In this document: one piece after another, positions 1 through 64,000 of the stretch
Layout of the letters: each line of letters starts with the position of its first letter
Position numbering within the stretch: position 1 is the stretch's first letter
Origin: Brasilonema sp. CT11
Lineage (GTDB): Bacteria; Cyanobacteriota; Cyanobacteriia; Cyanobacteriales; Nostocaceae
DNA length: 64,000 nucleotides
NCBI RefSeq assembly: GCF_017982655.1
Contig: NZ_JABXYX010000014.1
Span: forward strand, 1-64,000
Direction: 5' to 3'
Notes under the pieces: model-generated
The model's database searches: none
What the model saw: only the letters and a program-made list of their open reading frames with translations
What the model was told of the DNA's origin: nothing
Position numbers and translations under genes: made by a program

Positions 1-7
1 ATGTAGG

Positions 8-29
8 CAGAGGCGCTATAGCGCCTCTG
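8..29. terminator. 22-bp perfect palindrome just past the SDR gene
   Basis: A perfect self-complementary GC-rich sequence (half-site CAGAGGCGCTA) lies 4 bases beyond the stop codon of the leftward SDR gene. Its position fits a 3'-end hairpin. There is no U-tract on either side, so it may equally be a stabilising hairpin or a dispersed palindrome. Confidence 0.5.
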
Positions 30-32
30 TTG

Positions 33-818
33 TTAAACTGTTTTTGCCTTAAATTGTTTTGCCAAAAGACTCAACAAAGTTTTACGTGGAACAAGGCTGG
101 ATAATTTACTAATAAAGTGAGTACTAAAGCCACCAATAACAACGCTAGGATCTCCCCTTTCCAAAGCTTTCAAAGATTCGCGTACGACTTCTTGTGCAGT
201 CGATATTTTATTTGTTCTAGCTGCAAGTGCAGGAGGAAACTTAGCTTTTGCCAAGAAGTCTGTCTCAACTGGTCCTGGGCAAGTCACTAATACACGGACA
301 CCATAGTCACGATTTTCTGCCCAAAGTGCCTGACTAAAACTGACAATGAACGCTTTACTGGCAGCATAAACAGAAAGGTAAGGCATTGGTTGAAACGCGG
401 TGAGGGAAGATACGTTAATAATGCTTCCAGAACGACGTTGCCGCATTTGTTGCAAGAATTTATGAGTTAAATCTACTAATGCTAAGATATTCAATTGTAC
501 AATTTTAACTTGTCCTTCTTCGTCCTTCTCGGCAAAGTCACCATACTCGGCAAAACCAGCATTGTTGATTAACAAGTCAATCGTTAATCCCTTTGATTTT
601 ACACCATCAAACACATCATTAGTAGCGCCTGTTTCTGTAAGATCTTTAACAACAATATCTACTTGAACTTTGTATTTTTCTTGCAGTTGTTTGGCTAGTT
701 GGTTTAATTTTCCTTCCGAACGAGCAACTAAAACAAGATTTGTATTATATGCAGCTAATTCCTCGGCAAAGACTTTACCAATACCATCAGAGGCACCAGT
801 AATTAAAGCAGTTGGCAT
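33..818 (-). CDS. SDR family NAD(P)-dependent oxidoreductase
   Basis: Classical short-chain dehydrogenase of 261 residues, the usual family length. The N-terminal nucleotide-binding motif TGASDGIG starts at residue 7, NNAG lies near residue 85, a catalytic Ser is in the INVSS strand near 140, and the YxxxK pair is in VYAASKAF near 152-156. The Rossmann fold therefore looks complete and active. The closest general resemblance is to the DltE/YqjQ-like 'SDR, short-chain' group acting on unknown carbonyl or alcohol substrates; the substrate cannot be read from sequence. The protein is cytoplasmic with no signal peptide. It is transcribed alone and ends at a palindrome near the left edge of the window. 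Confidence 0.9.
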   Translation of the reverse strand: MPTALITGASDGIGKVFAEELAAYNTNLVLVARSEGKLNQLAKQLQEKYKVQVDIVVKDLTETGATNDVFDGVKSKGLTIDLLINNAGFAEYGDFAEKDEEGQVKIVQLNILALVDLTHKFLQQMRQRRSGSIINVSSLTAFQPMPYLSVYAASKAFIVSFSQALWAENRDYGVRVLVTCPGPVETDFLAKAKFPPALAARTNKISTAQEVVRESLKALERGDPSVVIGGFSTHFISKLSSLVPRKTLLSLLAKQFKAKTV

Positions 819-1181
819 TCTCGGTACTATGAAAATTTTTTAACTATTGTACAAATTGTAACAATTTTCTTGATAGACTCTTTTTGATTTCAACTAACTT
901 AAAATTAATAGATCAAGCTGTTTCATTTCATCTACGTTGGGGCATAGATGATTTTTTTTTCATAATTTGCTCTTGCATCTGGTGGCAAGGAAACCTCAGA
1001 ATAATTCTGGAATGAACCCGTGCATAAAAAGTCAACAGTCCTATTGTGTTCAAGCTTTCAGTATAATAAGTATTTATTTGATACACAATAAACGAACGAA
1101 ATACAGAACTTGCCCCCTTAGCAACTTTAGGAAATTAATCTTGACCATTCTGCTAAATCTATGCTATCTTATGAAAGCTTC

Positions 1182-1255
<74 letters not shown>

Positions 1256-1330
1256 TTAGATCTTGTACAGTGACTAATTATCTGTCGTCGGTGACAGGTT
1301 AGTATTGTCGTGACTATTTAATTGTAGTCG

Positions 1331-1456
1331 GGACAAATTGATGTCGTTGCAGCATTGGAAACATTGCGCGAACGGGAACCTTGGTTATTTGAAGAGTCTG
1401 TCCCCGAAGAAAAGATGAAGCGGCTAATGTTATTATTACCTGTGCGATACGCATGC
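1331..1456 (+). pseudogene. Unidentified coding relic cut by a palindromic repeat
   Basis: Reading from 1331 gives about 42 residues of protein-like sequence (for example AALETLREREPWLFEES) without a start codon. The frame runs into a palindromic repeat with arms TGCGATACGC and GCGTATCGCA and then a stop. It looks like the remnant of a gene interrupted by a dispersed hairpin repeat. I do not recognise the family. Confidence 0.35.
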
Positions 1457-1526
1457 AGGCGTCACGCTTCGCGTATCGCATAAACCGCTACTGGTAAGTG
1501 ATAACTGACCCCTAATTGCTGAAAAG

Positions 1527-1590
1527 ATGGCTCGAAAACCCCGTGACCTAAAATCCAACTACTGCTACCACATCACTACTACAACGCGGC
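1527..1590 (+). pseudogene. N-terminal fragment of IS200-like (Y1/REP-associated) transposase
   Basis: ATG at 1527 opens a frame beginning MARKPRDLKSNYCYHITT, which resembles the start of cyanobacterial IS200-type HUH transposases; YHIT is the first conserved block of that family. The similarity stops after about 21 residues, followed by an early stop and repeat DNA. The catalytic HUH motif and tyrosine are absent, so this is a dead relic. The identification rests on a short match from memory. Confidence 0.5.
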
Positions 1591-1833
1591 GTAAATAGGG
1601 CAACCCTATGGCGCTCCGCCACGCCTTACCGCTGTCGGGTTCACCAGTCGCCTACGGAGGAGCCAGTACTGCGGGAGGGTTTCGCTCCGCAGGTATCTGG
1701 CGTTGGAAACCGTTCGGACTTCGGCGTGAGTTCAGTCGAACGCTGAGCTAGTCCTTTATCTGTGGCGATCGCTATGAGCAAACCTTGCTGATACGGTTGA
1801 CTGAGCGCATTTGCTAATATGCGATCGCTCCAC

Positions 1834-2538
1834 CGGGAGTTCTGCAAAAATCTTTGAACAAATACCCGACGTAAGCCCTTCGATCAACTAGAAAGCCTAT
1901 CCCAGTGACTCACCACCAAGGCATAAAGTTCCTGTTGGTGCGAGAGTGTTATCTAGGGAACAAATTGATAATTGATAACTGTTGAGTGTTGACTGCTTCA
2001 ACTGGAGAATTTGGTTTTAATCAAACGGGTGCGATCGCTGAACACAATCTCTTTATGAAGTTAAGCTTAATTCAATTTGTTTATGAAGTTAAGCTCAATT
2101 CAACTTCTTTATGAAATTAAGTTTAATTCAACTGAACTGTAGTCCTACCGATAGATGCGGGACTATCTGCGGAGCGATTTTTTCGCACTGGCTCACGCCA
2201 CATGCCTCAAGGCGGGGAACCCCTTCGGGGAAGACCTCCAGTCTCGCTGCGCTTTAGACCTTTGGGCGTGCGCTTTGCGCATACGCCAGATGCCTAGGTC
2301 GGGAAACCCTCCTGCAGCACTGGTCTCACCGCGCACGGCAGTGGCTCCCCTAAGTAATATTATTTTACGAAAGTAGTGATATGAATCGTTTACCCCCTGG
2401 TCAAAATCGAGTCTCATTGTAGAGACCTAAAAGTCAAAGGATATAACCAGGGAATAATGTCTACGGAACTTTTTTTGGTAATCATAAAGTTTCTTGGCTC
2501 AATTCCGGAATCATTCCAACCCAACTTGTAATGTGTAA
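1834..2538. repeat. Long direct repeat, copy 1
   Basis: The copy begins GGGAGTTCTGCAAAAATC and matches 3404-4022 almost throughout. It contains three 28-bp units starting TTTATGAAGTTAAGC (2052, 2080, 2108), a GC-rich stretch longer than in copy 2 (about 2210-2330), and ends at a TCCGGA-N17-TGTAAT promoter-like module. Homology to copy 2 stops immediately downstream of that module, where the two neighbouring small genes begin to differ. Confidence 0.85.
2504..2532 (+). promoter_or_regulatory. Putative DIF-class promoter (TCCGGA-N17-TGTAAT), copy 1
   Basis: TCCGGA at 2504-2509 is followed 17 bases later by TGTAAT at 2527-2532. This resembles the TCCGGA-type heterocyst-differentiation (DIF+) promoters described in Anabaena. 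The 71-aa ORF starts about 100 bases downstream. A small hairpin, ACAGTCC pairing with GGACTGT near 2589-2611, lies in the presumed leader. The assignment is inferred from the motif only. Confidence 0.4.
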
Positions 2539-2635
2539 GCTTCAATGAAACATGGGTGCAATTACTGAATTTAATTAAATACAAAAAACAGTCCATTTCG
2601 CAGGACTGTCGATAAAACTCTAAAAAGGTTCTAAA

Positions 2636-2851
2636 ATGATGAATCAAAAACGCCCTTGGTGGTTTACACCTTTGGTCATAGTTTCGTTTGGGTTATCGTT
2701 AACCACCTCTGTTCTATTGTACCGGGGATGCAGTCCGGTGTCATTGCGATTGAACTTCCTGGGAATGGAATATGAAATTGAGCGGGGTGCTTGTGAGATC
2801 TCGCCTGTACCCAAACAGCCGCAGATAGAGTCGAAGAGCGATCGCTCTTAA
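2636..2851 (+). CDS. Small single-pass membrane protein, unknown function
   Basis: 71 residues: a basic N-terminus (MMNQKRPWW), one hydrophobic segment at about residues 11-29 and a polar tail rich in Glu, Pro and Ser. AAAAAGG lies 7 bases before the ATG, a good ribosome binding site. A second in-frame ATG follows directly, so the start may be at 2639. It sits downstream of copy 1 of the duplicated promoter region. The protein family is not recognised. The ribosome site and promoter-like module make a real gene more likely than chance. Confidence 0.5.
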   Translation: MMNQKRPWWFTPLVIVSFGLSLTTSVLLYRGCSPVSLRLNFLGMEYEIERGACEISPVPKQPQIESKSDRS

Positions 2852-3403
2852 TCCTGCCAACCACCTTGCATCAAACTGTAGGGTGGCTTTACTACTTTTT
2901 TCAGAAAACTAGTTAAGCCATCGACAGCGCGGAGGTGACCAAAGCTAGGGTGTGGGGTGAAAAGATTGTTGCTGAGCGCAGTCGAAGCAAGGATTGTTTT
3001 TTCTGTACACCCTGCCCCACACGCAAAGGGGTCTAAGCCCCACCGTCTTTTTCTGAAACAGCCTATCTGCGCTGACTCCCACCACCTCTGCCAAAGCAGT
3101 GAATTATTTGTGAGTGCCCAAGGGGCGCGATTAGACGCCCGCAACGAATGAAAGAAACACGATTTCCCTGTTAAGCGTTAAGCGTTCCTTGTTAAGCGTG
3201 TTTCTTGAGAGCACCCCACGGGCAGCGATTGCACAGGGCGCAGACGCCAAAGACGTATCGCCATCCGTTATGAATAAAAGAAACACCTTTTTCCCTTACA
3301 CCCCTACACCCCTGTGTTTCTTCAGAGTAGGTAATGGATTCAAATGAAACCGCTCCCACCGTGCTATAACTGCACCAATCCCTGCTAAATGACCTAACCC
3401 ACT

Positions 3404-4022
3404 GGGAGTTGTGCAAAAATCTTTAAACAAACACTCGATGCAAGCCCTTTGATCAACCAGAAAGCCTATCCCAGTGACTCACTACTAAGGCATAAAGTTC
3501 CTGTTGCTAGGAGATTGTTATCTAGGCAACAAATTGATAATTGATAACTGTTGACTGTTGACTGTTTCAACTGGAGAATTTGGTTTTAATGAAACGGGTG
3601 CGATCGCTGAACACAATCTCTTTATGAAGTTAAGCTTAATTCAATTTGTTTATGAAGTTAAGTTCAATTTGTTTATGAAGTTAAGCTCAATTCAACTTCT
3701 TTATGAAGTTAAGCTTAATTCAACTCAACAGTAGTCCTACGGATAGATGCGGGACTATCTGCGGAGCGATTTTTTCACACTGGCTCACGCCACATGCCTC
3801 AACGCGGGAAACCCGCGCACGGCAGTGGCTCCCCTAAGTAATATTATTTTACGAAAGTAGTGATATGAATCGCTTACCCCCTGATAAAAATCGAGTCTAA
3901 TTGTAGAGACCTAAAAGTCAAAGAATATAACCAGGGAATAATGTTTACGGAGCTTTTTTTAGTAATCATAAAGTTTCTTGGCTCAATTCCGGAATCATTC
4001 CAACTCAACTTGTAGTTGTGTA
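3404..4022. repeat. Long direct repeat, copy 2
   Basis: Second copy of the segment at 1834-2538. It has four rather than three TTTATGAAGTTAAG units (3620, 3648, 3672, 3700) and lacks much of the GC-rich stretch. It ends with the same TCCGGA-N17-TGTA(G)T module, after which it diverges from copy 1. Copy-number change of the short units indicates slippage after duplication. Confidence 0.85.
3988..4016 (+). promoter_or_regulatory. Putative DIF-class promoter (TCCGGA-N17-TGTAGT), copy 2
   Basis: Same architecture as the element at 2504-2532: TCCGGA at 3988-3993 and TGTAGT at 4011-4016, exactly 17 bases apart. It lies 76 bases upstream of the 118-aa exported ORF. The role is inferred from the motif and its conservation between the two copies. 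Confidence 0.4.
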
Positions 4023-4092
4023 CCAGTTGGATTTGATTGAACACCAAACCTCACCTAAATTTATATTTCTCATAAAATTCTGAAAAACTACT

Positions 4093-4449
4093 ATGAACGA
4101 CTTTCTGGCAATTCAATTTAAATTCAATACTCGTAGCTTGCTAAAGTTTGGTTTGCTTTCGTTAGCGCTATTGCTCCCAGTTGGAACTTATACTCAGGCA
4201 AATGCAAACTCAGTTCCAAAGGAAAAAGTTGAGGTGATATCGATTCCACGTGAGGAAGCATACTTTATAGAGAAGAAACAACCAACTTCTTCTGGTAGTC
4301 AGACTGATTCACAAGATGGAAACAATTCAGGCAATGGCACTACATTGCCAAATGTTCCCAAGCGCCAGGAAAATTTACAGGGTTTAGTAGGAACAACCAA
4401 TCCTGTGTACAAGAAGAAACAACCTCAACTAGCGTATCCCAAACAATAA
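4093..4449 (+). CDS. Exported protein of unknown function
   Basis: 118 residues with a signal peptide: a basic start, a hydrophobic core near residues 17-31 (LLKFGLLSLALLLPVG) and likely cleavage after TQANA. The mature part is low-complexity, rich in Ser, Gly, Asn and Gln, with a basic C-terminus, and shows no known domain. Only a weak ribosome site precedes the ATG. The gene follows copy 2 of the duplicated promoter region, so it may share regulation with the 71-aa gene at 2636 despite no protein similarity. No function is assigned. Confidence 0.6.
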   Translation: MNDFLAIQFKFNTRSLLKFGLLSLALLLPVGTYTQANANSVPKEKVEVISIPREEAYFIEKKQPTSSGSQTDSQDGNNSGNGTTLPNVPKRQENLQGLVGTTNPVYKKKQPQLAYPKQ

Positions 4450-4629
4450 CTAGCGTAGTTGTTAAAAGCATATCTTCAAAAAGTACATCCCATTAAGGTT
4501 AGATATAGTTCTGGGAATCTCGAATCAGCAATCATCAATGAATGAATGCTATATCCACTCTGTCTTTCAAAGGTACGAGATTTTATAGTGGATCGCATTC
4601 AGTTTGGCAAGACATAATCCGCAGCCAAG

Positions 4630-4920
4630 TTAATCCAGTGATTTGTCGGTTAACGTATGGCATTTATTTCTTGCAACATTTTGATGAGTTGAAACTAATA
4701 GCAGCTTGCGGGAAGTGCAATAAATACGCAAGAATACCAGACTTAGTAAAGTCACCAAAGCGATCATCAAAACTGTTCCATACGCCTTAGTATGCCACCA
4801 TAGTCGCGTCAGCATAGCTGTACTGAGTCGTATAGGCTCCCACAAGAGAGGAGTTAACTTGTTTGAATCATGAATGGTAACAACTAAGGACGTTGCTCTA
4901 TTAACCATTGCCATTTTCAT
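4630..4920 (-). CDS. Possible small membrane protein (uncertain ORF)
   Basis: 96 residues with one clear hydrophobic segment (TVLMIALVTLLSLVFL) at about residues 49-64. AAGGAGC lies about 10 bases upstream of the ATG, the best ribosome site in this region. An in-frame ATG at residue 3 is also possible. It overlaps a rival plus-strand ORF that lacks such a site. No family is recognised. The ribosome site and transmembrane segment favour a real gene, but the region is otherwise repeat-like. Confidence 0.35.
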   Translation of the reverse strand: MKMAMVNRATSLVVTIHDSNKLTPLLWEPIRLSTAMLTRLWWHTKAYGTVLMIALVTLLSLVFLRIYCTSRKLLLVSTHQNVARNKCHTLTDKSLD

Positions 4921-4967
4921 TGCTCCTTGAACAGCTAAAGCGAGTTACTCAACTTTATGAGATATTG

Positions 4968-5012
4968 TACGGTAAGCCTATAAAATTAGTGTACTTTATA
5001 GGCAATATCTCA
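4968..5012. repeat. Bulged inverted repeat
   Basis: TGAGATATT (4968-4976) pairs with AATATCTCA (5004-5012), and GCCTATAAA pairs with TTTATAGGC inside it, with an unpaired bulge on the left arm. Bulged hairpins of this kind mark IS200/IS605 ends, but no transposase lies nearby. It may also act in transcription ending. Confidence 0.5.
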
Positions 5013-5056
5013 TAGCTGGCTGAAAAAAGCAAGATAAACATGCTCGTTGCTACATG

Positions 5057-5103
5057 TTGAAGCTCCCCACCCTCAGGTGACAACTGAGGGTGGGGAGCTT
5101 CAA
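5057..5103. terminator. Perfect 20-bp-stem hairpin between convergent genes
   Basis: The arms 5057-5076 and 5084-5103 are exact reverse complements around loop GTGACAA. The stem core reads AGCTCCCCACCCTCAG. It sits upstream of the 3' end of the leftward barrel gene, in a convergent gap, so it could act as a bidirectional terminator. The lack of a U-tract and the resemblance to IS605-type end hairpins leave a mobile-element remnant as an alternative. Confidence 0.5.
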
Positions 5104-5166
5104 CTTCTTATCCACCTTATATCCGCACTTTATGAGAGAAATGCGGATATAAAGCTATTTTCTAAA

Positions 5167-5661
5167 TTAGAATCTCAAACCAACTCCACCTTGCAACGAG
5201 AAAGCTGTACCACCATCACGGACAGCATCAAAAGCAATGACAGCGTTACCAAAAATCACAGTATTGCTATTTGGGACAACGTAATCAATTCCGGGTTGCA
5301 GGGCAAAGCCGATTTTATTCCCAACAGGGGAAGGTGTATCACCGCCAGCCAGAACAACTCCAGCTCCTATGTAAGCATCGGTTTGCCAGTTGAGGGGGTA
5401 GTCGTAGGAAACTGTTGGGACAAGAGCGACATTTGAACCAATGAAAGCCTGAGCGCGAAAAGAAACGGGAACTTTAAGAAGCTTGTAGCGAGCAGCAATC
5501 ACTCCTCCAACTCGGGCACCATCTGCAAAACCAACTGTAGGACCTACACCGACATAGCTACCATATGCCACTTGAGCTTGTGCTGGTTGGGTGAATTGAG
5601 CAAAACTTAAAAGTGAACCAGCTAAAACAACTGATACGAAGTACTTAATCAGACGCTTCAT
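5167..5661 (-). CDS. Small outer-membrane beta-barrel-like exported protein
   Basis: 164 residues. A signal peptide (hydrophobic core VVLAGSLLSFAQF, likely cleavage after PAQAQ) is followed by alternating strand-like segments rich in Gly, Val and Tyr, ending in the aromatic terminus GGVGLRF typical of outer-membrane barrels. The pattern (YxGVGPTVGF, YIGAGV, then GNAVIAFDAV) resembles the C-terminal third of the SLH-fasciclin protein at 19303-20976, so the two share a barrel-like module. It is probably in the outer membrane; its function is unknown. The upstream minus-strand sequence contains AGGAGCGAGGAA just before the ATG, a good ribosome site. Confidence 0.75.
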   Translation of the reverse strand: MKRLIKYFVSVVLAGSLLSFAQFTQPAQAQVAYGSYVGVGPTVGFADGARVGGVIAARYKLLKVPVSFRAQAFIGSNVALVPTVSYDYPLNWQTDAYIGAGVVLAGGDTPSPVGNKIGFALQPGIDYVVPNSNTVIFGNAVIAFDAVRDGGTAFSLQGGVGLRF

Positions 5662-5727
5662 TTCCTCGCTCCTAACAAAATTCCTGAGCTAAATTATTGT
5701 AAGTTTTATGGCTTTAGTATGATTCAT

Positions 5728-7881
5728 TTACGGACAACGAGGATGAATACCTCCTTGAGTACAAATGTAAGCTATTTGCTTGGGATCTAAATTTTTGACT
5801 TGACTGAAATCGACTCCCTCCACAACTGCAGATTGCACCCCTAACGCTGGGGTTTGCACAAATTGCTCTGTTTGGTTTTGTTTGCCAGGGGTAAGAATAG
5901 CTCCTTGAAAATCAGCTCCTGCCAGATTCGCCCCTCGTAAATCTGCAAGGCTCAAGTCAGCATTTCGCAAGTTGGCATTTTCCATATTCGCTGAGCGCAA
6001 AATTGCGTTAGCAAGACGAGTCGCGTTCAGGTTAGCATCTTTGAGATTGGCATGATCAAAATAAGCTCCTGTGAGGTCAGCTCCTTGCCAATCAGTTTTG
6101 ATTAAGTTGGCAAATGACAACTGTGTTCCTACTGCAATCACACGACCTAGACGAGCAGCATATAAATCCGCGTCTTTGAGTTGTGCATTGCTCAAGTCGG
6201 CTCCAGTCAGACTCACATTTTCCAAAACGGCACCCTGCAAGTCGGCTCCCTCTAGCTGAGCGCTACTGAGGTTAGCAGCAGTTAAGCGTGCGTTGGATAA
6301 GTTAGCTTTGTTGAGAATGGCGCGGCTCAAATCAGTCCGGATCATCAGGACACGGCTGAGGTTAGCTTCAGTAAGATTTGCTTGCCTCATCCGTGCTTGG
6401 CTTAAATCAGCAATCCAATCATCGTTGGTATCCCATCGACCATCCTCGCCTACTCCCCGGAAGCGACTCCCCTTAAAACTGCCAAAGGATAGGTTCGCTG
6501 ATTTGAACTTAATTCCCCATAAATCTTTTTTATCTAATACCAAGTTGAAAGAGCTTTGCTCAGAGCCGTTTTGACCTAGGTAAACATTGCTGAGATCCAA
6601 GCCATTAGTTTGACCGTTGTAGACAGCTAAAATTTTACCAATCGTATACTGGTTTGCTTGCAACTGCTTTTCTAGCACTTCTGGTGGTAAGGCTTTGCTA
6701 CCTTTTCCAGACTGTAACTCCCCTGTTAACAACTGATTCATGCGTTTTAAATTGGGGATAGCATTGGGTCCAACGGTTACCAAAGCTCTTTGAATCGTTT
6801 GAAGTAAAATAGGGTCAGTTTCCTTAGACAGCAAATCGACAAGATATTGGGTTGCTTGTGGGTCATTAAGAGTACCCATAGCTAGAATTGCTTTCTGGCG
6901 TTCGTTGTTTGTAGCAGTAGAGTTAGGATTTAAGTCTTTGATCAGTGCCAGAAACTGCTGACTATTGCTCTGTTCGGTAACTCGCTGATTTCGCAGTATT
7001 TGAACGTAAATTTGAGTACCAACTAAAATCGCTAAGGCCGCACTCATGCAAAGGAATGCGACTCCTACCACTGTATAATTTGGATTTTGCGGTATTCCCT
7101 GCCGTTGCTTGGATTGCTGGCGAGGCTTTTCTTGTGTGATCACAATTGATGCGATCGCATCTTCCTCGTCTTTTTCGCTTTCAAATGACTGACTTGCCTG
7201 ACCATCGCGTTGGGACTGCACTGTCAAAGGTGTACTGTCATCTACAGTGTAAGTGCCTGCAAGTGTGTTGTGCAGTGCGCGACGGTCTTGCTGCCAAGGC
7301 AAACCTTTGGCTTCTAACACAAGCATGATAATCGCCAAGCTAGCAAAACCGGCTAAGCTGGGAAATAAAAAGCTGTTGCGCCAGAGAAAATAAGCGACGG
7401 ACATAGGCAAACCCCAACGACCAAGTCCTTCTCGCACCAAAACGGCTTTGAAACCGGGTGGCTTACCTTCAGCGTTGACAACTTTAATTCCAAATCGATG
7501 TTTCGCCGGTGTGGCACCAGTTTTCGCTAGTAAATACAACTGAGCGCCTGAAACTGTCAGGGGTGCGAGCAAGGCTATTGTCCATAACAAGTTTGTGGGT
7601 GATGCTACGTTCCGAGTACCATAGCTGATAGGCAAAGCTAATGGAGAGGCGATCGCACGTTCTGTTTGTACTAACAAAGGGTTAAGTGGCACTCGATCCA
7701 AATCGCTTCTAGAATTGGCATACGCACCTATCCCAAAGGGCACCAATCCACTGGCAACAACCAGTGTAATTTCCACAGCCCAAGCAGCAATGCGCCTAGT
7801 CGCTAAGGGCAATGAATTGGTTTTTCTCGGTTCTTTGCTTCGACTAGATTGATCACTTGTCTTCACACTTGGGGTTGCCAT
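5728..7881 (-). CDS. RDD-domain membrane protein with HEAT-like and pentapeptide repeats
   Basis: 717 residues in three parts. An N-terminal RDD-type membrane region (about 25-215, starting RRIAAWAVEITLVV, with several transmembrane segments) is followed by one more transmembrane helix near 275-295. Next is a HEAT-like helical stretch (about 320-390, NDPQATQYLVDLLS). A long right-handed pentapeptide-repeat domain (about 460-680) follows, with many A(D/N)LxxAxL units such as ANLSSAQLEGADLQGA. The protein is likely anchored in the inner or thylakoid membrane with the repeats as a scaffold. RDD proteins are variously linked to ion transport; the function here is not known. A membrane protein gene lies 58 bases upstream on the same strand. 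Confidence 0.8.
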   Translation of the reverse strand: MATPSVKTSDQSSRSKEPRKTNSLPLATRRIAAWAVEITLVVASGLVPFGIGAYANSRSDLDRVPLNPLLVQTERAIASPLALPISYGTRNVASPTNLLWTIALLAPLTVSGAQLYLLAKTGATPAKHRFGIKVVNAEGKPPGFKAVLVREGLGRWGLPMSVAYFLWRNSFLFPSLAGFASLAIIMLVLEAKGLPWQQDRRALHNTLAGTYTVDDSTPLTVQSQRDGQASQSFESEKDEEDAIASIVITQEKPRQQSKQRQGIPQNPNYTVVGVAFLCMSAALAILVGTQIYVQILRNQRVTEQSNSQQFLALIKDLNPNSTATNNERQKAILAMGTLNDPQATQYLVDLLSKETDPILLQTIQRALVTVGPNAIPNLKRMNQLLTGELQSGKGSKALPPEVLEKQLQANQYTIGKILAVYNGQTNGLDLSNVYLGQNGSEQSSFNLVLDKKDLWGIKFKSANLSFGSFKGSRFRGVGEDGRWDTNDDWIADLSQARMRQANLTEANLSRVLMIRTDLSRAILNKANLSNARLTAANLSSAQLEGADLQGAVLENVSLTGADLSNAQLKDADLYAARLGRVIAVGTQLSFANLIKTDWQGADLTGAYFDHANLKDANLNATRLANAILRSANMENANLRNADLSLADLRGANLAGADFQGAILTPGKQNQTEQFVQTPALGVQSAVVEGVDFSQVKNLDPKQIAYICTQGGIHPRCP

Positions 7882-7939
7882 TGGATAATTCCCTTTTATT
7901 TTATTGATATGCCACTAGGCTTGCACGTTTCAAAATAAA

Positions 7940-8281
7940 CTACTGCTGATTAACAGAGTTATTGGATACTAAGAATTTGTATCCTACGTACACCAATATT
8001 GCCAACAGTGCCAGACTGATCACAGCAGCGACGAGTTTGAGTAGTGCTTGTAGTATGACTAAGCCCAATAACAAACCTACACCACAAACTACAAGCTTTT
8101 GCACTCCGGAGAGATTGTTGAAAAAGGTTATAAATCGCACCAAATTATAGTACAAACTTGGAAGACCAGACTGAGAGGACTTTACTAATTTTTGTGACTG
8201 TGGAACTATCACTAGGTCGGTATTCATTTCTGCCTCTACCTTTTGGAGGCGACTTTTTAAGTCTTCTTCTGGAGGATTCAT
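7940..8281 (-). CDS. Small membrane protein, hypothetical
   Basis: 113 residues. The N-terminal half is polar and partly coiled-coil-like (LKSRLQKVEAEMN). Two hydrophobic helices follow, near 64-82 (LVVCGVGLLLGLVILQALL) and 86-105 (AAVISLALLAILVYVGYKF), with a short polar tail. It is probably co-transcribed with the downstream RDD/pentapeptide gene (58-bp gap), which suggests a membrane-associated partnership. The family is not recognised beyond resemblance to conserved cyanobacterial hypotheticals. Confidence 0.65.
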   Translation of the reverse strand: MNPPEEDLKSRLQKVEAEMNTDLVIVPQSQKLVKSSQSGLPSLYYNLVRFITFFNNLSGVQKLVVCGVGLLLGLVILQALLKLVAAVISLALLAILVYVGYKFLVSNNSVNQQ

Positions 8282-8593
8282 TTGTTTCTACTTTAGCTTA
8301 AACACTTAATGAACAACGAACCAGCCAAATCTCTTTGTTGGCGGTTGTCTTAGTGATTTTAGTGAATCTTTTTGTTCTAAAGACTGCTCTTGGTAGTCAA
8401 AAATCAAGTTTTTAGCGTCAGCTTTACTTATAAATTCTCATTTTTCCTAATATTTAACCATATAATTATTTTTCCCCAAAGAAAACTTTATACAGTTCAC
8501 TTAGAAACAAAGACAGATTGTTCTCGTCACTTAATTTTAAAATATTATGTATCAAATTTTTCTTGATCAAAAGTCGGGAGCATAACAATAAAT
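8282..8593. other. Divergent intergenic region
   Basis: AT-rich 312-bp gap between divergently transcribed genes, expected to hold both promoters. I see no clear promoter consensus, inverted repeat or RNA motif in it. Confidence 0.5.
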
Positions 8594-9034
8594 ATGAAGA
8601 TGCCTGGGCGATTTCAAATTGTTCCCGCAGCATTAACGATGAGCTTAGTTTTCACCAATGCTCATTTGGCTGAGGCGCAAGTTGTGCAAATTACTTCTAG
8701 TTTGCAGCCAGATCCGCTGATTGTGAATGGTACGTCCGGCGGATCAGTTTCAAGTAAGTGTGGCAATATTGCCACTAAACCCAATCAAGTGATACAGGTG
8801 AAAGAATCACTACCCTATCTGCGGTTAACAGTTGAAACTGGGGGACAACCAACTCTATTAATTCATGGTCCAGGAGGACACTTTTGTGTGTTGGCAGATA
8901 AGTACTCTGGGGGCAAGCCGGAAATTTCTGGTTATTGGCAGGCAGGAAATTACTCTTTATATGTAGGAGAATTATCTAGAGGACAGTATAACTATACTCT
9001 ATCAATTTCGCAACAAAAGATACCTAAAAAATAA
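8594..9034 (+). CDS. Exported hypothetical protein
   Basis: 146 residues with a signal peptide (MKMPGRFQIVPAALTMSLVF, cleavage near AEAQ). The mature domain is beta-rich with two Cys (SSKCGN and GHFCVL) that could form a disulfide, and motifs such as LRLTVETGGQPTLLIHGPGG and AGNYSLYVGE. These resemble the small cyanobacterial periplasmic domains that look like pre-peptidase or bacterial sandwich folds. No enzymatic residues are evident. It is transcribed alone, divergent from the 113-aa membrane gene. Confidence 0.7.
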   Translation: MKMPGRFQIVPAALTMSLVFTNAHLAEAQVVQITSSLQPDPLIVNGTSGGSVSSKCGNIATKPNQVIQVKESLPYLRLTVETGGQPTLLIHGPGGHFCVLADKYSGGKPEISGYWQAGNYSLYVGELSRGQYNYTLSISQQKIPKK

Positions 9035-9150
9035 CCAAGAGTTTAGAATTGTAAGTAGCCTTCATAGGCATTTGCCCACGAGCGTCAATGAATATATTTC
9101 CCCTCAATCTCTCCCTCCTATTAACTTTTTCGTCGTAAGTCCCAAAGCTC

Positions 9151-9172
9151 TGCGGGGGAAGCTTCCCCCGCA
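9151..9172. repeat. 22-bp perfect GC-rich palindrome
   Basis: Half-site TGCGGGGGAAG. It lies in the 271-bp gap between the converging 146-aa gene and the chorismate mutase gene, so it may help end both transcripts. It lacks a U-tract. Similar palindromes are common in cyanobacterial intergenic DNA. Confidence 0.5.
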
Positions 9173-9305
9173 AGACTTTGTCGCACTATAACGGTGCTTC
9201 GACCCAACGACCACGCTCAGGGCATCGCTGCGCTCAGCAACAACTCCGTTTAGTGTCGGGATATAAGACGGGAGGCGAGGCGGTTTGATTTTGTCTCCAT
9301 CTTCT

Positions 9306-9977
9306 CTACAAAGAAACTTTTTCACAGGAAGCCTCTTTGACTTCGAGCATTGGTGCAAGAGCAGTACGTTGTACTTCTTGGCTAATGCCATTTCCACGGA
9401 GAATAATTGAAGCGCGTGACTGAAGAAAATCTCGTACTGCTGGACAACCAAGGGATGGCATCAGTTCTGCCAATACAGGAAGAAATGCTACATTCAATTT
9501 GTCTAGAGATGGTCTCAAAGTTTGATTCAAGTCTGGAACGTTAGTAAAATTTTTCACTCCAAGCTTTTGCCAAGTTTGAAAATCAGCTTGCTGGATTTGC
9601 TTTCCGGCTTCTATCTGTCCTCGAAAAAAAACTGCAACTGTATCGGGTTGGAGATTATAAGTTATTGCCTGCTGCTGTATTTTTGTTATTAGTTCTTGTT
9701 CTCGTTGACGGTCTTCAATAGGGCGTTTCTGATTCCATTTCCAGCGAGCAACATCATGAGCAATCATCAACCTCTGCTGCATGAGTTGAAGCAATTTGTT
9801 AATTTGTACCTGTTGGCGTGCAGCTACATTATTTACCGGACTCAGTTGTGGTTGTGGATTTTGAGAGAGCAAATGAGATTTTAAGTACCCAGCAACTACT
9901 GCACTGCTGAAGAACAGTCCAAGGAAAATCAGAGTTGCTTGCAACAGGACACCCTTTCGGGAATGATTTGCTGTCAT
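9306..9977 (-). CDS. aroQ: Secreted chorismate mutase, AroQ-gamma type
   Basis: 223 residues with an N-terminal signal or anchor segment (LLQATLIFLGLFFSSAVVAGY, about 11-31). The mature region matches AroQ-gamma, the exported chorismate mutase class known from Mycobacterium and Yersinia: QRLMIAHDVARWKWNQKRP (catalytic-type Arg and Lys), PIEDRQREQEL and FFRGQIEAGKQIQ. The reaction is chorismate to prephenate. Extra-cytoplasmic versions have unclear physiological roles. Two Cys in the C-terminal part (GCPAV and SCEKV) could form the disulfide seen in the mycobacterial enzyme. The gene stands alone, divergent from the ABC-F gene. Assigned from motif memory, not an alignment. Confidence 0.75.
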   Translation of the reverse strand: MTANHSRKGVLLQATLIFLGLFFSSAVVAGYLKSHLLSQNPQPQLSPVNNVAARQQVQINKLLQLMQQRLMIAHDVARWKWNQKRPIEDRQREQELITKIQQQAITYNLQPDTVAVFFRGQIEAGKQIQQADFQTWQKLGVKNFTNVPDLNQTLRPSLDKLNVAFLPVLAELMPSLGCPAVRDFLQSRASIILRGNGISQEVQRTALAPMLEVKEASCEKVSL

Positions 9978-10348
9978 CGCTGGTACCAGAAATTGATGAT
10001 GAACTACGCTGTTGTCCTATCCTCGGTTGAGAGTGGAGTTTCCGCAATCTCTTCCGAGGTGAACTGAAATTTTTGACCTGGTAGTTGGAATGTGAAGTAC
10101 CCCATCTTGCCTATGCCTGACGACACGCTGCGCGTTCGCCGCAAGGTGCGCCATTTCCATTATTTTAGCTGCAAGCGATCATAGAAATTCATAGCAAAAT
10201 CAAATCTTGTCATTTTGGAAACAAGTATCAAAAACTTCTATCTGTTGAGGAATTGACGAGCAAGAATTTTCAGTTAAATTTTGTTAAGATTGGATTCAAT
10301 ATAATTACTTCCGCCCTATCTATCAATTGCCTACCTTGGAGACACCTC
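9978..10348. other. Divergent promoter region of chorismate mutase and ABC-F genes
   Basis: 371-bp gap. It includes a short dispersed GC-rich repeat around 10120-10155 (CGCTGCGCGTTCGCCGCAAG type). An in-frame TTG at 10253 could extend the ABC-F gene, but the residues it would add do not resemble an ABC-F N-terminus. Confidence 0.5.
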
Positions 10349-12043
10349 ATGCTGCGACTTGAACATATCAGTAAAATTTATCCCACAGGCGAAGTTCTCA
10401 AGGATGTCAACTGGGAAGTTAAAGCAGGCGATCGCATTGGTTTAGTCGGTGTCAATGGTGCCGGAAAATCCACCCAACTCAAAATTATTACAGGGGAAAC
10501 TGAACCCACGTCTGGCGAAATCATTCGTCCTGCCAGCTTACACATAGCTTACCTCAATCAAGAGTTTGAAGTCGAACCCACTCGCACTGTTAGAGAAGAA
10601 TTTTGGACGGTTTTTAAAGAAGCTAACGCTGTGCAGCTGTCTTTAGCGCAGGTGATGCGAGATATGGAAAGCGCAACTCCAGAGGAACTGGATAAACTGA
10701 TTAATAAGTTAGATCGCTTACAACGGCAGTTTGAAGCATTAGATGGCTACATCTTGGACACACGAATTGGGAAGATTTTACCAGAGATGGGGTTTGGGCT
10801 AGAAGATGGCGATCGCCTTGTGAGTGCTTTTAGTGGCGGTTGGCAAATGCGAATGGGTTTGGGCAAAATTCTTTTGCAAGAACCTGACTTATTACTATTA
10901 GACGAGCCAACAAACCATTTAGATTTAGAAACAATTGAGTGGTTAGAAAATTATCTCAAGGGGCTGAATACCCCAATGGTGATAGTTTCCCATGACCGCG
11001 AGTTCCTTGACCGTTTGTGCACGCAAATTGTGGAAACAGAACGCGGTGTTTCCAGCACCTACCTTGGCAATTATTCAGCATATTTGCAACAAAAAGCGGA
11101 AAGTCAAACAGCGCAACTTTCGGCTTACGAACGCCAGCAAAAAGAATTAGATAAACAACAAGCTTTTGTTGATAGGTTCCGCGCTAGTGCGACTCGCAGT
11201 ACCCAGGCAAAAAGCCGAGAAAAACAACTGGAAAAAGTTGAACGCATCCAAGCACCTACAGATGATTTAAGAACGCTGCACTTCCGTTTTCCCCCTGCGC
11301 CCCGTAGTGGACGTGAGGTAGTGAATATCAAGGATTTAACTCACGTCTATGATGATAAAATTTTATTTTTGGGTGGAAATCTTTTCATAGAAAAGGGCGA
11401 TCGCATTGCTTTTCTTGCTCCTAATGGTGCAGGCAAATCCACTTTGTTACGCCTGATCATGGGTGTTGAAGAACCTACAGAAGGAGCAGTGACATTGGGT
11501 GAACACAATGTTCTTCCTGGATACTTTGAGCAAAACCAAGCTGAAGCTTTGGATTTGAAAAAAACTGTTATGGAAACTATCCATGACGAAGTTCCTGATT
11601 GGAAAAATGAAGAAGTTCGCACCCTCTTAGGAAGATTTCTCTTCAGCGGTGATACTGTGTTCAAAGCAGTGGCGGCATTAAGTGGAGGTGAAAAAGCACG
11701 TCTTGCCTTAGCAAAAATGCTGTTACAACCAGCCAATTTATTAATACTAGATGAGCCTACTAACCATTTAGACATTCCAGCAAAAGAAATGTTGGAAGAA
11801 GCAATTCAAAACTATGATGGCACAGTACTTGTTGTTTCTCATGACCGTTATTTCATTTCCAAGGTAGCAAACAAAATTGTGGAAATCAGGGAAGGAGATT
11901 TCCGCGTCTACTTAGGAGATTACCACTATTACTTAGATAAAATAGCAGAGGAAAAAGAAGAAGCAAGATTAGCAGCAATTGCTGCTGAAAAAGCTGCCAA
12001 AAAAGCTGCTAAAGCAGGAAAAAGTGGCACAAAAAAGAAATGA
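10349..12043 (+). CDS. ABC-F family ATP-binding protein (Uup/EttA-like)
   Basis: 564 residues from the ATG at 10349, chosen over the upstream TTG at 10253 because GGAG lies 7 bases before it and the sequence starts MLRLEHISKIYP like other ABC-F proteins. It has two nucleotide-binding domains in tandem: Walker A GVNGAGKST and APNGAGKST, signatures FSGGWQMRM and LSGGEKARL, and Walker B LLLLDEPTNHLD and LLILDEPTNHLD. A charged linker joins them. There are no transmembrane segments, as expected for this soluble class that acts on ribosomes rather than in transport. The C-terminal tail is Lys/Ala-rich (AAEKAAKKAAKAGKSG). It is probably a translation factor; the exact subfamily is not determined. 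Confidence 0.92.
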   Translation: MLRLEHISKIYPTGEVLKDVNWEVKAGDRIGLVGVNGAGKSTQLKIITGETEPTSGEIIRPASLHIAYLNQEFEVEPTRTVREEFWTVFKEANAVQLSLAQVMRDMESATPEELDKLINKLDRLQRQFEALDGYILDTRIGKILPEMGFGLEDGDRLVSAFSGGWQMRMGLGKILLQEPDLLLLDEPTNHLDLETIEWLENYLKGLNTPMVIVSHDREFLDRLCTQIVETERGVSSTYLGNYSAYLQQKAESQTAQLSAYERQQKELDKQQAFVDRFRASATRSTQAKSREKQLEKVERIQAPTDDLRTLHFRFPPAPRSGREVVNIKDLTHVYDDKILFLGGNLFIEKGDRIAFLAPNGAGKSTLLRLIMGVEEPTEGAVTLGEHNVLPGYFEQNQAEALDLKKTVMETIHDEVPDWKNEEVRTLLGRFLFSGDTVFKAVAALSGGEKARLALAKMLLQPANLLILDEPTNHLDIPAKEMLEEAIQNYDGTVLVVSHDRYFISKVANKIVEIREGDFRVYLGDYHYYLDKIAEEKEEARLAAIAAEKAAKKAAKAGKSGTKKK

Positions 12044-12462
12044 TATGTGTGTTTAGTAGTCCGAAGTCATTCATGAAAATTTGTGGAGTGTGTCTGAGAT
12101 TTGTGTACTTTGTAATCGCCTGCAATTAGCTGGGCGTTTGCCCGAATCGTGCGGCGAACAGCGTAGCAGTCGTCCTCGTCGCACAAAAAGTTTTCATTCG
12201 CTTTGCGAGACTGGCGATCACACGCAAAGCGACACCCTGCTTTAAGCGCCTCAATTCAAAAATTCGCAATTCAAATAGGATTACTGTAGATAATCCAGCA
12301 ATCCAAACATCACAAGAAATTACCAAAGATAAACAAAGTTTAAGAATTGTCTAAAAGCCCACAGTTATGCAAAAAAAGTAGGTCATAAGCAGAAATTCAC
12401 TTGCGGCTGCTATTAGCAATGGTATCATTCGAGTATTACAAAAAGTAAAGGGCAGTTTTACT
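12044..12462. other. Intergenic region upstream of gpmI
   Basis: 419 bp with a short GC-rich dispersed repeat near 12130-12240 and AT-rich sequence before the gene. AAAGGGCAG lies about 12 bases before the gpmI start. No other feature is seen. Confidence 0.5.
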
Positions 12463-14061
12463 ATGACCAAGGCACCTATTGCTCCCGTGGTGCTAGTCAT
12501 TTTAGACGGATGGGGCTACTGCGAGGAGAGTCATGGAAACGCTATTGCTGTTGCAAACACTCCGGTGATGGATAGCTTATGGGCGGCTTATCCCCACACC
12601 CTCATCCGAACATCAGGGAAAGCGGTGGGGTTACCAGAAGGTCAAATGGGCAACTCGGAAGTTGGTCATTTGAACATAGGCGCTGGTAGAATTGTCCCCC
12701 AAGAACTAGTACGAATCTCAGACGCAGTAGAAGACGGTTCCATTCTCAGAAATCCAGCACTAGTGAAGATTTGCCAGGAAGTTTATAGTCGAAATGGCAA
12801 GCTGCATCTGGTTGGGCTAACTTCTGAGGGTGGAGTGCATTCGCACATCACTCATCTATTCGGACTACTTGACTTAGCAAAAATTCAGGGAATATCCCAA
12901 GTTTGCATACACGCCATTACTGATGGGCGTGACACCACTCCCACTGAAGGAGTGAAAGCATTGGGGCTTCTTCAAGACTATATCGACCGTATAGGCGTCG
13001 GGCGCATAGTGACAGTTAGCGGTCGCTATTACGCGATGGATCGCGATCGCCGTTGGGATCGAGTTAAACGCGCTTACGACGTGATGACGCAGGATGGGCT
13101 TGGAAATGGTCAAACAGCTGTAGAAGTCCTACAAGCATCCTATGCAGAACGTTTGACGGACGAATTCGTGCTCCCAGTTAGAATAGCACCAGGTGCAATC
13201 GAACCAGGAGACGGAGTCATCTTTTTTAACTTCCGCCCCGACAGATCAAGACAACTGAGCCAAGCTCTTGTCAATCCAGAATTTAACGGTTTTGAAAGAC
13301 AGCAAATCACCCCACTGTCTTTTGTTACCTTTACACAGTATGACCCAGAATTACGAGTTGGGGTTGCTTTTGAACCGCAAAATTTGAGTAATATTCTTGG
13401 GGAAGTCATTTCCAAGCATGATTTAAAGCAGCTTCGGACAGCAGAAACAGAAAAATACGCTCACGTCACTTACTTCTTCAATGGGGGTCTGGAAGAACCT
13501 TTTGAAGGAGAAGACCGACTATTGATAAGCTCTCCGATGGTGCCAACTTATGATAGTGCTCCTGCAATGTCAGCACAAGCAGTGACAGACGTGGCGATCG
13601 CTGCAATTGAAAAGCGCGTATACTCGCTTGTTGTCATCAACTATGCCAACCCAGACATGGTAGGACACACAGGTAACATCCAAGCGACGGTTAAAGCGGT
13701 TGAGACAGTTGACCAGTGTTTGGGTCGCCTACTCTCCGGTATTGGTAAAGTCGGGGGGACAGCAATTATAACTGCTGACCACGGTAACGCCGAGCATATG
13801 CTAGATAGTAACGGGAATCCCTGGACAGCGCACACGACCAACTTAGTTCCCCTGATTTTAGTCGAAGGTGAAAAAGCCAAAATCCCAGGACATGGTACAG
13901 ATGTCGCCTTGCGGAGTGATGGTAAGCTATCCGACATTGCACCAACAATTTTGGATATTCTACAACTACCTCAACCAATAGAAATGACAGGGCGATCGCT
14001 ACTGCAAAACGCCGAGTATGACGTGCAACTTTCTCGCACTCCTGTACAACTGGCGATGTGA
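12463..14061 (+). CDS. gpmI: 2,3-bisphosphoglycerate-independent phosphoglycerate mutase
   Basis: 532 residues, the normal length. It interconverts 3- and 2-phosphoglycerate in glycolysis, using two Mn2+ ions and a phosphoserine intermediate. Visible motifs are VVLVILDGWGY at the first metal site, MGNSEVGHLNIGAGR with the catalytic Ser, HAITDGRDT, YYAMDRDRRWDR and FNFRPDRSRQL for substrate binding, and NYANPDMVGHTG plus ADHGNAEHM for the C-terminal metal ligands. All are present. The gene ends at an intrinsic-terminator-like hairpin (14069-14117) before secG. Confidence 0.97.
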   Translation: MTKAPIAPVVLVILDGWGYCEESHGNAIAVANTPVMDSLWAAYPHTLIRTSGKAVGLPEGQMGNSEVGHLNIGAGRIVPQELVRISDAVEDGSILRNPALVKICQEVYSRNGKLHLVGLTSEGGVHSHITHLFGLLDLAKIQGISQVCIHAITDGRDTTPTEGVKALGLLQDYIDRIGVGRIVTVSGRYYAMDRDRRWDRVKRAYDVMTQDGLGNGQTAVEVLQASYAERLTDEFVLPVRIAPGAIEPGDGVIFFNFRPDRSRQLSQALVNPEFNGFERQQITPLSFVTFTQYDPELRVGVAFEPQNLSNILGEVISKHDLKQLRTAETEKYAHVTYFFNGGLEEPFEGEDRLLISSPMVPTYDSAPAMSAQAVTDVAIAAIEKRVYSLVVINYANPDMVGHTGNIQATVKAVETVDQCLGRLLSGIGKVGGTAIITADHGNAEHMLDSNGNPWTAHTTNLVPLILVEGEKAKIPGHGTDVALRSDGKLSDIAPTILDILQLPQPIEMTGRSLLQNAEYDVQLSRTPVQLAM

Positions 14062-14068
14062 AATAGTG

Positions 14069-14117
14069 AAGAATGATGAATTATGTAAAGAAACAAAACT
14101 CATAATTCATCATTCTT
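14069..14117 (+). terminator. Terminator-like hairpin after gpmI
   Basis: AAGAATGATGAATTATG (14069-14085) pairs exactly with 14101-14117, followed by AATTTTTAAT. It lies 7 bases after the gpmI stop codon. The stem is AT-rich, so the efficiency is uncertain. Confidence 0.6.
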
Positions 14118-14181
14118 AATTTTTAATCTATAATGAAGAATTGGTCTATCTTAAACTCGCTCATCAACTATATTAGCTATC

Positions 14182-14415
14182 ATGACCATTGTTAACGTCG
14201 TAGAATTTATTTGGGCACTTTCCGCTGTTGGTCTCATTGTTTTGGTTTTGCTACATAGTCCCAAAGGTGATGGCATTGGAGCCATTGGTGGACAAGCCCA
14301 GCTGTTCAGCAGCGCTAAGAGTGCAGAAAATACATTAAACCGAGTGACTTGGGCACTCACAGCCATTTTTCTTGGTTTAACTGTGGTTTTAAGTGCTGGT
14401 TGGCTCCCTAAATAA
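14182..14415 (+). CDS. secG: Preprotein translocase subunit SecG
   Basis: 77 residues, typical SecG length. It has two hydrophobic helices (about 5-24, and 51-72 with AIFLGLTVVLSAGWLP) and the conserved loop between them (LLHSPKGDGIGAIGGQAQLF, with the GDG-IG pattern). SecG is the accessory subunit of the SecYEG channel in the cytoplasmic or thylakoid membrane. It is in the common cyanobacterial position after gpmI. Nine bases separate it from the protease gene downstream, suggesting co-transcription. Confidence 0.93.
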   Translation: MTIVNVVEFIWALSAVGLIVLVLLHSPKGDGIGAIGGQAQLFSSAKSAENTLNRVTWALTAIFLGLTVVLSAGWLPK

Positions 14416-14424
14416 GATGAAGAT

Positions 14425-15252
14425 ATGGGGAGACTAACCCAAAAATTCATATTGAGTACTCCTAAAAGTACTATTAGAACTACCATTACAAAAACTGTAG
14501 TCTTGCAGCGCTTGATTGTCTCACTAGCATTAGCTATTGGTACAGCGCTGCTTATTATTTTGACCACCTTCCAATCCAGCGCCATCCTTGTTACCTCTGC
14601 CTCACCTCCCCTCAAGCCTCATCCACTACCACCAACACTGACGCAGTGGCAAGATAGCACTAACAGCGGTGACTACTTTTCTCAAGTTAGTCCAACCCAA
14701 GTTGGTTATCTGGTTTGGTCGCAGTTTCCCATTCGGGTTTATGTAGAACCAACCCAAGCAGTTAATAGTAAACAGGCAGAAGATTGGGTGAAAACCGTTT
14801 CACAAGCAGTTCAGGAGTGGAGTGTTTATTTGCCTTTGGCGATCGTTGAACAACCCAAAGACGCAGACATTACTATTGTGCGAAAAACTCCACCATTGCA
14901 AACTTCTCCTGATAGTAAAATACTGCGTGCGCGTTCTGCTCAAACGACTTATGAAATGTACGTTAGCAAAAATAATCTTTTATCTCACCGCTTCACGATT
15001 TTGTTGAGTCCTAGCCAAACAGGACAGTATCTCCTTGCAGCCACTCGCCACGAATTTGGTCATGCATTAGGAATATGGGGACATAGTCCGCTGCCAAGCG
15101 ATGCTTTATACTTTTCTCAGGTTCGCAACTCGCCGCCGATTTCTACTAGAGATGTAAATACCTTAAAGCGGGTTTATGAACAGCCAACGAGTTTGGGATG
15201 GTCTGTAGGAAACTCCTCTGGACTACAACAGGAGCTACTTACTAACAAGTAA
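14425..15252 (+). CDS. Membrane-anchored zinc metalloprotease (matrixin-like)
   Basis: 275 residues. An N-terminal hydrophobic anchor (about 31-54, LIVSLALAIGTALLIILTTF) precedes an extracytoplasmic domain ending with the zinc motif HEFGHALGIWGHS at residues 209-221. This gives the HExxHxxGxxH pattern with catalytic Glu210. The upstream strand ADITIVRK and the W...VY pattern also fit M10-type peptidases. Substrate unknown. It is likely cotranscribed with secG (9-bp gap). Confidence 0.82.
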   Translation: MGRLTQKFILSTPKSTIRTTITKTVVLQRLIVSLALAIGTALLIILTTFQSSAILVTSASPPLKPHPLPPTLTQWQDSTNSGDYFSQVSPTQVGYLVWSQFPIRVYVEPTQAVNSKQAEDWVKTVSQAVQEWSVYLPLAIVEQPKDADITIVRKTPPLQTSPDSKILRARSAQTTYEMYVSKNNLLSHRFTILLSPSQTGQYLLAATRHEFGHALGIWGHSPLPSDALYFSQVRNSPPISTRDVNTLKRVYEQPTSLGWSVGNSSGLQQELLTNK

Positions 15253-15358
15253 ACTCACAAATAAAACCGGATTTCCATAGCTAAATTTTGTGTCGAAATG
15301 CAGCTCAAAACACAAGAAATAAGATTTAATATTTTTGTGAGCGATTCCCCCGAAATTT

Positions 15359-15565
15359 ATGCTAACTGCATTCATCCTTATCACTTTGGGCACGTTGACT
15401 CAAGTTGTTGTACTTGTAAGTTCCGGAAACAGGCTTCCCCGATTCAACAAAATTTGTTCCACTTGCGGGTATCAAATTCCGCCCTTGGAACGTCCCCCAG
15501 CATTCCATGACTGTCCAGAGTGTGAACGATTGTTCAGTCTTAGTGACTCACTGCCCCGCTTGTAG
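15359..15565 (+). CDS. Small membrane-anchored zinc-ribbon protein
   Basis: 68 residues: a hydrophobic helix (LTAFILITLGTLTQVVVLV, about 2-20) followed by a compact CxxC...CxxC unit (ICSTCGY and DCPECERLF), a rubredoxin-like or zinc-ribbon arrangement with 17 residues between the knuckles. It overlaps the 3' end of the opposing MFS gene by 26 bp. An alternative plus-frame ORF at 15298 overlaps it but shows no such domain. The function is unknown; the Cys pattern makes the ORF credible. Confidence 0.5.
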   Translation: MLTAFILITLGTLTQVVVLVSSGNRLPRFNKICSTCGYQIPPLERPPAFHDCPECERLFSLSDSLPRL

Positions 15566-17153
15566 GTTTGACCTTCTTGAAGAACAGCACCAACAACGCA
15601 CTGGCGAACAGGGCACAACCCATAAAGAAAAAACAGTCATTGAATGCCATGACATTAGCTTCGCGGCGAACTAAGCGATCTATCATCGCGATCGCCTGAT
15701 TTTGTGCCAGTACGGGATCACCAGTGGAGGAACTGAAGAACTGAGTCAGCTGATCGATGCGATCGCGTGTGAGAGGATTTTCCAGCGAAACCGATTCGAC
15801 CAGGCGATTGGAATGAAATTTTTCGCGCATCGATTGCAAAGTAGCTAAGGTTGCGATTCCAATCGATCCACCTAAATTGCGCATCATATTAAATAAGGCA
15901 GAAGCAGAACCAACTTGTTTCGGGTCAATACCTGCTGTGGCGACGCTAGACAAAGGAGTCAAAATTAAGGGCTGACCGCAAGCACGGACGACCTGTGACC
16001 AGATAAGCTGCTCAAGACCAGTCTGTGCCGTCATTGTCGAGTTCATGAAGCAACTGACCCCAAACAAACTCAATCCTATAGTAATCAGTAGCCGCAGGTC
16101 AAATCGCTGCATGAGTTTGGGTACAAAAGGAATGATGAACAACTGGGGAATTCCTGACCACATGATGGTTTCACCAATTCTCATGGCGTTATAGCCCTGA
16201 ATCTGTGCCAGGAAAAGAGGCAATATAAAAACTGAACCGTAGAGTCCCAAACCCGTTGCCGTATTTACAGCCATTGATAAACCGAAATTACGCTGTGCGA
16301 TTAATCGTAAATTGAGCAACGGTTGCTTGCGGGTGAACTGAATCCAAATGAAAATAGGTAAGAAGATTCCTGCTAGTACAGCTGCACGCACAATCTCAAC
16401 AGAACCAAACCAGTCTTTTCGGTTTCCTTCTTCTAGAAAAAACACAAATGATGCCAAACCGATCGCCATTGTTGCAATACCCCACCAATCCCCTTGTTTG
16501 AATAGCTGCAGCTGCATCGGTTTGGGGGCGATGGCATAAGCAACTCCTGCTATCAACAAAATTCCTGGAAGAATGTTCAGATAAAAGATGTATTGCCAAC
16601 TAAAATTATCAGTTAGCCAACCCCCAACAGTAGGACCAACCGAAGGTGCAAAGGTGGCTGTGATTGCAAACAGTGCTAATCCGATGGGCTGTTTCGCTGG
16701 TGGTAAGGTGCTAAGAATGACCGTAAAAGCGATTGGAATCAGAATTCCGCCTGTAAATCCCTGCCCTGCGCGAAACAAAATCATCATTCCTAAATTGGAG
16801 GCAAAGGCACAAGCTATGGAAAAAAACAGAAACAGTGTGGCGTTAACCAACAAATAGCGTCGGACGGAGAACACCTGAGATAACCATCCTGTTAAGGGAA
16901 TCACCACAATTTCCGCCACCAGATAACCTGTCGAGATCCAAGAGCCTTCATCAATAGTGGCACCCAATGCGCCTGTAATATCATTAAGGGAGGCATTGGT
17001 AATTTGAATATCCAGTACTGCCATAAAGGCACCCAGCAGGGTTGCCATGACGCCGATCCAGTCTTTGAGGGATATTTGGTCTGATGGTTTCTGGGAACCA
17101 GACGCAGGCACAGGAGGTCGTCCTTGTTGATTATTGATGCTTGTGCGGTTCAC
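15540..17153 (-). CDS. DHA2-family MFS efflux transporter (EmrB/QacA type)
   Basis: 537 residues with about 14 hydrophobic segments. Signature stretches include LLGAFMAVLDIQITNASL (motif D1 in helix 1 with the conserved Asp), STGYLVAEIVVIPLTGWLS, FRAGQGFTGG and GPTVGGWLTDNFSW (motif C). It exports drugs or lipophilic compounds by proton antiport at the inner membrane. It lies 11 bases downstream of an HlyD-type adaptor on the same strand, forming an EmrA-EmrB-like tripartite pump whose outer-membrane channel is not in the window. The substrate is unknown. Confidence 0.93.
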   Translation of the reverse strand: MNRTSINNQQGRPPVPASGSQKPSDQISLKDWIGVMATLLGAFMAVLDIQITNASLNDITGALGATIDEGSWISTGYLVAEIVVIPLTGWLSQVFSVRRYLLVNATLFLFFSIACAFASNLGMMILFRAGQGFTGGILIPIAFTVILSTLPPAKQPIGLALFAITATFAPSVGPTVGGWLTDNFSWQYIFYLNILPGILLIAGVAYAIAPKPMQLQLFKQGDWWGIATMAIGLASFVFFLEEGNRKDWFGSVEIVRAAVLAGIFLPIFIWIQFTRKQPLLNLRLIAQRNFGLSMAVNTATGLGLYGSVFILPLFLAQIQGYNAMRIGETIMWSGIPQLFIIPFVPKLMQRFDLRLLITIGLSLFGVSCFMNSTMTAQTGLEQLIWSQVVRACGQPLILTPLSSVATAGIDPKQVGSASALFNMMRNLGGSIGIATLATLQSMREKFHSNRLVESVSLENPLTRDRIDQLTQFFSSSTGDPVLAQNQAIAMIDRLVRREANVMAFNDCFFFMGCALFASALLVLFFKKVKPTSGAVSH

Positions 17154-17164
17154 GAACGTTCCCT

Positions 17165-18520
17165 TTAACGAATTTTAACTGTTACAACCACAGACATTCC
17201 TGGAGTAATGCGTGACTCATAACCCCGAATATTTTGAGGATCAAACACTATTTTCACCGGCACTCGTTGCACAATCTTGGTAAAATTACCCGTAGCATTA
17301 TCTGGTGGTAACAGAGCAAATTTAGCTCCGGAAGCAGGAGCCAGACTATTCACTGTACCCAGAAAAGCTCGACCGGGGAAGGCATCAACTTTGATTTCTA
17401 CTGGTTGCCCTGGATGCATACTTCCTAACTGAGTCTCTTTGAAATTAGCTACAATCCAAGGACGCTGTTCAACAATATACATTAATGTTTGTCCAGGTTG
17501 TACGCGCTGCCCTACCTGCACATTCTTATTTCCCACTTGTCCATCTGTGGGAGCGGTAAGGTTTGTGTAGGATAATTGGAGTTCCGCATTCTTTACTTGT
17601 GCTTGGGCTTGAGCGATGGCTGAGAGTGCTGCCTTGTATTGCCGCTTATTCACCTCTGTTTGTTCACTGCTGGCATTAGCTTGTTGCAGATTACCTTTAG
17701 TCGAAGCTAACTTTGCCTGAGAATTCGTCAAATTTTGTTGTGCTTCGGCAACTCTTGCTTGCGCCTGCTTTACTTGTTCAGAAGCTGTATTTCGTTGCGC
17801 CAGTAAACTATTATAATTTGCCTGGGCAGCATCTAACTGTTGCTTGGGTGTCGCTCCAGATTGATACAGACTGGCATAGCGCTTGTAATCCAGTTCAGCT
17901 TTTGTTAAATTTGCTTCAACCTGTTGTTGTTGTGCAAGAGCAGCTGGGACACCTGCTTGAGCTTCTTTTAAAGTTGCTTGCGAAGTGGAAATAGTGGCAG
18001 CGGCAGCATCAATATTTCCTTGAGCTTGGGTAGTTAAACCTTGGGCATTGGTTTTAGTTATACCAATATTTGCTTGTGCGACACTTGCCTGATCACGAGC
18101 TGCTTGTAGAGATGCTATTGTCTGCTGTAAGCTGACGTCATAGTCTTTGGGGTCGAGCTTCATCAGCAATGTACCCCTTTTAACAATTTGATTATCATCA
18201 ACTAAAACCTGAGTGACTGTACCAGAGACACGAACATTAACTGGGTGGATATCACCTGTGACATAGGCATCGTCGGTTTCCTGATGAGTGTGTGCGAAGC
18301 GCCACCAACGATAGCCAAAGATGCCAGCTGCGATCGCTCCTATAATTAACAAACTTATCAAGATAAGCCTATTGCGACGCTTGCGTTTCGGATTCCCTGA
18401 AGGACGCGGTGTCTCTGGTGGCTTGACACTTGGCGTTTCTCGCTCAAGAACTGAAATTTTATGTCCATCTCGGTTTGGATCTAATTCTTGAGGATTGCTT
18501 GAGGAGTTAGAGCTTTCCAT
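17165..18520 (-). CDS. HlyD/EmrA-family membrane fusion protein
   Basis: 451 residues. A short cytoplasmic tail is followed by a transmembrane helix (about 50-70, LILISLLIIGAIAAGIFGY) and a lipoyl half (HPVNVRVSGTVTQVLVDDNQ). A long Ala/Gln-rich coiled-coil hairpin (about 135-310) comes next, then a returning lipoyl half and beta-barrel (TAPTDGQVGNKNVQVGQRVQ). This is the periplasmic adaptor for the MFS pump encoded 11 bp downstream. The coiled coil is longer than in minimal family members, with repetitive QA-rich segments. Confidence 0.93.
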   Translation of the reverse strand: MESSNSSSNPQELDPNRDGHKISVLERETPSVKPPETPRPSGNPKRKRRNRLILISLLIIGAIAAGIFGYRWWRFAHTHQETDDAYVTGDIHPVNVRVSGTVTQVLVDDNQIVKRGTLLMKLDPKDYDVSLQQTIASLQAARDQASVAQANIGITKTNAQGLTTQAQGNIDAAAATISTSQATLKEAQAGVPAALAQQQQVEANLTKAELDYKRYASLYQSGATPKQQLDAAQANYNSLLAQRNTASEQVKQAQARVAEAQQNLTNSQAKLASTKGNLQQANASSEQTEVNKRQYKAALSAIAQAQAQVKNAELQLSYTNLTAPTDGQVGNKNVQVGQRVQPGQTLMYIVEQRPWIVANFKETQLGSMHPGQPVEIKVDAFPGRAFLGTVNSLAPASGAKFALLPPDNATGNFTKIVQRVPVKIVFDPQNIRGYESRITPGMSVVVTVKIR

Positions 18521-19302
18521 ACCTAATACCGTTTCACTTTAAGGTTGATACAAATGGGCACCAGGGGAGGCAGAGGCAGTCGGGGGAGAGGAGGAAAAAG
18601 AATTTTCATCACGAATTTCGTGAAATGGTATGACCTCTAGTGCAGAATTTGTGAGTCGTTGACATTTGGTAGACATACTCAGTCAAAAACAGCCACCACA
18701 GATAGATTATTTGTTTAGGGTTCTGGTGAAAATCATCCTTTGGATATAGTCCACATCACCAATAACCGCACTTTTACCTTTCGTTTCTATGGAAAGCAAT
18801 AGATACACAATGGTTTTGGTTGTCACACTTGTCAATACCCCTGACCTGAATCGTTACGATAATTTAAGAACAAGGAACTTGTCACGCATTCTAATTGTCT
18901 GGTTATTCATCCGACACTATATGCCTAACAACATGCTTTCAAGGAACAGGTCAGGTGTGTGGCTATACTCGAAGAAACTAACTAAATCCTTGCCTAAGAT
19001 AGATGTTGAATCTCCTCTTAAAAGGCTATATCAAATTATAGAAAGAATGTTTTGCAGTGATTCTCCTTTTCTAATATGAAAAGTTTATTGCAGCATCCTT
19101 TAGCGCATTTTAACTCATCAATACCTATGTGTTTCAAAACACTTTGAATTTTCCATGAGTTGTTTTACTGAAGTTTAAGTTCTAACAATAACTTATTCGG
19201 TGGTTAATTCAAGTGCGATATATCAACTGAGTCTTATGACTTTTCAGGATTTATCGATAGGCGAGATAAGTGTCATCTTTTATGTGAGGAGTGAAAAAAG
19301 TT
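18521..19302. other. Divergent intergenic region, no supported gene
   Basis: 782 bp between the adaptor gene and the SLH-fasciclin gene. It contains a purine-rich repeat near 18556-18600 and a short inverted repeat CACGAATTTCGTG near 18610. A 96-codon plus ORF (18789-19079) has no ribosome site or recognisable domain and is not called. Confidence 0.55.
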
Positions 19303-20976
19303 ATGTATATCTCAAAGCGTTTGTCAACAGTCAGCACCGCATTGATAACGTTAGGAATAATTACTGCTACAGCTAGTCCTACATTAGTTTCTGCTCAAAT
19401 ACCTCAAGAAATAACTCCATCGACAACTCCATCGACAACTCCATCGACAACTCCATCAACAACTCCAACAACGAGTAACTTTCCTGATGTTGCGGCAGAT
19501 TACTGGGCACAGCCATTTATTCAAGCTTTAGCCGCAAAAAACGTAATTACTGGTTTTCCTGATGGCACTTATAGACCGGATCAACCTGTGACTCGTGCTG
19601 AATTTGCAGCAATGATTCAAAAAGCTTTCAACCAAAACCGAGTTCGGCAGCTACCTGCTGGTGGGTTTCAAGATGTTCCTTCTACCTATTGGGGGGCTTC
19701 TGCAATCACTCAAGCCTACGAAACCGGATTTCTAGCAGGGTATCCAGGGAACGTGTTTAGACCAAATCAACAAATTCCTAAGGTGCAGGCGATCGTTGCT
19801 TTAACAAGTGGTTTAGGTTTGACTGCTAGTGGTGATGCAACCAATAGTCTTGGTACTTATTACACAGATGCTAGTTCTATCCCAAACTATGCTGTGAATA
19901 ATGTGGCAACTGCAACACAAGATAGTCTTGTGGTTAACTATCCAAATGTGAGTACCCTCAATCCACTTGCACCTCTAACTCGTGCAGAAGCTGCAGCACA
20001 TTTATATCAAGCTTTGGTTAAACTGGGACAGGTGCCGCCTCTTGGTAATAATGTCGCCGCAGCTAGTTATATTGTAGGTAGAACCACTGCGAGCGCTCCA
20101 ACAACTAGTACAGATATTGTATCCGTTGCTGCCTCTAATAATTCCTTTACAATCTTGACTTCTTTATTGAAGACAGCAGGTCTAGCTGATGCTCTACAAC
20201 AACCAGGTCCTTACACTGTTTTCGCTCCTACCGATGAAGCATTTTCTGCTTTGCCTCAACAAACCTTACAGCAGTTGCAGCAGCCAGAAAATAGAGAAAC
20301 ACTGATTAAAATTTTAAGATACCACGTGGTGCCTGGTAGCCTTAGTGCTGATCAACTTACAGCTGGTAAGATCACAACCGCTGAGGGCTTACCCCTAAAG
20401 GTTAAAGTCGAAGGTGGTAATCAAATTGCAGTCAACAATGCCAGCGTGACTCAGTCGAACATCCAAGCAAGCAATGGTGTTATTTATCCAATTAACAAAG
20501 TCCTCATACCGTCTGATGTAAGTCTCAAGACACAGAATGGCGGAGGTAGTGCAGATGCTATTACGCCAGGTAGAGCCACTCGTGGTGTCTCTAGTTATAT
20601 TGGGGTTGGTGGCAATATTGGGTTTGGCGGTGATACAGCTCTTGGTGATGGAAACTTTGCAGTTTTCAGTAAAATTGGGTTAACACGAAACTTCTCCGTG
20701 CGACCTTCAGCAGTGATTGGGGATAATCCCATTGTTCTAGTTCCCATTACCTTCGACCTCACACAACGAGGAACAGGACAAGGGTTTAACATCGCCCCTT
20801 ACATTGGGGCGGGTGTGGCAATTACAACAGGTGACAATACTGATGTTGGTTTGCTTATCTCTGGTGGTGTTGATGTGCCCTTAACTCGTAGATTTACATT
20901 AACAGGTTCTGTTAACGCAGCGTTTATAGATGACACTGGTGTCGGTCTGATGCTAGGAGTTGGCTACAATTTCTAA
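19303..20976 (+). CDS. SLH-fasciclin surface protein with C-terminal barrel-like domain
   Basis: 557 residues from ATG 19303. GAGGAG lies 11 bases upstream, and it overlaps the alternative GTG start at 19291, which is why the ATG is preferred. A signal peptide ends near VSAQ, followed by a Thr/Pro/Ser tandem linker (TTPS units). Three SLH repeats come next (about 60-250, for example FPDVAADYWAQPFIQ) for cell-wall binding. A fasciclin/FAS1 domain follows (about 267-405, with YTVFAPTDEAF and LRYHVVPG). The C-terminal region (about 430-557) has barrel-like strands ending in GVGYNF, similar to the protein at 5167-5661. It is probably anchored between peptidoglycan and outer membrane, with an adhesive role. 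Confidence 0.88.
   Translation: MYISKRLSTVSTALITLGIITATASPTLVSAQIPQEITPSTTPSTTPSTTPSTTPTTSNFPDVAADYWAQPFIQALAAKNVITGFPDGTYRPDQPVTRAEFAAMIQKAFNQNRVRQLPAGGFQDVPSTYWGASAITQAYETGFLAGYPGNVFRPNQQIPKVQAIVALTSGLGLTASGDATNSLGTYYTDASSIPNYAVNNVATATQDSLVVNYPNVSTLNPLAPLTRAEAAAHLYQALVKLGQVPPLGNNVAAASYIVGRTTASAPTTSTDIVSVAASNNSFTILTSLLKTAGLADALQQPGPYTVFAPTDEAFSALPQQTLQQLQQPENRETLIKILRYHVVPGSLSADQLTAGKITTAEGLPLKVKVEGGNQIAVNNASVTQSNIQASNGVIYPINKVLIPSDVSLKTQNGGGSADAITPGRATRGVSSYIGVGGNIGFGGDTALGDGNFAVFSKIGLTRNFSVRPSAVIGDNPIVLVPITFDLTQRGTGQGFNIAPYIGAGVAITTGDNTDVGLLISGGVDVPLTRRFTLTGSVNAAFIDDTGVGLMLGVGYNF
19413..19470. repeat. 12-bp coding tandem repeat
   Basis: ACTCCATCGACA is repeated four to five times with drift, encoding TTPS units in the linker between signal peptide and SLH domain. 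The in-frame period predicts length variation between strains. Confidence 0.8.
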
Positions 20977-21215
20977 ATAACGGAACCCTCCGGGTTCGCC
21001 AGTCGCCTGACGCCACATTCTACCCTGCGGGAAGGCGTTCCGCCTACAACGGGGGGAACCCTCCGCAGTCGCCACAACGGGGGGAACCCCCGCAAGGCGC
21101 TGCTCTCCGCACAGAAGTGGCTCCGGAGGGAAACCCTCCCGCAGCGCTGGTCTCACCTCACCCTGCCCTGTCGGGCATGCCTCTCCTTATAAAGGAGAGG
21201 GAAATTTTTTTGTAT

Positions 21216-21317
21216 AGGACTTACGCACCATCTGCTGTGAAACTCGGTTTATTCGTTCGTATTTGGTTGCGAAACAGACGATTTTTGGTAGAAACCGGGT
21301 TTGTTTGCGTAAGTCCT
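21216..21317. mobile_element. 102-bp MITE-like element with AGGACTTACGCA ends
   Basis: The 12-bp terminal inverted repeat AGGACTTACGCA (21216-21227) is matched by TGCGTAAGTCCT (21306-21317). No coding capacity. A solitary end, GGGACTTACGCA, recurs at 41142-41153, so it is a dispersed repeat. Confidence 0.65.
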
Positions 21318-21383
21318 GTTGTAGCTAAAAGCGAGGGTGAGGTGGTAATACAGATTAGATAAGATCGCCCCGCCTGCGGCGAC

Positions 21384-21616
21384 CCCCTTAAAAAGCAGGG
21401 CTGTTTCATTCGTAATGGTAGGTGTTTTGTCAATACCATTCGCCATAAATTTTCGGGAGTTGGTAATCGAAAAATTAGCGCACCAAATGAGTAAATTTAA
21501 GTGTGCTCGCAATTGATTATTGTTCAATCAGATTTTTTAATCACCTGATTTTTTTGCTCCAAACGCTTGTAAATTAGCACCTTTTAGGGAACGAAACAGC
21601 CCTGCTTTTTAAGGGG
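21384..21616. mobile_element. 233-bp MITE-like element with 24-bp perfect inverted ends
   Basis: The left end 21384-21407 and right end 21593-21616 are exact reverse complements (outer part CCCCTTAAAAAGCAGGGC). The interior is AT-rich with no gene. This fits a non-autonomous transposable element or the two ends of an internally deleted IS. No clear target duplication is seen. Confidence 0.65.
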
Positions 21617-21811
21617 AGTCACTGCGTTGGGGAGCCAGTACTGGAGGAGGGTTTCCCTCCGTAGGTATCTGGCAATCCGGGTCTCCCGACAGTCACGCAA
21701 GTGGCGTGGGTTGGGGGGATCTCCTTTGAGATAACCTTCTTAACCGAAAAGTATTGGGGCAGGGTGAGCTTTCCTAACTCGTGGATAGGAATGCCCTTTC
21801 CCCTATATAAT

Positions 21812-22963
21812 TCACGCTCCCCAACTTAGCGGTACGGGTCGTCGCTGTTCCAAAACTTTAGTATAAAGTTCTTCAAGTCGAGTAATATTACTACTAAGAG
21901 TATACTGTTCTAATACCCGCTTTCTGGCTTTCTGCCCCAGCAAGGTTGTTAATTCGGGATGATCTTGAAATAGTGGCAAGAGGGTTCTTAATTGGGAACG
22001 TACAGTTTTTGTGTTAAGAATAACACCCGCTCCTTTTTCCATAACCTCTCCATCTGCACCAACATCTGTTCCTATGCAAGCGGCTCCACAAGCCATTGCT
22101 TCTAACAGAGACAAAGATAATCCCTCTACTAAAGATGGTAAAATAAATACATCTGCTCCCCGTAAAATTTCGATTCGTCGTTGTTCGTCGGCAACAAATC
22201 CTAACCAGAGAATATTGTGCTCCAAATCGTAAAATGGCTCTAAAGAAGGTTTCAACGGGCCATCGCCAACAATGAGCAATTTGCTATCTGGTCCCATTTG
22301 TGCATCTTTCCAAGCACGGAGGAGGGCTTCAACGTTTTTTTCTGGCGCTATCCGACCTTGGTAGACAAACAAACGTTCAGCGCGAAATTCTTCTTTGACT
22401 TTGGAAAGACCGGGAGAATATTTTTCAACATCCACACCGTTGGGAATGACAGCAATGTTTTGTTCCTGAACACCCATGCGAGCCAATAATTCTCGTTGAA
22501 TTTGGGAAAAGACAATCACGCGATCATAATTACCCAAAAAAGGTGCGTAGAGTTGATAAGCCAAAAGTTGTGTTCCTGATACCAGTTTTGCGCCCTTTCC
22601 GGCAAATGGTGTATGGAAAGTAGCAATCAGAGGTAACTTCAGTCGCTCACAAATTTCTGGTAGAACGAAGTCGAGGGGAGATAAAGTCAGAGAAGCATGG
22701 ACTATATCAGGTTTAATGCGTCGCAGCGACTGAGTTAAAACCTTAGTCGCTTTGAAAGTTGGAATTGTGTAAACCTGAGACTTGTAGATGAAGGGTAGGG
22801 TGACTTCTTGACAATTAGGCAAGTTCTCCACATCGGATTCTTCTTGAGCGAAGTGGAGAAAACTAACTTGATGTCCCCGGTCTAACAAGGCATTTGTAAT
22901 TTCTCTACTGTAGGTGACATTGCCACAAAAGGGTGATTTTTTTCCAATCCAGGCTATACGCAT
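21812..22963 (-). CDS. GT4-family glycosyltransferase
   Basis: 383 residues with a GT-B fold. The N-terminal acceptor domain starts MRIAWIGKKSPFCGNVTYSR. The C-terminal sugar-nucleotide domain has VYQGRIAPEKNVEALLRAW and the EX7E motif EGLSLSLLEAMACGAA. This fits retaining family-4 transferases such as mannosyl- or glucosyltransferases for lipids or exopolysaccharide. Donor and acceptor are not determinable. It stands alone; the repeat block lies downstream. Confidence 0.9.
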   Translation of the reverse strand: MRIAWIGKKSPFCGNVTYSREITNALLDRGHQVSFLHFAQEESDVENLPNCQEVTLPFIYKSQVYTIPTFKATKVLTQSLRRIKPDIVHASLTLSPLDFVLPEICERLKLPLIATFHTPFAGKGAKLVSGTQLLAYQLYAPFLGNYDRVIVFSQIQRELLARMGVQEQNIAVIPNGVDVEKYSPGLSKVKEEFRAERLFVYQGRIAPEKNVEALLRAWKDAQMGPDSKLLIVGDGPLKPSLEPFYDLEHNILWLGFVADEQRRIEILRGADVFILPSLVEGLSLSLLEAMACGAACIGTDVGADGEVMEKGAGVILNTKTVRSQLRTLLPLFQDHPELTTLLGQKARKRVLEQYTLSSNITRLEELYTKVLEQRRPVPLSWGA

Positions 22964-23334
22964 TCTTTGTTAGCTATCAGTAAAGCGAATTTATTATATT
23001 AGGTTTTTGTCCTTTTTTAATTAGTCCTTTGTCTCGCTTTACTTGCTGGTTCTTAACTTGGGGCAACACAATACTTACTGTCACCTTGTACAAAAGCTTT
23101 GTACATTTCTAGACAAGTGTACTTTTGGCTTTACTTACTTCACTTTTGGGTTGTTAATTTATGTAACTTATAACAACCCTCGTAGACGTTACGTATAACG
23201 TCTAGCTCAAACTTGGGTTGATTCCCAGCAAGACTCGTGAGAGTTTAGTACTGAGGTAAGTCTACCATAACAACTGAAGTTTTCAGTAAATAATCGGTTG
23301 TAAAAGCTGAAGATTAACTCTTTTTATCGCAGAG
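22964..23334. other. Intergenic region with a short hairpin
   Basis: 371 bp between the MFS gene's 3' end and the glycosyltransferase start. AGACGTTA (23184-23191) pairs with TAACGTCT (23196-23203), a candidate weak terminator for the MFS-recO transcript. Nothing else is recognised. Confidence 0.5.
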
Positions 23335-24987
23335 CTACTTAGAAGAAGTGTAACTGGTCAACATACCACCAGAAAAAACAATCGCAGCTAATACCAAAAA
23401 CACTGTCTGTAATCCAACAAAGGTTTCTGCCACGCCTGTTAGCGCCAAGGGTAAGGACAAAGCAATATTAATCACATTGTTTTGTAAACCAAAGACTTTC
23501 CCACGCATTTCTGGCGGAGTTTCTGTTTGGATGGCTGTTTGCATGGGAATACCCACCAACGCCCCAAACACACCTAACAATGTGATTAAAAGCAGGGCAA
23601 GCCATAACTGTTTAGTAAATATCGACAGACCGATAAGAGATGCTGCCATTCCTATACATCCACACAAACTTAATTGGGTATAGGACAAGCGCTGACCAAA
23701 TAAACTTAAAAGAGTTGCACCAATGGCAATACCAACACCACCTGCTGCTAGTAAAAAGCCAAATTGGGAAGCTTTTAAGTTAGGAATTAATTCTGCCATA
23801 CGAACGGCTAAAACGGTTAATGCCGCAAATACAGAGAACAAAATGATCAGTTTAACAAGTGCATTGCGAAGACGATTATTTTCTTTGAGATAACGCAAAC
23901 CATCTTGCAAGTCAGCAAAAATGTGAGGAGATTCTTTTTCGTTTTGTTGAGGTTTTTCATGAGTGACAAGCAACAACAAAACCAATCCAGCGATCGCATA
24001 ACTGGAACCCACTACAAGTTCTTTACCTAGTCCATCGCTACCACCTACTTGCGACCACAATTGATCTGCTACCCCTAACAATGGTTCCCCAACAGCAAAC
24101 CCAACTATCACCGATGCCATCATTGTTGTTGTGTACAGTGAGTTTGCCGAAAGTAAATGCTGTTCTTTAACAATTAAAGGCATAGCCGCCTGTTCTGCTG
24201 GCGCAAAAAACTGCGTCAGCGTAGAAACCAAGAAAGTCACTGCCAAAAGGATGGCAAAACCCACTGGCAAAACTCCCACTAATGGTTGCCAATCATGAGT
24301 CAGCCACAGCATTGCTGGAATTGCCAACACTAGTATGCCGCGCAAAACATTTGTTGCTACTAGCACCGCCTTTTTCGACCAGCGATCTACAAACACACCA
24401 GCAAGGGAACCAAAAAGAATTGCGGGAATGGTGAAAGCCATCATCAGCGTTGAAACCCAACCACTAATACTCTGCTCGCTTGTTTGAAACTGAGTATTAA
24501 TGATGGCAATCATCAAAACCAGATACACTTTATCTGCCATCTGACAAAAGACTTGACCACCCCAAAGAGCCAAAAAGTTGGGGTTTTTTAATATCGGCAA
24601 AAACCCTTGCTCTAGCTGTTGGGCTGATGCAGCTTCTGGACTCGAACCAGAAGATTCTGTTATTTCTGTTGTTTCTGCTACAGTTGCTGTCGCCTCTTGG
24701 GTGCTATCTTCTGAAATATTATTTTTGCCATTTGCCTCGCTAGAGGTCAAATTGTTTTCCGATTGTTGTTTGTGGTTAGTGACATCAGTTTCTGAGATTT
24801 CCGATGTACAATTTTTCTGATTTACAAAAACGTCTTTTGCCTGCTCGTGCAAGTTAACATGACTGGGTAGAGACTTGGGAATATTTGGGTTATTAGCGAT
24901 TTTAGGCATTGATGCCTTATTCTGTTTCCTAGCGTAACTTTGTGATAACGGTAGGATTTTTGGATCCAAATCAGACGGTTGCATCAT
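23335..24987 (-). CDS. MFS transporter with long N-terminal extension
   Basis: 550 residues from the ATG at 24987; an upstream TTG at 24999 is less likely and the next ATG is 24984. A disordered Ser/Thr/Glu-rich extension of roughly 125 residues precedes about 12 transmembrane helices. MFS marks include [15 protein letters not shown] (loop 2-3) and [20 protein letters not shown]. It resembles the MFS_3/enterobactin-exporter-like group. The start overlaps the end of recO by 17 bp, suggesting translational coupling. The substrate is unknown; the acidic N-terminal extension is unusual. Confidence 0.88.
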
Positions 24988-25906
24988 GGTTAGCAGCAAA
25001 ATAAGAATCTATTAAAGCAGCAGAGCGAATAGGGCGACCAATGTGATACTGAGCATAGGAGCGCAAAACTTGCTCAACGGATAACCAGCCATCATTTCTG
25101 GTTATATCTTGGATGATCTCTGGTTGCGACAGGTGCTGGAGTATAGCAAGTTCTGTTGCATTCAAGCGGCTTGATATAACTGGTATTTCTTGCCGATGAA
25201 TAATTGTTTGGTAGTTGGCAGGCTTCTCTTTCACAGTAGCAGGAATGGTGGAAGAAGTTATGGAACTGGGGTGATCAGGTGGAAAGCTAGGAAAACTTTG
25301 TTGTTTTCTTTTCTCCTCCTTCAGACGTTCCCAAGCACTTAAGCAAATTGTTCCACCTGTTGGTATGCTAAATCCGACTTGCCAAGTTGGATCTGTAAAA
25401 TCTGGTATGAGAGAGCGTCCAGTGATGCAACAGATTTGTACTTGGGGAGTTAGTCCCGCCAAAGCTAAAAGGTGAAATACCCCATGAGCCAGATGTGCTA
25501 AAACATTTAATGTTTCTGCGCTTTCTAAAACTTCTAAACGATTGAGATGTTCGTTGAGTAACTCATAAAGTTCTTCTTGGGGTTGCTCGCTCAACGCTAC
25601 AGATAGTACTATTTCTGCTAAATACTGGCTAGCAGCCAACTTTCCTAAGTTTCTAGCAAGACCTGGATAAGATTTTATTGTTTGTGCTTGAGTGATTTTA
25701 TCGAGTGATCGCCCTTTAACAATCAGTAGCTCGTTTACCACAAACATTGCACTTCTACCACCAAGACTGGAGTTGTGTTTGCGTGATCCCGGGGCGACTG
25801 CTCGAATTAGACCAAACTCTGGTGTCAAAATTGTCACTAGTCTATCTGATTCTCCCAGAGCCTGAGCTTTAAGATTAATTCCAGTTGCTTTATAAGTTTT
25901 ACTCAT
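24971..25906 (-). CDS. recO: DNA repair protein RecO
   Basis: 311 residues. The N-terminal OB-fold starts [35 protein letters not shown], and a helical C-terminal domain follows. RecO works with RecF and RecR to load RecA at single-strand gaps. The protein is longer than the roughly 240-residue norm because of a Ser/Pro/Lys-rich insertion at about residues 200-245. A CCxTG...C pattern (ICCITGRSL and GTICLS) partly recalls the zinc site of some RecO proteins. It comes 59 bases after deoC on the same strand, with the MFS gene overlapping its end. Confidence 0.9.
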
Positions 25907-25965
25907 TAGTCATTAGTTATTGATCAAGAGTCATGAGCTTGAGACAAAAGACAAAGAACAAATGA

Positions 25966-26661
25966 CTACTCACTCAAGTCCCGTCTATGGCGCTGATGAA
26001 GCAAATCGATACTGCGAGAAGTGCCTAATCTGGTTGCACCCGCCATAATTAAGTCTAAAGCTTGATCGATGGTACGAATACCTCCTGAGGCTTTAATTCC
26101 AACCCGCTCTTGTGTGACTTCTTTCAAAAGTCGTACGTCTTCTACTGTTGTAGCGCCATTCCAACCAGTACTCGTTTTGAGAAATGCTGCACCAGCATCC
26201 ATACAGATTTCTGCTACTAGTCTTTTTTCCGCATCCGTCAGCAGGTTAGTTTCTAAAATCACCTTTACCGTTTGCCCAGTTTCTTCACATATTTCGGCAA
26301 TTTCCTGGTGTACGTTCTCAGTGTCGCCTGCTTTTAACCAGCCCAAATTTATCACCACATCTAACTCAGTGGCTCCATTTTCCACTGCTTCTTGAGCTTC
26401 ATACAGCTTTGTTGCGGAAGTTGTTGCCCCGGTAGGAAAGCCAATCACTGTACAAACTTTCGGCTTTTTACCGTGCAGAAGTTCTGCGACTTGCTTCACA
26501 TGAGTCGGGTAGACACAAACCGCCGCAAAATGAAATCTATCTGCTTCTTCACACCATTGTTCAACCTGCTTTGAGGTAGCGGTTGGTATCAGCAGAGCGT
26601 GATCTATAAATGGCGCAATGTCAATGTCTGTATAATCTGCTGCCATCGCCTTTTTTGCCAA
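25966..26661 (-). CDS. deoC: Deoxyribose-phosphate aldolase
   Basis: 231 residues. It splits 2-deoxyribose-5-phosphate into acetaldehyde and glyceraldehyde-3-phosphate. A class-I aldolase TIM barrel is visible: [53 protein letters not shown], the Schiff-base lysine in AFLKTSTGW (about residue 165) and [11 protein letters not shown]. It is followed on the same strand by recO, probably in one operon. Confidence 0.95.
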
Positions 26662-27030
26662 TGATTAATTATTAACCTTTCTCAAAAAATTTCAAACTAT
26701 TTAGATAAATTAAATCATAATTTTTAAGTTTTTTATCTAAACTTTAGAGAATCATGTAGTGTTATTTGTCACACTTATGAAGTTTTATTAAATTACTATA
26801 ACTTTCCTCTATTTTTCTTGCTAATAGAAGAGTTAGGGCAGAAAGGAACATCAGTCTGTCCAGAAATGTTAGTATTTTGACGCCAAAATACTAAATATAT
26901 TAATGAGTTTTGATACTTAAGTAAGTTTGGTTAGCTTTATACAGAGAAAGCCCGCCTGAACAGCTTTAGGAAACTTGAGCTTGTGTAGGCGAACTTTGTT
27001 TGTTTTCGTGTGAATTCCACCTGACTAACG
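26662..27030. other. Intergenic region upstream of deoC with a hairpin
   Basis: 369 bp. TTAGTATTTTG (26869-26879) pairs with CAAAATACTAA (26884-26894), a candidate terminator for the DUF697 GTPase gene, which ends upstream on the same strand. The rest, AT-rich, should hold the deoC promoter. Confidence 0.5.
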
Positions 27031-28545
27031 CTAAGCGCTGATCTCAGATTTAACAAGTTGTAGTTGCTGTGCTTGTGGCGTCAAATGCTTCACGCTTTGC
27101 TTAACAAAACCTTGCAAAAAAGCCATTTGCTGATTCTGCTGAAATACGCTTTGCAAAGTTTGCCGCAACTTGTGAAGATTCAACTCTGTTCCAGAGTGAA
27201 TCGCCACTTCCTGCTGTTGGAAATATTCAACTAAAGTTAAACCTGCGATGCGAGTTAGATAAGCAGCACTGACTCCCTGCACTAAGCCACCAGCAACAAA
27301 GGTGATAGCGTTAGTTTTGAGTACTGTACTTACTGCCTTGGAAGACAGTTCTACTAAACCCAGTTTCACCATCAAACTTCCCATTGTGCCAGCAACAGTT
27401 TGCGCCTGATCCAAGGAAAATTTTTGCTGATAGATACCACCCAAATCCATAACCATTTGAGCGTTAATTGCGGCTGTTGCTAGGATATCAAGCGCTGGTA
27501 CTGGGTTAGCAAATGCTGCTGCAGCAGCTATCCATTGGTATTGTTCAATTGATTTGACAGCGCGATCGCGTCTGATTTCATTCAGCAAGTTTTTCGCTTC
27601 AGCTTTGAGCAACAAAACTTTCCTCATTGTAGTTGCCCACACCAACTGTTCTGGTTGCTGTGTCAACATTTCACCCAACTGCTGCGTCAACTGTTGAATG
27701 TCTGGTGTTGGTAGTTCCAGGGATTCTTGCACACAACCATCTTCTTGATGCTTCCGTACTTTGATCAAACTGGGAGATGCCGCAGTCGCCACAACAATTG
27801 AGGGCATCCGATGTTTCAGCGATTGCAACACACTTACACGTTCATCTGGCAAATACTGATCTTGTTTATTAAAAACCAGAATCGTGTTTTGATTGATTGC
27901 TTTTAGCTGTTGTAAGCTTTGAAATTCAGAATCTGTTAAATCACCATTTGTCAGGAACAAGACAACATCAGATTTGTTTGCGTGTGTCAAAACATCTGCA
28001 TCTGAGTTTTCGCCTGCTTTGACAAATAAAGGTGATGTTTCTTGGAATTCGACGAACGAAAAGCTTCCCCTATCTACATTTTGACACCAGCTAGATTTTA
28101 AGACTTCAATCAAAGTCGTTTTACCTACCGATTTGCCACCAGTGACAACAGCAATCATTTCTTGTCTATCTAACTCAGCCGTGAGACGGGTAAGTTGTTC
28201 TCGCAATGTCCCTACGGTTAGAGGATTTTCTGTTTCTTGTGCGAGTTGGTTAACCACGGCTTGGGCTTTAGCAATAGTAGCTTCTACTGTTGTACGATCT
28301 ACTGCTACACTGCTTAGCGATCGCGAACTATTTTGAGTGCGATTTGACTTTAATAACCACAAACCGCCGCCAACAGCTAACAAACTCAACAAACCGAATT
28401 CACCCACCTGCACCATCGAATGGTGCAAATTTTGTAACATCCACAGAGAAAAGGACAGTCCCAATCCTCCCACTAAAATCGGTCGCTGCAACTTCACAAC
28501 TATGATTCTCCGCGTTATGCTGGCTTCTACTTCAGGATATCTCAA
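27031..28545 (-). CDS. Membrane-associated P-loop GTPase with DUF697-like domain
   Basis: 504 residues from ATG 28545. A GTG at 28497 starting VKLQRPILVGG, with GGAG 10 bases upstream, may be the true start. Two hydrophobic N-terminal segments precede a P-loop (GGKSVGKTT, about residues 137-145), a DxxLFLTNGD-like switch region and the NKQD base-recognition motif (about 225). The C-terminal half is Ala-rich with hydrophobic helices (AAAAAFANPVPALDILATAA), typical of DUF697 proteins. It is likely a membrane-bound GTPase widespread in cyanobacteria; its cellular role is not established. Confidence 0.82.
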   Translation of the reverse strand: MRYPEVEASITRRIIVVKLQRPILVGGLGLSFSLWMLQNLHHSMVQVGEFGLLSLLAVGGGLWLLKSNRTQNSSRSLSSVAVDRTTVEATIAKAQAVVNQLAQETENPLTVGTLREQLTRLTAELDRQEMIAVVTGGKSVGKTTLIEVLKSSWCQNVDRGSFSFVEFQETSPLFVKAGENSDADVLTHANKSDVVLFLTNGDLTDSEFQSLQQLKAINQNTILVFNKQDQYLPDERVSVLQSLKHRMPSIVVATAASPSLIKVRKHQEDGCVQESLELPTPDIQQLTQQLGEMLTQQPEQLVWATTMRKVLLLKAEAKNLLNEIRRDRAVKSIEQYQWIAAAAAFANPVPALDILATAAINAQMVMDLGGIYQQKFSLDQAQTVAGTMGSLMVKLGLVELSSKAVSTVLKTNAITFVAGGLVQGVSAAYLTRIAGLTLVEYFQQQEVAIHSGTELNLHKLRQTLQSVFQQNQQMAFLQGFVKQSVKHLTPQAQQLQLVKSEISA

Positions 28546-28764
28546 AACTGGGCTTGTCCGAAGTTTATAGCTTGATGCACAAAGTTTTCTTTAGATAAAA
28601 GGGAACGCTTAACGCTTAATAGGGAAGAAGGGGAATGATGTTTCTTTCATATATTGTTAACGGTGAGTAAGCCCGCTCTTGGTAGGTGAGCGTCGATTGC
28701 GTTGCAAGAGCGTCTGTGTTCGCTTCGCGGGCAAAGCAGGGCTGAGGAACATAGACGCAACATA
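28546..28764. other. Short intergenic repeats upstream of the GTPase gene
   Basis: About 220 bp holding TTAACGCTTAA-type and GC-rich dispersed repeats (28605-28750). It should include the GTPase promoter. The two hairpins at 28765-28843 follow. Confidence 0.5.
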
Positions 28765-28808
28765 GTACCAACGGTGAACGATTTAAAAAAATCGTTCACC
28801 GTTGGTAC
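28765..28808. repeat. Perfect 20-bp-stem hairpin
   Basis: GTACCAACGGTGAACGATTT (28765-28784) pairs exactly with 28789-28808 around AAAA. It lies 10 bases from the intrinsic terminator below, so it may be a backup terminator or a separate palindromic repeat. Confidence 0.7.
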
Positions 28809-28817
28809 CTCTTTGAT

Positions 28818-28843
28818 AAAAAGTCAGCTAGTGCTGACTTTTT
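28818..28843 (-). terminator. Intrinsic terminator of the 66-aa gene
   Basis: AAAAAGTCAGC and GCTGACTTTTT pair around TAGT. On the minus strand the stem is followed by the run of T in its right arm, 14 bases after the stop codon of the gene at 28858. The symmetric A/T tracts allow bidirectional action. Confidence 0.8.
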
Positions 28844-28857
28844 ACTTATCGTGACAC

Positions 28858-29058
28858 TTAGCTCATAGCTGCATTGCTGCGATCATAAGTTATGCGCACA
28901 GTAGGATCTATTTTTCCTTGAACAGGGTTCCAGTAGTTGGAGACTTCTCCAGGAAGACCTAATTCCTCGCCAGCACGCCCCAGCATCGATTGTTGACGAT
29001 TCTTAATGAGTTGATAGTGACGCATCATCAAAGCACGGGCTTTTTCTTGAGTAGACAT
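28858..29058 (-). CDS. Conserved small protein, unknown function
   Basis: 66 residues from ATG 29058, preceded by AAGGGGAA, a good ribosome site; the longer upstream reading frame looks non-coding. It is soluble and helical at the start (STQEKARALMMRHYQLIKN, RQQSMLGRAGEELGLP), followed by YWNPVQGKIDPTVR. It resembles small conserved cyanobacterial proteins, but I do not recognise a named family. A strong terminator follows, supporting a genuine, separately transcribed gene. Confidence 0.72.
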   Translation of the reverse strand: MSTQEKARALMMRHYQLIKNRQQSMLGRAGEELGLPGEVSNYWNPVQGKIDPTVRITYDRSNAAMS

Positions 29059-29600
29059 AATAAAGTTCCCCTTAATTGTTTGTGTAATGTCATCATTCAT
29101 TAACTTTATAGTTTTTATTATAAGACACAATTCTGTAACAAAAACTACGAAAATTTTAGTTTTAATAAAACTTAATAATTTGATAAGAGTAGGGAACTTA
29201 GGATTTCCACGCAGGAGCCAATGCGTTGCCAAGAGAAGTCGGTAGATGTAAAGCGGCTTCCCGTTATGGTTTCCCGATTGGTAAACACTTGCAGGGCAGT
29301 TTAAAGGGAGAGTAGGGTCAAAACTTTTACGTCCAAGCACTACTCATCTCCCTCACGGTTTGGAAAAAGGGGTAAGGGGGAAAGAACAAATTCTTACTCT
29401 TAAGAAACACAGGGAACAGGGAACAGAGAAATCGTGTTTCTTTGATTCGTTGCGGGCGTCTAATCGCGCCCCTTGGGCACTCACATCTTACTGAAGAGTG
29501 ATTTTGCCTGACGACATAGACCTTTCTTAGGATTTATGCTTTTTTTATGAAATTTATTAAAATTGCATAAAGAAAAGTTACAAAAGCTCAAGCAATTCTC
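29059..29600. other. Intergenic region with dispersed repeat
   Basis: 542 bp divergent gap. Sequence near 29425-29487 is an inverted copy of the repeat at about 3110-3170 (core CGGGCGTCTAATCGCGCCCC). The rest is AT-rich near both starts. No further gene is supported. Confidence 0.6.
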
Positions 29601-30659
29601 ATGTCTGACACCTTAACCAAACTAACTTATCAGACTTTTCAGCAGAGTAAAAATTATTTTGGTCTAGCTCATAAACTGCTAAGCTCGCGGTTGAAGAATA
29701 TCATCTCTGCTAGTGAGCAGAGGGAAATTCAACCCATACCAAACGAGGTTTTATTTAAGGCTCAACAAAACCTGAACAATCTGCTCGAAGTTGATTGGGA
29801 AGATGCTGAGCGTGGTGTCTATCCTAAAAGCGTGTTGTTTGATAATCCTTGGGAAGACTTTTTCCGCTACTATCCACTGGTGTGGCTGGATTTACCCCAA
29901 ACTTGGGAACGTGCTCAGCACAAGAAATATCAAGAGTTTACTCAAGATGTAGACATAAATGGTTATCCCAGCTACTATGTGCAGAACTTCCACCACCAGA
30001 CGAATGGCTACTTGAGCGATTTATCAGCTAATTTGTATGACTTGCAGGTAGAAATTCTTTTTGGTGGTTCAGCTGATCCGATGCGACGACGCATTCTGGC
30101 TCCTCTTAAAGAAGGGTTAGAAGTGTTTAGTGATATGTCACCACGCCAGATACGTATACTAGATGTTGCTTGTGGAACTGGTCGTACTTTAAAGTTGATT
30201 CGGGCAGCTTTGCCGAAAGCATCTTTGTTTGGTACAGATTTGTCGCCAGCCTATTTGCGTAAAGCAAATGAATTCCTGTCGCAAATTCCCGGAGAATTGC
30301 CACAACTTTTGCAGGCAAATGCAGAAGAGTTACCATACTTGGACAACTACTTCCATGCTGTCACTTCAGTTTTTCTCTTCCATGAGTTACCAGCAGCAGC
30401 ACGTCAACATGTTATAGAGCAATCCTATCGGGTGACAAAACCAGGGGGAACCTTTATCATCTGTGACTCAATTCAGATGAGTGATTCTCCTGAAATGGAA
30501 CCGATGATGGAAAGCTTCCACCAAAGTTTTCATGAACCTTACTACAAGCACTACACTACTGATAACTTGGTAGAGCGTTTGGAAAAAGCAGGCTTTGAGA
30601 ATATTGATATACAGGTTCACTTTATGAGCAAGTACTTTATTGCTCGAAAGCCCGCTTAA
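29601..30659 (+). CDS. Class I SAM-dependent methyltransferase
   Basis: 352 residues. An N-terminal helical region of about 180 residues with no recognised domain precedes a Rossmann-type methyltransferase. Motif I is ILDVACGTGRTLKLI (about 187-200), the acidic strand-2 residue is in LFGTDLSPAYL, and motif IV-like LDNYFHAVTSVFLFHEL and GGTFIICDSIQ follow. The substrate is unknown; the sequence resembles the Methyltransf_11/25 type used on small molecules or quinones. It is transcribed alone. Confidence 0.85.
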   Translation: MSDTLTKLTYQTFQQSKNYFGLAHKLLSSRLKNIISASEQREIQPIPNEVLFKAQQNLNNLLEVDWEDAERGVYPKSVLFDNPWEDFFRYYPLVWLDLPQTWERAQHKKYQEFTQDVDINGYPSYYVQNFHHQTNGYLSDLSANLYDLQVEILFGGSADPMRRRILAPLKEGLEVFSDMSPRQIRILDVACGTGRTLKLIRAALPKASLFGTDLSPAYLRKANEFLSQIPGELPQLLQANAEELPYLDNYFHAVTSVFLFHELPAAARQHVIEQSYRVTKPGGTFIICDSIQMSDSPEMEPMMESFHQSFHEPYYKHYTTDNLVERLEKAGFENIDIQVHFMSKYFIARKPA

Positions 30660-31056
30660 TGTAAAGAAAAGCTACGGTGGCTACATAATATTAATATAAT
30701 ATTAATATTAGTTTACATAACTCTCATAAAAAGTTATGGCTGTTGCTTACCCACGCAAATTTCAAAACGCTATAGGTGCAAGGGAGATCTTGACACAAGT
30801 TGTTCGCGATGTGCTTTGCACCCGCCTTCGGTGATGCTCCCTTTGGGAGCCAAGCCCTTGCGGGCGATGGTGAAGTGCATCTGATCACTCTCAACCGCTA
30901 CCGCTACAGCGAACAACGCAGTTGCAAAGACCTGAGCGAGATCCACAAGCATTGATCGAAAGATTTGTGCCGATGTTTCTCAATGGTTTAAAAGGGACGC
31001 AAGATAACCGCCAGAAAACGAAGGCATAGAACAAATGTTTTGTATGTGATGTTTGT

Positions 31057-31084
31057 GGGGTGGGCAATGTCCACCCCGTTTTTT
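31057..31084 (+). terminator. Intrinsic terminator
   Basis: GGGGTGG pairs with CCACCCC around a short loop, followed by GTTTTTT. No intact plus-strand gene ends just upstream; it probably served the degraded reading frame ending at 31029. Confidence 0.7.
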
Positions 31085-31208
31085 GCCAATTTTCACCCGA
31101 ACCGCTGTTTGATGAATTCTCACTCATCAGCTATCCATAACTTAGTAGTCTTTGTCCAACCTGTTCTTGGACAAAGTTGTAGTATTCAAGAGAGATTTCT
31201 CAATAGTC

Positions 31209-31280
31209 ATATCAAATCCGCTTGAATAGGTGTCCGCAGCGAGTACGGACACACGACAAGTTATCAACCAGACTTGATAT
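31209..31280. mobile_element. Short MITE-like repeat, ATATCA(A/T)(A/G)TCCG ends
   Basis: ATATCAAATCCG (31209-31220) is mirrored imperfectly by GACTTGATAT (31271-31280). The ends match those of the larger elements at 37784-37970 and 41335-41496. Internal deletion probably gave this 72-bp version. Confidence 0.45.
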
Positions 31281-31734
31281 CACAATATCTCAAACACATG
31301 GGGTTTAACTGAGCTGCTAGCCCAACTAATACCCTTTCAACAGATAAGGTGAAGGTTGCGTTCAGGAATTTCCTGCTTATTTGTTATTTAAGTGGCTCTT
31401 AATGCTTGCAATACTAGCAGCTAATACTATTTCACCAAATTCCTCATACATATTCAAACCTCAAAAACGCCATCCCAATCAAGTCATTTGTATGACAGTA
31501 AAGTGAAACGTATAACTTGCATCGCATCTTTATGCAAAAGTTAACAGGTAACTAAGTAAACAAAAACTTTTGGGTGAAATACAGAACTGTTCCCTAGACT
31601 CATTGTATTTTTGGCATCACATCTATACTAGGGAGAGTGTGTAACTAATTTTCAAAAAACCCTGGCTTACAGTACTTCGATTCTCTTTGTACAAGACAAT
31701 TGCCACCCCAAGAAATAGCATTGGCATCCTGTTG

Positions 31735-31947
31735 TTAGACAACTGGATGTGTACTCTTGATCTGTTCGAGCACTTGCATGCGACCACTACCCCTGTACTT
31801 GTCTTTGCGAGACTTTTGGGTACTGCCTACTGCCGCCATCAACTGTTGTGAGTCAACATTAGATGCCTGTTGCTCAAGTGCTTTAGTGTTAATAGCTAAG
31901 GAGCTAAAGAACAATCCTGTGATCAAAAATGAAATGGCAGCACGCAT
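31735..31947 (-). CDS. patX: PatX-like heterocyst-inhibitory peptide precursor
   Basis: 70 residues. A signal peptide (AAISFLITGLFFSSLAINT) is followed by a short polar segment and the pentapeptide RGSGR at residues 52-56, within DKYRGSGRMQVLEQI. RGSGR is the HetR-binding inhibitory signature shared by PatS and the PatX family; PatX proteins are small, exported and carry it near the C-terminus. The presumed function is a diffusible inhibitor that spaces heterocysts by blocking HetR. A TCCGGA box lies about 58 bases upstream. I infer identity from the motif, length and signal peptide. Confidence 0.8.
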   Translation of the reverse strand: MRAAISFLITGLFFSSLAINTKALEQQASNVDSQQLMAAVGSTQKSRKDKYRGSGRMQVLEQIKSTHPVV

Positions 31948-32004
31948 AATAAATGTCTATTTTTGAACTCTTCATTTCACTACTACTGAGTTATGTTTAC
32001 TGCA

Positions 32005-32010
32005 TCCGGA
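32005..32010 (-). promoter_or_regulatory. TCCGGA box upstream of patX
   Basis: TCCGGA lies 58 bases before the patX start codon, resembling the -35-region element of heterocyst DIF+ promoters. No convincing -10 hexamer is seen 17 bases downstream on the minus strand (AGTAGT). The box is palindromic, so orientation alone proves nothing. Confidence 0.35.
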
Positions 32011-32052
32011 TAATTTCGTAAATAGTATTTATTTTGACTGTAAAATCTCCTT

Positions 32053-33825
32053 TTATCTGCTGAGGTTTTCAACTATCAACCAATTAAGAGCGTGATTCAT
32101 TCGACCGCAAATGGTGAGCAGTTGCTGATCACAAAAAGTTTGCAATTGCTCATGGATGTGCGATCGCAAAGTCACAATCTGCCAAGTATGCCCCCGATGG
32201 ATACTTGGCGCAGTTATAGTGAATTTGTAATCTTGTTCAGATATGTGGTGAAAGATGCCCTGGAAACAGTTAATCTTTCGTACAGTTAAGTTATTATTGC
32301 TATCAACATTATGATGTTGACAGGAAGATAAACAAACGGAATTTCCATGAACTCGATATAATTCTGGTTCTTCTAAATAGTACGATTGCCAATCCAACCA
32401 ATCCGGATCTTTTGGGAGCGAATTCAATAATGGAATAATTGCCGCAGGTGCATATTTATCATGTAATAAAGCTTCTTGTAGAACTCTAACAGGCAAATTC
32501 CGGGGGCTTAAATCCAACTCAACACACAAAGCTGCAGCCATACCTGCAGCTTGACCGATACCCATCACCACAGGCTGCAATCTGGTTGCTCCATTCGCAA
32601 TATGAGAAACAGAAATGTTCTTCTCGCATACTAGTAAACCATCTGTTTCTATAGGAACTAAACAACGGTAGGGAATTGTGAAGGGAGTTCCCGTCCTCCG
32701 TCCTCCCCAGCGCATCGATTTGGGTTGTACTTGGAACTCGACACCTGGATAATGGTGGTCGTTGGGGTAGTTAGCGATCGCTATTGCATCTATATTCAAA
32801 GGTGCAACCATACCTCCAGTTATGGGCAAAATGTCCTGTTCTCGAATGGTTGTTAGTCCCACTAGACGGCGGCTTTCCCGGTAGTAAGGGTGAAGGGCGA
32901 AGGAGGAGAGAGGCAGATGAGGGAAGATGTTATGAGCTAAACCATAGCGACGACCAAGCTGGTTTTGGATAAAATAGGCAAAATTTTGGCTGTGCCAAAA
33001 GCATTCTTGGAGAAACTCGCGCTTTGTTTCTTCTGTTTCTATCAATCGCCCCACACCTTCACCGTAGTCATTACCACGAATTGGCCAATTCATCATAAAT
33101 AAACCACCGGGCAACCGTCCGTAATTCAAAAACTGTTCTGCACCGTAACCGTCCCAAGCACCAACAAACTGTGATGGATCGTTGTTCGGTGCACTTGGGA
33201 CTTCTGGTGCAACTGCTTCACCAAAGTCTTGCATCACCACCACCCAAGTAGGAGCTTGCACGGGATATCTTTGTGTGAGATGATTAAAATCCGCTGGAGC
33301 GCTTGGTTCTCCCCACTCAGAATGTAATTCCCAGCCCCAACGGTAAGGTATATCAGCTAAAGCTAATAAATCTCCTAACTCTGTAGCGTCGAGAGTTACC
33401 TTGGCTTTGACAATTAAATCTGCAAATCGGACGCCACAAACGCAATTCCCCTGCTGGAAAACTTCTAACGGCACAAGTCCAGTGATCCAAAGTAAATTGG
33501 GCAACTCCTGCACCCAATCTGCAAAAATCTTTGCCCCAATACGCGGATCGTAACTAAAAAAGCTAACCCAACAATTATCTAATCCTTCCGGCTGTTGGTG
33601 CTGCAATTCTCGTAAAAATGCACCCCATAACCCTGTTTGAAAAGCTTCTAGTTCATTTCCATCCGGTGCAGATACCCCAGCACAAGTCAGCATTCCTCCC
33701 AACCAAGGAAATTCACTCACAAGGATAGTTTTTGCCCCCCGTCGCGCTGCTTGGATGGCCGCGGCTGTTCCTCCTGTTCCACCGCCGACGACTAAGACAT
33801 CGGCTGTGTATGTTTGATGAACCAT
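32053..33825 (-). CDS. FAD-dependent oxidoreductase
   Basis: 590 residues. The N-terminal FAD-binding fold has the dinucleotide motif DVLVVGGGTGGTAAAIQAA (residues 9-27) and a GG motif FPWLGGMLTCAG. The C-terminal part includes GQAAGMAAALCVEL, a second FAD contact. The overall pattern matches the FAD_oxidored (PF12831-like) group of predicted reductases or dehydrogenases. Substrate unknown. There is no signal peptide. Its ATG is 182 bases from the divergent antitoxin gene, and patX lies beyond its 3' end on the same strand. Confidence 0.85.
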   Translation of the reverse strand: MVHQTYTADVLVVGGGTGGTAAAIQAARRGAKTILVSEFPWLGGMLTCAGVSAPDGNELEAFQTGLWGAFLRELQHQQPEGLDNCWVSFFSYDPRIGAKIFADWVQELPNLLWITGLVPLEVFQQGNCVCGVRFADLIVKAKVTLDATELGDLLALADIPYRWGWELHSEWGEPSAPADFNHLTQRYPVQAPTWVVVMQDFGEAVAPEVPSAPNNDPSQFVGAWDGYGAEQFLNYGRLPGGLFMMNWPIRGNDYGEGVGRLIETEETKREFLQECFWHSQNFAYFIQNQLGRRYGLAHNIFPHLPLSSFALHPYYRESRRLVGLTTIREQDILPITGGMVAPLNIDAIAIANYPNDHHYPGVEFQVQPKSMRWGGRRTGTPFTIPYRCLVPIETDGLLVCEKNISVSHIANGATRLQPVVMGIGQAAGMAAALCVELDLSPRNLPVRVLQEALLHDKYAPAAIIPLLNSLPKDPDWLDWQSYYLEEPELYRVHGNSVCLSSCQHHNVDSNNNLTVRKINCFQGIFHHISEQDYKFTITAPSIHRGHTWQIVTLRSHIHEQLQTFCDQQLLTICGRMNHALNWLIVENLSR

Positions 33826-34007
33826 TTTTGAACCTCGCTAAAACAGTGCTAAGTATCGAGTACAAAGACACTATCTGCTATTCCTGAGTTTTTTACACTT
33901 TTGTTTTGGCAGGTGTGAAGAACACTCCTTAAGCGTTTTGAATATTTCGTTTATGTAATACGTTGTGTGCTATTGTAGGTTGCATAGAGTTATAAAATAT
34001 TGAAAAA

Positions 34008-34436
34008 ATGACAATGATATTAAGACATAATGTGCCTATACAAGCAGTGAAGACTGAACAAGAAGTCCAGTCTATTAAGCAACTAGAAGATATTCTTAAT
34101 AACCAAGATTCTCAGGCGAAACTAATAGGAGCTAATGGAGAACAAATTGACATTCCTGAGTCACTTTATCAAGTGCTGCGTCATGTCGTCCAGGCAATGG
34201 CATCAGGACAAGCTGTATCTCTAGTTCCCCACAGTTATGAAATGACAACACAACAAGCCGCTGAATTTCTCAACGTTTCACGCCCTTATATTGTTAAGTT
34301 ATTAGAACAGGGAGAAATTCCCTACATTAAGGTGGGTTCACATCGACGGGTTTGTTTTGAGGATTTAGTCCGGTATAAAGAACAACGGGATGTGAAGCGT
34401 AGCCAACTTTTGAAGCAACTTATTGAGATGAGCTAA
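34008..34436 (+). CDS. Excisionase-type HTH antitoxin
   Basis: 142 residues. The C-terminal part is a MerR/Xis-like helix-turn-helix (MTTQQAAEFLNVSRPYIVKLL, then EIPYIKVGSHRRVCFEDLV, about 82-125). The N-terminal half is probably for dimerisation or toxin binding. Such proteins are usually paired with a PIN-domain toxin encoded directly downstream, and here a PIN gene follows at 34494 but carries a nonsense codon. It likely autoregulates the operon. Confidence 0.8.
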   Translation: MTMILRHNVPIQAVKTEQEVQSIKQLEDILNNQDSQAKLIGANGEQIDIPESLYQVLRHVVQAMASGQAVSLVPHSYEMTTQQAAEFLNVSRPYIVKLLEQGEIPYIKVGSHRRVCFEDLVRYKEQRDVKRSQLLKQLIEMS

Positions 34437-34493
34437 GAAGCTGGCTTGTATGAGGAGGAAGAGTAATTGTGAGATTAGTAGAGTATAATTGCT

Positions 34494-35057
34494 ATGCCTA
34501 GCGCTCTCCTAGATGCCTGCGTCTTATTTCCAATGTATCTACGCGATACCTTGCTATCGACTGCTGAAGCTGGTTTGTACGTACTTTACTGGTAGCAAAA
34601 CATCTTAGATAAAGCAATCAGCAACCTTATCCTCAAAAGGAAAATTTCTGTTGAACAGGCTGAGAATCTTGAAGAAACAATGAAAGCAGCCTTTCCTGAA
34701 GCAATGGTAAAAGTACCTGTGGAATTAGAGGAGGTAATGACAAATCATCCAAAAGATCGTCATGTTCTTGCTGCTGCTGTAACCGCTAATGCTGATGTTA
34801 TTGTTACTAGTAATCTTACAGACTTTAACGCTGAAGCTTTGACACCTTGGAATCTGAAAGCACAATCACCAGATGACTTCCTCTGTCTTTTGTTTGAGGA
34901 CTATCCCCAAGAAATGATTCAAGTATTACGGCAACAGTCTCAAAAGTATAGAAGGCGACCACTATCATTCCAGGAATTACTTGCGTTTTTAACTAAGAAA
35001 GACGGTGCTAATTTACAGAAATTGGTTGCTAAAATTCGCTCTTATGAATCGCGGTAA
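34494..35057 (+). pseudogene. PIN-domain toxin interrupted by an in-frame TAG
   Basis: The frame opens MPSALLDACVLFPMYLRDTL at ATG 34494, the N-terminus of PIN_3-type ribonuclease toxins with the first catalytic Asp. After 33 codons TAG occurs at 34593-34595. The same frame then continues without a break to 35057 with PKDRHVLAAAV and IVTSNLTDF, the remaining acidic-site segments. This is a single point change rather than a frameshift, hence a recent inactivation, unless TAG is read through. The downstream part can restart at ATG 34680, but it lacks the first Asp. Confidence 0.8.
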
Positions 35058-35169
35058 TCATGTAATTTAAACTACCATCAAATATTTCCGTGACGAAAAT
35101 TTTGTAGCAAGTCACATAAAGAACGCCCTAAGTGTTAAATGTATGATCGTTGAGTGGTGAAAATTTAAC

Positions 35170-36216
35170 ATGAAAGCACAGGTATTTAGAGGCGTTAATC
35201 AACTTTCTTACGAAGAACTGCCCGTACCGACACTGGAAGCGGATGAGGTACTCGTACAGGTGGAGGTTGTGGGGTTGTGTCAGTCGGATATCAAAAAAAT
35301 TCGTTATCCTTTGTATGAACCGCCGCGCATTTTTGGACATGAAACTGCTGGAACTATATCAGCGGTGGGTTCGCAAGTCAGAGGCTGGCAAGTTGGACAA
35401 CGGGTGGCGGTGATGCACCATATCCCTTGTATGCGTTGCGATTATTGCCTAAATGATAATTTCTCGATGTGCGATACTTACAAAAACATCTCTACGACAG
35501 CAGGATTTAACGCTAGTGGTGGAGGTTTTGCTGAGTATGTCAAAGTTCCCGGTCATATTGTGCGTAATGGGGGGTTGATTCCCATTCCTGATAATATCAG
35601 TTTTGAAGAAGCAAGTTTTGTAGAACCAACAAATTGCTGCCTCAAAGCAGTGAAAAAAGCTCAAATTGCTCCAGGGCAAACAGTTTTGGTTACTGGCGCG
35701 GGACCAATTGGGTTAATGTTTATCATGTTAGTGAAGTATTTTGGGGCAAAGGCGATCGCCACCGATTTACTCCCATCCCGCATTGAAAAAGCTTTGAGTG
35801 TAGGTGCAGAAGCTGCATTTGATGCCCGTGACGCCAACTTACCAGCAAAAATCCATGATTTGACCAATGGCATGGGTGTTGATGTTACCCTACTTGCAGT
35901 CCCAAGTGATAAAGCTTTCTTTCAAGCCCTCGACTGTACTCGCAAAGGTGGAAAAATTCTCTTTTTCGCGGAGTTTCCTGATGAGATGGAAATTCCAGTT
36001 AATCCGAATCTTCTCTACCGTAGGGAAATTGACCTTATGGGCAGTTACAGTTCATCGTACCGCATTCAAAGTTTAGCAGCTGATATTGTCTTTAATCGAC
36101 GCATAGATGTGCAAGCATTGATTAGCGATCGCTATCCATTACAAGATTTATCAGCAGCAGTGGAACAGGCGATCGCTCCTACTGCAGAAACGTATAAAAT
36201 TTTGATTTATCCGTAG
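35170..36216 (+). CDS. Zinc-dependent alcohol dehydrogenase (MDR family)
   Basis: 348 residues of the medium-chain dehydrogenase family. Catalytic zinc ligands are visible in VGLCQSDI (Cys about 37) and FGHETAG (His about 57). The structural zinc loop is CMRCDYCLNDNFSMC. The Rossmann motif is VTGAGPIGLMF. It is probably an oxidoreductase for secondary alcohols, polyols or threonine-like substrates; the exact substrate is not deducible. The gene is transcribed alone upstream of the phosphate transporter. Confidence 0.9.
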   Translation: MKAQVFRGVNQLSYEELPVPTLEADEVLVQVEVVGLCQSDIKKIRYPLYEPPRIFGHETAGTISAVGSQVRGWQVGQRVAVMHHIPCMRCDYCLNDNFSMCDTYKNISTTAGFNASGGGFAEYVKVPGHIVRNGGLIPIPDNISFEEASFVEPTNCCLKAVKKAQIAPGQTVLVTGAGPIGLMFIMLVKYFGAKAIATDLLPSRIEKALSVGAEAAFDARDANLPAKIHDLTNGMGVDVTLLAVPSDKAFFQALDCTRKGGKILFFAEFPDEMEIPVNPNLLYRREIDLMGSYSSSYRIQSLAADIVFNRRIDVQALISDRYPLQDLSAAVEQAIAPTAETYKILIYP

Positions 36217-36229
36217 AGAAGGGGAAAAA

Positions 36230-36283
36230 GGTCTCACCTCACCCCGCCCTTACGGGCACCCCTCTCCTTATTAAGGAGAGGGG
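36230..36283. repeat. Dispersed repeat with CTCTCC/GGAGAG hairpin
   Basis: Starts CTCACCTCACCCCGCCC and ends in the hairpin CTCTCCTTATTAAGGAGAG. Related copies lie at about 21150-21212, 37680-37733, 37990-38050 and (degraded) 41275-41325. Confidence 0.7.
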
Positions 36284-36348
36284 GAGGAACTGTTTTCCTA
36301 CCCACACTCCCACACTCTCTCACTCCCCTGATCTTCCACACAAACAAA

Positions 36349-37671
36349 ATGCTTGTCATCATAGTTGCACTTCTCGCCTTTTATCTTGCTTGGAATCTCG
36401 GAGCAAATGATGTTGCTAACTCAATGGGAACTTCTGTTGGTTCCAAAGCTGTTACCCTCAAACAGGCATTGATTATTGCTGGAGTGTTAGAGTTTACGGG
36501 TGCGGTACTATTTGGACAAGAGGTATCGCAAACTTTGGCGACAGAAATTGTCAATCCAGCTTTGTTTGCCGATACACCGCAAATGCTAGTTACTGGAATG
36601 GTGGCGGTGCTGCTTTCTGGCGGTTTGTGGCTGCAAATTGCTACATCACGGGGTTTACCTGTATCATCTTCTCATGCGGTTGTTGGTGCGATCGCCGGAT
36701 TTAGCTGGGTTGCTTTGGGAGTGAGTGCGATCGATTGGTCAACAATTGGACAAATCACGATAGGTTGGATTATCACCCCAATCATCACTGGTGCAATTGC
36801 TGCTTTATTCTACAGTCAAATCAAGCGCTGGATTTTAGATCAACCAAATCCATTAATACAGTTAAACGAGTGGATTCCTTGGTTGAGTGCTGTTTTGCTG
36901 GGGATATTTGGTGTTATTGTGCTACCGTCATTAACTCAGGGACTAGCAACTTTTCTGATTGAGCAAGTTGGTTTCAAAATACCTGCTCATGATATTCCAT
37001 TGGTAACTGGTGCTGTAGCTACAGTTGGACTCACCTTTTACAGCTGGCGACAGTTGGAGAGAGGGACAAGGGGAGCAGGGGAAGTAGGGGAAGTAGGGGA
37101 AACAGGGGGAGTAGGGGGAGTAGGGGGAGCAGGGGGAGTAGCAAATCCTCGATTCACCAATCCTGTTGAAAGGTTATTTGGTCGATTTCAATTGCTGAGT
37201 GCTTGTTTTGTTGCTTTTGCTCATGGTTCTAATGATGTGGGAAATGCGATCGCTCCTTTAGCTGCAATTGCTTACATTAACCGCACTGGCAGTGTACCTA
37301 CAAATGGTTTTAACATCCCCATATGGATTTTAATACTTGGTGGCGTTGGGATTGTCACTGGTTTAGCCATTTTGGGAAAAAAAGTTATCGCCACGATTGG
37401 CGAAAGTATTATTTCCTTGCAACCCAGCAGTGGATTTTGTGCTGAACTCGCAACTGCCACAACTATTCTGCTTGCCTCTCGGTTGGGTTTACCCGTCTCC
37501 ACCTCCCATGCTTTGGTTGGTGGTGTTGTTGGGATTGGACTGGTGCAAGATTTTAAATCAATTCAATTCAAAACTCTTCAAGGAATTGCTGCAGCATGGG
37601 TGATTACAGTTCCTGCAAGTGCGGTTCTTAGTGCGGCTATCTTTTCAGTGTTGAGATTAAAGTTTGGATAA
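36349..37671 (+). CDS. Inorganic phosphate transporter, PiT family
   Basis: 440 residues with about ten transmembrane helices in two halves. The duplicated PiT signatures are NLGANDVANSMGTSVG near the N-terminus and AHGSNDVGNAIAPL in the second half, each followed by the GLPVSSSHA/GLPVSTSHA motif. It is a low-affinity phosphate symporter in the inner membrane. The central cytoplasmic loop (about residues 235-265) carries an unusual Gly/Val/Glu stretch encoded by 9-bp G-rich repeats at 37057-37140. The frame is preserved, so the protein should be functional. Confidence 0.92.
   Translation: MLVIIVALLAFYLAWNLGANDVANSMGTSVGSKAVTLKQALIIAGVLEFTGAVLFGQEVSQTLATEIVNPALFADTPQMLVTGMVAVLLSGGLWLQIATSRGLPVSSSHAVVGAIAGFSWVALGVSAIDWSTIGQITIGWIITPIITGAIAALFYSQIKRWILDQPNPLIQLNEWIPWLSAVLLGIFGVIVLPSLTQGLATFLIEQVGFKIPAHDIPLVTGAVATVGLTFYSWRQLERGTRGAGEVGEVGETGGVGGVGGAGGVANPRFTNPVERLFGRFQLLSACFVAFAHGSNDVGNAIAPLAAIAYINRTGSVPTNGFNIPIWILILGGVGIVTGLAILGKKVIATIGESIISLQPSSGFCAELATATTILLASRLGLPVSTSHALVGGVVGIGLVQDFKSIQFKTLQGIAAAWVITVPASAVLSAAIFSVLRLKFG
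37057..37140. repeat. 9-bp G-rich tandem repeat inside the PiT gene
   Basis: Units of GGGGAAGTA and GGGGGAGTA, about eight, encode GEV/GGV triplets in the central loop. The sequence resembles intergenic G-rich repeats elsewhere in the window (45505-45550). Confidence 0.8.
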
Positions 37672-38165
37672 CGCGCGTGTTACCTCACCCCGGCTTTGGC
37701 TGACGCCAAAACCTCCCCTCTCCTTTAAGGAGAGGGGTGCCCGATAGCGTAGCGTGCCGTTAGGCATAGGGCGGGGAGGGGTCATATCAAGTCCGCCTAA
37801 CTACTTACGATATGTCATTGCGAGTGGAACGAAGTGAAACGTTCGCGTAGCGTGTCCCCTTGGGACTCAGCAATCGCAGGGTTTGGGATTGCTTCACTCC
37901 GCTATCGCTCCGTATGTCCTTCGGACACGCTACGCTAACGCAATGACAACTATTAAACCGGACATAATATCATATAAATCCAACGCGCGTGTTACCTCAC
38001 CCCGGCTTTGGCTGACGCCAAAACCTCCCCTCTCCTTAATAAGGAGAGGGGTGCCCGATAGCGTAGCGTGCCGTTAGGCATAGGGCGGGGTGAGGTCAAA
38101 TCAACGTGGAATTAAAGCTTGAACGTGAAATTGACACCAATGGCACAGTACCTAACCGAAATATC
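37672..38165. repeat. Intergenic repeats: direct pair flanking a MITE-like element
   Basis: Gap of 494 bp without a gene. Two direct copies of a repeat starting GCGCGTGTTACCTCACCCCG (37673-37780 and 37984-38093) flank a MITE-like element at 37784-37970, whose centre has TGTCATTGCGAG and CGCAATGACA ends. This suggests insertion of one repeat between copies of another, or duplication of a larger unit. Confidence 0.75.
37784..37970. mobile_element. 187-bp MITE-like element, copy 1
   Basis: ATATCAAGTCCG (37784-37795) and CGGACATAATAT (37959-37970) form imperfect inverted ends. The interior includes TGTCATTGCGAGTGGAACG. It is the inverted counterpart of the element at 41335-41496, and the adhesin gene lies between them. 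Confidence 0.65.
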
Positions 38166-41018
38166 TTATTTCACTGCAGCACAACTACTATTAGGCGCTG
38201 GCTGCTCACGCACCGGACCAGTCTTAGTCGGATCATAACCAACCAGCACCACCTGACCTTTGTCGTTATATATCCAACCCTGTGCTGGTATTATCTGTTT
38301 GACAGGTGGCTTTTGAGATACGTGCTTTTGTTTTTTACCTGTTGAACTTACCGTACTAGGGACAGGCTGAATTAAATCAACACGCACATTGTCACTACTG
38401 AGAATTTTATTTGGATTAGTTGGCAAACCCCCGCGTCCGGTGACAGTGAAAGTGCTACCAAAACCTTTAACACAGGGATTTAGAGCAATCTGCTGCGCCG
38501 GGTCAACTACAGTTTGTGTTAATTCAAATAATCCTTGGGTGGGGTCAATATCAACTACATTAATTAACACATTACCACTCAACTGGTTATTTACCCCTGT
38601 GGCGGTGATGTCACTTGTATTTGGGGAAGCCGGATTGCGAGACACAAAGCCAAAAATACCTTGACTATTGATTTTAACATTACCACCACGGGAATTAGCA
38701 GAGTTAGCAGTGATATCGCTATTGTCAAAGCCAACCAGAACACCAGTATTAATATTGATGTTGCCGCCAATAACGTTTTCTCCTGTGGCGTTGGTTGTGA
38801 TGTTGCTGTTGCGACGAATAATCAAATCTTTTGAGTTAATGTTTATTGTCGCTTGCTTTCTATTCGGGTCAAATTTAGCGCTTTGTGTATTCGCGATAAG
38901 TAAGCCGTTGTTTAAACGGATAGAGCGAGCATTTAATGTCATCTTGCCTGCAGTTCCTGTTCCGAGACTCTGCACGCTTACTCTTGCCCCATCTTGCACT
39001 AGCAAGGTATTGGTTTTGACCGTAAGATCACCCGCATCCCCTGTTGATTTTGAGTTTGCTTGAGCACCCAAGCCACTAGAAAACTGACCATTAGCGCTTC
39101 TACCAATCAGTTGCACATCTTGGGCATCAACGCTCAAATTTCCCCCCTTGCCCGCACCAAAAGTGCTAGCATTTACCTGTGCCCCATCTCGCACTAGCAA
39201 GGTATTGGTTTTGATTGTCAAATCACCCGCATCCCCTGTTGAGTTTGAGTTTGTAGAAGCAAACAAGCCACTAGGAAACTGACCATTAGCGCTTGTACCA
39301 ATGATTTGCACATCTTGGGCATCAACGCTCAAATTTCCCCCTTTGCCCTTACCAAAAGTGGTAGCAGCTACCTGTGCCCCATCTCGCACTAGCAAGGTAT
39401 TAGTTTTGATTGTCAAATCACCCGCATTCCCTGTTGAGTTTAGCTGTGCAGAAGCACCCAAGGCACTGGGAAACTGACCATTAGCGCTTGTACCAATGAT
39501 TTGCACATCTTGGGCATCAACCCTCAAAATTCCCCCCTTGCCCGCACCGAAAGTGGGAGCGCCTATCTGTGCCCCATCTCGCACTAGCAAGGTATTGGTT
39601 TTGATTGTCAAATCACCCGCATCCCCTTTTAGCTGTGCAGAAGAAAACAAGCCACTGGGAAACTGACCATCAGCGCTTGTACCAATGATTTGCACATCTT
39701 GGGCATCAACCCTCAAATTTCCCCCCTTGCCCGCACCGAAAGTACCTGCGCCTACCTGTGCCCCATCTCGCACTAGCAAGGTATTGGTTTTGATTGTCAG
39801 ATCACCCGCATTCCCTGTTGAGTTTCGCTCTGCATCAGCAAGCAAGCCACTGGAAGTCTGACCATCAGCGCTTGTACCAATGAGTTGCACATCTTGGGCA
39901 TCAACGCTCAAATTCCCCCCTTTGCCCGCACCCAAAGTGCTAGCGTTTATCTGTGCCCCACCCTCAAGCCGCAAGTTGCTCGCACTGATATTGACATCCC
40001 CTCCCTGTCCATTTGCTCCTGATTGCACGTTATTATTAATTTGACTATTATTAAGGTTTATTGCGACCGTAGCATTAACCGAAATATCTCCCGCCTGAGT
40101 ACCAACTGTCCCCAAGCCTTCTCCTATTCCAGCCTGAAGAACACTTCCTCCGGTCATCTCTAAATTACGGGCATTAACAGCAATACTACCACCACCGCCT
40201 GAGCTTACATTAACTCCCGCACCATTCGTCAGCGATACATCACCTCTTTGTACTCCTACAGGAAAACTCAAGCTACCATCACCATTGAGTCCCACCGTCC
40301 CAGCAGCAGATAATCCTCCTAACTCAACTCGTCCTCCTGGTGCTTTCAATCCTCCACCATCTAAGTTGACATTACCACCTACCAGTGTTAAGGAATTTCC
40401 TTGTGGAACCGTCAGACCAACAACATTACCACTATCATCAACAGCCTGAGACTGATTGCTGATATATTTGGAATTCTGCTGATAGTTCAACCCAAGCGGA
40501 ACAGTTATAGTTAACAATGGCGGTGCTTGGGGATTTGTCGCACTAAACTCAAACCCATCCTTAAATATCAAACTATTTGCCGTACTTCCCAAAAATGAAC
40601 CACCCACATCCAAGCGAGCATTTGGTCCAAAGATAATTCCATTCGGATTGATAAAAAACAAGTTAGCATTGCCCAACACACCCAAAACACCTTGAATGTT
40701 CGAGACATTACCCCCAGTCACTCTGGTGAGTATGTTTGCAATCCCAGCCGGATTGGAAAAATAAGCTCCTCTACCTGCATTGATATTAAATTCTTGAAAA
40801 CTATGAAACAGGTTCGCCCCACGAATTGCGCCCCCATCAATCCTGTCGCTAGGGATGCCCTTAATCACATCCTGTGTGACGCGGGAGTTCTCTGCGCCCA
40901 GCGTGTTATCAGGAGTGATTTGTGCTTTGGCTACGGTGAGGTAGCTAAAGCTGAATACGGTTGCAAGAGGTAAGGTGAAGAACAAAAATGGGTGACGCAC
41001 CGGTTTTATCCTCAGCAT
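38166..41018 (-). CDS. Two-partner-secretion adhesin (filamentous hemagglutinin N-terminal domain)
   Basis: 950 residues. A signal peptide (FLFFTLPLATVFSFSYL, cleavage near AKAQ) is followed by a TPS/haemagglutination-activity domain (about 35-165, with RGAYFSNPAGIANILTRVTG and NPNGIIFGP). A beta-helical passenger follows, with five 63-65-residue repeats (about 356-680) of the kind GNAGDLTIKTNTLLVRDGAQ. The protein ends with a Pro/Lys-rich tail. It is probably exported across the outer membrane by a TpsB pore encoded elsewhere and acts as an adhesin or surface protein. The repeats are similar at DNA level, allowing length variation. Confidence 0.9.
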   Translation of the reverse strand: MLRIKPVRHPFLFFTLPLATVFSFSYLTVAKAQITPDNTLGAENSRVTQDVIKGIPSDRIDGGAIRGANLFHSFQEFNINAGRGAYFSNPAGIANILTRVTGGNVSNIQGVLGVLGNANLFFINPNGIIFGPNARLDVGGSFLGSTANSLIFKDGFEFSATNPQAPPLLTITVPLGLNYQQNSKYISNQSQAVDDSGNVVGLTVPQGNSLTLVGGNVNLDGGGLKAPGGRVELGGLSAAGTVGLNGDGSLSFPVGVQRGDVSLTNGAGVNVSSGGGGSIAVNARNLEMTGGSVLQAGIGEGLGTVGTQAGDISVNATVAINLNNSQINNNVQSGANGQGGDVNISASNLRLEGGAQINASTLGAGKGGNLSVDAQDVQLIGTSADGQTSSGLLADAERNSTGNAGDLTIKTNTLLVRDGAQVGAGTFGAGKGGNLRVDAQDVQIIGTSADGQFPSGLFSSAQLKGDAGDLTIKTNTLLVRDGAQIGAPTFGAGKGGILRVDAQDVQIIGTSANGQFPSALGASAQLNSTGNAGDLTIKTNTLLVRDGAQVAATTFGKGKGGNLSVDAQDVQIIGTSANGQFPSGLFASTNSNSTGDAGDLTIKTNTLLVRDGAQVNASTFGAGKGGNLSVDAQDVQLIGRSANGQFSSGLGAQANSKSTGDAGDLTVKTNTLLVQDGARVSVQSLGTGTAGKMTLNARSIRLNNGLLIANTQSAKFDPNRKQATININSKDLIIRRNSNITTNATGENVIGGNININTGVLVGFDNSDITANSANSRGGNVKINSQGIFGFVSRNPASPNTSDITATGVNNQLSGNVLINVVDIDPTQGLFELTQTVVDPAQQIALNPCVKGFGSTFTVTGRGGLPTNPNKILSSDNVRVDLIQPVPSTVSSTGKKQKHVSQKPPVKQIIPAQGWIYNDKGQVVLVGYDPTKTGPVREQPAPNSSCAAVK

Positions 41019-41703
41019 TTTACTAATTTTGAATATGAGGTTGGGAAAAAGACTTTACAATAAGCAAGATTATGGCTCAGTAGTACTAATATCAGGTTTG
41101 TAGGCTCATAGTAATTATTTGTAAGATTTTGTGACAAAGTTGGGACTTACGCACTGAAAACCCGAAACCTCGATCCCCCCTAGCCCACGCCAGGTGCTAA
41201 CTTCCTGCAGAGACGCTCTTGCAACAAGTCGGCAGAGCCGCCCAAATTTTGAATTTTGAATTTTGAATTGGTATTACCCCACCCCGGTTTTGTCTTACGC
41301 CAAAACCTCCCCTCCCCTTATAAGAGGATGTCTGATATCATGTCCGCTTAAATGCTTGTCATTGCGTTAGCGTAGCGTGCGCGAAGCGCATACGTAGCGA
41401 TAGCGGAGTGAAGCAATCCCAGACTCTCGCGATTGCTTCGTTTCACTCTGTTCCACTCGCAATGACATATCACAAGTAATTTGCCGGACATGATATGAGA
41501 AGTCAAAAATGTCATGCTGAACGTAGCGGTAGCGTAGTGTAGACACGAAGTGGCTTCCCGCAGGGTAGCATCTCAAAATTAAACGGGAAACTGAGATTCT
41601 TCGTTCCGCTTCGCTCCACTCAGAATGACAAAATATACCTTGTTGAAACTTTTTAGACATCCTCTAAAGGGGATGGGACATTATCGTTGTGGTTAGCGCT
41701 TGC
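41019..41703. other. Intergenic region with dispersed repeats
   Basis: 685 bp upstream of the adhesin gene. A lone GGGACTTACGCA end occurs at 41142-41153, a degraded CTCACC-type repeat at 41275-41325, a MITE-like element at 41335-41496 and another repeat block with TGTCATGCTGAA and TCAGAATGACA ends near 41511-41630. ORFs through these are repeat translation. Confidence 0.7.
41335..41496. mobile_element. 162-bp MITE-like element, copy 2 (inverted)
   Basis: Perfect 12-bp terminal inverted repeats ATATCATGTCCG (41335-41346) and CGGACATGATAT (41485-41496). The reverse complement matches the element at 37784-37970 over its length, with the two elements inverted across the adhesin gene. Confidence 0.7.
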
Positions 41704-42105
41704 TCAAACGTTCTCTTCTTCTAAACTATTTTGTATTTTTTCATACAAAATTCGACTTTCTTCGTTTTCCGAAATACTTACATAGCGAATTAAATTCGCT
41801 GTGCATTCAGCTGCAAGAAACGCCAGTCTAACACCGTATGGAATATCTTCTATGAAATGTTGTAACTCGTAATTCTCACAAAATTTCTCTTCGGCTTCTT
41901 TTATTTTCCCTTCATTGTTGACTTGTTCATCTTTGACGATAGAACACATGAGAATTTGAAATTTCACTCCTATTTTTTCTATTGCATTATAAAGTGAAAT
42001 CTTTTTTTCAAGAGCGTAAGCACAAGCACGTAATAATTTAGACAAATCTTCGTGACTGCCTGCTTCAAAAAAGGTTTCTTTATCAAATTCTGGCTCAACA
42101 ATCAT
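41704..42105 (-). CDS. Hypothetical soluble helical protein
   Basis: 133 residues, acidic, mostly helical, with no signal peptide or membrane segment. Recognisable stretches are LSKLLRACAYALEKKISLYNAIEK and VRLAFLAAECTANLIRYVSI. No known domain is evident. It lies 155 bases downstream of the TPR/coiled-coil gene on the same strand and may be co-transcribed with it. The ORF has normal amino-acid composition, so I regard it as real, but no function can be given. Confidence 0.6.
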   Translation of the reverse strand: MIVEPEFDKETFFEAGSHEDLSKLLRACAYALEKKISLYNAIEKIGVKFQILMCSIVKDEQVNNEGKIKEAEEKFCENYELQHFIEDIPYGVRLAFLAAECTANLIRYVSISENEESRILYEKIQNSLEEENV

Positions 42106-42260
42106 CTTTCGTTTTCTAACTCATTATACAAAGAACGCTACGTCTGTTAATCCAAACCTCTCAAGATTTTTAGTTTTCATTCAGGCAAAATCAATGAAAT
42201 TCGATAAGCTGCTTCACATCCACTCCATTTTTTCGATGCTAATAACCATGAGCCTGCATT

Positions 42261-45023
42261 TCAACCTGCTACTGTTGGGTTTCCTGCTGAAATTCCAGTC
42301 ACAAACTCCTGAAAACGTTTATCAGAGGCAATTTCATCAAAATCTATGTCAGTTGCCGCTTCTTCCTTATAATCAGGATTAATCTCAACTGCCCGTTGCA
42401 GATTTTCTAAAGCCAACTTAACCTCTCTTTGCAGTGCGTAACAAGCAGCTTTGTTATAATAAGCGTTGGCGTAGTCTGGTTTAATTTCCAGCGCTTTGTT
42501 GAAACATTCAATCGCTTCGTCATCTTGTCCGAGCCTGACTAAGGCGTAACCTTGGTTATTCCAAGCTTTGTAAGACTCAGGCTTGAGTTTGATGGCTTTG
42601 TCAAAACAAGCGATCGCATCTTCATATCGTTCCATTTCTTGCAAAGCAAGAGCTCTGTTGAACCATGCGACACCATCATCTGGCTTAATTTGCGTTGCTT
42701 TCTTGAAAGCAATAAAAGCTTGCTTGTGTTTTTGTAAGTATCCCAATGCTACACCAAGGTCAACCCAGGCTTGATGGTACTCTGGGTTGATTTTTAAAGC
42801 TTGTTCGTAGGAGGCGATCGCATCTTTGTACTGTTTCAACCTCCCTAAAGCCATACCTCTGTTCAACCAAGCAACAGCGTCTTTTGGCTGAATTTCCACT
42901 GCTTGGTTGTAAATAGCAAGTGCATCTTCGTAGCGTCTTTGGGAGAAAAGAACATTTGCTTGTTTGAGAATCTCATCAACTTTTGACTCTTGTTGAGTCT
43001 GAGTATCTTCTCTCACCTCTGGTTGTTGTGGTACTTGCTGTATTTTTTTCTCTACTTTCGGAGTCGCAGATTTGGCGACAGAAGGAGGAGGTGTAACTAC
43101 AGACTGTGGTACTTGCTGTCTTTTTTGCTCTGCTTTGCGAGTCGCAGATTCGGCGACAGAGGGAGGAGATATGACTACAAGTGGTACTTCCTGTACTTTT
43201 TCCTCCACTTTCGCAGTTGCAGATTCGGGAACAGAAGGAGGAGGTGTTACCACAGATAATTGCTCAAGCATGATTTTTTTTCTTTGTTGAGCATCCTTCT
43301 GCAATTCCGAAAGTTGAGATACAAATTCTGCTTCTAATTCTCCCAGCTTTTCAAGAATAGTATTTTTTCTTTGTTGAGCATTCAACTGTAATTCTGAAAA
43401 CTTAGATGCAAACTCACCGCCAGATTTCTCTAAATTCTCTACTACTGTTTCTTTGCGTTGTTGAGCATCCACTTGCAGTTTCGAGAGGAAAGATGCAAAT
43501 TCTAAGCGTAATTGATCTAAACTTTGGATAATTTTGTACTTTTGCTGCTCTGCATCCGATTGGAATTCTGACATTTGAGATGTCAATTCGGAATTCGATT
43601 CTTCTATATTCCCGAGTACAATATCCTTTCGTTGTTGAACACTTTCTTGTAATGCAGACAGTTGTGAGCTAAATTCTAAGCGTAATTGCTCCAAGCTTTC
43701 TGTGAGCTTGTCTTTTTGCTCTTCTGCATCCGATTGGAATTCTGACATTTGAGATGTCAATTCGGAATTCGATTCTTCTATATTCCCGAGTACGATATCC
43801 TTTCGTTGTTGAACACTTTCTTGTAATGCAGACAGTTGTGAGCTAAATTCTAAGCGTAATTGCTCCAAGCTTTCTGTGAGCTTGTCTTTTTGCTCTTCTG
43901 CATCCGATTGCAACCCCGACATTTTCTCTGTCCACTCGGAACTCGATTGTTCGATATTTCCTAGTGCGATATCCCCTCGTTGTTGAACACTTTCTTGTAA
44001 TGCAGACAGTTGTGAGCTAAATTCTAAGCGTAATTGCTCCAAGCTTTCGAGCAGGTTGTGTTTTTGTACTTCTGCATTTGATTGGAATTCTGACATGTGA
44101 GATGTCAACTCAGAATTCGATTCTTCTATATTCCCGAGTACGATATCCTTTTGTTGCTGAACACTCTCTTGTAATGCAGACAGTCGAGATACAACTTCTG
44201 ACTGTAATTGCTCCAAATCATCAAAAATCTTGTTCTTTTGCTGTTGAGCACCAAACTCTAATCCAGATAGTTGAGTTGCAAACTCAAACCGGGACTGTTC
44301 GATATTTCCCAGTGCGATATTCTTTTGTTGTTGAACCTCGCCTTGTAATTCAGACAGCTCAGATGCAACTGTTACTTCCCATGTTTTTAAATTCTCAACA
44401 GTTATATTTCTTTGCTGTTGGGTTTGCAATTCTAACTCAGAAACTTGAGCCGAAAATTCATATTCTAAAGTTTTGACGTTTTGTTTAGAATTTTTGATGG
44501 CTGTTTCTAATTCTGATGTCAGTTGCTCTTGTAAGTTAAATATTTGAGATGGAATTATAGATAAAGTTTCTTGTTCAGTTGTGATTTTTTGTTGAAGAGC
44601 ATCTACTTCCTTATCTAAGCCAGAAGTAATATTTCTCGTTTCTTGGATGAGTTTTTGTGCTTCTTGCTTAACACTCACTAGCTGTTTTTCTAACTCTTCC
44701 AGTCCGTGTAGCCGTTCGATTGCCTTATCAACTATCTCACGGATAGCAACCCGTCGCAGCAGGAATAAAGCAGCAATGACTGTGACTGGAACAAGAGTCA
44801 GCATCGCTAGCCAGACGTTAAGCAAGATAGTATTACGAAGAAAGACGCGATGTTCTTCTGTCAGTCGCGGTAGTTCTTGCTGGTACGGAGTGGAAAGTCC
44901 CGGAGGCTGTGGCGAAGAAGGTGTTTGTTGGGCAGTGGCAATACCAACGGACAGTAGAATGGGTGAGAAGACTATACCGCTTCTCAACAATAAGGCGAAG
45001 ATGGGTTGATTCTTGCTCTTCAT
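42261..45023 (-). CDS. TPR protein with long coiled coil and membrane anchor
   Basis: 920 residues. A signal peptide (ending ATAQQ) or first hydrophobic segment is followed by a transmembrane helix at about 66-88 (LNVWLAMLTLVPVTVIAALF). A coiled coil spans about 100-590 and includes four near-identical 58-residue units (LRLEFSSQLSALQESVQQRK type). A Pro/Val linker of VVTPPPSV units (about 590-670) leads to about six to seven TPR repeats (about 683-905, such as AWLNRGMALGRLKQYKDAIA). It is likely a membrane-tethered scaffold for protein-protein contacts; the partner is unknown. Confidence 0.82.
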   Translation of the reverse strand: MKSKNQPIFALLLRSGIVFSPILLSVGIATAQQTPSSPQPPGLSTPYQQELPRLTEEHRVFLRNTILLNVWLAMLTLVPVTVIAALFLLRRVAIREIVDKAIERLHGLEELEKQLVSVKQEAQKLIQETRNITSGLDKEVDALQQKITTEQETLSIIPSQIFNLQEQLTSELETAIKNSKQNVKTLEYEFSAQVSELELQTQQQRNITVENLKTWEVTVASELSELQGEVQQQKNIALGNIEQSRFEFATQLSGLEFGAQQQKNKIFDDLEQLQSEVVSRLSALQESVQQQKDIVLGNIEESNSELTSHMSEFQSNAEVQKHNLLESLEQLRLEFSSQLSALQESVQQRGDIALGNIEQSSSEWTEKMSGLQSDAEEQKDKLTESLEQLRLEFSSQLSALQESVQQRKDIVLGNIEESNSELTSQMSEFQSDAEEQKDKLTESLEQLRLEFSSQLSALQESVQQRKDIVLGNIEESNSELTSQMSEFQSDAEQQKYKIIQSLDQLRLEFASFLSKLQVDAQQRKETVVENLEKSGGEFASKFSELQLNAQQRKNTILEKLGELEAEFVSQLSELQKDAQQRKKIMLEQLSVVTPPPSVPESATAKVEEKVQEVPLVVISPPSVAESATRKAEQKRQQVPQSVVTPPPSVAKSATPKVEKKIQQVPQQPEVREDTQTQQESKVDEILKQANVLFSQRRYEDALAIYNQAVEIQPKDAVAWLNRGMALGRLKQYKDAIASYEQALKINPEYHQAWVDLGVALGYLQKHKQAFIAFKKATQIKPDDGVAWFNRALALQEMERYEDAIACFDKAIKLKPESYKAWNNQGYALVRLGQDDEAIECFNKALEIKPDYANAYYNKAACYALQREVKLALENLQRAVEINPDYKEEAATDIDFDEIASDKRFQEFVTGISAGNPTVAG
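43559..44254. repeat. 174-bp coding tandem repeats
   Basis: Four units start near 43559, 43733, 43907 and 44081, in frame within the coiled coil. The first two are nearly identical over the whole unit, which suggests recent duplication or gene conversion, while the outer ones have diverged. Confidence 0.85.
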
Positions 45024-45823
45024 AAAGATGATCTATATCCGTTGGTTAGTTTTTGAAGCAGCACAATACTAATTTAGCTTAGTTGCTGGACTTATCTACG
45101 CTATCTAATTTTATTGTGATCCTTTTGCCTCATATTCTTTAGCCAAGCACCTTTTTAAAAGTTGGACTCTGTATCGCTGCGCGAAGCGACGAGGACTTAA
45201 TATCAACTTGGTTTTGTAACTGAATACGGATTGGTTTAGATACTCCCAAAGAGGAAATTTAATGTTGCTGTTTTCTTGAGTCATACAAAAAGGACAATAC
45301 AAAAGACAGAGCGCACAGTAACTAGTATCAAGAAATACTAACATGCTTCCCTGATTTAACGTTTACTAATATGTATTCAATTGTCCTTGAGGTAAATACG
45401 GAAAATTTCGCTCAGCATTTCACTGTTAGAAGGCAGTCTCAGTAGTTATACTACTAAAACTGCCTCAATCATTATATATAGCACATTGTTCGTGCGTCAA
45501 GAATTAGGGGTGTAAGGGTGTAAGGGGGTAAGGGTGTAAGGGTGTAGGGGAGCCAGTGCCCTTCGGGGAGAACCTCCGGTTCCGCTGCGCTAACACAGTC
45601 GCCTACGGAGGGAGACCCTCCTGCAGCGCTGTCTCACCGTGGGCGGGTTTCCCGACTTGAGGCACCTGGCGTGGAAGAAAGTAAAACACTCTTACCCTAA
45701 CTTTATTCCAAAGTTGTCGGAACCAACGAAGAAACCATTCACTTACACACGCCAGATACCTACGGAGGGAAACCCTCCTGCAGTACTGGCTCCCCTACAC
45801 CCCTACACGCCTACACCCCTAGT
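45024..45823. other. Repeat-rich intergenic region with one doubtful ORF
   Basis: 800 bp. A minus ORF of doubtful status lies at 45111-45344. A G-rich tract of AAGGGTGT(A/G) units occupies 45505-45550, and GC-rich dispersed repeats lie at about 45550-45680 and 45755-45800 (inverted pair, GCCAGATACC type). No other gene is supported. Confidence 0.6.
45111..45344 (-). CDS. Doubtful small ORF, unknown function
   Basis: 77 codons from ATG 45344, or 57 from an in-frame ATG at 45284. The C-terminal part (LLKRCLAKEYEAKG) looks protein-like, while the N-terminus is Cys/Leu/Tyr-rich. A GGGAAG lies just upstream of the first ATG. Part of the middle coincides with a GC-rich palindromic repeat (CGCTGCGCGAAGCG), so an insertion into a small gene is possible. 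No family is recognised. Confidence 0.28.
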   Translation of the reverse strand: MLVFLDTSYCALCLLYCPFCMTQENSNIKFPLWEYLNQSVFSYKTKLILSPRRFAQRYRVQLLKRCLAKEYEAKGSQ

Positions 45824-47536
45824 TTAATAATGATTGCCTGCTTTGCGATGGTGAACGGCTGTCACTGCATCGGTTTTAAGTAATTTACCATTATCGACAG
45901 TTGCATACACAACCCAATGATCACCGCATTCCATGCGTTTGTTGACAGAACATTCAAGATATGCTGAGGAATCAGTGAGAACAATGCAGCCGTTATCAGC
46001 AACTTTTGTGGAGAAATTTGCAAATCTGTCTTCTCCAGGCGCAAAAGTTTTGCGGAAGTGTTTCATGTATTCTTGCTGATGACCATCAGGTAAAATATTT
46101 AAAACAAACTTACCACCCGGATACATCAAGGATTCAATTGCCCTGTCTTTGGCTATAGCAATAGTAATACCTGGTGGATTAAAAGTGGCTTGAGAAATCC
46201 AAGACCCCATCATTCCAGTAGAGACTTCTCCAAGCTTTGCTGTCACAACGCAAACTGAACCGACTATCCGACCAACAGCTTGTTCAACAGGAGTCGCAGC
46301 AGTTTGAGTCATACGCACTTTTTTGGCTTTTCTCAAGGTTTGGGCAAAGTCTGTACCTGTTTCTTCACACTGTTTGAGAAGAACATCTGAGGGTTTAAAC
46401 TTGACTTTCATAGTTTCAAACCCAAACCGATATCCCGCATCACGGAGTTTACCTTCAATGAAATCAAAAGCTTCGCCACTCCATCCATAAGAACCAAATA
46501 TCCCAGCAAGCTTGCTATTGTTACCGCTCGCCAGTACAGTACCCAAAGCAGTGTGAATGGGAGTTGGTGCGTTACCACCAATGGTGGGAGAACCAATGAT
46601 AAAACCCTCAGCTTTTTCTAGGGCTGCACGAATGTCTTCCGGGTCAGCAAACTCACAGTTGATTGATTCTACAGCCACTCCTCCCTTTGTTAAACCAAGA
46701 GCGATCGCCTGCGCCAAAGTTGCAGTATTTCCATATGCTGAAGCATAAAGTAAAGCAACGGTAATTTCGCGAGCAGTTTGAGAATGGCTCCATTGCTGAT
46801 AGGCTTGGGTAAGTTCCACTAAGCCATAGCGTACCAAGGGACCATGAAGGGTACCCAACATTCTGACTTGTAGTTCTGATATTTTCTCCAGCGCTGCTTG
46901 TACCTGAGTTGCATGAGGAGCCATCAAGCAGTCAAAATAGTAGCGCTGATCTTCTTTTAAAATGCCCCAATCTTCATCAAAGACTTCTTCACCACAGATA
47001 TGAGCACCAAATAGCTTATTAGTGTACAGTATCTGAGTTTGCTGGTCATAAGTACAAAGACCTCCAGGCCAACGAGGGCTGGGAATTGGGAGACAGCGCA
47101 AAACATGACCCTTACCTAAATCCAGAGTTTCTTTTCCCCGCATCGTCATGATGTTCAATTTTTGGTTAGGGAAAGTCGCACTCAAATCGGCAGCACTAGG
47201 AAGCGAACAAACAAAAGTCAGTTGTGGTGCTACTTCTAACAGAGCTTTGAGAGTTGCGATTCGGTTAGGATTAAAGTGACCTAGAATCACGTAATCTAAG
47301 TGTTTCAGGTCAAGAGATTGCTGTAAGGCGTCTAGAAAAATTTGTGTGAAAGTTTCTGGGGGTGGGTCAATAATTGCAGTTTTATCACCCTGTATTAAAT
47401 AGCAATTCGAGGTGGTACCTTTTGCTAGTGCGTATTCAATTTCAAACCGTAGACGTGTCCAACTACGTGCCCTTAGTACTGTCGTGTTTGTAGCGATTGG
47501 TAGAACTTGTACGTCGCGGGGATTGGGATTATTCAT
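45824..47536 (-). CDS. flv1: Flavodiiron protein, Flv1-type
   Basis: 570 residues from ATG 47536; the longer upstream frame is low-complexity. Three domains: metallo-beta-lactamase-like, flavodoxin (VALLYASAYGNTATLAQAI) and C-terminal flavin reductase (VGRIVGSVCVVTAKLGEVS). The usual HxExDH diiron ligands are replaced by HFNPNR and the central Asp by Lys (TNKLFGAH), as in Flv1/Flv2 rather than Flv3. It normally pairs with Flv3 to reduce O2 to water with NAD(P)H or ferredoxin. Placement after flv3 on the same strand resembles the heterocyst-type flv3B-flv1B pair of Anabaena, an inference from order only. Confidence 0.88.
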   Translation of the reverse strand: MNNPNPRDVQVLPIATNTTVLRARSWTRLRFEIEYALAKGTTSNCYLIQGDKTAIIDPPPETFTQIFLDALQQSLDLKHLDYVILGHFNPNRIATLKALLEVAPQLTFVCSLPSAADLSATFPNQKLNIMTMRGKETLDLGKGHVLRCLPIPSPRWPGGLCTYDQQTQILYTNKLFGAHICGEEVFDEDWGILKEDQRYYFDCLMAPHATQVQAALEKISELQVRMLGTLHGPLVRYGLVELTQAYQQWSHSQTAREITVALLYASAYGNTATLAQAIALGLTKGGVAVESINCEFADPEDIRAALEKAEGFIIGSPTIGGNAPTPIHTALGTVLASGNNSKLAGIFGSYGWSGEAFDFIEGKLRDAGYRFGFETMKVKFKPSDVLLKQCEETGTDFAQTLRKAKKVRMTQTAATPVEQAVGRIVGSVCVVTAKLGEVSTGMMGSWISQATFNPPGITIAIAKDRAIESLMYPGGKFVLNILPDGHQQEYMKHFRKTFAPGEDRFANFSTKVADNGCIVLTDSSAYLECSVNKRMECGDHWVVYATVDNGKLLKTDAVTAVHHRKAGNHY

Positions 47537-47673
47537 AGTTGTCGAGTGAGGGAGATTCTGAGATAGGGGGATGAGGAGGATGGAGGGAGAGAAGAAAGGA
47601 GAAAGGGAGAGAGGGAAGGAGGGAAGAATATTTTCCCGCACTCTCTCACTCCCACACTCCCTCGTCTTCCCTA

Positions 47674-49071
47674 TTAGTAGTAAGTGCCTACCTTGCGATG
47701 GCGAACCGCTGTGAGTCCCTCTGGTTTGGAGACTTTACCGTCAGCAACTGTACAATATAACAGCCAGTGGTCGCTGCATTCGATGCTGCTGACAATTTCA
47801 CATTCCATGTAGGCAAGAGCGTCTGTGAGAATGGGGGAACCGTTCTTGGCTGTTTGGGTTTTGACGCCAGCAAATCTGTCACCACCAGGAACTAAACGCT
47901 TGAGGAAGTGTTTCTTTAATTCTTGATAATTTCCTTCTTCCAAAACGTTAAGGACGAACTTATCACCCACTTGCATTAAAGAATCTATGGCACGATCTTT
48001 GGCGATCGCAACTGTAAATCCTAAAGGTTGCAAGCTGGCTTGAGCCACCCAGGAAGCTAGCATTGCGCCTTGGACATCACTCTTTCGGGTTGTGATAATG
48101 TAGAGTCCGTTGCTAATCCGACCCAGCGCTTTTTCTAAGTTTGCGTCGATGGACTTGATTTGCTTGATGTTGCGTTCGCGAACAAGCAATTGTCCTAAGT
48201 CTATACCTGCTTCTCTACACACTTGGTGAGTAGCTGTGCTGGGAGTTTGTTTTATGCGGATTGCTGGGAAAGCTTCCTTAATACCAAGGTCGAGAAATTT
48301 TCTGCGAAGTGGATCAATAGGTTCATCATCTCCGCCGTAGCACTCAAATAGTCCAACAACTTGCTTCTTGACGACACCTAAGAGCGAACTGATAGCAGCA
48401 TGAGCTGCAACGTTAGCACTTGGAGGCATACCGATAAGAATGCCAGCTGAGCGACCTGCAAGTTCTTGAATTTCTTGGATTTCAGCGGTGGTGAGATCCA
48501 TCACTTCAACGCCAAGCCCAGTTTTTTGCAGCCCTTCAGCAATTTCGTGGGCAAGTTCCTGACTGTGTCCGTAGTCGGAGACATAATATAAGCCGACTAT
48601 TGTTTGTGCCTGAACTTGTCTATGACTCCAAGTTTGGTAACATTCCCTGAGAATATCAAGATGGTGGTAAAGTAGGGGTCCGTGTCCATTGGCGATGATT
48701 TTAATTTTCCCAAGGTCACCCATTTTATTCATGGCATTCACGAGGGAACGGGCGTTGGGACCCATTAGGCAGTCGTAGTAAAATTTGAAGTCAGGTTCAA
48801 TGGCATCTAGATTGATGTCAAAGGTATCATCGCTGCAATAATGCATGCCAAAGGCATCGCAAGTATACAGGGTTTCGGTTTTGTGGTCGAAGCTAAATAT
48901 TGTATCGGGCCAGTGTAGGTTAGGTGCACTCACGAATTCGATTTCGTGTCCTTGACCTAGATCTACGCGATCGCCACTCTTGACAATCCGCTTAGAAAAC
49001 GGATCGTGAGTCACATTTATAGTGTAAAGTAAATATGGATTCCCCACCCTCGGTGTTGGTATAGAACCCAT
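47674..49071 (-). CDS. flv3: Flavodiiron protein Flv3-type, N-terminally truncated
   Basis: 465 residues, about 110 shorter than complete Flv3. Similarity begins near HDPFSKRIVKSGDRVDLG; the first 20 residues (from MGSIPTPRVGNPYLL) are unrelated. The second-half diiron ligands remain (NLHWPD, CDAFGMH, NGHGPLL), as do the flavodoxin (VGLYYVSDYGHSQEL) and flavin-reductase domains, but the HxExDH block is gone and no remnant lies upstream. Probably non-functional or altered. It is 137 bp upstream of flv1 in one operon. A weak ribosome site precedes the ATG. A later in-frame start is also possible. Confidence 0.8.
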   Translation of the reverse strand: MGSIPTPRVGNPYLLYTINVTHDPFSKRIVKSGDRVDLGQGHEIEFVSAPNLHWPDTIFSFDHKTETLYTCDAFGMHYCSDDTFDINLDAIEPDFKFYYDCLMGPNARSLVNAMNKMGDLGKIKIIANGHGPLLYHHLDILRECYQTWSHRQVQAQTIVGLYYVSDYGHSQELAHEIAEGLQKTGLGVEVMDLTTAEIQEIQELAGRSAGILIGMPPSANVAAHAAISSLLGVVKKQVVGLFECYGGDDEPIDPLRRKFLDLGIKEAFPAIRIKQTPSTATHQVCREAGIDLGQLLVRERNIKQIKSIDANLEKALGRISNGLYIITTRKSDVQGAMLASWVAQASLQPLGFTVAIAKDRAIDSLMQVGDKFVLNVLEEGNYQELKKHFLKRLVPGGDRFAGVKTQTAKNGSPILTDALAYMECEIVSSIECSDHWLLYCTVADGKVSKPEGLTAVRHRKVGTYY

Positions 49072-49964
49072 TTGAGATCTTTTTTCTAGCTAGCAGCTAA
49101 TCGTTTAAGCATCAATCGGATATAGCAACAGACATATCGTTTAGGACATCGTATTTTGATTAAGAGTTAAGACAGTTAAGACAGTTAAGACAGTTAAGCA
49201 GATATTTTAATGGACAGTTAAGACAGTTAAGAAAGTTAAGCAGATATTTAAAAGAATAAAAAAATAATTATCCAAGTTGCGGGTTAAAAACGTCTGGGTG
49301 CTTCACACTTACCCAGTGGTGCGATCGCTCATGAAAAAGTGTGTGGTTGCGCGTAGCACAACCACCAGTTGAACTAACTTAAGAACATTAAAACAGTGAA
49401 TCAAGAATAGTTACAGTTTGTAACTTATTTATAGCTAGGGCGTGTCTGCAAAGTCACAACTATAGTATGATGTGCAGCGATAGCATCGTATCCAATTTTT
49501 CGCTCTTTCATGAAATTTCGTATGATCAAAGTCAAAAATTTAGAGCAAGAATAGTGCTTATAACTGGATTTTGAAATACCTCAAATACAAAATGGCTTTT
49601 AACCTATAAAATCAGCTTTTTCTCAATGCATAAGTTGCAGTTATATTTGGAGATGGAAAGATTATGAGAAACAAATTCTTGAAAGGGCGCAATGGCGATC
49701 AAAAAGGCAAAAACTATTTCGCCTCCCCAAGAACGGTGGCGATCTCAGGCTTTTTCGGGAAAATCAGTCACAATCTTGATTCAAGACTCAACTATCAGGT
49801 TAGGATAAATAGAGAAAATTTTCAAAAATTTTAACTTTATCTGAGCGTGAGTCACCCTATTCTCCCTTAATTTAGATTTAAAACAGGTTTCTTTGTTTAC
49901 AAAGACTCCAGTTTTATACCCTGAGGAATGTTTGAACCAAAACCGAAAATTTGAGGTAATTCCA
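49072..49964. other. Intergenic region next to the flv3 truncation
   Basis: 893 bp. It contains tandem repeats (49165-49250), a HIP1 site near 49320 and mostly AT-rich DNA. Two overlapping short plus frames near 49664 and 49691 (56 and 38 codons) are possible but unproven; the second has AAAGGG before its ATG. No flv3 N-terminal sequence is found here. Confidence 0.55.
49165..49250. repeat. Tandem repeat of GACAGTTAAG
   Basis: Two blocks of 10-bp units, each ending in AAGCAGATATTT, separated by a short spacer. They lie about 100 bp beyond the truncated start of flv3. Unit size and lack of spacers rule out a CRISPR array. Confidence 0.8.
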
Positions 49965-50357
49965 ATGGACGAAATCGTTAAAAAACTTGCCGGTCTGGGT
50001 CTTCCTGGCATAATTCTCGTGATTCTAACAGCCACAGCAGGAGGTAGTTCTGCTGCTGTTGCTGCTGCCCTCACAGCAGCGGGAGGACCGTTTGGCATCG
50101 TAGGAGGTATAGGATTACTTGGTCTAACAACAGTTTTGGGGGATACTATAGCAGGATATGGAATTGAAGCTATTCTCAAGGCAGTTTATGCAGAACGTAG
50201 CAAAACCGAATCTGTAAGATTTCTCCTCAAAGAAATTAATGATTTACCCATTTCAGACGAGCTAAAACTCAAACTGAAAAATCAACTGACCCCAGATACC
50301 AATACTTACACCGTACCCTCTGAGGAACCAAGGACAGTTGAAATTGTCGATGAATAA
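49965..50357 (+). CDS. Small hydrophobic glycine/alanine-rich protein
   Basis: 130 residues from ATG 49965, preceded by GAGG at a good distance; the longer frame from 49893 is less likely. The N-terminal half is hydrophobic and Gly/Ala-rich (IILVILTATAGGSSAAVAAALTAAGG type; two membrane-like segments). The C-terminal half is charged and helical (LLKEINDLPISDELKLKLKN). It resembles conserved cyanobacterial hypotheticals. The Gly/Ala-rich helix recalls pore-forming bacteriocin-like peptides, but I have no evidence for such a role. The lipopeptide gene starts 324 bp downstream. Confidence 0.65.
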   Translation: MDEIVKKLAGLGLPGIILVILTATAGGSSAAVAAALTAAGGPFGIVGGIGLLGLTTVLGDTIAGYGIEAILKAVYAERSKTESVRFLLKEINDLPISDELKLKLKNQLTPDTNTYTVPSEEPRTVEIVDE

Positions 50358-50681
50358 TTTCATTGTTAAATTCGGTGAAATTCCAGATTAAATGTCACTA
50401 TGTACAGACGTTGGCTCAATGTCATGGAATTGACATTCAATTTTCCAGGTGCAAGATGTGAGCCTCCAACTAGTACACTAAGGCGTAAATAAACCACCCA
50501 TTCCAAATCGAGGCTAAGCTCGCAAAAACAATTAAAATCGTTCAGGAATAATTTCAATGGGTTTTTAGAGAAAGCTGGAAGTCTATCCAAGTAAAGCAAT
50601 GTCTTAATCGTATGGATTTCTAAGTAAAAAATCCAATTACTTTGTTGTAAGACGAATGTCTAAAAAAGAAAAAATTGGTTT
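50358..50681. promoter_or_regulatory. Leader region of the lipopeptide genes
   Basis: 324 bp between the small hydrophobic gene and the FAAL gene. It is AT-rich near 50620-50681, where a promoter would be expected. No clear -35/-10 pair, operator or riboswitch-like fold is recognised. The promoter assignment is by position only. Confidence 0.35.
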
Positions 50682-53600
50682 ATGACTTGTTTAGATAATT
50701 TCCAAAATCCTCTAGATGATAAATTTTCAAATTTAGTAGATCTGCTACGTTACAGAGCACAAATTCAACCAGAGCAAAGGGCTTACACTTTTCTGCGAGA
50801 TGGAGAAACTGAAGAAATCAGCTTGACTTATCGAGAACTAGATTTACAAGCACGGGCGATCGCCACCCATCTTCAGTCTTTAAAAGCTGCTGGTAAACGT
50901 GTTCTGCTACTATATCCACCAGGTCTAGACTTCATTGCTGCCTTCTTCGGATGTCTGTATGCTGGTGTTGTAGCGGTTCCAGTTTATCCACCTAAACGCA
51001 ATCAAAGTCTATCGAGACTGCAGGCGATCGCATCAGATGCTCAAATAACAATAGCACTGACTGTTAGCTCTACTCTCACCCAAATCCAAAGTCAATTTGC
51101 CCAAGAGCCAGAGTTTGCCAATATGCCATTGTTAGCTACCGATAGTATCGCTATTGGTCAGGCTGCAAACTGGCAACAAGTGCAAATAGATAGGAATACT
51201 CTAGCTTTTCTCCAGTACACTTCTGGTTCTACGGGAACGCCCAAAGGTGTAATGGTCAGTCATGGCAACCTGCTGCAAAATTCCAAGTATACGCAACAGA
51301 TATGGGAGTACAACTCACAAAGCGTCATGGTAACGTGGCTACCTGTCTTCCATGACATGGGACTGATTTATGGGGTTCTCCAACCTTTGTATCAAGGGTT
51401 TCCCTGTTACATGATGGCTCCTGTATCTTTTATTCAAAAACCGATACGATGGCTTCAGGCAATTTCGCGCTACAAAGCTACTCATAGTGGCGCTCCCAAC
51501 TTCGCCTACGAACTTTGCGTGCTTAAGACTACACCCGAAGAACGCGCCACCCTCGATTTAAGCAGCTGGCACATGACTTTAAATGGTGCCGAACCAGTCA
51601 GAGCAGACACCATCAAACAATTTACCCAAACTTTTCAATCTTGTGGTTTTGACTTAGCAACGTTTTGTCCCGGCTACGGTTTAGCAGAAGCGACCTTAGT
51701 AGTAGCTGGAGTGCAAAACCAAAAGCTACCGAGTTTCTTTCCAGTTCAAGCAAAAGCACTAGCACACAATCAGGTAATAGAGGGCAAAACTGAAGAGAAA
51801 CTACAAACTATTGTAGGATGCGGACAACCTGGAATTTATACCAAAGTAGTCATTATTCATCCCGAATTCTTAACCCAATGTGCCCCAAAAGAAATTGGGG
51901 AAATTTGGGTTTCTGGCTCTAGCGTTGCTCAAGGATATTGGCAGCGACCAGAAGAAACTAAGAAAACTTTTGGTGCTTATTTAAAAGACACCAAAGAAGG
52001 ACCGTTTATGAGAACGGGTGATTTAGGATTCTTGAGAGATGGGGAGTTGTTCATCACAGGGCGACTTAAAGATGTAATCATTATCCGGGGTCAAAACCAT
52101 TATCCCCAAGACATTGAATGGACAGTGGCGCAGAGCCACCCAGCACTGCGACCTAGTTGTGGGGCAGCTTTTATAGTGGAGGTTGAGGGTAAAGAGCAAT
52201 TGGTGGTTGTTCAAGAGGTAGAGCGCACTTGGCGGCGGAAGTTAGATGTAGAGATGGTAGTGAGATCTATCCGTAAATCTGTCTCGCTAGAACATGAGTT
52301 GCAGATTTATGCAATAGTCCTGCTCGATACCGGGAGCATTCCTAAAACTTCCAGTGGTAAGATTCAACGCTCTGCTTGCCGAAGTGCATTTTTAGAAAAA
52401 AGCTTAAAGGTGGTAGCCTCTTGGGGCGATTCGACCAGCCAAACTTCAGATCAGTCTCAAGCTAAAGCAGAATCTCTAACAAAACCAATTCAAACTAGCC
52501 AAAAATCAGATTCTCGCATTCAAAGTACCAATATCACAGTGGCACGAGATACTAGTAAAGAACGTGCCAGCAATTTGATCGAATGGCTGCGCCATTACGC
52601 CAACGAACGAATTAACTCCCAACTCATTGATGAGCGTCGGTGCATCCCACCCTACATTGTGCTCGATTTTGGAAATCATGGTATTTTAGGCATGCAGGTG
52701 CCACTCGAATATGGGGGTATCGGTCTTAGCAACTATGATACTATGCGGGTTATAGAACAACTTGGAGCGATCGACCAAACATTAGCTTCCTTTGTGGTTG
52801 TTCACAACGTTTTAGGGATTCGTCCTATACAGAACTATGCCTCAAATCCAGTTCGGGATGAACTTCTTCCCATCTTAGCCACAGGTCGCGAACTGGCTGC
52901 TTTTGCAATTACAGAACCAGAAGCAGGGTCAAATCCCCAAGCCATCTCAGCCAAAGCAATACCAGATACTAATGGTGGCTGGCTCTTACAAGGTACCAAA
53001 ATTTGGAGCGGTTCAGCAGCATGGGCAGGTGCGATTAATGTTTTTGTTCAACACCTCGATACCAACGGCAAATCTAGCGGAATCAGTGGTTTCGTTGTCC
53101 GCCAAGGAATGCGAGGTTTGCGCTCTGGAACCGAAGCCCTGACGATGGGAATGCGGGGCATGGTTCAGAATACGGTACATTTAGATGGCGTAGCCGTTGA
53201 TTCAGAACATTTGTTGGGCAATCCAGGGCAAGGAATGAAAGCTGCTCAGGATGCCATGATGTATGCTCGATTAGGTCTGGCGGCTATGAGCGTAGGCGGG
53301 ATGAAGCGCTGTGCCCAGTTGATGCTTCGCTATGCTGAACGCCGTTGCATATCAACGGGTCGCTTGCTAGATAATCCAGTAACGCTGATGCGATTGAGCG
53401 ATCTCACGGCGGCTATTACATCTGTGGAAACCCTGGTTGCCAAGGTAAGCAAGTTACTTGACGATGGGAATTTTGTTCCACCAGAAGTTTATGCAATTTG
53501 CAAGACAACTGGCCCCGAATTTTTCTGGAAGGCTGCTGATAGTCTCGTTCAACTACTAGGCGGTCGCGGTTATATTGAGACGAACATCGCACCTCAGCTC

Positions 53601-54671
53601 CTCCGCGATGCCAGAGTAATTCGCATTTTTGAAGGTCCCACCGAAACCCTACAAATGTTTGTTGGCTCCTGTGTTGTCAACAATAGTGCAAGAATACACC
53701 AATTTCTCAGTAAGGAACTGGCAGCATCAACAATTTCTGATCGCTTGAGAGTAGCTGTAGAACAAATTCGCGATCGCTACACCCAAGCTCAGGCTCCCTT
53801 TCCAGACCAAATCTCCGCAACCCGCTGGGGATATCTGCTGATCGGCGAACTCGTCTCCTTTGCCGTTCTGTGGGCTGTAACTCAACAGGCATTTGAGCAA
53901 GTACAATCAGAACCCCTACGCCGTGCTGTTGAGTGGACACAACTTCACTTTCAACGAAAGCTCGAAACAGCCCTGCGTGTTACCCCGGCTGAATCTATCC
54001 TATCAGGTGCAGATGCCATTAGTGAGATCATATTGGATTATACAGAAGCGATCGGCAATATTGAACAAACCCTCCCAGGCGAAGACCATGAACTAGATGA
54101 ACTGCTACGGCAAGACCGTTCTATAATCAGTTGGGATCAAAAATCCAACAACCAGGTAGAAATTTCTACCCCTATTGAAATGCCCAAGGCTGTAGAGGAT
54201 AGCTCTGCTGAGTTTCAACATATCTATCTCCATACAGGCGAGACGATTCAGAACTGGATAGAAAATTGGCTGGTCAAAAAATTAAAAATTGATGTCAAAT
54301 TAGTGAACTCTAGTCAATCGTTTGCGGAGTATGGCATGGATTCAGTAATGGTGGTGGAATTATCACAGGACTTAGAAGACTGGTTAGGACAAGCTCTAGA
54401 ACTCGAAGCTACAATTGCCTGGAACTTTCCCACAACTGAAGCTTTAGCGCATTATATAGCTAGCAAACTCAGCATATCAAAACAAACTTCTCAAGTAAAT
54501 TCACAGCAACGGTTCAACAGTGAAATCGAAAGCTCCAAGAACTTAGGACTGAAATCTCCAGAATCTAATAAGCAGATTGCAAAAGTTTTAACGGATATAG
54601 AAACACTCTCTGAAGAGGAGCTAGCTAAATTACTCAGCGAGGAGATAGCAGTAAATAAAAAGAGAAAATAG
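50682..54671 (+). CDS. FAAL-acyl-CoA dehydrogenase-ACP fusion, lipopeptide starter enzyme
   Basis: 1329 residues. A fatty acyl-AMP ligase (about 1-590) has TSGSTGTPKGVMVSH at about 180-194 and a FAAL-type PVFHDMGLIYG region. A Ser/Thr-rich linker leads to an acyl-CoA dehydrogenase domain (about 628-1110) with ITEPEAGSNPQA and IFEGPTETLQ carrying the catalytic Glu near 984. An acyl carrier domain ends the enzyme core, with phosphopantetheine Ser about 1221 in YGMDSVMVVE, followed by a charged tail (EELAKLLSEEIA) that may dock with the next protein. It probably activates a fatty acid, loads it on its own ACP and may introduce a double bond. A megasynthase gene follows 59 bp downstream. Confidence 0.88.
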   Translation: MTCLDNFQNPLDDKFSNLVDLLRYRAQIQPEQRAYTFLRDGETEEISLTYRELDLQARAIATHLQSLKAAGKRVLLLYPPGLDFIAAFFGCLYAGVVAVPVYPPKRNQSLSRLQAIASDAQITIALTVSSTLTQIQSQFAQEPEFANMPLLATDSIAIGQAANWQQVQIDRNTLAFLQYTSGSTGTPKGVMVSHGNLLQNSKYTQQIWEYNSQSVMVTWLPVFHDMGLIYGVLQPLYQGFPCYMMAPVSFIQKPIRWLQAISRYKATHSGAPNFAYELCVLKTTPEERATLDLSSWHMTLNGAEPVRADTIKQFTQTFQSCGFDLATFCPGYGLAEATLVVAGVQNQKLPSFFPVQAKALAHNQVIEGKTEEKLQTIVGCGQPGIYTKVVIIHPEFLTQCAPKEIGEIWVSGSSVAQGYWQRPEETKKTFGAYLKDTKEGPFMRTGDLGFLRDGELFITGRLKDVIIIRGQNHYPQDIEWTVAQSHPALRPSCGAAFIVEVEGKEQLVVVQEVERTWRRKLDVEMVVRSIRKSVSLEHELQIYAIVLLDTGSIPKTSSGKIQRSACRSAFLEKSLKVVASWGDSTSQTSDQSQAKAESLTKPIQTSQKSDSRIQSTNITVARDTSKERASNLIEWLRHYANERINSQLIDERRCIPPYIVLDFGNHGILGMQVPLEYGGIGLSNYDTMRVIEQLGAIDQTLASFVVVHNVLGIRPIQNYASNPVRDELLPILATGRELAAFAITEPEAGSNPQAISAKAIPDTNGGWLLQGTKIWSGSAAWAGAINVFVQHLDTNGKSSGISGFVVRQGMRGLRSGTEALTMGMRGMVQNTVHLDGVAVDSEHLLGNPGQGMKAAQDAMMYARLGLAAMSVGGMKRCAQLMLRYAERRCISTGRLLDNPVTLMRLSDLTAAITSVETLVAKVSKLLDDGNFVPPEVYAICKTTGPEFFWKAADSLVQLLGGRGYIETNIAPQLLRDARVIRIFEGPTETLQMFVGSCVVNNSARIHQFLSKELAASTISDRLRVAVEQIRDRYTQAQAPFPDQISATRWGYLLIGELVSFAVLWAVTQQAFEQVQSEPLRRAVEWTQLHFQRKLETALRVTPAESILSGADAISEIILDYTEAIGNIEQTLPGEDHELDELLRQDRSIISWDQKSNNQVEISTPIEMPKAVEDSSAEFQHIYLHTGETIQNWIENWLVKKLKIDVKLVNSSQSFAEYGMDSVMVVELSQDLEDWLGQALELEATIAWNFPTTEALAHYIASKLSISKQTSQVNSQQRFNSEIESSKNLGLKSPESNKQIAKVLTDIETLSEEELAKLLSEEIAVNKKRK

Positions 54672-54730
54672 AATTAATCAAGTTATGAATTTTTATCCTA
54701 GCATCAGTAAAATTACATAAAAAGAATGAT

Positions 54731-57700
54731 ATGACTGGTACTTCAAATAATATAAACTATCGACAATTATTAAAAAATGCATATTTAGAGCTAACAGATA
54801 TGCGTTCTCAACTTGATGCTATTGAGCAAGCAAGAACAGAACCAATTGCTATTGTCGGTATGGGGTGCCGCTTTCCGGGAGATGCAAATAATCCAGAAGC
54901 ATTTTGGAATCTTTTGTACGAGGGAAGACATGCAACGCAAGAAGTACCATCAAATCGCTGGGATATTGATTTTTACTATGACCCAGATCCCGATGTACCA
55001 GGGAAGATGTACACGCGGTACGGTGGATTTTTAGATGAGGTAGACAAGTTCGATCCCCAGTTCTTTGGGATTTCTCCACGAGAAGCGACAAGTATAGACC
55101 CCCAGCAGCGGTTGCTTCTAGAGGTAACATGGGAGGCATTAGAAAACGCCTCAATTGCAGTAGAAAGTTTGAGAGGGAGCAAAACAGGAGTATTTATTGG
55201 AGTTGGCTTTGATGACTATTCACAATTAAGCATAAACTCTGGCGACCCGACCTGTATTGATGCTTACACGCTATTAGGTAATAGCCAAAGTATTGCTGTT
55301 GGTCGTTTGTCATACATCTTGGGTCTACAAGGCCCTACTATGCAACTAGATACTACCTGTTCTTCTTCGCTACTGGGAGTTCATTTAGCATGCTCCAGTC
55401 TGCGTTCAAGAGAGTGTAATCTCGCCATAGCGGGTGGGGTAAACTTGATGCTCTCGCCAACAACTACAATTGGCTTTTGCAAGCTGAAAGCTTTAGCTGC
55501 TGACGGACGCTGCAAAAGCTTCGATGCTGGTGCTGATGGCTACGTGCGGGGAGAAGGGTGTGGGATCATAGTGCTGAAGCGTCTGAGTGAAGCGATCGCA
55601 GACGGCGATAATATTTTAGCTCTGATTAAAGGTTCGGCGGTCAATCACGATGGTCAGAGCAATGGACTCACGGCTCCCAACGGTTCGGCTCAAGAAGCGG
55701 TAATTCGTCAAGCATTGTTCAATGCTGGGGTAGAGCCAACTCAGATCCAATATGTAGAAGCTCATGGAACGGGGACACCTTTGGGAGACCCCATCGAAGT
55801 GTTAGCCTTGGCAAAGGTATTAGCTCAAGGACGCTTAGAGAGCGATCGCCTAGCGATTGGTTCGGTAAAAACCAATATTGGTCATTTAGAAGCAGCAGCC
55901 GGGATAGCAAGTCTCATGAAAGTAGTGCTTGCTCTCCAGCACAAGTTAATCCCACCCACTTTACATCTGCAACAGCCGAATCCCTACATTCCTTGGCAGC
56001 AACTCCCGATTGAAGTGCCAACTGTGCTTACTCCTTGGTCTGCAAAACAACAGCCTCGTCTGGCTGGGGTCAGTTCATTTGGCATGAGTGGGACTAATGT
56101 GCATTTAATTTTAGAAGAAACACCAATAAAAAGTCAAAATTCAAGTTACGCTTCCAGCGCACCAAAGGTGCGACTCAAAAGTCAAAATGAAGATGTTATT
56201 GAGCGTCCTTACCACCTACTCACCCTCTCTGCAAAAAGTGAGTTGGCTCTGCAAGTTCTTTCCAACCGTTATCAAACTTATCTGAAGTCTAATCCGGAAG
56301 CATTCATAGCAGATGTGTGTTTGACGGCGAATACCGGGCGATCGCATTTTGCCCACCGCCTCGCTGTCGTAGCGCGAACAACCGCAGAGTTGGGCGAAAA
56401 GTTGAGCGCGATCGCTGCTGGTAACGAAACTGTTGGACTGGTAAGCGGACAAGTATCTAGAAAACGTCCGAAAATAGCGTTTTTATTCACGGGTCAGGGT
56501 TCCCAATATATCAATATGGGACGCGAACTCTACGACACTCACCCCATTTTCCGTCAAACATTGGATCAGTGTGATGAAATTCTTCGCCCATTCCTGGAGC
56601 ATTCACTGTTAGAAGTACTCTATCCTCCTCAAGTAGGGGAGCTGGGGAGCTGGGAAGGTGGGGAGAAGTTTGTTGAAAATTCTCCCTCATCTTCCTCATC
56701 CATGCCTATTGATCAAACCGCTTATACCCAAGCTGCGCTGTTTGCTTTTGAATATGCCCTGTATCAATTGTGGAAATCTTGGGGGATTGAACCAGATGTG
56801 GTTATGGGTCATAGCGTTGGGGAATATGTTGCGGCAACTGTAGCAGGGGTTTTTAGTCTGGAAGATGGACTCAAACTCATCGCCCGTCGAGGACAGTTGA
56901 TGCAGCAGCTGCCACCGGGAGGCGAGATGGTTTCGCTGATTGCATCCGTTGAGGAAGTGCAGCATATTATAGCACCATTACAAGACAAAGTGGCGATCGC
57001 AGCCATCAATGGGCCGGAAAGTGTAGTGATTTCGGGAGCTAGTGAAGACATTGGTACTATTTGCCACCAGTTAGAAGCACAGGGAATCAAGACGAAGCGT
57101 TTACAAGTATCCCATGCCTTCCATTCCCCGCTGATGACACCAATGTTGAAGGAGTTTGAGCAAGTAGCCAATCATGTCACCTACAAACAGCCCGAGATTC
57201 CATTAGTATCCAATGTCACTGGACAACTAGCTGACGAGCAGATTACCACAGCGGAATACTGGGTAAGTCATGCGTGCCAAACGGTACGGTTTGCCACTAG
57301 TATGCAGACATTACATCAGCAAGGGTATGAAGTCTTCTTAGAGATTGGAGCCAAGCCGATTTTGTTGAGTATGGGTCGTCAATGCTTACCAGATAACGAG
57401 TGTTTTTGGCTACCTTCTTTACGTACAGAAATACCAGAATGGCAACAACTGCTTTCTAGCTTGAGTCAATTATACGTTCAAGGAGTCAAAATTGATTGGT
57501 TAGGGTTTGAGGGAGACTCTCCGCACGCGAAAGTTGTACTACCGACTTATCCGTTTCAAAGACAGCGCTATTGGATTCAACAAGTAGAACAAACAATGAA
57601 TGAAAAAGACTTGGCTGTAAATGGCAACAAACAGAAGTCAAAGTTAGATGCGACTCCCACACCTAGCAGACGAGAAGAAATTTTAGCTACATTACAAGCC

Positions 57701-60700
57701 TTAGTCGGGAATTTACTGCAAGTTTCCCCATTAGATGTTAACATTCATGCTCCTTTTCTGGAAATGGGTGCAGATTCTATTATTCTCGTTGACGCCGTGC
57801 GTCAGATAGAAAACACCTATGACATCAAAATTACAATTCGTCAGTTATTTGAAGAGTTGACAACTATTTATACATTAGCTACGTACATAAACCAAAATTT
57901 ATCTTCACAATGGGTTGAGCCATCGCCTCAACGATCTAATTTAAACGTACAACCACAGCAGCCAGAGCAACTAACCTCTGCTCACTCAACTCCTGAATCG
58001 AGCCTTCATAGTAAACAGGATTCTGAAGACAAAGGAACAATATCGTCTGAGACAACCTTAGAACGAATTATGACGCAGCAGATCCAAGCTATGTCTCAGT
58101 TAATGTCTCAGCAATTAGAGGTTTTGGGCGGCAACGGTTCGACTTCAAAAAGTTCATTGTCATCCCATGAACAGTTTCAATCCACTCCAGCTATAACGCC
58201 TGCTGTTGATTCGCAAAAGAAAGAGCAACACAACCAAATCTCTGAAGCAACATTTTCCTCGACAAGAGCCAAGCCGGAGCTAAAGCAACCCTCACCTCAG
58301 GTATTTTCACCTCTTTCTTCTCCAGGCGCAGATATTCAGGCAAATGTACTCAGTCTGCGACAACAACATCATATAGAAATACTGAGCGATCATTATAACA
58401 AGCGCCATCGAAAATCAAAACAGCTTGCACAAAGCTATCGTCCGGTACTAGCTGATAGCAGAGCTACAGCTGGGTTCCGTCTCTCCATTAAGGAGATGGT
58501 TTATCCTATCGCTGGAGAGCGAGCGGAAGGTTCTAGATTTTGGGATGTGGACGGGAATGAGTATGTAGATATCACTATGGGATTCGGGGTGCTTCTTTTT
58601 GGACATGATCCACAGTTCGTTACTGAAGCTGTTGAAAAGCACTATCAACAAGGTTTAAAAATTGGTCCACAGTCTAAGTTAGCAGGAGAAGTTGCCCAGT
58701 TAATTTGCGAACTGACTGGTATGGAGCGTGTTACTTTCTGTAATTCAGGTACAGAAGCAGTGATGACAGCGCTACGTCTAGCACGCTCGGCGACAGGTCG
58801 TAGTAAAATTGCTTTATTTGCTGGTTCCTATCACGGTCAGTTTGATGGAATCTTAGCCACAGCGTTAGAGGGTAAGATTAAAGCTGTACCCCTGGCTTCA
58901 GGAGTATCTCAGAACTTTGTTGAAAATGTTTTAGTACTGGATTATGGAAATCCAAAATCTATTGAGATTTTGCAAGTCCATGCTCAAGAATTAGCTGCTG
59001 TATTGGTTGAGCCTGTGCAGAGCCGCCGACCGGATTTACAGCCCAAAGAGTTTTTACAGCAGTTAAGGCAATTGACTCAAGCATCAGGAACAGCACTGAT
59101 TTTTGATGAAGTTCTCACAGGGTTTCGGATACATTCAGGTGGGGCACAAACATGGTTTGGCGTTAAAGCAGATATTGTCACCTATGGAAAAATTATTGGC
59201 GGTGGGACTCCAATAGGAGTGGTAGCAGGGAAAGCCACCTACATGAATGGAATTGATGGTGGTTTGTGGAACTATGGAGATGCTTCGTATCCACAAGCAG
59301 AAAAGATATTTTTTGCCGGAACCTTCAATAAAAATCACACAGGCATGGTTGCGGCATTAGCAGTGCTTCAGCATCTCAAGAAACAAGGCCCTAAACTTCA
59401 GCAGCAGTTAAATCAGCGCACATCGCAGTTAGCCCAAACACTTAACTCTTACTTTGAAGAAGAAGATGTGCCCATCCGCATTGTGCATTTTGGATCGCTG
59501 TTTCGTTTTGCTTTCTCAGGAAATCTAGATTTATTTTTTTATCATTTAATTGACAAAGGTGTTTATATCTGGGAAGGGCGTAACTGTTTTCTTTCTACAG
59601 CACATACTGATGCGGATATTAATTATGTTATCCAAGCAGTCAAAGATAGTGTCAAGGAACTGCGGAATGGTGGTTTTTTCCAGTCAGGTTTAAGCGAGTT
59701 ACTAACAACAAATAAGATCACTAGTGGAACATCAAGCGATTTGATACCAGCCCTTTCGGATAAAAACTTTACGCCATCCGCCTTCTCAGATACGCAACAA
59801 ACAATTGATGCAGAAGCCAGTGAGGAATTGACACATCTAAGGGTAAGTCGAGACGAGTGCCATCTCAGAGATTATATGCCTACCCCCTCAGAGATTGGCG
59901 ATCGCCTTGTGTCGGAGTTCAATCAAGTAACTTGCCAACAAAATGTCAAAGTTTATGGAGAAGCAGTAGCTCAGTTGGAAGCTCTAAGCATTACCTATGT
60001 TTTGAGAGCATTCCAGCAAATGGGATGGGAATTTCAACCTTCCGGACGCTTCTCAACAAAATTTATTGCAGAGCAATTAGGCATCATTGAGCAGCACCAA
60101 CGGTTGCTGGAGCGCTTACTGGAGATGTTGGTAGAAGAAAAAGTGCTACATCAAGTAGATGATCATTGGGAAGTCACTCAGGTAGTAGAGATTCAAAACC
60201 CACAAGCACAAGAAATTGCATTTTTGGCTCAATACCCAGAAGTAGAAGTAGAACTGACCTTGCTCCAGCGTTGTGGTCAGAAACTCGCACAAGTTTTACA
60301 GGGAGAGTGCCACCCATTGGAGTTGTTGTTCCCAAAGGGTAATTCAACCGCGTTAACCAAACTATATCAGGATTCGCCTGGGTCTCAAGTGATGAACACC
60401 TTGGTGCAAAAGGCAGTTTCTGGAGTACTGGAGCGTTTACCACAGGAATGCAGGGTGCGAATTCTGGAAATTGGCGGCGGAACTGGGGGAACAACATCCT
60501 ATATTCTGCCTCAACTGCCAGACCATCAGGCAGAATACGTGTTTACCGATCTCTCCGCTGTGTTGATTTCCAAAGCTCAAAAGAAATTCGGCGACTATCC
60601 ATTTGTATGCTGTCAGATTTTAGACATCGAGCAAGATCCTAAAACACAGACGGATGAATTTCGTCAGTACGATTTGATCATAGCGGCTAATGTGTTGCAT

Positions 60701-63700
60701 GCTACCAAGGATTTGCGTCAGACATTAAAGCATATACAGCAGTTGTTAGTTCCAGGCGGGCTGCTAGTACTGTTAGAAGTAACCGTTCGCCAGCGCTGGT
60801 TGGATTTGACATTCGGGTTGACAGAAGGTTGGTGGAAGTTTGCCGATCTAGATTTGAGACCATCTCACCCTTTGCTTTCTCCTTACCAATGGCAGGATCT
60901 ATTAAAGGAAAGTCAATTTAAAGAAGTTGTAACTATTCCTGATAACCAACAGCAGGTAGGAATTCTATCCAAACAAACTGTCATCATAGCATCGGCTGCA
61001 TCTGAAGTTACTCTCACTGAAGCTCAAAAGCAACTCTGGATATTAGCTCAGTTGGGAGAAGATAGCTCAGTTGCCTATAACGAATCTGTAACGTTGCAAT
61101 TACGAGGTTCGTTGAACGCAACAGCAATAAACAAGGCGATACAGAAACTAGTTGACCGCCACGAGGCACTGCGAACGAAAATCAGCCCCAAGGGGGATGT
61201 GCAAGAAGTATTACCTACTTTCAAAGTCGATTGTCCTGTATTAGATTTCAGTTGTGTAGAGGGTGATCGCACTGTTAAAGTCGCCCAGTGGCTCGACCAA
61301 GAAAGCCAAAAACCCTTTGATCTGACTCAGGGTTCTCTGTTGCGTGTGCATCTGCTCAAATTAGAGCCAGAAATCCATTTATTGGTTTTGAGCGCTCATC
61401 ATATCGTCATTGATGGCTGGTCAATAGGAGTCATTCTCCGAGAATTGGGGGCTTTGTATTCAGCCGAGTCTCAAGGAATGGTTTGCCACCAGAATCCCCC
61501 GAAACAATTTCGGGAATACATAGAGTGGCAAAATCAGCATTGCCAGATGCAGGAGATGAAAACTCACCAATCCTACTGGTTAGAGAAATTGACCGCACCT
61601 CCTGTTTTAGACTTACCCACTGACCGCACTCGCCCACCCATACAAACGTATAACAGCAGTCGGAAAACCATAACGCTTGATGCTCAAGTGACCACCAACC
61701 TCAAACTGTTCAGTCGGCAACAGGGTTGCACCTTATTAATGACCCTGCTGTCGGTTTACATGACGTTAATTCACCGCCTCACGGGACAGAACGATATTAT
61801 TATTGGAGTTCCGACATCTGGGCGATCGCTCTTGGGGGGTGAGGGAATGGTTGGTTACTGTGCCCATTTATTACCGATACGCAGTCAGTTGACGGGTAAT
61901 CCTACGTTTGGAGAATATCTTAAACAGATGCGGGGTGTTTTATTAGAAGCTTACGAACACCAAGATTACCCCTTTGCCCAATTGCTAAATCAACTGAACC
62001 TACCAAGGGATACTAGTCGTTCTCCCTTGGTTGACGTGAGCTTGAATTTAGAGCCGCCGATTAATCTGCCACAGATGTCTCAACTGGACGTTAGCTTATC
62101 GCCTCCAGTCGTTAAATTTAAGGATCTGGATCTCTCTTTAAATGTCGCAGAGATAGCAGGTGAGCTATTAGTTGAATGTGATTATAATACCGACTTATTC
62201 AATGCAGACACCATTGGGCGTTGGCTGAGTCATTTCCAGACTTTGCTGCAAGCAATTGTCACCCAGCCAAAACAACATCTGAGAGAATTACCTCTACTGA
62301 CTGCTGACCAACGGCATCAGTTATTAGTCGAGTGGAATGATACTCAAGCTGAGTATCCCTTTGATAAGTGTATCCATCAGTTGTTTGAGTCACAGGTTGA
62401 GCGCACCCCCGATGCAGTGGCGGTGGTGTTTGAAAATCAACAACTTACCTACCGCGAGTTGAATTGTCGTGCTAATCAATTGGCGCATTACTTGCAAATT
62501 TTGGGTGTGGGAGCTTCGGTGCTGGTAGGGTTGTGTGTGGAACGTTCACTGTTAATGGTGGTGGGACTTTTGGGCATTCTCAAAGCAGGTGGGGCTTATG
62601 TGCCACTTGACCCAGAGTATCCCCAAGAGCGTTTGAACTTTATGCTCGAAGATGCTCAAGTTCAAGTGCTGCTGACTCAACAGCCACTCCTTGAGAGACT
62701 ACCTGAGCATCACGCGCCGCTTGTCTGTTTGGATACTGATTGGCAACTTATCTCCCAGTCGAGCGCTCTTGACTTGGTTAATAGTACCATCCCAAAAAAT
62801 TTAGCATATATAATTTATACTTCTGGTTCTACAGGTCAGCCTAAAGGAGTAATGATTCAACATCACTCCCTAATTAATATTACGCAGACAGCAATTGTTG
62901 AATATGGATTAAGCAATAGCGATCGCTCACTCCAGTTTTCCTCTATTAGTTTCGATGTGGCGGCAGCAGAAATCTATCCCTGCCTGAGTTGCGGTGCAAC
63001 CTTAGTGTTGCGAACCGATGAAATGTTGAGTTCTGTACAGATGTTTATCGAAAAATGCAGGGATTGGGATTTAACAGTGTTAGACTTGCCAACAGCATAC
63101 TGGTATCAGGTAACTACTGAATTAGCCAATGCCAATTTGCTGTTACCTGATTCCATCCGGCTGGTAACTATTGGCGGAGAGCGTCTGCTCAAGCAACAAT
63201 TAAGAATCTGGCAGCAACATATAGGTGAGTATCCTCAGCTAATAAACGCATATGGTCCGACTGAAACGACTGTAGCCGCAACGCTATGCAAATTACCGGG
63301 TTCAGCCACAACAGAAATTGATGAGCAAAACATCCCAATTGGATACCCCATCCATAATACTCAAATATACATACTAGACCAATACCTACAACTAGTCCCC
63401 ATTGGTATAGCAGGAGAACTGCACATTGGTGGTGCGGGTTTGGCACGAGGCTATCTCAACCGCCCAGAATTGACACAAGAAAAATTTATCCCTAATCCCT
63501 TTAGTACAAACTCAGATTCACGGCTTTACAAAACAGGAGATTTAGCACGCTATTTGCCTGATGGCAACATTGAGTATCTAGGACGTATTGACAACCAAGT
63601 CAAAATCCGTGGCTTCCGCATTGAGTTGGGAGAAATTGAAGCAGTACTAAACCAACATAGCAATGTGCAAACATCTTGTGTTACCGCCCGTGAAGACACG

Positions 63701-64000
63701 ACCGGGGATAAACACTTAGTCGCCTACGTGGTGCCATATCAACAGCACACACCCACAAACCGTGAACTCCGCCAGTTCCTCTCCAGTCTACTGCCTCTTT
63801 ACATGGTACCAAAAGCTTTTGTGGTACTAGAAACTTTGCCACTAACATCCAACGGCAAGGTAGACTACCGCTCCCTGCCTGCAGCAAATTTAGAATCTCA
63901 ACTGCTAGACAAATTTGTTGCCCCACATACATCAATCGAAAAAACGGTTGCACAAATTTGGGCTGATGTCCTTAAACTAGAGCAAGTAGGCATTTACGAT
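54731..64000 (+). CDS. Hybrid PKS-NRPS megasynthase, partial (KS-AT-ACP-AMT-MT-C-A...)
   Basis: Open from ATG 54731 to the window end, 3090 codons; the frame is the same at every domain checked. KS: about 35-460, active Cys210 in DTTCSSSL, His345 and His385. AT: about 580-890, GHSVGEY Ser695 and malonyl-type HAFHSP. ACP: Ser1016 in MGADSI. Aminotransferase: about 1243-1655, PLP Lys1487 in YGKIIGGG. Methyltransferase: about 1710-2090, ILEIGGGTGG. Condensation: about 2095-2530, HHIVIDG. Adenylation: about 2545-3010, IIYTSGSTGQPKG. PCP begins at the edge. No KR/DH/ER, so the beta-keto group would be transaminated, giving a beta-amino fatty acyl start of a lipopeptide, as in puwainaphycin/laxaphycin/iturin-type pathways. 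Confidence 0.92.
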   Translation, partial: MTGTSNNINYRQLLKNAYLELTDMRSQLDAIEQARTEPIAIVGMGCRFPGDANNPEAFWNLLYEGRHATQEVPSNRWDIDFYYDPDPDVPGKMYTRYGGFLDEVDKFDPQFFGISPREATSIDPQQRLLLEVTWEALENASIAVESLRGSKTGVFIGVGFDDYSQLSINSGDPTCIDAYTLLGNSQSIAVGRLSYILGLQGPTMQLDTTCSSSLLGVHLACSSLRSRECNLAIAGGVNLMLSPTTTIGFCKLKALAADGRCKSFDAGADGYVRGEGCGIIVLKRLSEAIADGDNILALIKGSAVNHDGQSNGLTAPNGSAQEAVIRQALFNAGVEPTQIQYVEAHGTGTPLGDPIEVLALAKVLAQGRLESDRLAIGSVKTNIGHLEAAAGIASLMKVVLALQHKLIPPTLHLQQPNPYIPWQQLPIEVPTVLTPWSAKQQPRLAGVSSFGMSGTNVHLILEETPIKSQNSSYASSAPKVRLKSQNEDVIERPYHLLTLSAKSELALQVLSNRYQTYLKSNPEAFIADVCLTANTGRSHFAHRLAVVARTTAELGEKLSAIAAGNETVGLVSGQVSRKRPKIAFLFTGQGSQYINMGRELYDTHPIFRQTLDQCDEILRPFLEHSLLEVLYPPQVGELGSWEGGEKFVENSPSSSSSMPIDQTAYTQAALFAFEYALYQLWKSWGIEPDVVMGHSVGEYVAATVAGVFSLEDGLKLIARRGQLMQQLPPGGEMVSLIASVEEVQHIIAPLQDKVAIAAINGPESVVISGASEDIGTICHQLEAQGIKTKRLQVSHAFHSPLMTPMLKEFEQVANHVTYKQPEIPLVSNVTGQLADEQITTAEYWVSHACQTVRFATSMQTLHQQGYEVFLEIGAKPILLSMGRQCLPDNECFWLPSLRTEIPEWQQLLSSLSQLYVQGVKIDWLGFEGDSPHAKVVLPTYPFQRQRYWIQQVEQTMNEKDLAVNGNKQKSKLDATPTPSRREEILATLQALVGNLLQVSPLDVNIHAPFLEMGADSIILVDAVRQIENTYDIKITIRQLFEELTTIYTLATYINQNLSSQWVEPSPQRSNLNVQPQQPEQLTSAHSTPESSLHSKQDSEDKGTISSETTLERIMTQQIQAMSQLMSQQLEVLGGNGSTSKSSLSSHEQFQSTPAITPAVDSQKKEQHNQISEATFSSTRAKPELKQPSPQVFSPLSSPGADIQANVLSLRQQHHIEILSDHYNKRHRKSKQLAQSYRPVLADSRATAGFRLSIKEMVYPIAGERAEGSRFWDVDGNEYVDITMGFGVLLFGHDPQFVTEAVEKHYQQGLKIGPQSKLAGEVAQLICELTGMERVTFCNSGTEAVMTALRLARSATGRSKIALFAGSYHGQFDGILATALEGKIKAVPLASGVSQNFVENVLVLDYGNPKSIEILQVHAQELAAVLVEPVQSRRPDLQPKEFLQQLRQLTQASGTALIFDEVLTGFRIHSGGAQTWFGVKADIVTYGKIIGGGTPIGVVAGKATYMNGIDGGLWNYGDASYPQAEKIFFAGTFNKNHTGMVAALAVLQHLKKQGPKLQQQLNQRTSQLAQTLNSYFEEEDVPIRIVHFGSLFRFAFSGNLDLFFYHLIDKGVYIWEGRNCFLSTAHTDADINYVIQAVKDSVKELRNGGFFQSGLSELLTTNKITSGTSSDLIPALSDKNFTPSAFSDTQQTIDAEASEELTHLRVSRDECHLRDYMPTPSEIGDRLVSEFNQVTCQQNVKVYGEAVAQLEALSITYVLRAFQQMGWEFQPSGRFSTKFIAEQLGIIEQHQRLLERLLEMLVEEKVLHQVDDHWEVTQVVEIQNPQAQEIAFLAQYPEVEVELTLLQRCGQKLAQVLQGECHPLELLFPKGNSTALTKLYQDSPGSQVMNTLVQKAVSGVLERLPQECRVRILEIGGGTGGTTSYILPQLPDHQAEYVFTDLSAVLISKAQKKFGDYPFVCCQILDIEQDPKTQTDEFRQYDLIIAANVLHATKDLRQTLKHIQQLLVPGGLLVLLEVTVRQRWLDLTFGLTEGWWKFADLDLRPSHPLLSPYQWQDLLKESQFKEVVTIPDNQQQVGILSKQTVIIASAASEVTLTEAQKQLWILAQLGEDSSVAYNESVTLQLRGSLNATAINKAIQKLVDRHEALRTKISPKGDVQEVLPTFKVDCPVLDFSCVEGDRTVKVAQWLDQESQKPFDLTQGSLLRVHLLKLEPEIHLLVLSAHHIVIDGWSIGVILRELGALYSAESQGMVCHQNPPKQFREYIEWQNQHCQMQEMKTHQSYWLEKLTAPPVLDLPTDRTRPPIQTYNSSRKTITLDAQVTTNLKLFSRQQGCTLLMTLLSVYMTLIHRLTGQNDIIIGVPTSGRSLLGGEGMVGYCAHLLPIRSQLTGNPTFGEYLKQMRGVLLEAYEHQDYPFAQLLNQLNLPRDTSRSPLVDVSLNLEPPINLPQMSQLDVSLSPPVVKFKDLDLSLNVAEIAGELLVECDYNTDLFNADTIGRWLSHFQTLLQAIVTQPKQHLRELPLLTADQRHQLLVEWNDTQAEYPFDKCIHQLFESQVERTPDAVAVVFENQQLTYRELNCRANQLAHYLQILGVGASVLVGLCVERSLLMVVGLLGILKAGGAYVPLDPEYPQERLNFMLEDAQVQVLLTQQPLLERLPEHHAPLVCLDTDWQLISQSSALDLVNSTIPKNLAYIIYTSGSTGQPKGVMIQHHSLINITQTAIVEYGLSNSDRSLQFSSISFDVAAAEIYPCLSCGATLVLRTDEMLSSVQMFIEKCRDWDLTVLDLPTAYWYQVTTELANANLLLPDSIRLVTIGGERLLKQQLRIWQQHIGEYPQLINAYGPTETTVAATLCKLPGSATTEIDEQNIPIGYPIHNTQIYILDQYLQLVPIGIAGELHIGGAGLARGYLNRPELTQEKFIPNPFSTNSDSRLYKTGDLARYLPDGNIEYLGRIDNQVKIRGFRIELGEIEAVLNQHSNVQTSCVTAREDTTGDKHLVAYVVPYQQHTPTNRELRQFLSSLLPLYMVPKAFVVLETLPLTSNGKVDYRSLPAANLESQLLDKFVAPHTSIEKTVAQIWADVLKLEQVGIYD

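Follow-up and report, generated by a model that had tools for sequence, protein, structure and literature searches.

Gene content of the locus

The window analyzed here is a stretch of 64,000 nucleotides from Brasilonema sp. CT11, located at the start of contig C109 (109,811 b) of its genome (G000; 8,789,847 bases, 411 contigs). At its right end, a FAAL-ACAD-ACP fusion is followed 59 bp downstream by a KS-AT-ACP-AMT-MT-C-A protein (AMT, aminotransferase; MT, methyltransferase), an arrangement reported in an earlier note on this DNA and borne out by the ORF coordinates and Pfam (Table 1). Pfam identified AMP-binding, Acyl-CoA_dh N/M/C and PP-binding domains in the first protein, and ketoacyl-synt, Acyl_transf_1, PP-binding, Aminotran_3, HTH_51 with Methyltransf_12, Condensation and AMP-binding domains in the second, with E-values of about 1e-8 to 1e-108 for both window proteins, far beyond chance.

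The earlier note had also called for an extension to the right. The contig continues beyond the window with three further NRPS modules, a TE and tailoring genes. The TE is of type I, carries a GHSFGG motif and follows the module predicted to add Ala.

Three other features were observed on the contig. A DDE_3 transposase match, weak and below the Pfam cut-off, lies between the methyltransferase and exporter genes (78766-79146). Upstream of the cluster, the minus strand of the window encodes two adjacent flavodiiron-type proteins with ODP, flavodoxin and flavin reductase domains (45824-49071). Near the contig end and beyond the window, the minus strand carries genes for another FAAL and a small ACP (105898-109176), perhaps as part of a separate lipid-starter cluster that the contig end truncates.

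Table 1. Features of the gene cluster, in contig numbering, which is the same as that of the window.
Feature	Position	Strand or location	Basis
Loading protein FAAL-ACAD-ACP, 1329 aa	50682..54671	+	ORF list and Pfam
FAAL domain, predicted hexanoate loading	50712..52421	+	Pfam; best PDB matches FAAL-type ligases; 82.5% identity to G023 FAAL
ACAD-like domain with VLCAD/ACAD9-like C-terminal extension	52557..54131	+	Pfam; catalytic Glu in RIFEG conserved
Loading-protein ACP	54237..54461	+	Pfam; GMDS motif
PKS-NRPS hybrid, first 3090 of 4629 aa in window	54731..64000	+	ORF list and Pfam; open at window end
KS	54821..56080	+	Pfam; Cys/His/His present
AT, malonyl type	56471..57520	+	Pfam; GHSVGEY and AFHSPLM
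ACP	57671..57910	+	Pfam and motif check
Class III aminotransferase, MycA type	58451..59650	+	Pfam; nearest solved relative; motif YGKIIGGG
PKS-type C-methyltransferase (HTH_51 and MT12), CurJ type	59891..60970	+	Pfam; nearest solved relative; motifs
Condensation domain 1	60995..62335	+	Pfam; HHxxxDG
Adenylation domain 1, code DVADTGAVAK, predicted basic residue (Lys/Arg), read as Arg	62366..63880	+	Code and relatives
PCP 1, cut by window edge, runs on to contig position 64105	63917..64000	+	Domain layout
PKS-NRPS hybrid remainder: PCP, C-A2-nMT-PCP, A2 code DAWTIAAVCK	G000:C109 to 68620	+	
TubC-C-A3-PCP-C-A4-PCP-TE protein, codes DVRHFALLAK, DLFNNALTYK	G000:C109 68617-76059	outside window	
Carbamoyltransferase	G000:C109 76104-77804	outside window	
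HemK-like N-methyltransferase	G000:C109 77818-78669	outside window	
ABC exporter	G000:C109 79271-81079	outside window	

The loading protein is predicted to combine fatty acid activation and desaturation

The FAAL and ACAD motifs of the loading protein are intact (YTSGSTGTPKG and RIFEGPTE, respectively), and the whole protein is 97% identical over its full length to its counterpart in Brasilonema angustatum HA4187-MV1 (G002/L080). Its FAAL shares 82.5% identity with that of a cluster in G023 that is laid out like the laxaphycin (lxa) cluster, with FAAL-ACP, a lone KS, ten A domains, a TE and AT-ACP-AMT. For LxaA, loading of hexanoic acid has been predicted (PMC7524897). Because of this relationship, we propose a C6 starter, which together with one malonate would give a C8 unit.

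In alignments with VLCAD and ACAD9, the ACAD domain retains the catalytic Glu, and it should introduce a double bond into the starter. A search of the CT11 genome revealed no ETF, while the same search was positive in 10 of 14 control genomes. The ACAD would therefore need another electron acceptor, which may be oxygen, as used by the carrier-bound prolyl oxidase of anatoxin biosynthesis. ACADs normally yield 2-enoyl products, and 3-enoyl starters are known from friulimicin-type ACADs. The same three activities act on the starter fatty acid in rotihibin and ramoplanin loading. In rotihibin, however, FAAL, ACAD and ACP are encoded by separate genes that lead straight into an NRPS, and acyl desaturation was ascribed to the ACAD by analogy with ramoplanin (PMC8552735), whereas here a single fused protein leads into a PKS module.

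FAAL-ACAD-ACP fusions were also found ahead of quite different PKS/NRPS genes (G016:C69:49460-63767, G058:C362, G049:C21, L089 and L093) and in another PKS or NRPS setting in G021, with hosts including one gammaproteobacterial and one Polyangia MAG. The fusion thus appears to be a widespread loading unit. We found no description of it, and a keyword search of a 2025 FAAL review yielded no mention of it. A short contig of Nostoc sp. NMS4 also contains a FAAL-ACAD-ACP gene (L085 2696-6541; FAAL about 78% identical), with no PKS within its next 8 kb. In Rhizonema sp. NSF051 (L088 1035-3410, JAQYWN010000866.1), the loading protein lacks the ACAD: 541 residues are gone in frame after WGDSSSQT, leaving FAAL-ACP. 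Either this copy is a natural variant, in which case a saturated unit is expected, or the short contig was assembled wrongly.

The PKS module is predicted to build a 3-amino-2-methyl unit

The closest relative of the aminotransferase among solved structures is that of the mycosubtilin synthase MycA (538 bits), a β-amino lipopeptide enzyme. For the methyltransferase, which has an intact SAM site and the motifs NVLHAT and LLE, it is the C-methyltransferase of CurJ (372 bits). FAAL loading, an AMT-bearing PKS module and NRPS modules occur together, as in FAAL-primed β-amino acyl peptide lines. These features support the β-amino acyl start that the earlier note had deduced from a FAAL-primed PKS module with an AMT and no KR.

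In the puwainaphycin synthetase, a monooxygenase beside the aminotransferase gives a 2-hydroxy group (PMC4219810). With a C-methyltransferase in the place of this monooxygenase, the unit should be 2-methylated instead of 2-hydroxylated. The C-methyltransferase lies after the AMT, a position that is compatible with either order of methylation and amination.

Microginin (mic) clusters share with this locus the FAAL, ACP, KS-AT-ACP-AMT, a short NRPS and an N-methylated residue. A microginin-like linear peptide (β-amino acyl, aa1, N-Me-aa2, aa3, aa4), set free by hydrolysis and directed at metalloproteases, would follow the same loading and PKS logic and also have its second residue N-methylated, and a cluster in G007 with a halogenase-like gene encodes an AMT that shares 92.5% identity with the one here. 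Nonetheless, we consider such a product very unlikely, as no monooxygenase is present for the 2-hydroxy group of Ahda and a C-methyltransferase is found there, a review of the mic functions lists nothing equivalent to the carbamoyltransferase, and the predicted residues differ from the Tyr-rich C-terminus of microginins. An ACAD also takes the place of the halogenase, and mic clusters lack the carbamoyltransferase/N-methyltransferase pair. The microginin-like G007 locus itself (G007:C60:27413-52487) encodes a FAAL, an ACP, a 466-aa putative CylC-type halogenase and KS-AT-ACP-AMT-C-A, with no monooxygenase-sized stretch between AMT and C.

Adenylation domain codes predict a basic residue, N-Me-Phe, an acidic residue and Ala

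Codes were read against GrsA (1AMU), with position 278 of A3 and A4 set as H and N, respectively, by gap-free alignment around a conserved proline. This gave DVADTGAVAK for A1, DAWTIAAVCK for A2 (with nMT), DVRHFALLAK for A3 and DLFNNALTYK for A4. For calibration, we used an NRPS cluster on contig C313 of the same genome. Its modules are arranged in agreement with the anabaenopeptin cluster described from this strain, for which the product is known (PMC7503407). The six codes of the C313 cluster are DAFFLGGTFK (Val/Leu), DTEDIGSVIK (Lys), DGLFLGAVIK (Ile/Leu/Val), DASFGGCVNK (Trp), DLFNNALTYK with nMT (MeAla) and DAWTVAAVCK (Phe). The A4 code is identical to the MeAla code, and the A2 code differs by one residue from the Phe code, with an nMT in module 2, exactly at the N-Me-Phe position. 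Since these codes match those of a same-genome line of known product, A4 and A2 can be assigned to Ala and N-Me-Phe, respectively, with good confidence. A-domain codes searched for as text gave no match in the papers covered, so that A1 and A3 were read from the calibration within the genome, from solved relatives and from known codes.

A1 shares the loop LDLPTAYW and D278 with the anabaenopeptin Lys domain, and codes of the form D[AV]EDIG.. prevail among the A1 relatives of other genomes. Of the solved single-domain structures, ApnA A1, a domain that accepts both Arg and Tyr, gave the best match to A1 (640 bits, against 484 for the next). These three observations indicate that A1 is a basic-residue domain (Lys/Arg). 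The preference for Arg over Lys comes from the match to banyasin A described below and from the Arg code DVADVCAIDK; A1 could also select Lys.

A3 carries Arg239 and His278, suited to an acidic residue. The same pair is found in microcystin synthetase domains for methyl-Asp and Glu, residues that are linked via their side-chain carboxyl. A3 is thus predicted to select an acidic residue, which we infer to be Asp. Two other NRPS lines of the same genome, on contig C351 (18696-26267 and 128116-135564), end in an acidic-type A domain (DARHFSLLVK, DVRHFALLAK), a PCP and a TE; Arg239 and His278 are present in A3 and in each of these relatives.

A carbamoyltransferase and a HemK-like methyltransferase form a predicted tailoring pair

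The genes of the two tailoring enzymes lie 13 bp apart and are co-conserved. Based on its solved relatives, the carbamoyltransferase belongs to the GdmN/TobZ family. GdmN and TobZ, like most known members of this family, are O-carbamoyltransferases, and we know of no documented case of guanidine carbamoylation in it. Elsewhere, the enzymes most similar to this carbamoyltransferase (69% identity and less) are located outside NRPS clusters and therefore do not help to fix the substrate. The second enzyme matches HemK/PrmC-type families and contains the NPPF motif, a mark of enzymes that methylate planar nitrogen. An adjacent carbamoyltransferase and NPPF-type N-methyltransferase, found together in four genomes, make up a gene set for an N-methylcarbamoyl group, and the pair is predicted to act on an arginine guanidine.

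Another carbamoylated cyclic or linear peptide built on the same scaffold, for example with Lys for Arg, O-carbamoylation elsewhere or a 3-amino-2-methyl-4-enoyl unit from plain 2-desaturation, seems improbable to us. Lys-type codes among the A1 relatives, the O-carbamoyltransferase function of GdmN and TobZ and the usual 2-enoyl products of ACADs would suit it. However, none of the four modules is predicted to add a hydroxyl-bearing residue, an NPPF N-methyltransferase beside the carbamoyltransferase fits an N-methylcarbamoyl group, and the match to all published parts of banyasin A would be hard to obtain otherwise. An Adda-like 3-amino-2-methyl-4-enoyl unit, our first idea, was kept only within this alternative since banyasin A has a 5E double bond.

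A probable banyasin A-type gene cluster begins in the window

Banyasin A was described from a Nostoc bloom (Pluotno and Carmeli 2005), and its published structure is cyclo[3-amino-2-methyl-5E-octenoyl, N-methylcarbamoyl-Arg, N-Me-Phe, Asp, Ala]; four synthetic isomers made with L-residues and an α-linked Asp differed from the natural product (PMC4362330). We found no banyasin gene cluster in the papers searched: of 14 in which the name occurs, PMC4362330 alone has it more than once, while PMC10157211 has it in its reference list and PMC6835634 in a list of Nostoc peptides.

The predicted residues and their order (basic [Arg or Lys], N-Me-Phe, acidic by code, Ala), the N-methyl group at residue 2, the proposed unsaturated 2-methyl-3-amino C8 unit, the N-methylcarbamoyl group and the proposed ring closure would all fit banyasin A. 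In particular, the KR-free PKS module carries both an AMT and a C-methyltransferase, which matches the 3-amino-2-methyl unit. For the unsaturated C8 chain, the ACAD is present and intact, and the C6 length of the starter is proposed from the FAAL relative. On this basis, every biosynthetic gene would have a role in banyasin A, and every part of banyasin A a gene. Differences are the source genus (Nostoc vs Brasilonema) and an Asp linkage that may be β instead of the proposed α.

In the proposed pathway, the FAAL would activate hexanoic acid and load it onto the ACP, and the fused ACAD would desaturate the acyl-ACP. KS-AT-ACP would then add malonate to yield a 3-oxo-octenoyl chain, which the C-methyltransferase would methylate at C2 and the AMT aminate at the C3 oxo group, giving 3-amino-2-methyl-octenoyl-ACP. 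The NRPS modules would append first Arg, then N-Me-Phe, then Asp and finally Ala, after which the TE would close the ring between Ala and the β-amine. The carbamoyltransferase and the HemK-like methyltransferase would turn the Arg guanidine into an N-methylcarbamoyl guanidine, the group with which argifin binds chitinase. Export would fall to the ABC protein. For the cyclic product, C34H51N9O8, the calculated [M+H]+ is 714.393; the corresponding values are 732.404 for the linear form, 716.409 for the dihydro form, 700.378 for the form lacking the carbamoyl N-methyl and 657.372 for that lacking the carbamoyl group. Public LC-MS data of strain CT11 exist as MassIVE MSV000085797.

One tension concerns the double bond, as plain ACAD action would give a 2-enoyl starter and hence a 4-ene, whereas the 5E bond of banyasin A needs a 3-enoyl starter or an isomerization. 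Furthermore, given the lack of an E domain and the Arg/His code of A3, we hypothesize a β-linked Asp as the first correction to consider for the structure of banyasin A. By our count, the ring would have 16 atoms with α-Asp and 17 with β-Asp, and that of argifin also has 17. A 17-membered β-Asp ring, if true, would explain the mismatch of the synthetic 16-membered α-linked isomers. That a guanidine N-carbamoyltransferase with a carbamoyl N-methyltransferase, a FAAL-fused ACAD making a carrier-bound 3-enoyl starter and a β-linked Asp in banyasin A would all hold together is possible, yet on balance doubtful.

Comparison with known systems

The earlier note had predicted a cyanobacterial lipopeptide. 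Its β-amino acyl start stands, but the product is better described as a probable small cyclic carbamoylated pentapeptide with a C8 β-amino acid in the ring than as a long-chain lipopeptide of the puwainaphycin/laxaphycin type. Clusters of that type share the FAAL start and the AMT-bearing PKS module, and the FAAL is close to that of an lxa-layout cluster. In contrast, puwainaphycin has an AmT-Ox (2-hydroxy) arrangement, laxaphycin has 11-12 residues, and neither is described with an AMT-cMT (C-methyltransferase) or an ACAD.

Membership of these families was rejected in each case: for puwainaphycin, the AmT-monooxygenase (2-hydroxy) pair is missing; for laxaphycin, four modules, a fused KS, an ACAD and a cMT stand against FAAL-ACP, a separate KS, AT-ACP-AMT and an 11-12 residue product; for microginin, there is no monooxygenase, and thus no 3-amino-2-hydroxydecanoyl unit, with a C-methyltransferase instead.

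The earlier note's suggestion that the exact combination may be new agrees with the literature searched, in which we found no characterized cluster of such architecture. The new features are the ACAD fused into the loading protein, the C-methyltransferase in the place of the puwainaphycin monooxygenase, and the carbamoyl/methyl gene pair predicted to act on the arginine guanidine.

Banyasin A resembles fungal chitinase inhibitors (PMC4362330). Argifin, one of these, is likewise a cyclic pentapeptide with Arg(N-methylcarbamoyl), N-Me-Phe, an Asp-type residue and Ala, and it contains isoAsp residues (PMC3764403). Unlike banyasin A, it comes from a fungus, carries another isoAsp where banyasin A carries the β-amino C8 acid and contains D-Ala, whereas no E domain is found here.

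If our proposal is correct, this would be the gene cluster of a compound that was described in 2005 and for which the proposed structure failed on synthesis in 2015, and the true structure of banyasin A would become testable by genetics and enzymology. The tailoring pair would provide candidate enzymes, to our knowledge the first, for the N-methylcarbamoyl-arginine group of argifin, the part that makes significant contacts with the chitinase active site. Furthermore, the presence of the same cluster in Rhizonema, a lichen partner of fungi, would make a chitinase inhibitor from a photobiont a concrete question.

The cluster is conserved in four genomes

The whole cluster, with the same order and architecture, was found in B. 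angustatum HA4187-MV1 (G002), in the lichen symbiont Rhizonema sp. PD37 (G384) and in Nostoc sp. LPT (G400). An uncultured Scytonema and Rhizonema PD38 also carry its start. In all four copies, the reading frames are open and the checked catalytic motifs intact, except that a literal search missed the exact ACP/PCP strings in one copy each. Domain identity between copies is roughly 77-99%.

A silent or decaying cluster with no product is thus the least probable alternative that we considered. The weak transposase-like fragment at contig positions 78766-79146 and the in-frame loss of the ACAD part in one Rhizonema contig could be read that way, but the open frames and intact motifs of four genomes and the level of domain identity speak against it.

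Among 391 genomes of the order, full-length AMT-cMT was found in CT11, G384 and G400 (92% or more), and near-identical carbamoyltransferases (92-94%) occur elsewhere only in G384 and G400. A carbamoyltransferase above 90% identity is confined to the three genomes with an AMT-cMT above 90% identity. An AMT-cMT at 66% was found in another context in G372, also one of the 391 genomes. There (G372:C221:31564-42328), a FAAL is followed by a 486-aa protein, 2OG-oxygenase-like by eye, with a C-terminal ACP, and by KS-AT-ACP-AMT-cMT-C. This locus appears to be a further AMT-cMT line in which a different starter-modifying enzyme occupies the position of the ACAD.
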